Shown here piece after piece: positions 1 through 16,855 of a DNA stretch of 16,855 nt (the first letter of the stretch is position 1; every line of letters begins with the position of its first letter). The notes under the pieces are model-generated. The model searched no databases and had not been told where the DNA came from. It was given only the letters and a program-made list of their open reading frames with translations. The stretch covers positions 1 to 16,855 of the forward strand of contig CALBNQ010000231.1 in the NCBI GenBank assembly GCA_937896495.1, given 5' to 3'. This DNA comes from an uncultured archaeon (GTDB taxonomy: Archaea > Thermoproteota > Nitrososphaeria > Nitrososphaerales > Nitrosopumilaceae). The translations under genes and the position numbers were made by a program.

Positions 1-1283
1 CCTTTAGATGCCTTCATCATACTCTTTGAATTTTTATAATTTTTTAACAATTCTTTTACTTCACTTTCAGGCCAACCAGAGCCTCGAGCAATTCTTTTGA
101 TACGTGAAGAATTTAGTAAATCAGGATCTGCCTTTTCACCTTTAGTCATACTTTGAATAATATATCTCCATTTTGAAACTCTTCCTTCCATTTGATTTAC
201 CTGATCACCTTTCACCATTCCTGAAAGACCAGGCATACTATCAAGAAGTCCTTGCAATGAACCCATTTTAGTTACTTCTTCCAATTGATAAAAGAAATCA
301 TCCATATTCATTTTTCCACTTGAAATTCTTTTCATCCTAACATCATCACCTTCATTTTCCAATCGTTTTGCCAGATCTAGTACAGCTTGAATATCTCCCA
401 TTCCAAGTAACCGACCAACAAATCTAGTAGGAGAAAATTTTTCTAAATCATCAATTCGTTCACCGGTTCCAATGTACATTATTTGTGCGCCAGTTGCTGC
501 TGATGCAGCAAGAGCTCCACCGCCTTTTGCAGAACTATCTAATTTTGTAATAATTACACCGCCAACAGGAATCGTTTTATGAAAAGCTTCTGCCTGATTG
601 AAACATTGTTGACCAATTGTTCCATCAATTACAAGTAATGCTAAATCAGGATCTGCTGCTTTGTTGATACGATCCATTTCATCTAGCAGATCTTGTTCTT
701 CTTTATGACGACCAGCTGTATCAATTAAAATTACATCTAATGGTTGACCTTCAAAATGCTTTAACCCATTTCTTACAATATTAGGAGAGTCTTTGTTATT
801 TTCTTCACCATAAACTTCAACATTAGATTTTTCACACATGGTTCGAAGTTGAACTAAAGCTCCAGGTCGATATGTGTCAGCACCCACTACTCCGACTTTG
901 TATCCTTGTCTAGTCAGAAATTTTGCCAGTTTTGAGGCAACAGTAGTTTTTCCACTTCCTTGAATTCCCAACAAAATAATTTTATTTTGTTTTCCAGGTT
1001 TGAAATCGAATTCAGATTCATTTCCTAATAATTTTGATAATTCATCATATAGAATTTTAACAATATGATCTTTACGAGAGAGTCCAGGAGGTGGAGTTTC
1101 GTTTAACGCTCGTTCTTCAAGATGTTTCGTAATTTCAAGAACTAATCGCACATTTACATCAGATTGTAATAATGCTCTTTGAACATCTTTAGATAATTCT
1201 TTAATTAATTCTTCATCGATACCAGAGGATTTTACAATTTTCTTAATTGCATCACCTAAACTAGTCTTCAATCCATCAAGCAT
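1..1283 (-). CDS. srp54: Signal recognition particle GTPase SRP54 (3' end cut by window edge)
   Basis: SRP54/Ffh binds SRP RNA and signal peptides at the ribosome and docks with FtsY in a GTP-dependent way to target proteins to the membrane. I translated the minus strand from the ATG at 1281-1283. About 427 residues are visible: an N-terminal helical bundle (about 1-90), the G domain with the P-loop GIQGSGKTT (about 106-114), the DTAGRH and TKLD motifs, and a methionine-rich M domain with the RNA-binding signature RIKRIARGSGW. The frame stays open to base 1, so roughly the last 15-30 residues are missing. Its start overlaps the end of the upstream Dph6-like gene by 8 bp, so translational coupling is likely. 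SRP19, its partner in SRP assembly, is encoded separately at 7611. Identity is essentially certain. Confidence 0.97.
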   Translation of the reverse strand, partial: MLDGLKTSLGDAIKKIVKSSGIDEELIKELSKDVQRALLQSDVNVRLVLEITKHLEERALNETPPPGLSRKDHIVKILYDELSKLLGNESEFDFKPGKQNKIILLGIQGSGKTTVASKLAKFLTRQGYKVGVVGADTYRPGALVQLRTMCEKSNVEVYGEENNKDSPNIVRNGLKHFEGQPLDVILIDTAGRHKEEQDLLDEMDRINKAADPDLALLVIDGTIGQQCFNQAEAFHKTIPVGGVIITKLDSSAKGGGALAASAATGAQIMYIGTGERIDDLEKFSPTRFVGRLLGMGDIQAVLDLAKRLENEGDDVRMKRISSGKMNMDDFFYQLEEVTKMGSLQGLLDSMPGLSGMVKGDQVNQMEGRVSKWRYIIQSMTKGEKADPDLLNSSRIKRIARGSGWPESEVKELLKNYKNSKSMMKASK

Positions 1284-1965
1284 CGTAATTCAACTCAGCA
1301 TCCACTATTTCAAACCTTCCTCTATAACCGTCCCAACTTTTTTCAAATTTATTAATTTTGATTGGATTGGAAAAAAGAGGACAGTTAATTACAAAGGTTT
1401 CAGCTTCACCCCCTTCAAAATTTAAATTAAATCCAAATTTTTTAGATAATTGTTTTAATGTATCAACATCTAATTTAGAAAGGGTTTGTCCCAACCATGA
1501 ATCATCAAGACCATTAGAAGATACAGTACTCATAATAAAATTAAAGTCAGAGTCGATTAAATCAATCATATATTTTTCAGGTTCAGTGTTCCACAAAGGG
1601 GACACTAAAGATAATCCTAATTTTAAACATATAGTTGAAAATTTTTCTTTTTGGAATTTACTTTTTATTCCACCATGAACTAAACCTTCAATACCAAATT
1701 TTTCTTTTGCAGTTTTTAACAAATCTTCCAACACAATTAATTCATCATCAACATTATCAGAAATTGAATTGATTGTAAGTTGAGGAATATTCATAGATTT
1801 TGATTGTAATTTTGTCCATTGTAAATTAGGGTGATGAAGTAAATGACTCTCATCAGAATGTGCAAAAATACTAAGTAAACATTCTATTTGATGATCTTGT
1901 TTTTTAGCAAGATAAATTGCATATACACTATCCTTACCTCCAGAAAAAAGAGATGCTAGTTTCAT
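1276..1965 (-). CDS. dph6: Dph6-like diphthine--ammonia ligase (PP-loop ATPase)
   Basis: Family role: the last step of diphthamide formation on elongation factor 2, amidating diphthine with ATP and ammonia in the cytoplasm. The 229-residue protein begins with the N-type ATP pyrophosphatase P-loop SGGKDS (residues 8-13). It also has HGGIKSKFQ (about 97-105), SPLW (122-125) and EGGEAET (184-190), the signature set of the MJ0570/Dph6 family. Length matches archaeal members, which lack the C-terminal RidA-like domains of the yeast protein. The ATG at 1963-1965 is the only start that keeps the P-loop. The TGA stop lies inside the SRP54 start region. No convincing TATA box sits at the usual distance, so it may be read through from the aIF5A/sRNA transcript. 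Family membership is clear; the exact substrate is inferred. Confidence 0.9.
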   Translation of the reverse strand: MKLASLFSGGKDSVYAIYLAKKQDHQIECLLSIFAHSDESHLLHHPNLQWTKLQSKSMNIPQLTINSISDNVDDELIVLEDLLKTAKEKFGIEGLVHGGIKSKFQKEKFSTICLKLGLSLVSPLWNTEPEKYMIDLIDSDFNFIMSTVSSNGLDDSWLGQTLSKLDVDTLKQLSKKFGFNLNFEGGEAETFVINCPLFSNPIKINKFEKSWDGYRGRFEIVDAELNYDA

Positions 1966-2005
1966 TATCTAATAATACAATCAAACAAATGTTTTGAAGT
2001 TATTG

Positions 2006-2010
2006 AAAAA
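2006..2010 (-). terminator. T5 run ending the aIF5A/C-D sRNA transcript
   Basis: Five T residues (minus strand) directly follow the GGATGC/GCATCC terminal stem of the sRNA. The same stem plus U-run could both mature the sRNA and terminate transcription. Archaeal termination usually needs only a T-run. Confidence 0.5.
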
Positions 2011-2076
2011 GGATGCTTCATTACTCATAATCCTCATCATAAAATCAGACGGCTTTTCCGCTCATCATCAGCATCC
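2011..2076 (-). ncRNA. Box C/D guide sRNA (2'-O-methylation guide), predicted to target C34 of a CAU tRNA
   Basis: On the minus strand, 66 nt read in order: terminal stem GGATGC (2076-2071), box C ATGATGA (2068-2062), a 13-nt guide GCGGAAAAGCCGT (2061-2049), box D' CTGA (2048-2045), spacer TTTT, box C' ATGATGA (2040-2034), a 12-nt guide GGATTATGAGTA (2033-2022), box D ATGA (2021-2018, one base off CTGA), and closing stem GCATCC (2016-2011). A T5 run follows at 2010-2006. Near-equal 12-13 nt guides are the hallmark of archaeal C/D sRNAs. The RNA begins 3 nt after the aIF5A stop codon, so it may be processed from that transcript. The D guide is complementary to ACTCATAATCC, an anticodon loop with CAU. 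The fifth base from box D pairs with the C of CAU (position 34). No target was recognised for the D' guide. Confidence 0.85.
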
Positions 2077-2079
2077 GAA

Positions 2080-2490
2080 TTAACTCTTAATTCTCATTAT
2101 TTTGGTTTTATCCATAACAACCCAGTATTCTACATTTTGTCCATTTTCTAATTTTCCTTTTACTTCATCATCAATCAAACTGATATCTAATGTTTCAAAG
2201 GTTTCAGAATCCATTACTTGTATTACATCGCCATTAATGGAGATAATCTGTCCAACTTTTTTGTTAATCATGGGTATATGGATTTGCATGCTAACTGGTC
2301 CCACATGAGGTCGTTTTTGACCATCAAAAATTCCTTCAGCTACAATACGTGCCTTTGCTGAACCGTGTTTTCCAGGTTTTGATGTATCATATTCTTTGAT
2401 TTGGCATGGTTCTCCACTTGGTTGATCTGTATGAGGTAACAAAATGTATGAACCAATTTTCAAAGAACCAAGATCACCAGGTTTACTCAT
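2080..2490 (-). CDS. eif5A: Translation factor aIF5A (hypusine-containing)
   Basis: aIF5A binds the ribosome near the E site and helps peptide-bond formation and elongation through difficult sequences. Its activity depends on a lysine modified to (deoxy)hypusine. The 136-residue protein has the SH3-like N-terminal domain with the modification loop TSKPGKHGSAK; by alignment the modified lysine is K41. An OB-fold C-terminal domain follows (about residues 70-136). Length is normal for the family. The ATG at 2488-2490 lies about 25 bp from a TATA box, so the mRNA is probably leaderless. A box C/D sRNA starts 3 nt after the stop codon, and the diphthamide ligase gene follows, which groups three translation-modification functions. 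Identity is very secure. Confidence 0.96.
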   Translation of the reverse strand: MSKPGDLGSLKIGSYILLPHTDQPSGEPCQIKEYDTSKPGKHGSAKARIVAEGIFDGQKRPHVGPVSMQIHIPMINKKVGQIISINGDVIQVMDSETFETLDISLIDDEVKGKLENGQNVEYWVVMDKTKIMRIKS

Positions 2491-2510
2491 AAAAAAATTG
2501 TTTTTTGTCG

Positions 2511-2520
2511 AATATTAAAA
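2511..2520 (-). promoter_or_regulatory. TATA box of aIF5A
   Basis: TTTTAATATT on the minus strand, centred about 25 bp before the aIF5A ATG. It sits only just before the end of the upstream 204-residue gene (stop at 2525-2527). Confidence 0.55.
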
Positions 2521-2524
2521 CTTT

Positions 2525-3139
2525 CTACTTTAGCTGTTCAAGTATGGATAAACTCATCAAACTAGTCATTTGTAATCCTTTTCGAGTAACATCACGTACA
2601 GTTTGGTCACAATATTTCTTTACACTTTGATGACTCTTTTCACTAACAATCTCAAGTACTACAATATTTTCAGAATAAGGAAATGTGAATTTATCAGGAA
2701 TTAAAGAGAATGTAGATAGTGTTCCAAATCCAGCTTTTTCAAGTTTATCACGTCTTAGTAAGATATGTGCAAGTTCAGAGAAAATATTCTCATCATCATC
2801 AGGTTCCATGTAATATACAGAAACAAAAGTGGTATCTCCAATCAAAAATCTTTGAAACAAGTCATCTTGAATATTAAATACAAAAGAAGTTTTATTTTGA
2901 TTATGAATTGTAAAATCTTTTGAGATTTTAGTATGATCTTTGAATTTTCCTAGAAGATAGTGATTTGTAGCACCTGAAAAATAAGGTTTACTATCAGAAG
3001 AAAAAGTTCCAGTTACAAAATAAAGAGATTCAATATTTTTTGAATTCATCCAAGATTCTTTTAATGAAATGGATTCATGAGAGTGTAAATAAGGAGCACA
3101 CACATAACCTGAAAAAACAGATTCTAATTTAGACAACAA
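2525..3139 (-). CDS. Protein of unknown function (204 aa)
   Basis: I do not recognise a family. The 204-residue product has no signal peptide, membrane segment or cysteine motif. It is a mixed alpha/beta-looking soluble protein with aromatic-rich strands (YLHSH, YFVTGTF, FVSVYYMEPDDDENIF). An acidic stretch (about 112-118) precedes a helix containing LAHILLRRDKLEKAG. A C-terminal segment SVKKYCDQTVRDVTRKG ends in a hydrophobic helix. The start is TTG at 3137-3139, followed at once by a second TTG; no in-frame ATG or GTG occurs upstream for at least 15 codons. Coding potential is supported by its full use of the space, its codon usage and a TATA-like box before it. It is transcribed toward aIF5A with a 34-bp gap. 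Confidence 0.7.
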   Translation of the reverse strand: MLSKLESVFSGYVCAPYLHSHESISLKESWMNSKNIESLYFVTGTFSSDSKPYFSGATNHYLLGKFKDHTKISKDFTIHNQNKTSFVFNIQDDLFQRFLIGDTTFVSVYYMEPDDDENIFSELAHILLRRDKLEKAGFGTLSTFSLIPDKFTFPYSENIVVLEIVSEKSHQSVKKYCDQTVRDVTRKGLQMTSLMSLSILEQLK

Positions 3140-3141
3140 AG

Positions 3142-3160
3142 TATTCGGTTTTTCTGAATA
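3142..3160 (-). repeat. Inverted repeat just upstream of the 204-aa gene start
   Basis: Minus strand TATTCAG-AAAAA-CCGAATA: seven positions pair (one is a G-T wobble) around a 5-nt spacer, ending 2 bp before the TTG start. It spans the stretch between the TATA-like box and the start, so it could be an operator or a start-proximal hairpin. Confidence 0.35.
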
Positions 3161-3167
3161 TTTATGC
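3158..3167 (-). promoter_or_regulatory. TATA-like box of the 204-aa gene
   Basis: GCATAAATAT on the minus strand, about 23 bp before the TTG start, consistent with a leaderless mRNA. Confidence 0.4.
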
Positions 3168-3210
3168 TTATTATGAATAACATAGGATTTATCAGATTTG
3201 CTTCGATAGT

Positions 3211-3219
3211 TTTTTAATA
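3211..3219 (+). promoter_or_regulatory. TATA box of tRNA-Tyr
   Basis: TTTTTAATA centred about 27 bp before the mature 5' end of the tRNA, so transcription would begin at or next to the first base of the tRNA. Confidence 0.5.
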
Positions 3220-3241
3220 GCAGGAAAGTTAATTTTTTTGT

Positions 3242-3368
3242 CCCGTGGTAGCTCAGCCTGGTAGAGCTTCCGGCTGTAGTTGTTGGCTTTAGATGGCTGA
3301 CCGAATAACAGCATATCAGGCATACAGAAACCGGGTTGTCGGTGGTTCAATTCCGCCCCGCGGGACCA
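3242..3368 (+). tRNA. tRNA-Tyr: tRNA-Tyr(GUA) with a 50-nt intron, CCA encoded
   Basis: A full cloverleaf folds once the intron is removed. Acceptor CCCGTGG (3242-3248) pairs with CCGCGGG (3358-3364), with one T-G wobble. D stem GCTC/GAGC is at 3251-3254 and 3264-3267. Anticodon stem TCCGG (3269-3273) pairs with CCGGG (3331-3335). The loop C-T-GTA-G places anticodon GTA at 3276-3278. The variable region is TTGTC, and the T stem GGTGG/CCGCC encloses TTCAATT. Discriminator A3365 and CCA (3366-3368) are encoded. The C1-G72 pair is the archaeal/eukaryotic identity element for tyrosine, which agrees with the anticodon. Confidence 0.96.
3280..3329 (+). other. tRNA-Tyr intron with bulge-helix-bulge splice site
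   Basis: The 50-nt intron lies after position 37, the canonical site. Central helix CTGT (3274-3277) pairs with ACAG (3324-3327). It is flanked by 3-nt bulges AGT (3278-3280) and AAA (3328-3330), each cut between its second and third base. The outer helix is the CCGG/CCGG anticodon stem. The inner helix inside the intron is weak, so the motif is closer to the relaxed form. Cleavage would be by the archaeal tRNA splicing endonuclease. Confidence 0.85.
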
Positions 3369-3374
3369 CAATTG

Positions 3375-3379
3375 TTTTT
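3375..3379 (+). terminator. T5 run after tRNA-Tyr
   Basis: A run of five T residues begins 7 nt after the encoded CCA, in an AT-rich stretch; a typical archaeal T-tract terminator position. Confidence 0.45.
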
Positions 3380-3465
3380 AAAATTAAAAAATAGTTGTAA
3401 AAATAATAAAAAGATAGACTAGTTTAAGAAAACAAAGAAGAAATCTTAAATTAAAAATTTAATGT

Positions 3466-3657
3466 CTATTCTGTTTTTTTGACTTTTTGAGCAGCTGGGC
3501 CTTTTTGACCTTCACCAATCTCAAATTCGACTTTATCGCCTTCGTTGATAAATCCGTCAACATCTGTCTTGTGAACAAATAGATCGTCTCCACCTTCTCT
3601 TTCGATAAAACCAAAGCCCTTAGTTCTGTTGAACCATTTTACGGTACCTTGTTCCAT
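3466..3657 (-). CDS. cspA: Cold-shock domain protein (CspA family)
   Basis: This is a single OB-fold nucleic-acid-binding protein of 63 residues, the compact bacterial CspA length. It binds single-stranded RNA/DNA and acts as an RNA chaperone, often at low temperature. RNP1 (KGFGFI, 13-18) and RNP2 (DLFVH, 25-29) are intact, as is the N-terminal GTVKWFN. Family knowledge: Csp proteins are common in bacteria and rare in archaea but occur in mesophilic marine groups, so ancient transfer from bacteria is the usual explanation. The gene stands alone on the minus strand with its own TATA box. Two near-identical 12-13 bp direct repeats bracket that box. Identity is secure; its physiological role here is inferred. 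Confidence 0.95.
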
Positions 3658-3664
3658 TTGATTT

Positions 3665-3708
3665 TCAAAAACAGATTCACTATATTAACTAAGATATCAA
3701 AACAGATT
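3665..3708 (-). promoter_or_regulatory. Direct repeats flanking the cspA TATA box
   Basis: On the minus strand, AATCTGTTTTGA (3708-3697) and AATCTGTTTTTGA (3677-3665) repeat with about 32 bp periodicity, roughly three helical turns. They bracket the TATA-like GTTAATATA (3681-3689), which lies about 28 bp before the cspA ATG. The start-proximal copy would overlap the transcription start. This suggests a regulator site; no known regulator was recognised. Confidence 0.45.
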
Positions 3709-3722
3709 GTGTAAAAATGGTT

Positions 3723-4034
3723 CTAGAAATCTCTAGCAATATGGTTATTTTCTTTTAACCATTCTACTTGTGGAAGTGTGAATCGCCAAACAATATCTCC
3801 ACGTTCTTGTTCTTTAAAATCCCAAGGAGCAATAATTACAATATCATTATCTCTAATCCAAACTCTTCTCTTTAATTTTCCTCTAATGCGACCTCGTCTA
3901 GTTACATTGTCATCACATTTTATCATAACATTTTCACCGCCCAGCATTTTCAAAACACGTCCAAAAAGCTCACCTTCTTCAGGAAGACGGATTTCTTTTA
4001 ATGCACTTTCATTTTTTACTTGGCGCTTACCCAT
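3723..4034 (-). CDS. eif1A: Translation initiation factor aIF1A
   Basis: aIF1A binds the A site of the small ribosomal subunit and helps initiator tRNA recruitment and start selection. The 103-residue protein starts MGKRQ and has the S1-like OB fold with the conserved run RIRGKLKRRVWIRDNDIVI and then the PWDF segment. I chose the ATG at 4032-4034. The reading frame stays open upstream to 4145, but that 37-residue extension is hydrophobic and unrelated to the family, and a TATA box (TATAAGTTATAT, 4059-4070) lies about 29 bp before this ATG. The gene is divergent from the CxxCC protein at 4135. Identity is very secure. Confidence 0.96.
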   Translation of the reverse strand: MGKRQVKNESALKEIRLPEEGELFGRVLKMLGGENVMIKCDDNVTRRGRIRGKLKRRVWIRDNDIVIIAPWDFKEQERGDIVWRFTLPQVEWLKENNHIARDF

Positions 4035-4058
4035 GTTGTTAAATTGTACAATGAGAGC

Positions 4059-4070
4059 ATATAACTTATA
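4059..4070 (-). promoter_or_regulatory. TATA box of aIF1A
   Basis: TATAAGTTATAT on the minus strand, about 29 bp before the ATG at 4034. It supports that start and argues against the longer open frame. Confidence 0.55.
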
Positions 4071-4134
4071 GGGTTTTTTAAAAACAAAAAAGTAACACAT
4101 AAGAAATTTTAGATGTATATGAAAAAGACATAAT

Positions 4135-4698
4135 GTGAAATTCAAGTGTATAGATGAATGTTCTCAATGTTGTGTTGAGAGAGAATATTATCCAAATAAA
4201 GAATTTGGAAAGATTGGAGTATTAATCCTTCCAGAAGAAAAACATAGAATAGAAGAAATTGGAAAAAAACTTGCAATCAAAGTTAACATACTTCCACGAA
4301 TAGGCGTATCTAAAAGTAGAAATTCAAAACCTAAAGTGTTGGCATATCAAATGATGGGAATTGAAAAAAATGGAAACACATGTCCATTTTTAGATACTAG
4401 TGGAGATAATAAATCACCTCATGGAGGATTCCCATGTAATATTTACAATGATAGACCGCTTGCATGTAAAACATATCCATTAGTTGAATCAAATCCAATA
4501 ACACTTGATGAAAAATGTAAATTTTGCAAGGAGCACAAAACTGCAAATGAAAATCTTGATTCAGAAATAGAATCACTTCTCAAAATTAAAAATGAAATGA
4601 AAACAAATGCATCAGTGATTTGGAGATATGCTACAAACATAGGAGAGCAAGAAGATAACTCTTATTTTCAAAATGGATGGATTGTAGAAGAAGAATAA
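4135..4698 (+). CDS. CxxCC-type zinc/iron-chelating protein (YkgJ/UPF0153-like)
   Basis: Family members carry a cysteine cluster proposed to bind zinc or an Fe-S cluster; the biochemical role is not established. The 187-residue product has CIDECSQCC at residues 5-13. It then has C83, the family-typical block PCNIYNDRPLACKTYPL (C101, C111), and a late CKFC pair (C128, C131). A roughly 60-residue segment lies between the first and second cysteine groups. The start is GTG at 4135. The ATG two bases earlier is out of frame and meets a stop at once, and a later start would lose the first cysteines. It is divergent from aIF1A and convergent with the alcohol dehydrogenase. A TATA-like stretch lies at 4104-4121. 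Metal binding is confident; function is unknown. Confidence 0.8.
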   Translation: MKFKCIDECSQCCVEREYYPNKEFGKIGVLILPEEKHRIEEIGKKLAIKVNILPRIGVSKSRNSKPKVLAYQMMGIEKNGNTCPFLDTSGDNKSPHGGFPCNIYNDRPLACKTYPLVESNPITLDEKCKFCKEHKTANENLDSEIESLLKIKNEMKTNASVIWRYATNIGEQEDNSYFQNGWIVEEE

Positions 4699-4720
4699 AA
4701 AAAGTATTTTTTTATTTTTT
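4697..4720 (+). terminator. A7-GTA-T7 hairpin between convergent genes
   Basis: AAAAAAA (4697-4703), GTA, then TTTTTTT (4707-4713) forms a 7-bp A/T hairpin, followed by another T6 run to 4720. It begins in the stop codon of the CxxCC gene. It could end transcription of that gene; the A-run would give a matching T-tract on the opposite strand for the convergent dehydrogenase. Confidence 0.5.
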
Positions 4721-4741
4721 AGGTAAATAGTATGAAAATTA

Positions 4742-5794
4742 TTATGGATTAATTACTGCACGGCCAATAATTTTTCTGGCTTTAAGATCATCAAGTGCAG
4801 TGTTTGCATCATCCAAAGTATATCTTTTAGATATAACAGGATTGATTGTACCTTTTCTTGCAAGGTCTAGTAATTCAACCATATCAGCATAATTTCCAGT
4901 ATATGCGCCCTGAATTGTAATAGACTTTAACGGAATAGTTACTAAGGATAACTCTAAGGAACCACCAAAAAGTCCCACCAGAATCAAGTTTCCTCTCTTT
5001 CGTAAAACAGCCAAACCGGTTTTTACAGTAGGAGGAGCATTGACAAAATCAACTACACTATCTGCTCCCTTATCATTACATACTGAGAGAATTTTTTGAA
5101 CAGCATCTGAATCTTTTGAGTTTATTATAAAATCAGCACCCATCTCTTTTGCAGTTTCTAATTTAGCATCATCCAAATCGACACAAACAATTTTTGCAGA
5201 AGAGATTGCATGTGCAATTTGTACACCCATTAACCCTAATCCACCAGCTCCAATGATTACTAGGAACTCAGGGGAATTGAGGTTTGCTTTTTTGATGGCA
5301 GTGTATGCAGTTAAACCAGAGCATGCCAATGAAGTAGCAGCATCAGGATCAACACCATCAAGTTTTGCTAAATATTTAGAGTTAGGAATTAAAGAATAAT
5401 CAGAATATCCACCATCTTGAAAAACACCAATAGAGCGAGGGGCATCACAAAGGTTTTCATTTTGAACTTTACATGCAGGACATTCACCACATCCAATCCA
5501 AGGAAAAACTAAGACTTTGTCTCCAACTGATACATCAGATACATCATTACCTACTGCATCAACGGTTCCAACAATTTCATGGCCAGGAGTTACAGGGTAT
5601 TTTACGCCTCTGTCTGTAACTTTCATAAATTGACCATCCCCCATATCATATCCACCTTCCCACAAATGTAGATCGCTATGACATACACCTACAGATTGAA
5701 CTTTGACTAGAACTTGAGTTCCCTGAGGTTTTGGTGTTTCAGAATCAACTACTGCAAGAGGTTCATTTGGACCAGTAATTCTTGCAGATTTCAT
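4742..5794 (-). CDS. adh: Zinc-dependent alcohol dehydrogenase (medium-chain, Sulfolobus ADH-like)
   Basis: This 350-residue NAD(P)-dependent medium-chain dehydrogenase reversibly oxidises alcohols or reduces aldehydes. Visible features are the catalytic zinc ligands C38, H72 (in GHE) and probably C158; the structural zinc cysteines C102, C105, C108 and C116; the Rossmann motif GAGGLG (182-187); and D206 at the end of the second strand, which favours NAD(H). The insert GVKYPVTPGHE and overall plan resemble the Sulfolobus solfataricus ADH. A semialdehyde reductase role in the thaumarchaeal 3-hydroxypropionate/4-hydroxybutyrate carbon-fixation cycle is possible, because such enzymes include zinc ADHs in Sulfolobales, but no neighbour supports it. 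ATG start at 5792-5794, with a TATA box about 26 bp upstream. Confidence 0.92.
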   Translation of the reverse strand: MKSARITGPNEPLAVVDSETPKPQGTQVLVKVQSVGVCHSDLHLWEGGYDMGDGQFMKVTDRGVKYPVTPGHEIVGTVDAVGNDVSDVSVGDKVLVFPWIGCGECPACKVQNENLCDAPRSIGVFQDGGYSDYSLIPNSKYLAKLDGVDPDAATSLACSGLTAYTAIKKANLNSPEFLVIIGAGGLGLMGVQIAHAISSAKIVCVDLDDAKLETAKEMGADFIINSKDSDAVQKILSVCNDKGADSVVDFVNAPPTVKTGLAVLRKRGNLILVGLFGGSLELSLVTIPLKSITIQGAYTGNYADMVELLDLARKGTINPVISKRYTLDDANTALDDLKARKIIGRAVINP

Positions 5795-5815
5795 AGTTGG
5801 AACTTCTCTATTAAC

Positions 5816-5824
5816 AATATAAGA
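5816..5824 (-). promoter_or_regulatory. TATA box of the alcohol dehydrogenase
   Basis: CTTATATTG on the minus strand, about 26 bp before the ATG; the mRNA is probably leaderless. Confidence 0.5.
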
Positions 5825-5856
5825 GTTGACTGGAAATGAGAAAAAAATAGAGCCGT

Positions 5857-5868
5857 TAGATATTATTG
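5857..5868 (+). promoter_or_regulatory. TATA box of scpA
   Basis: TAGATATTATTG centred about 26 bp before the GTG start at 5889, supporting that start and a leaderless mRNA. Confidence 0.5.
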
Positions 5869-5888
5869 AATAAAAAGACAGTGTTTGT

Positions 5889-6566
5889 GTGAGTGAATCT
5901 CATAAACCAAATAGTATTTCTCAAGAACCAGTAAATGTTTTGTTTGATCCAAAATCAGTGATCAAAAAAGATGTGTGGGAAATTGATTTAATTCAAATTC
6001 TAAACATGTTAGTAACAATTCTTGAGAAGACAGGTAAGAAAGATCTCAAAGTTGCAGGTATGGCAGCATTATCTTCATCATTAATCTATAGAATGAAAGT
6101 TGAAAGTATTTTTGCATTACAAAAAGCAGCAATGGAGAAAAAACCAATGCATCAAAGAACAGATGTAGATATTGAATTAATCGACATACCATACAGACAT
6201 GAATCAACATACCCTGTATCACTAGATGATTTGCTAGGACTGCTTCAGAATTTAATCGGTACAATTGCAAATCCACAATCAAGACGAAACAAGAGGCTAG
6301 AAATTGAACCAATTGAAGCTCCAGACTTTCAAGAATTTTTCATTTCTCTTGAAAGTATAATTGGAAAGTATGAGGATTTGATAATGAATAAAATTGAAAA
6401 AACAGGGTTTGGTTTTCTTCAAGATATTATTGCAGAACTTGATCAAGTAGATTCCATCAGATGTTTCTTTGCATCATTGTTTTTAGCAAGAGACCAAAAA
6501 GTGGATTTGGAGCAAATTGAAGACAATATCAAAATTATAAGGATTAGAGAAAAATTAACAAATTAA
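5889..6566 (+). CDS. scpA: Segregation and condensation protein ScpA (kleisin)
   Basis: ScpA is the kleisin that bridges Smc heads and, with ScpB, forms the chromosome-condensing complex. The 225-residue protein has the N-terminal helical region (DVWEIDLIQILNMLVTILE, about 27-45) expected to contact the Smc neck. The conserved MAALSSSLIYRMKVESIF follows, and the C-terminal winged-helix part is GFGFLQDIIAELDQVDSIRCFFASLFLARDQKV-like (about 173-205). The start is GTG at 5889-5891. scpB follows after 19 bp, so the two form an operon. No smc gene is in the window. Archaeal ScpA is divergent in its middle, but the pairing with scpB makes the assignment firm. Confidence 0.92.
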   Translation: MSESHKPNSISQEPVNVLFDPKSVIKKDVWEIDLIQILNMLVTILEKTGKKDLKVAGMAALSSSLIYRMKVESIFALQKAAMEKKPMHQRTDVDIELIDIPYRHESTYPVSLDDLLGLLQNLIGTIANPQSRRNKRLEIEPIEAPDFQEFFISLESIIGKYEDLIMNKIEKTGFGFLQDIIAELDQVDSIRCFFASLFLARDQKVDLEQIEDNIKIIRIREKLTN

Positions 6567-6573
6567 TAATCAT

Positions 6574-6577
6574 GGAG
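6574..6577 (+). promoter_or_regulatory. Shine-Dalgarno site deciding the scpB TTG start
   Basis: GGAG with 8-nt spacing to the TTG at 6586. It lies 7 nt after the scpA stop codon. Confidence 0.6.
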
Positions 6578-6585
6578 AAAAAATT

Positions 6586-7158
6586 TTGGTAAAAATTGAA
6601 AAAATCGAGGAAGCAACAGCAAGAATTGAATCAGCATTGTATTCAGCTGGTAGACCACTTAGAATAGAGGATTTGATCAGAGCATCAGGCACAGAATCTA
6701 GAACAAAAACACTTGAAATACTCAAAGATGTCATGAAAAAAACAAAAACAGCTTTCAAAGCACTAGAGATAACAGTACTTCCAGATGGTTCATACGTAAT
6801 GCAATTAAAACCAGAGTATAGTTCAACAGTTAAAAAATATGCATCAAAGCCAATTCTTCCAAATGCCACACTAAAGACATTATCATATATTGCATATCAA
6901 CAACCAATTTCATCAAAACAACTTGTTGAAACAAGGGGTTCGGGAGTTTATGCGCATCTAAAAGAATTAAGACAATTAGATTTCATTAGTCATCAAAATG
7001 TAGGCAGGTTAAAAATTTACACAACGACACAAAAATTTCAAAAATATTTTGGAATTCAAGGAGATGTTGAAGATCTAAAATCAAGGTTATTTTCCAAAGT
7101 TAGAAAAACTGCGAGATTAAGTCAAAATAATCCTACACCAAAAATTATTCAAAACTAA
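6586..7158 (+). CDS. scpB: Segregation and condensation protein ScpB
   Basis: ScpB dimerises and binds the middle of ScpA in the Smc-ScpAB complex. The 190-residue protein contains two winged-helix domains. The first starts at IESALYSAGRPLRIEDL (about 14-30); the second includes LSYIAYQQPISSKQLVETRG and then GVYAHLKEL and GRLKIYTT. The tail after about residue 160 is basic and probably flexible. The start is TTG at 6586; an in-frame stop at 6565-6567 rules out anything longer. A GGAG ribosome-binding site (6574-6577) lies 8 nt before the TTG. This fits an internal operon gene that, unlike its leaderless neighbours, needs a Shine-Dalgarno. The ATG at 6572 is out of frame. Confidence 0.93.
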   Translation: MVKIEKIEEATARIESALYSAGRPLRIEDLIRASGTESRTKTLEILKDVMKKTKTAFKALEITVLPDGSYVMQLKPEYSSTVKKYASKPILPNATLKTLSYIAYQQPISSKQLVETRGSGVYAHLKELRQLDFISHQNVGRLKIYTTTQKFQKYFGIQGDVEDLKSRLFSKVRKTARLSQNNPTPKIIQN

Positions 7159-7194
7159 ATTCAAATTTCATTCAAGGCTAATTTTTTGCGTTTT

Positions 7195-7204
7195 GTATAA
7201 ATTA
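7195..7204 (+). promoter_or_regulatory. TATA box of the rps8e-srp19 operon
   Basis: GTATAAATTA centred about 27 bp before the GTG start of rps8e; leaderless transcript predicted. Confidence 0.6.
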
Positions 7205-7225
7205 GAGTGATTTAGACATATTTTT

Positions 7226-7609
7226 GTGAGAAAGTCAGTAGAGAACTTAGCAACAAGTAAAATTACAGGAGGACGACGAAGTCCATTAAGAATAAGAAGA
7301 AAATATGAGACGGATAGATATCCAAATGAAGCAATTAATGGAGCTCAAGTTACAGTAACAAGAAGAATTAGAGGAAATAATAAAAAAACAGCTTTGAAAT
7401 CAATTGATTTTGTTAATCTTGCAACAGGTGATGCAAAAGTAAAAAAAGTAAAAATTGTCAAAGTTTTAGAAAATGCTACAAACAATGATTACAAAAGACG
7501 TGGAATCATTACTAAAGGTGCAATTCTTGAAACAGAATCAGGCAAATGTAGAGTCATATCCAAACCAGGACAAAATGGCATCGTTAACGCAATTTTAGTT
7601 AAGGAATAA
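7226..7609 (+). CDS. rps8e: 30S ribosomal protein S8e
   Basis: S8e is a small-subunit protein found only in archaea and eukaryotes. The 127-residue product has the archaeal length and the basic family core: KITGGRRSPLRIRRKYE near residues 12-28, the ATNNDYKRRGIITKGAILET region, and the C-terminal VISKPGQNGIVNAIL block. The start is GTG at 7226-7228, where a TATA box at the right distance predicts a leaderless mRNA. Its stop codon is one base from the srp19 ATG, so the two are translated as a pair. Identity is secure. Confidence 0.96.
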   Translation: MRKSVENLATSKITGGRRSPLRIRRKYETDRYPNEAINGAQVTVTRRIRGNNKKTALKSIDFVNLATGDAKVKKVKIVKVLENATNNDYKRRGIITKGAILETESGKCRVISKPGQNGIVNAILVKE

Positions 7610-7610
7610 A

Positions 7611-7910
7611 ATGAAAGATTACGAACATATCGTAATCTGGTTAGACTATTTTAATAAAAATTTAAAAAAATCAAAGGGCAGAAGAATAGGATTAGAAAAA
7701 TGTGTATTTGATCCATCTCTAAAAGAATTGATAGATGCAACAAAAGCTGCAGGGTTTGAAATAACAGAATCAGATGACAAAGTCAGATTTCCTAAAAGAC
7801 CATTTGTGAGATCAGGATACATTGTGTTACCAAAAGGATCCTCTAAGACAATTATTCTTAACAAGATTTCAGAGAAGCTTGTTTCTAAAAGGTCCAAACA
7901 AACAAAATAA
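7611..7910 (+). CDS. srp19: Signal recognition particle subunit SRP19
   Basis: SRP19 binds the tips of helices 6 and 8 of archaeal SRP RNA and promotes SRP54 binding. The 99-residue protein has the expected size, the N-terminal strand HIVIWLDYF, the GRRIGLEKCVFDPS block, and a central SGYIVLPKGSSKTIILNKIS close to the family pattern. The basic C-terminus ends KRSKQTK. It is encoded immediately after rps8e (1-nt gap); an AAGGAA sequence near the end of rps8e could serve as the ribosome-binding site. Its partner SRP54 is at the left edge of this window but in a separate operon. Confidence 0.94.
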   Translation: MKDYEHIVIWLDYFNKNLKKSKGRRIGLEKCVFDPSLKELIDATKAAGFEITESDDKVRFPKRPFVRSGYIVLPKGSSKTIILNKISEKLVSKRSKQTK

Positions 7911-7919
7911 AATTAAATC

Positions 7920-7932
7920 TAGCTCTTAGCTA
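7920..7932 (+). repeat. Small hairpin TAGCT-CTT-AGCTA after srp19
   Basis: A perfect 5-bp inverted repeat with a 3-nt loop, 10 bp after the srp19 stop codon. It may be a transcript-end structure or chance. Confidence 0.25.
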
Positions 7933-7958
7933 AAGTAAAGCTGACAGAAGTCTATGAA

Positions 7959-7973
7959 AACAATATCATTGTT
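7959..7973 (+). promoter_or_regulatory. Palindrome AACAAT-ATC-ATTGTT at the gar1-tfb promoter
   Basis: A perfect 6-bp inverted repeat with a 3-bp centre. It touches the TATA-like TTATAATT (7972-7979) before gar1. This size and placement are typical of an operator for a dimeric regulator, but no regulator is identified. Confidence 0.35.
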
Positions 7974-7979
7974 ATAATT
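7972..7979 (+). promoter_or_regulatory. TATA-like box upstream of gar1-tfb
   Basis: TTATAATT; initiation about 26 bp downstream would fall near 8002. That suits an ATG at 8006 better than the TTG at 7985, in conflict with the protein-homology start. Confidence 0.45.
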
Positions 7980-7984
7980 TTTAA

Positions 7985-8254
7985 TTGCAGGAGGTAGGCG
8001 AAATAATGCACCTAGCCGGAAGTGGCAGGGTAATTGTTCAACTGTCTAAAGAATTAGTTGAGGGACAAATACTCTGTGACACAAAAGGTACTAGAGTTGC
8101 AAAAGTAATGGAATTAATCGGTCCAGTAAAAAGACCATTCGCATCAGCTACGCCATTAACAAATAACATAAAAAAATATGTTGGCAAAAAAGTTTTTGCG
8201 TCTAATGAAACCCCTGTAAATTCACCAAAAAAATTTAGGAGACGAAAAAAATGA
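7985..8254 (+). CDS. gar1: H/ACA RNP subunit Gar1
   Basis: Gar1 is a core protein of H/ACA guide RNPs. With Cbf5, Nop10 and L7Ae it directs pseudouridylation of rRNA. The 89-residue protein matches archaeal Gar1: VGEIMHLAGSGRVIVQL at the start, IGPVKRPFASA (the conserved V-F/I-GPV-K-PY/F block), then KKYVGKKVFA and a basic tail KKFRRRKK. The N-terminal pattern aligns with the first strand of Pyrococcus Gar1 only if translation begins at the TTG at 7985. However, a strong GGAGGT (7990-7995) and the TATA box both favour the ATG at 8006, which would remove seven residues. tfb begins within its last codons (ATGA overlap at 8251-8254), an association seen in other archaea. Confidence 0.88.
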   Translation: MQEVGEIMHLAGSGRVIVQLSKELVEGQILCDTKGTRVAKVMELIGPVKRPFASATPLTNNIKKYVGKKVFASNETPVNSPKKFRRRKK

Positions 8255-9204
8255 ACATATTAGAAAAACAAAACTGTCCTGAATGTCAATCAACAGTAGT
8301 CAATGACATGCAGAACGGTGAAATCATCTGTTCTGGTTGCGGCGTAGTTGTCGATGATCAGATTGCAGATTATGGTCCAGAAACAATTAGTTCAAATCTA
8401 GAAGACAAAATGAAATTAGCAAGAGCAACAGGACAAACAACATATTCTCAACATGATTTGGGAATAACAACTGAGATTTCTATTAGTGCAAAAGACTTTA
8501 GTGGAAAAAGAATCAATAACAACGTTGCAAATCAAATGCAAAATCTCAGAAAGTGGCAACAAAGAGTAAGAGTTTCATCACCAAAAGAAAGAAGACTTGC
8601 AAATGTTTTAGTCAAAATGGGCGAAACATGTGATGGTCTTCATCTTTCAAAAAATGTTTTAGAAACTGCTTCAATGATTTACAGAAATTTAGACGGTCAT
8701 ATCGATGTAAAAGGAAAATCAGTTGTCAGTATTACAGCTGCTACAATTTACATGGCATGTAAACAATGTGATGTGGTCAGATCATTAGAAGAAATTTGTC
8801 GAGGAATTTGTCCACCAAAAGATGTTAAATCAAAAACAAAGCTTGCCTCTAGATACTATAGAACCATGGTAATGGAAATGGGACAACAAACAGCTCCTAT
8901 TGTTACTATGGACAAATACATCTCAAAGATAGCAAATATGACACAAACAGAAGTTAGAGTTGAAAGACTAGCCTTAGAAATTGCAGAAAAAACAAAAGAC
9001 AGTAATATTGCAGATGGAAAAGCTCCAAATGGAATTGCTGCAGCATATCTGTACGTATCATCAGTCCTACTTGGACAGAATGTACTTCAAAGAGATGTGT
9101 CAAGTATTGCAGGAGTCACAGAAGTTACTATCAGAAATAGATGTAAAGAGATTCTAACAAGTTACAAACTCAAAATAACTTTAAGACCATCTCTGGCCAA
9201 ATAA
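8251..9204 (+). CDS. tfb: Transcription initiation factor TFB (TFIIB homologue)
   Basis: TFB bridges TBP on the TATA box to RNA polymerase and sets the start site. The 317-residue protein has the N-terminal zinc ribbon with C9, C12, C27 and C30 (CPEC and CSGC). A B-reader/linker region follows (about 35-105), then two cyclin-like repeats (about 110-205 and 210-305). The second contains DVSSIAGVTEVTIRNRCKEI, which contacts the BRE. All expected parts are present. It overlaps gar1 by 4 bp (ATGA) and is therefore coupled to it. Thaumarchaea usually carry several TFBs; which paralogue this is cannot be told here. A pyrimidine-rich T-tract follows at 9211-9236. Confidence 0.96.
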   Translation: MNILEKQNCPECQSTVVNDMQNGEIICSGCGVVVDDQIADYGPETISSNLEDKMKLARATGQTTYSQHDLGITTEISISAKDFSGKRINNNVANQMQNLRKWQQRVRVSSPKERRLANVLVKMGETCDGLHLSKNVLETASMIYRNLDGHIDVKGKSVVSITAATIYMACKQCDVVRSLEEICRGICPPKDVKSKTKLASRYYRTMVMEMGQQTAPIVTMDKYISKIANMTQTEVRVERLALEIAEKTKDSNIADGKAPNGIAAAYLYVSSVLLGQNVLQRDVSSIAGVTEVTIRNRCKEILTSYKLKITLRPSLAK

Positions 9205-9210
9205 TACATC

Positions 9211-9236
9211 CCCTTTTCTTTTCATTTTATTTTTCA
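9211..9236 (+). terminator. Pyrimidine/T-rich terminator after tfb
   Basis: A stretch of clustered T4-T5 runs starting 7 bp after the tfb stop codon, without a hairpin; a typical archaeal T-tract terminator. Confidence 0.55.
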
Positions 9237-9238
9237 AT

Positions 9239-9258
9239 ATTAGATTAGGATTAGCTAA
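9239..9258 (+). promoter_or_regulatory. ATTAG tandem repeats and TTAGCTAA palindrome upstream of sufC
   Basis: Three ATTAG units in tandem (9239-9243, 9244-9248, 9250-9254) run into the 8-bp palindrome TTAGCTAA (9251-9258), about 12 bp before the sufC TATA box. The motif loosely recalls DtxR/IdeR-type iron boxes (TTAGGTTAGC-like), which would suit an Fe-S assembly gene. The match is imperfect. Confidence 0.3.
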
Positions 9259-9269
9259 ATATCGTCGGC

Positions 9270-9277
9270 ATTATATA
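9270..9277 (+). promoter_or_regulatory. TATA box of sufC
   Basis: ATTATATA centred about 26 bp before the ATG at 9300; leaderless mRNA predicted. Confidence 0.6.
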
Positions 9278-9299
9278 GAGAAGAGCAGTAATTCGCAAC

Positions 9300-10070
9300 A
9301 TGGCAGTCTTGGAAATAAAAGATCTTCATGTAAAAAGAGAAGGTAAAGAGATTCTCAAAGGAGTAAATCTAAAAACAGGACCAGGAGAAGTTCATGCCAT
9401 CATGGGACCAAACGGTTCAGGAAAAAGCACGTTAGCATATACACTACTTGCACATCCAAAATATGAAGTAACACAGGGAGATATTTTGTTAGATGGAGAA
9501 AGTATCTTAAATTTAACAGCAGATGAAAGAGCAAAAAAAGGATTATTTTTAGGATTTCAATATCCAACAGAAGTTTCAGGAGTAGGATTTTCTCATTTTC
9601 TTAGAACAGCTTACAATTCATTAAGTAAAGCACTAGAAGGTGACGACAGAGAAGTGTTTATCACAGTTAGAGAATTTCAAAAATATCTTAAAGAGAATTT
9701 GGAAAAAGTTGGATTAAAAGAAGAATTTCTATCAAGATATCTAAATGAAGGATTTTCAGGAGGGGAAAAAAAGAGAGCAGAAGTATTACAAATGGCAGTA
9801 TTAAAACCAAAAATTTCAATTTTAGATGAACCAGATTCAGGTCTAGATATCGATGCTGTTCAATCAGTAGCTCAAGCAATTAGTAAAGTATCAGGAAAGG
9901 ATGCAACTGTAATCATTATTACACACTATGCAAGAATTTTAAAATTCTTAGACAAGTTAGACTTTGTTCATGTATTTGCTAGAGGCCAAGTATTGAAAAC
10001 AGGTGATGCAACACTTGCAGATAAACTAGAATCTGAAGGTTACGAATGGGCATTAGAACAATCAGCATAA
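9300..10070 (+). CDS. sufC: Fe-S cluster assembly ATPase SufC
   Basis: SufC is the ABC-type ATPase of the SufBCD scaffold that builds Fe-S clusters in the cytoplasm. The 256-residue protein has Walker A GPNGSGKST (36-44), the Q-loop at Q87 in LGFQYPTEVSGV (typical of SufC), signature FSGGEKKR (152-159), Walker B ISILDEPDSGLD (172-183) and the switch histidine in ITHYARIL (H209). The EKKR after the signature and the DEPDSGLD form are diagnostic for SufC rather than a transporter. sufB and sufD are not adjacent; the next gene is a broken DUF167-like frame 34 bp downstream. Possible metal-responsive sequence repeats lie upstream. Confidence 0.96.
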   Translation: MAVLEIKDLHVKREGKEILKGVNLKTGPGEVHAIMGPNGSGKSTLAYTLLAHPKYEVTQGDILLDGESILNLTADERAKKGLFLGFQYPTEVSGVGFSHFLRTAYNSLSKALEGDDREVFITVREFQKYLKENLEKVGLKEEFLSRYLNEGFSGGEKKRAEVLQMAVLKPKISILDEPDSGLDIDAVQSVAQAISKVSGKDATVIIITHYARILKFLDKLDFVHVFARGQVLKTGDATLADKLESEGYEWALEQSA

Positions 10071-10104
10071 TCAAATTTAACTACAAAAAATTTCTAAAAT
10101 CATA

Positions 10105-10316
10105 TTGATTTACAAAATTCAAGTTGAATTTTCTAAAGATCATTTTGAAATTGAAAAAAACAAAATCAAAATAGGGATAAAATCAAAACCAATCAAAGGT
10201 AAAGCAAATAAAGAAATCATAAAAAAATTGCAGATTATTTTAAAATATCATCCACATTAATTCAAATTAAATCAGGTTACAAATCAGATGAAAAAATCAT
10301 CGAAATTCTAGAATAG
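10105..10316 (+). pseudogene. DUF167/YggU-like protein with a -1 frameshift at an A7 run
   Basis: Zero frame from the TTG at 10105 gives IYKIQVEFSKDHFEIE and then KSKPIKGKANKEIIKK, and stops at 10258-10260. A -1 shift at the A-run 10221-10227 continues as IADYFKISSTLIQIKSG and YKSDEKIIEILE, stopping at 10314-10316. Joined, this is about 70 residues and matches the DUF167 pattern (GKANxxLIxxLAxxF, then SGxxSxxK). An in-frame stop at 10078-10080 limits the start. The A-run is in phase as A AAA AAA, a classic slippery heptamer. It could be a real lesion, a sequencing error in a homopolymer, or a productive shift. The family's function is unknown. It lies between sufC and the ChdC-like gene. Confidence 0.75.
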
Positions 10317-10331
10317 AAAATCAAGTTTTTA

Positions 10332-10339
10332 TTTAAATA
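10332..10339 (+). promoter_or_regulatory. TATA box of the ChdC-family gene
   Basis: TTTAAATA centred about 26 bp before the ATG at 10361. It is only about 14 bp before the earlier ATG at 10349, so it argues for the later start. Confidence 0.55.
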
Positions 10340-10360
10340 GGGTTTGAAATGAAAAATAAT

Positions 10361-11038
10361 ATGTCAGAAAATGATGAACAGTATTATTTTAATTTCTCAT
10401 TTTTCAAAGTAGACCCAAAATGGAGATGGATGGCAGATTTAGCAAAAGAAGAATCAGCAAAAGAAGTTGATAACATAATTAAAAATTCAGGAATAATGTT
10501 TAGATCATATTCCAATTTGGGACTTAGAGATGACACTGACTTTTTGTTTTGGTTTGCAGCAAAAACAATTGAAGAAATTCAAATAGTTATTGAAAAATTA
10601 TACAAAACAGTATTTGGAAAATACATACTCCCTGCTAGGACATATTTGTCATGTACACGACCATCAATCTATGTTCAAGGAGCAAGAAAAGAACATGGTT
10701 TTTTGACAGGAATGGAACCAAAAAAACATGTGATAGTTTACCCATTTACAAAGACAAGAGAATGGTATCATCTAGATAAAGAAAAACGTCAGGTAATAAT
10801 GGACGAACATATTGAAGTCAGTAAAAAATATCCCCAAGTAATTCTCAATACAACTTATTCATTTGGAATTCATGATGAAGATTTTATGTTGGCATTTGAA
10901 GTAGATGAAATCAGAGATTTTCAAGATTTGATAATGGATTTAAGAGAAACAGAAGTTTCAAAATATGTTAAAAATGATATTCCCATGATTGTTTGTGTCA
11001 AAAAAGATATTATTCCTTTGATTACCAGTTTAGGATAA
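10361..11038 (+). CDS. Chlorite dismutase/coproheme decarboxylase (ChdC/HemQ) family protein
   Basis: The family binds heme or coproheme. Members either split chlorite or decarboxylate coproheme to heme b. The 225-residue protein has two ferredoxin-like halves. Its C-terminal half carries the family hallmarks: YPFTKTREWYHLDKEKR with Y127 at the position of the catalytic tyrosine of ChdC, H150 in MDEH as the expected proximal heme ligand, then YSFGIHDEDF and DLRETEVSKY. By eye, the distal residue (Arg in chlorite dismutase, Gln in Firmicutes ChdC) falls on Leu162 or Asn163, so chlorite splitting is unlikely. I chose the ATG at 10361 from the TATA spacing; the ATG at 10349 adds four residues. 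Heme genes start 1.5 kb downstream. Family assignment is firm; activity is inferred. Confidence 0.85.
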   Translation: MSENDEQYYFNFSFFKVDPKWRWMADLAKEESAKEVDNIIKNSGIMFRSYSNLGLRDDTDFLFWFAAKTIEEIQIVIEKLYKTVFGKYILPARTYLSCTRPSIYVQGARKEHGFLTGMEPKKHVIVYPFTKTREWYHLDKEKRQVIMDEHIEVSKKYPQVILNTTYSFGIHDEDFMLAFEVDEIRDFQDLIMDLRETEVSKYVKNDIPMIVCVKKDIIPLITSLG

Positions 11039-11058
11039 TTTCTAAATCAAGGATTGTC

Positions 11059-11092
11059 AAATTATATTCAAATTATTATCAAAATATAATTT
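11059..11092 (+). repeat. 10-bp perfect inverted repeat after the ChdC-like gene
   Basis: AAATTATATT (11059-11068) and AATATAATTT (11083-11092) with a 14-nt spacer, 20 bp after the stop codon. It is all A/T. It could be a transcript-end hairpin or an operator for the reductase gene 70 bp downstream; chance is possible given base composition. Confidence 0.35.
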
Positions 11093-11130
11093 CAAACATG
11101 CAAATCTCGGATAAACATAAATGATGAAAT

Positions 11131-11142
11131 TTTAGATATTTA
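11131..11142 (+). promoter_or_regulatory. TATA-like box of the aldo/keto reductase
   Basis: TTTAGATATTTA centred about 26 bp before the ATG at 11163. An AAGGT sequence 8 nt before the ATG could also act as a ribosome-binding site. Confidence 0.4.
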
Positions 11143-11162
11143 GTAAATCAAGGTAATAAAAA

Positions 11163-12161
11163 ATGAAATACAAAAAACTAGGAAAAAGCGGAATTGAAGT
11201 TTCAGAGATAGGGTTTGGTGCATGGAGTATTGCTCTTGATTGGTGGGGTAAAAAAATCGAAGAGGATGAAGCTAAAAGAATGTTAAAAAAAGCATATGAT
11301 TTAGGAATTAATTATTTTGAAACTGCAGATATGTATGGAAAAGGAAAAAGTGAGAAACTCATAGGAGAAGTTTTCAAAGGAATGAGAGATGAGGTAGTGA
11401 TTTCAACAAAATATGGTTATGATTTTTCTAATGTTGAGCAAATTGGCCATACAGAATTACCACAAAATTATGATCCAAAATATACAAGAAAAGCATTAGA
11501 TGCATGTTTAGAAAGACTACAAACAGATCACATTGATTCTTTAGGTTTACACAATCCAAAATTAAAGCATCTTAGAAACGATGCAACGTTTGATACAATT
11601 GATGAATTAATCAAAGAAGGAAAAATTAGGACAGCACAAGTTGCATTAGGTCCAGCAATTGGATGGACACAAGAAGGATTAGTAGCAATGGATAGACAGA
11701 GTGTGTCATCAGTACAAACAGTTTACAATATTTTAGAACAAACACCAGGAAATGAATTAATTGAAAAAGCAGAAAAACAAGATGTAGGAATTTTAGTTAG
11801 AGTACCAGACGCATCAGGTATTTTGACAGGTAAAGTCAAAGCAGATACAGTAATTCCAAGTAATGATCATAGAAAAGATAGAAAAGCAGAATGGAGAAAA
11901 TCCGCGCTAGAAAAAGTAGAACAATTTAGACCGATTGCAGAACGTAATGGGTTAAACATTACAGAATTTGCAATTAAATTTATTCTGTCAAAAAACAAAA
12001 TTGCTTCAGTATTACCAACAGTTGTAAGTGAAGAAGAGATCGAAATGTTTGCATCAATATCAGATGGAAAATATCTTAATACATCAGATATGAAAGAAAT
12101 AGATGATTTGTATAACACATGGCCAGAATACGAGTTAAAGGCAACACCACAAGCAAATTAA
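11163..12161 (+). CDS. Aldo/keto reductase
   Basis: This cytoplasmic NAD(P)H-dependent oxidoreductase is a TIM barrel of 332 residues. The catalytic tetrad is visible: D56 and Y58 in ETADMYGKG, K83 in STKYG, and H130 in LHNP. The N-terminal LGKSGIEVSEIGFGAW and the C-terminal cofactor-binding region (IKFILSKNKIASVLPTVVSEEEI) fit the YajO/YghZ-type subgroup related to potassium-channel beta subunits. The substrate cannot be read from the sequence. A small zinc-motif gene follows after 7 bp and is probably co-transcribed. It stands between a heme-binding family gene and the heme cluster, but nothing ties it to that pathway. Confidence 0.92.
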   Translation: MKYKKLGKSGIEVSEIGFGAWSIALDWWGKKIEEDEAKRMLKKAYDLGINYFETADMYGKGKSEKLIGEVFKGMRDEVVISTKYGYDFSNVEQIGHTELPQNYDPKYTRKALDACLERLQTDHIDSLGLHNPKLKHLRNDATFDTIDELIKEGKIRTAQVALGPAIGWTQEGLVAMDRQSVSSVQTVYNILEQTPGNELIEKAEKQDVGILVRVPDASGILTGKVKADTVIPSNDHRKDRKAEWRKSALEKVEQFRPIAERNGLNITEFAIKFILSKNKIASVLPTVVSEEEIEMFASISDGKYLNTSDMKEIDDLYNTWPEYELKATPQAN

Positions 12162-12168
12162 TTTACAG

Positions 12169-12507
12169 ATGAAAAAAGAAACAGATTTCAAAAAAACTTT
12201 AGAAATTATAGAAGAGATGAAACTTGCCAAAATAGGCGAGTATAAAAAATGGAAATCAATAATTAGGAAAATTTACAATAATGAACCACTAAATCAATTA
12301 CAAACAGAATATTTTTCAAATATGACAAGAATATACAAAAATTCAAGCATCACCAATAAGAGTAAAATATTTCATACAAAACTATCAGAACTAGATGAAA
12401 AACCACCATGTAAAGAATGTGGAGAAAAATCTAAATTTTATTGCAACATGAATGATCAATATTTTTGTACAACCCATATTGTAGGACATGATGAAAATGA
12501 ACTGTGA
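12169..12507 (+). CDS. Small protein with a C-terminal B-box-like zinc motif
   Basis: The 112-residue product has a charged helical N-terminal part (about 1-75) and a compact C-terminal metal site at C81, C84, C92, C100, H103 and H107, spaced C-x2-C-x7-C-x7-C-x2-H-x3-H. This resembles B-box or related cross-brace zinc fingers that mediate protein or nucleic-acid contacts. I do not recognise a named archaeal family. It starts with ATG 7 bp after the aldo/keto reductase stop codon, so it is probably in the same operon. Its stop codon is 3 bp from that of the convergent siroheme decarboxylase gene. Zinc binding is a good inference; function is unknown. Confidence 0.72.
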   Translation: MKKETDFKKTLEIIEEMKLAKIGEYKKWKSIIRKIYNNEPLNQLQTEYFSNMTRIYKNSSITNKSKIFHTKLSELDEKPPCKECGEKSKFYCNMNDQYFCTTHIVGHDENEL

Positions 12508-12510
12508 GTA

Positions 12511-13554
12511 TTACATGATAGAAGACTCTATTGAAAATTTATCTTCTACAAAATATTGTACACGTGTTTTTTTAAATTCACGTTCACTAAATAATATAGT
12601 ATAATCATTTACTACAATTTGTTCTTGAATTATTTTTGCAACATCACCTGCTTCATCATGAGATTTGCAATGAATCATTGAAAAAACATTGTAAGGCCAA
12701 TCAGGATAAGAAGGGCGTTGATAACAATGACTTACTTGAGGGAACGCACCTAATTTTGCACCTACTTCATCAATCCTTTCTTCAGGTACTTTCCAAACAA
12801 TCATTCCATTTGCAACAAATCCTACATCTCGATGTCTAAGAATGGCAGCAAATCGTCTAATCACAGCAATATTTTCATAATAACGAATTTTTTCAAATAA
12901 TTCTTCTTCAGTTATCCCAAGAATTTGGGCAGATTTTTGAAATGGTCTATCAATAATATCAAGATCTTTTTGTAATTCACGAACATATTTTTTGTCTTCA
13001 TCAGTTGCAACAAAATCAACATGAACAATTTTTTTTTTCTTTTCAGAAGGTTTGATGTCTTGTTTTTTGTTTTCATTCATATCTAATTTCACACCAATTT
13101 TGAACATCTGAATTGTTGGGAGCATTCTAGTTGCTTGAACTCCAGGTAGTATTGAAAATTTATCAACCTCAGTTTTGACATTTGTACCTGGAGGAGTTGC
13201 AATAGTAAACCACAAATTAAAATCATGTTTTCGTTCATAATTATGACTCACACCAGGATGATTGTTTATGATATTTGCAACATCCACAAGTTTATCAGAA
13301 TCAACTTTCATTGCTACCAAAGATGATTTGTAACCAAGTTTTCTAGTATCAAAAATTGCGCTAAGTTGTCGAATAACTCCAGCAGATTTCAATGTAATTA
13401 ATTTCTCTTTAATTTTCTCAGGAGAAATATTAAATTTTTTTGCCAATTCATGATAAGGCATAGGAACTAGAGGGAAACTCCATTGAATTTCATTAAGAAG
13501 ATCCTTATCTACGGCATCTAAAACAGTCAACAAAGAAGAATGTCGACGGTTCAA
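12511..13554 (-). CDS. ahbAB: Fused siroheme decarboxylase AhbA-AhbB
   Basis: AhbA/AhbB (NirDL/NirGH family) decarboxylate siroheme to 12,18-didecarboxysiroheme, the first dedicated step of the siroheme-dependent heme route. The 347-residue protein holds two Lrp/AsnC-like copies of the family. The first (about 10-160) has a winged helix, then GVIRQLSAIFDTRKLGY and HPGVSHNYERKHDFNLWF. A lysine-rich linker follows (about 161-177). The second (about 180-345) has VIRRFAAILRHRDVGF and then FPQVSHCYQRP and DWPYNVFSMIH. In many organisms these are separate subunits. The start is TTG at 13552-13554, with an in-frame stop directly upstream. It is divergent from sirC-hemA, which confirms the pathway. 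A regulator role was considered, but both catalytic-type histidine blocks are kept. Confidence 0.92.
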   Translation of the reverse strand: MNRRHSSLLTVLDAVDKDLLNEIQWSFPLVPMPYHELAKKFNISPEKIKEKLITLKSAGVIRQLSAIFDTRKLGYKSSLVAMKVDSDKLVDVANIINNHPGVSHNYERKHDFNLWFTIATPPGTNVKTEVDKFSILPGVQATRMLPTIQMFKIGVKLDMNENKKQDIKPSEKKKKIVHVDFVATDEDKKYVRELQKDLDIIDRPFQKSAQILGITEEELFEKIRYYENIAVIRRFAAILRHRDVGFVANGMIVWKVPEERIDEVGAKLGAFPQVSHCYQRPSYPDWPYNVFSMIHCKSHDEAGDVAKIIQEQIVVNDYTILFSEREFKKTRVQYFVEDKFSIESSIM

Positions 13555-13592
13555 TTAAAAATGTAACTAGATTTTGAAGATTTAGTTTGAAT

Positions 13593-13602
13593 ACATAAAT
13601 AG
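13593..13602 (+). promoter_or_regulatory. TATA box of sirC-hemA, possibly shared with divergent ahbAB
   Basis: ACATAAATAG centred about 27 bp before the sirC ATG. Read on the other strand it gives CTATTTATGT, about 43 bp before the ahbAB TTG, which would leave a short leader. No better minus-strand box was found in the 69-bp gap. Confidence 0.45.
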
Positions 13603-13623
13603 AAATCTAGACTTTTTTGATCG

Positions 13624-14277
13624 ATGATAGTTAACCTTAATCTTAGAAATAAGACTGTAGTTATAATTGGGGGAGGAAAAGAAGCACAAAAAAGAATTAA
13701 TTCACTATTAAAGCAAAAGTGTAAAATCATAGTCATAAGTGAATATGTAGATTCTCAAATTATCAAATTAGTTAAAACAAATGAAATTATTTTAATTAAA
13801 GAAAAAATACAAGATATGAAATTTATCTCAAAATTAAAACCAAATATGATTATCACAACAACAGATGATAAAAAAATCAATCAAAAAATCATTAATAATG
13901 CAAAAAAAAGAAACATTCTTGCATATAGTTCAGATAATCCAGAAGAAAGTGATTTTTCAAATCCGGCAATTATAGATTTTGAAAAAATGATTCAGATTGC
14001 GATTTTTACAGGAGGGGTTAGTCCAGCAATCGCAAAAAAAATTAAAATTAAATCAGAAACAACATTTAAAAAAATTATCAATAAAGAAGATGTTGCTCAA
14101 ATTAAAATTCAAAAGGTCGTAAGAGAAATTGCAAAAAAAACCATTGCAACTCAAAATCAAAGAAAAGAGTACATTCAAAGAATTATGATTGATAATGAGA
14201 TTAAACAATTAATAAAAGATAATCAGATTAAAAAAGCTGAAAAAAGAGCGATCACGATAATGAAGGAATTAAAATGA
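13624..14277 (+). CDS. sirC: Precorrin-2 dehydrogenase (SirC/Met8/CysG N-terminal family)
   Basis: The enzyme oxidises precorrin-2 to sirohydrochlorin with NAD+; some members also insert iron. The 217-residue protein has the Rossmann motif VVIIGGGKEA (12-21) after the family's short N-terminal strand (VNLNLRNKT). It then has TTTDDKKIN, the conserved SSDNPEESDFSNPA (about 101-114) that carries the catalytic-type aspartate, and AIFTGGVSPAIAKKIK (about 126-141). Length equals stand-alone SirC/Met8, without the CysG methyltransferase half. ATG start at 13624 with a TATA box at the right spacing. Its end overlaps hemA by 4 bp (ATGA), so translation is coupled. The product feeds the siroheme decarboxylase encoded divergently. 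Confidence 0.92.
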   Translation: MIVNLNLRNKTVVIIGGGKEAQKRINSLLKQKCKIIVISEYVDSQIIKLVKTNEIILIKEKIQDMKFISKLKPNMIITTTDDKKINQKIINNAKKRNILAYSSDNPEESDFSNPAIIDFEKMIQIAIFTGGVSPAIAKKIKIKSETTFKKIINKEDVAQIKIQKVVREIAKKTIATQNQRKEYIQRIMIDNEIKQLIKDNQIKKAEKRAITIMKELK

Positions 14278-15539
14278 ATCAAAATATCATCAATGCACGT
14301 GTAACTTTTCGTAATTCACCAATTCATGTTCTTGAGCAATTTACGCTCAAAGATGTTGAAAATGCATATGAGCAATTCAAAAAACATTCAGAATTAGATG
14401 AATGTGTAATAATTCAAACATGTAACAGAATTGAGTTATTTGGAAAATCAAAATCAAATGATCATGAAAAAATTAAACGTATTTGGGCATCATTAACAGG
14501 TCTTGAAAAGGATACATGTGATGAAAATATGGAGTTTGTTGAAAATGAAAAAGCACTTCACCACTTGTTAAAATTAACATCGGGGTTAGATTCCATGGTT
14601 TTGGGTGAAGAGCAAATTTTAGGTCAAATCAAAAAATCAATTACATCTGCAAGAGAGATTAAAGCGTCAGGACAACATCTCAACACTTTATTTGACAAGG
14701 CAATAAGAGTTGGAACTAAAATTAGGAATTCTAGTGGGATTGGAAAAGGAGGTATTTCTGTAGGGTCTATGGCAGTAAAACTGGCAGAAGAAAATATTGA
14801 TGAATTAAAAACAAAGAAAATTTTGCTAATAGGTACAGGGGAAGTGTCTACATTAGTTGCAAAATCACTACAAAGACGAGGGTATTTTTTTGACGTAACA
14901 AGTAGAACAATAAGAAGATCACAAACATTTTGTGAAACAATGGGGGGAAAATCAATCAAGTTTGAAGAAGTGTTATCAGGATTTGAGAATTACGACATAA
15001 TTTTTGTAGCTACCACTGCACCATATTTTCTTGTAACACATGAAAGAATCACAGCAGCAATGAAAAACAAGATGAACGGAATGATGATTTTAGATCTTTC
15101 AAATCCTAGAACAGTAGATGAAAAAGTAGCAACGATAGCGGGTATCAAGTTAATGAATTTAGATCAAATTGCAGAAATGGTAGAAAAAAACATGAATGCA
15201 CGATTAAACATGGTAAAAACCATTGAAAATATAATTAATGAGGAAGTATCTGTATTAGAAGCCTCAATGAAAAGATTAGATGCAGAACCGCTTGTAAAAG
15301 ACGTATTCAAAAACATAGAATCTCTAAGAACAAAAGAATTAACAAAAGCACTTCAAATGCTCAATGAAAAAGATGAGAAAAAAATCAAAATAATAGAAGA
15401 ATTAACAAAAGCAGTTGTAGAGAGTATTGTTTCAACACCAATGAACAACATCCGAAAAGCATCAGAACAAGGAAAGCCAGAGATCATAGATTTGGCAAGT
15501 AAACTATTTGACTATAAAAAACAAAATCAGACAGACTAA
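14274..15539 (+). CDS. hemA: Glutamyl-tRNA reductase HemA
   Basis: HemA reduces glutamyl-tRNA(Glu) to glutamate-1-semialdehyde with NADPH, the committed step of C5-route tetrapyrrole synthesis. The 421-residue protein has the catalytic cysteine C50 in QTCNRIELF and the signature LTSGLDSMVLGEEQILGQIK (about 97-116). The NADPH domain contains KILLIGTGEVSTLVAKSL (about 181-198), the DLSNPR motif follows, and a long helical dimerisation domain forms the C-terminal third. Length is normal. It starts with the ATG at 14274, overlapping sirC by 4 bp. hemB follows 31 bp later with its own TATA-like box. Confidence 0.96.
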   Translation: MNQNIINARVTFRNSPIHVLEQFTLKDVENAYEQFKKHSELDECVIIQTCNRIELFGKSKSNDHEKIKRIWASLTGLEKDTCDENMEFVENEKALHHLLKLTSGLDSMVLGEEQILGQIKKSITSAREIKASGQHLNTLFDKAIRVGTKIRNSSGIGKGGISVGSMAVKLAEENIDELKTKKILLIGTGEVSTLVAKSLQRRGYFFDVTSRTIRRSQTFCETMGGKSIKFEEVLSGFENYDIIFVATTAPYFLVTHERITAAMKNKMNGMMILDLSNPRTVDEKVATIAGIKLMNLDQIAEMVEKNMNARLNMVKTIENIINEEVSVLEASMKRLDAEPLVKDVFKNIESLRTKELTKALQMLNEKDEKKIKIIEELTKAVVESIVSTPMNNIRKASEQGKPEIIDLASKLFDYKKQNQTD

Positions 15540-15540
15540 G

Positions 15541-15550
15541 ATTATATTTT
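15541..15550 (+). promoter_or_regulatory. TATA box of hemB
   Basis: ATTATATTTT just after the hemA stop codon, centred about 25 bp before the hemB ATG. This implies an extra leaderless hemB transcript inside the cluster. Confidence 0.5.
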
Positions 15551-15570
15551 ACCCAGAGTGAATTTCTAAT

Positions 15571-16551
15571 ATGTCATTTCCTGCTAAACGACTACGAAGA
15601 TTACGAACTTCAGAAAAAATGAGAGAATTAGTTCAACAAACAACACTTTCTCCCAAGGATTTTATTTGTCCAGTGTTTGTTCAAGAAGATCTTAAAACTA
15701 GAATCAAAGTAGAAACAATGACAGAAATTGAGAGACTTCCAATAAAAGATGTCAATGAGGAAATAGAAGAAATTAGTGATTTAGGAATTCCAGCAATTAT
15801 GCTTTTTGGAATTCCAACTCAAAAAGATGAAGAAGGTTCTTCTGCATTTGATGAAAATGGAGTAGTTCAAAAAGCTATTTCTCAAATCAGGGAAAATTTT
15901 GGCGACAAAATAGTAATTATGGCAGATGTTTGTCTTTGTCAGTTTACATCAACAGGGCATTGTGGTATAATTCATAAAAATAAAATTGATAATGATGTGA
16001 GTCTAAACACACTTGCAAAAATTGCAGTTAGTCAAGCAAAAGCAGGTGTAGATACAGTTTCGCCATCAGCAATGATGGATGGACAGGTTGCTGCAATAAG
16101 GAAAGCACTTGACGAAGAAGGTTTTACAGATGTTTCAATAATGTCACACTCAGCAAAACATCGTTCAAATTTTTATGCACCATTCAGAAATGCTGCAGAA
16201 TGTGCACCAAAATTTGGAGATAGAAGTACATATCAAGTTCCATATACTAATGCAAGAGAAGCAATGCAAGAAGTAGAAACAGACATCAACGAAGGAGTAG
16301 ATATCGTGATGATTAAACCGGCATTATCATATTTAGATTTAATTGCAGAAACAAGGAGACGGTTTAATATTCCAGTAGCAGCATACAGTGTTTCAGGAGA
16401 ATATGCTTTGGTGAAAGCTGCTTCTCAATTAGGTTATGTAAATGAAAATAATATTACATCAGAAATTCTGACATCAATTAAAAGAGCAGGTGCAGACATG
16501 ATAGTAACATATTTTGCAAAATCAGCCTCAAAATTCCTTCAACAATCATGA
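15571..16551 (+). CDS. hemB: Porphobilinogen synthase (delta-aminolevulinate dehydratase) HemB
   Basis: HemB condenses two 5-aminolevulinate molecules to porphobilinogen. The 326-residue TIM-barrel protein has the zinc-type metal site with C121, C123 and C131 in DVCLCQFTSTGHC. Its two Schiff-base lysines are K196 in SHSAKHRSNFYAPFRNA and K249 in MIKPALSYLD. The C-terminal SGEYALVKAA matches the family. Compared with the common SAKYASAFYGPFR, the active-site lid reads SAKHRSNFYAPFR, a modest lineage variation. The cysteine site predicts a zinc enzyme, not the magnesium type. It overlaps the next gene by 4 bp (ATGA at 16548-16551). Confidence 0.96.
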   Translation: MSFPAKRLRRLRTSEKMRELVQQTTLSPKDFICPVFVQEDLKTRIKVETMTEIERLPIKDVNEEIEEISDLGIPAIMLFGIPTQKDEEGSSAFDENGVVQKAISQIRENFGDKIVIMADVCLCQFTSTGHCGIIHKNKIDNDVSLNTLAKIAVSQAKAGVDTVSPSAMMDGQVAAIRKALDEEGFTDVSIMSHSAKHRSNFYAPFRNAAECAPKFGDRSTYQVPYTNAREAMQEVETDINEGVDIVMIKPALSYLDLIAETRRRFNIPVAAYSVSGEYALVKAASQLGYVNENNITSEILTSIKRAGADMIVTYFAKSASKFLQQS

Positions 16552-16855
16552 GAAACGACGAACGTTTTGAAATTCAAAGAGCATTTGATTTGCTACCACA
16601 CGTAGTAGGTTCAAGTTGGGCAGTGATTTGGTTTAGAATGAAAGGAATCAAAAAACCAACACGTGAAGAATACAGAAATAAAGTATTAGAATATTTTAAA
16701 AAAATAGAACCAGTATTTGATTCATTGCCAAAAGAGGAAGAATTTGCACCAATTAACAAATACATTGAATTTAGAAGAAATAGTGAATATGAGAAAATAA
16801 AATCAGGTGAAAATAAAGAAGTAGAAACACGTTATGATAGATATGTCGATTATGG
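16548..16855 (+). CDS. Unknown protein translationally coupled to hemB (3' end outside window)
   Basis: An open frame starts with the ATG that overlaps the hemB stop codon (ATGA) and runs to the window edge: 102 codons without a stop. The visible part begins MRNDERFEIQRAFDLLPH and VVGSSWAVIWFRMKG. It then has charged helices (REEYRNKVLEYFKKIEPVFD), PINKYIEFRR and ETRYDRYVDYG. I recognise no family. It is rich in aromatic and charged residues, with no cysteine and no membrane segment. Coupling to hemB suggests a role linked to tetrapyrrole synthesis, but this is only context. Its codon use matches its neighbours. Confidence 0.7.
   Translation, partial: MRNDERFEIQRAFDLLPHVVGSSWAVIWFRMKGIKKPTREEYRNKVLEYFKKIEPVFDSLPKEEEFAPINKYIEFRRNSEYEKIKSGENKEVETRYDRYVDY

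Follow-up and report, generated by a model that had tools for sequence, protein, structure and literature searches.

The window, a stretch of 16,855 nt that makes up positions 1 to 16,855 of contig CALBNQ010000231.1 from an uncultured archaeon of the Nitrosopumilaceae, carries a 66-base element on its minus strand, running from position 2076 to position 2011. The element begins 3 nt past the stop codon of aIF5A, the gene for translation factor 5A, and ends 45 nt ahead of a diphthamide synthase open reading frame, all three lying on the same strand. In the order in which they are read on the minus strand, the features are these:

2080..2490, minus strand: aIF5A (translation factor 5A), an open reading frame with Pfam matches IF5A-like_N and eIF-5a, directly upstream of the element on the same strand
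2070..2076, minus strand: 5' strand of the terminal stem (GGATGCT), 7 bp with 2011-2017
2062..2068, minus strand: box C (ATGATGA), agreeing with the consensus RUGAUGA
2049..2061, minus strand: D' guide (GCGGAAAAGCCGT), 13 nt, predicted target C2510 of 23S rRNA (E. coli numbering)
2045..2048, minus strand: box D' (CTGA), consensus and invariant in the genus alignment
2034..2040, minus strand: box C' (ATGATGA), of which TGATGA is invariant in the genus alignment
2022..2033, minus strand: D guide (GGATTATGAGTA), 12 nt, predicted target C34 of elongator tRNA-Met
2018..2021, minus strand: box D (ATGA), differing from the consensus CTGA
2011..2017, minus strand: 3' strand of the terminal stem (AGCATCC), followed by five T residues
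1276..1965, minus strand: diphthamide synthase (Diphthami_syn_2), the next gene downstream

Two further features lie on the far side of aIF5A. At positions 3242-3365 of the plus strand lies a gene for tRNA-Tyr(GUA), interrupted by an intron of 50 nt, which the default tRNA scan overlooked and which Rfam and an intron-aware scan both detect; between it and aIF5A is an open reading frame of 204 aa (2525-3139, minus strand) with no Pfam match at an E value of 0.001.

The element reads GGATGCT-G-ATGATGA-GCGGAAAAGCCGT-CTGA-TTTT-ATGATGA-GGATTATGAGTA-ATGA-AGCATCC and is organized as an archaeal box C/D sRNA, with boxes C, D' and C' in order, two guides and a closing terminal stem, and with complementarity of both guides to stable RNAs, the target base standing at N+5 in each (C34 of tRNA-Met and C2510 of 23S rRNA). 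This arrangement agrees with the original prediction, which had read a terminal stem and boxes C, D', C' and D in succession on the minus strand, with guides of 13 and 12 nt; box D is non-consensus, being AUGA and not CUGA. A descriptor that was defined post hoc from the site itself (exact boxes C, D' and C', NTGA as box D and at least six of the seven stem pairs) retrieves 2076-2011 as its sole hit in the window and gives none when 300 dinucleotide shuffles are searched on both strands, and the predicted RNA fold of the element has a z of -3.2 and includes the 7-bp terminal stem. At threshold, Rfam reports nothing but a tRNA in the whole window. Under relaxed settings the locus shows a likeness to many C/D families, the best being sR41 (30 bits against a threshold of 54), and scores of 17.9 bits for sR-tMet (RF02163, a name linked to Joardar 2011) and of 12.9 bits for sR49 (RF01303, a partial match of 17 nt) lie below the gathering threshold of 50 that applies to each; with no threshold reached, Rfam annotation misses the sRNA.

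DNA matching the locus is present in 87 of 95 genomes of the same genus, and in 54 of the 56 good ones (completeness of 90% or more, contamination of 5% or less). The genus alignment holds 88 sequences from 86 genomes, two of which contribute two each, and leaves out one match at a contig end (G029) and six short second matches; 56 of the sequences are distinct. Mean identity over the 88 is 0.92 in the sRNA, as compared with 0.79 and 0.75 in the 30-nt flanks, and the cores of both guides, GGAAAAGCC on the D' side and the ten bases GATTATGAGT on the D side, are identical in every one. The terminal stem varies in sequence and stays paired: in the 56 distinct sequences 98.5% of its cells are paired and changes on both sides occur in five of the seven pairs, whereas controls with slid partners give 33-51% paired. 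Covariance in relatives had been named beforehand as a check of the original prediction, and the stem bears it out.

A covariance model built from the 56 distinct sequences matches in 258 of 330 genomes of the class (183 of 220 good ones, and 50 of 75 genera) and finds nothing in the other 72, although the model includes the guides, so that these counts are not independent of them. Sixty-four of the 258 genomes, picked for distance, were searched again, and 66 matches were read as the distant set, leaving aside a second match in G105 and two in G173. The genome of the window itself counts two matches, the second perhaps another guide. In named genomes, a scan with an exact pattern returns at least 119 stretches; among the matches listed, 118 are from archaea and one is from a bacterium (Echinicola, L329), which is taken as chance. 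The archaeal titles among the matches listed nearly all say Nitrososphaeria or Thaumarchaeota, with four that say only archaeon, and the genera among them are Nitrosopumilus, Nitrosarchaeum, Nitrosopelagicus, Nitrosotenuis, Cenarchaeum and Nitrososphaera.

The original prediction assigned the D guide to a tRNA with a CAU anticodon, with elongator tRNA-Met preferred, and a gene with the complementary stem-loop is indeed present in the same genome. This elongator-type tRNA-Met (L022) has a GCCGGGG acceptor and a 40-nt intron between residues 30 and 31, where a bulge-helix-bulge can be read by eye (GAG-UGCC-AG/U with GGCA-AU/A-CUC), and all of the 30 best-scoring tRNA-Met copies in the genus, out of 88 genomes with a match, have the same intron and the same target. 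With the intron at 30/31 the whole target lies in the 3' exon, so pairing needs no intron sequence; on the unspliced precursor there is one further pair, between the D guide and the last intron base. The guide forms ten Watson-Crick pairs and one terminal G·U with the tRNA. The claim of a perfect 11-nt pairing thus stands for ten positions and fails at the eleventh, where the tRNA base is U and not C, and a search of the genome for the exact 11-nt complement ACTCATAATCC matches this locus only, because the tRNA, whose 3' exon begins ACTCATAATCT, differs at that last base. The fifth base upstream of box D, a G at position 2026, faces C34 (N+5), which places it opposite the C of CAU just as was proposed.

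In G004, a complete relative, 43 tRNA genes were taken unspliced and on both strands, and 11 consecutive Watson-Crick pairs with that genome's own guide occur only in elongator tRNA-Met, one of them on an intron base; the runner-up reaches 10 pairs, no more than 7 of them consecutive. Shuffled D 10-mers exactly match any of the 28 known tRNA genes of the window genome in 213 of 200,000 trials, and neither 16S nor 23S rRNA offers the D guide a good site. ARAGORN in its default mode missed the intron-bearing tRNA in the window and, with introns allowed, mistyped or missed several precursors, which were then read by eye. The tRNA-Met target is nearly invariant in the genus, and conservation of the D guide there is therefore not covariation. 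Guidance of 2'-O-methylation at C34 (Cm34) of elongator tRNA-Met, as originally put forward, is supported as a prediction by complementarity and geometry.

A different relation between guide and intron is found in G115 (family f20), a single distant genome whose D' guide differs from the one for 23S rRNA. An intron interrupts its elongator tRNA-Met at 37/38, the usual position (bulge-helix-bulge CUCA-UA/A with UGAG-AG/A, by eye), and its guide GCTTATGAGT forms 11 consecutive pairs with the exon-intron junction ACTCATA/AGCA and 8 with the spliced tRNA. In this respect G115 agrees with haloarchaea, in which, according to the available passages of PMC2584109, intron sequence joins the pairing and methylation must precede splicing. 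G115 is natural evidence for a precursor tRNA as the partner where an intron splits the target.

The D' guide has a target of its own, the second for this sRNA and one that the original prediction missed. It matches the 23S segment CGGCUUUUCC over 10 nt, and N+5 falls on a C that comparison with rrlB confirms as C2510 in E. coli numbering, at a distance of seven residues from A2503 in the peptidyl transferase region; shuffled D' 10-mers match the 16S or 23S rRNA of G004 in 887 of 200,000 trials. In family f1 the 23S sequence is GGCUUUUCC and the guide GAAAAGCC, and outside f1 the 23S sequence is GGCUCUUCC, mostly accompanied by guide GAAGAGCC. The 23S string was recovered in 42 of 68 genomes searched. 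Guide and rRNA are both known for 40 of the 66 distant sequences, with guide A and rRNA U in 7, G and C in 23 and A and C in one, and nine of the 40 with known 23S lack the D' core. The single A with C (L197 of G337) goes against a joint change of guide and rRNA, and the rRNA U is confined to f1, so the co-change is probably one compensatory event on the tree.

Box D is variable where box D' is not. All 88 genus sequences keep its UGA core, and none has C in front of it: 55 start the box with T and 33 with A. At position 6 of box C, 50 sequences have T and 38 have G. The two positions vary together (box C/box D is T/T in 50, G/A in 33 and G/T in 5), and with A or T first in box D the usual G-C pair of the terminal kink-turn becomes G·A (33), U·U (50) or G·U (5). 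Box D is CTGA in several sequences from other families, including several of f12, and in L213 and L215, from another family, C-G and U-A can be read by eye at these positions of boxes C and D. Such a pattern could be expected of a real C/D sRNA that acts solely through its D' guide on 23S rRNA, with a non-consensus box D that disables the D side and a tRNA match that is a relic: box D is ATGA or TTGA in every genus sequence as against CTGA for D' throughout the alignment, and the D' core GAARAGCC is found in 54 of the 66 distant sequences, including families with a different D guide. We regard this as very improbable, however, since a relic would not hold ten identical bases in 88 sequences beside flanks of 0.75-0.79 identity, and the same D guide occurs together with a CTGA box D in other families.

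Across the 66 distant sequences the D guide is GATTATGAG in 40, GGTTATGAG in 3 and CTTATGAG in one; of the remainder, six have GATCTTGAG, two have GAATCAGAG and 14 have others. A different D guide is present despite a retained tRNA-Met target in G154 and G155 (f4), G165 (f6) and G210 (f1). The 23S guide is kept and the tRNA-Met guide replaced in L212 and L214 (f4), in L222, L226, L229 and L234 (f6) and in L244 (G210). The f4 guide GAATCAGAG was considered for tRNA-Gln(CUG), which the tRNA genes of G004 do not support, and the f6 guide has no matching tRNA among those same genes. The guide GATCTTGAG of f15, f11 and f3 (carried by L239, L242, L243, L246, L247 and L248) fits C34 of tRNA-Leu(CAA) from G004 and from the window genome with 11 pairs, and from this complementarity these matches probably represent a sister sRNA directed at the wobble C34 of another tRNA. 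Family f12 mostly keeps the Met guide, and its elongator tRNA-Met was not found by a sequence-pattern search. The elongator tRNA-Met genes L290-L292 (f21) and L303-L304 (f15) apparently have further introns outside the anticodon loop, and the intron-aware scan makes no call on them.

The position behind aIF5A is common and not universal. Among the 87 other genus sequences, 76 have aIF5A upstream on the same strand, its stop codon 3 nt away in 56 of them and at most about 105 nt away in the other 20. The 11 others include two with just 3 and 54 nt of upstream sequence and nine with about 300 nt, in which no aIF5A was detected, and those nine imply that the host transcript is not constant. In L068, L086, L090 and L091 an aIF5A-like C-terminal tail (KIMxxKS or KIMRVKD) stands right before the sRNA with no aIF5A gene within 330-340 nt upstream; the tail may be a signal of the sRNA or a mark of rearrangement. 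Twenty of the 66 distant sequences, from families f1, f3, f4, f9, f11, f12 and f14, have aIF5A upstream on the same strand (at 3 to 73 nt in 19 and at 243 nt in one); in a further five it is on the opposite strand, and it was not detected in the fetched stretch of 41. The f4 sequences have another D guide and yet lie behind aIF5A, suggesting that the guide was swapped inside a single inherited gene. In the window genome the aIF5A transcript is probably the host of the sRNA.

Given its place 3 nt past the stop codon of aIF5A, a gene that it follows in several families, the element might instead be a kink-turn within the 3' UTR of that gene's mRNA, bound by L7Ae as a regulator and guiding no methylation; L7Ae-bound kink-turns in an mRNA leader are described in the accessible portions of PMC5539422 and PMC6298567. 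This seems very unlikely to us, as an element that only binds protein needs neither two invariant guide cores for tRNA-Met and 23S rRNA, with N+5 on a C in both, nor a guide that follows the intron of a tRNA as in G115, and the 41 distant and nine genus sequences in which aIF5A went undetected argue against it as well. That the D guide serves an initiator or tRNA-Ile2 CAU tRNA, instead of or besides the elongator, is extremely unlikely: although each of these could form seven consecutive Watson-Crick pairs plus a G·U, and Cm34 is reported from two other archaea for a tRNA-Met labelled i (excerpts of PMC7668247), the tRNA-Ile2-like CAU tRNA of the window genome and the initiator of G004 (no initiator gene is among the 28 tRNA matches of the window genome) both have a mismatch at 39 and a G·U at 31, where A31 and U39 of the elongator fit exactly, the G115 guide follows the intron of the elongator, and C34 of archaeal tRNA-Ile(CAU), which had been offered as an alternative target and proves the worse fit, becomes agmatidine according to the same excerpts.

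What the locus encodes is, in all probability, an archaeal box C/D sRNA that guides Cm34 of tRNA-Met through its D guide and methylation of 23S C2510 through its D' guide. The two guides match the wobble base of tRNA-Met and a base of 23S rRNA, so a methyl group is probably directed to each. In the window genome the sRNA would probably be cut from the 3' part of the aIF5A transcript, and L7Ae, Nop5 and fibrillarin would assemble on its terminal stem and on its C/D and C'/D' kink-turns. Pairing of the D guide with residues 31-41 of elongator tRNA-Met would place C34 for 2'-O-methylation and could also form on the intron-bearing precursor, and the D' guide would bind 23S rRNA close to the peptidyl transferase centre, placing C2510 for methylation. 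We further entertain, at somewhat less than an even chance, the view that this is one ancient sRNA inherited across the class, often behind aIF5A, which combines a constant guide for 23S C2510 with an exchangeable one that is mostly for tRNA-Met C34 and has been replaced in some lineages.

Guides for Cm34 of tRNA-Met are already known from Pyrococcus, haloarchaea and humans, and what is fresh here is the combination of a tRNA guide and an rRNA guide on one RNA, together with the spread of this double guide through the class. The haloarchaeal sR-tMet is likewise a box C/D RNA for which Cm34 of elongator pre-tRNA-Met is proposed, with a separate gene and with the precursor as a possible partner, and sR49 of Pyrococcus is likewise a predicted Cm34 guide of tRNA-Met (both in the available passages of PMC2584109; a Pyrococcus guide for tRNA-Met is also mentioned in those of PMC7994747). 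The present sRNA differs from sR-tMet in that the tRNA-Met intron of the window genus is at 30/31 and is not needed for pairing, and in that the second guide has a 23S target. Human SNORD97 and SCARNA97 are also box C/D guides for C34 of elongator tRNA-Met (excerpts of PMC6601510), but they are eukaryotic and split one job over two RNAs, and the likeness drawn here is one of function. Archaeal double-guide sRNAs for rRNA similarly have two guides per RNA with N+5 targets, and archaeal 23S methylation sites cluster near the peptidyl transferase centre; in the accessible portion of PMC4644070 both guides of such an RNA act on rRNA within 100 nt, whereas the sRNA described here has one rRNA and one tRNA target. 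In a Pyrobaculum study, as far as its available text goes, tRNA-targeting sRNAs carry a second guide without a target (PMC7994747). None of the literature matches listed, from a search whose scope left most subscription papers outside, is a paper on guide RNAs of Thaumarchaeota (ammonia-oxidising archaea), and the accessible parts of PMC7994747 and PMC4644070 hold no mention of thaumarch-.

If the view of one ancient sRNA with a constant and an exchangeable guide is true, one particle would mark both the RNA that decodes and the RNA at which peptidyl transfer takes place. By the present prediction, the use of guide RNAs to methylate the wobble base of tRNA-Met, which is described in euryarchaea and humans, would extend to another broad lineage. 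Cultured relatives exist, and the two predicted methyl groups are testable in them.
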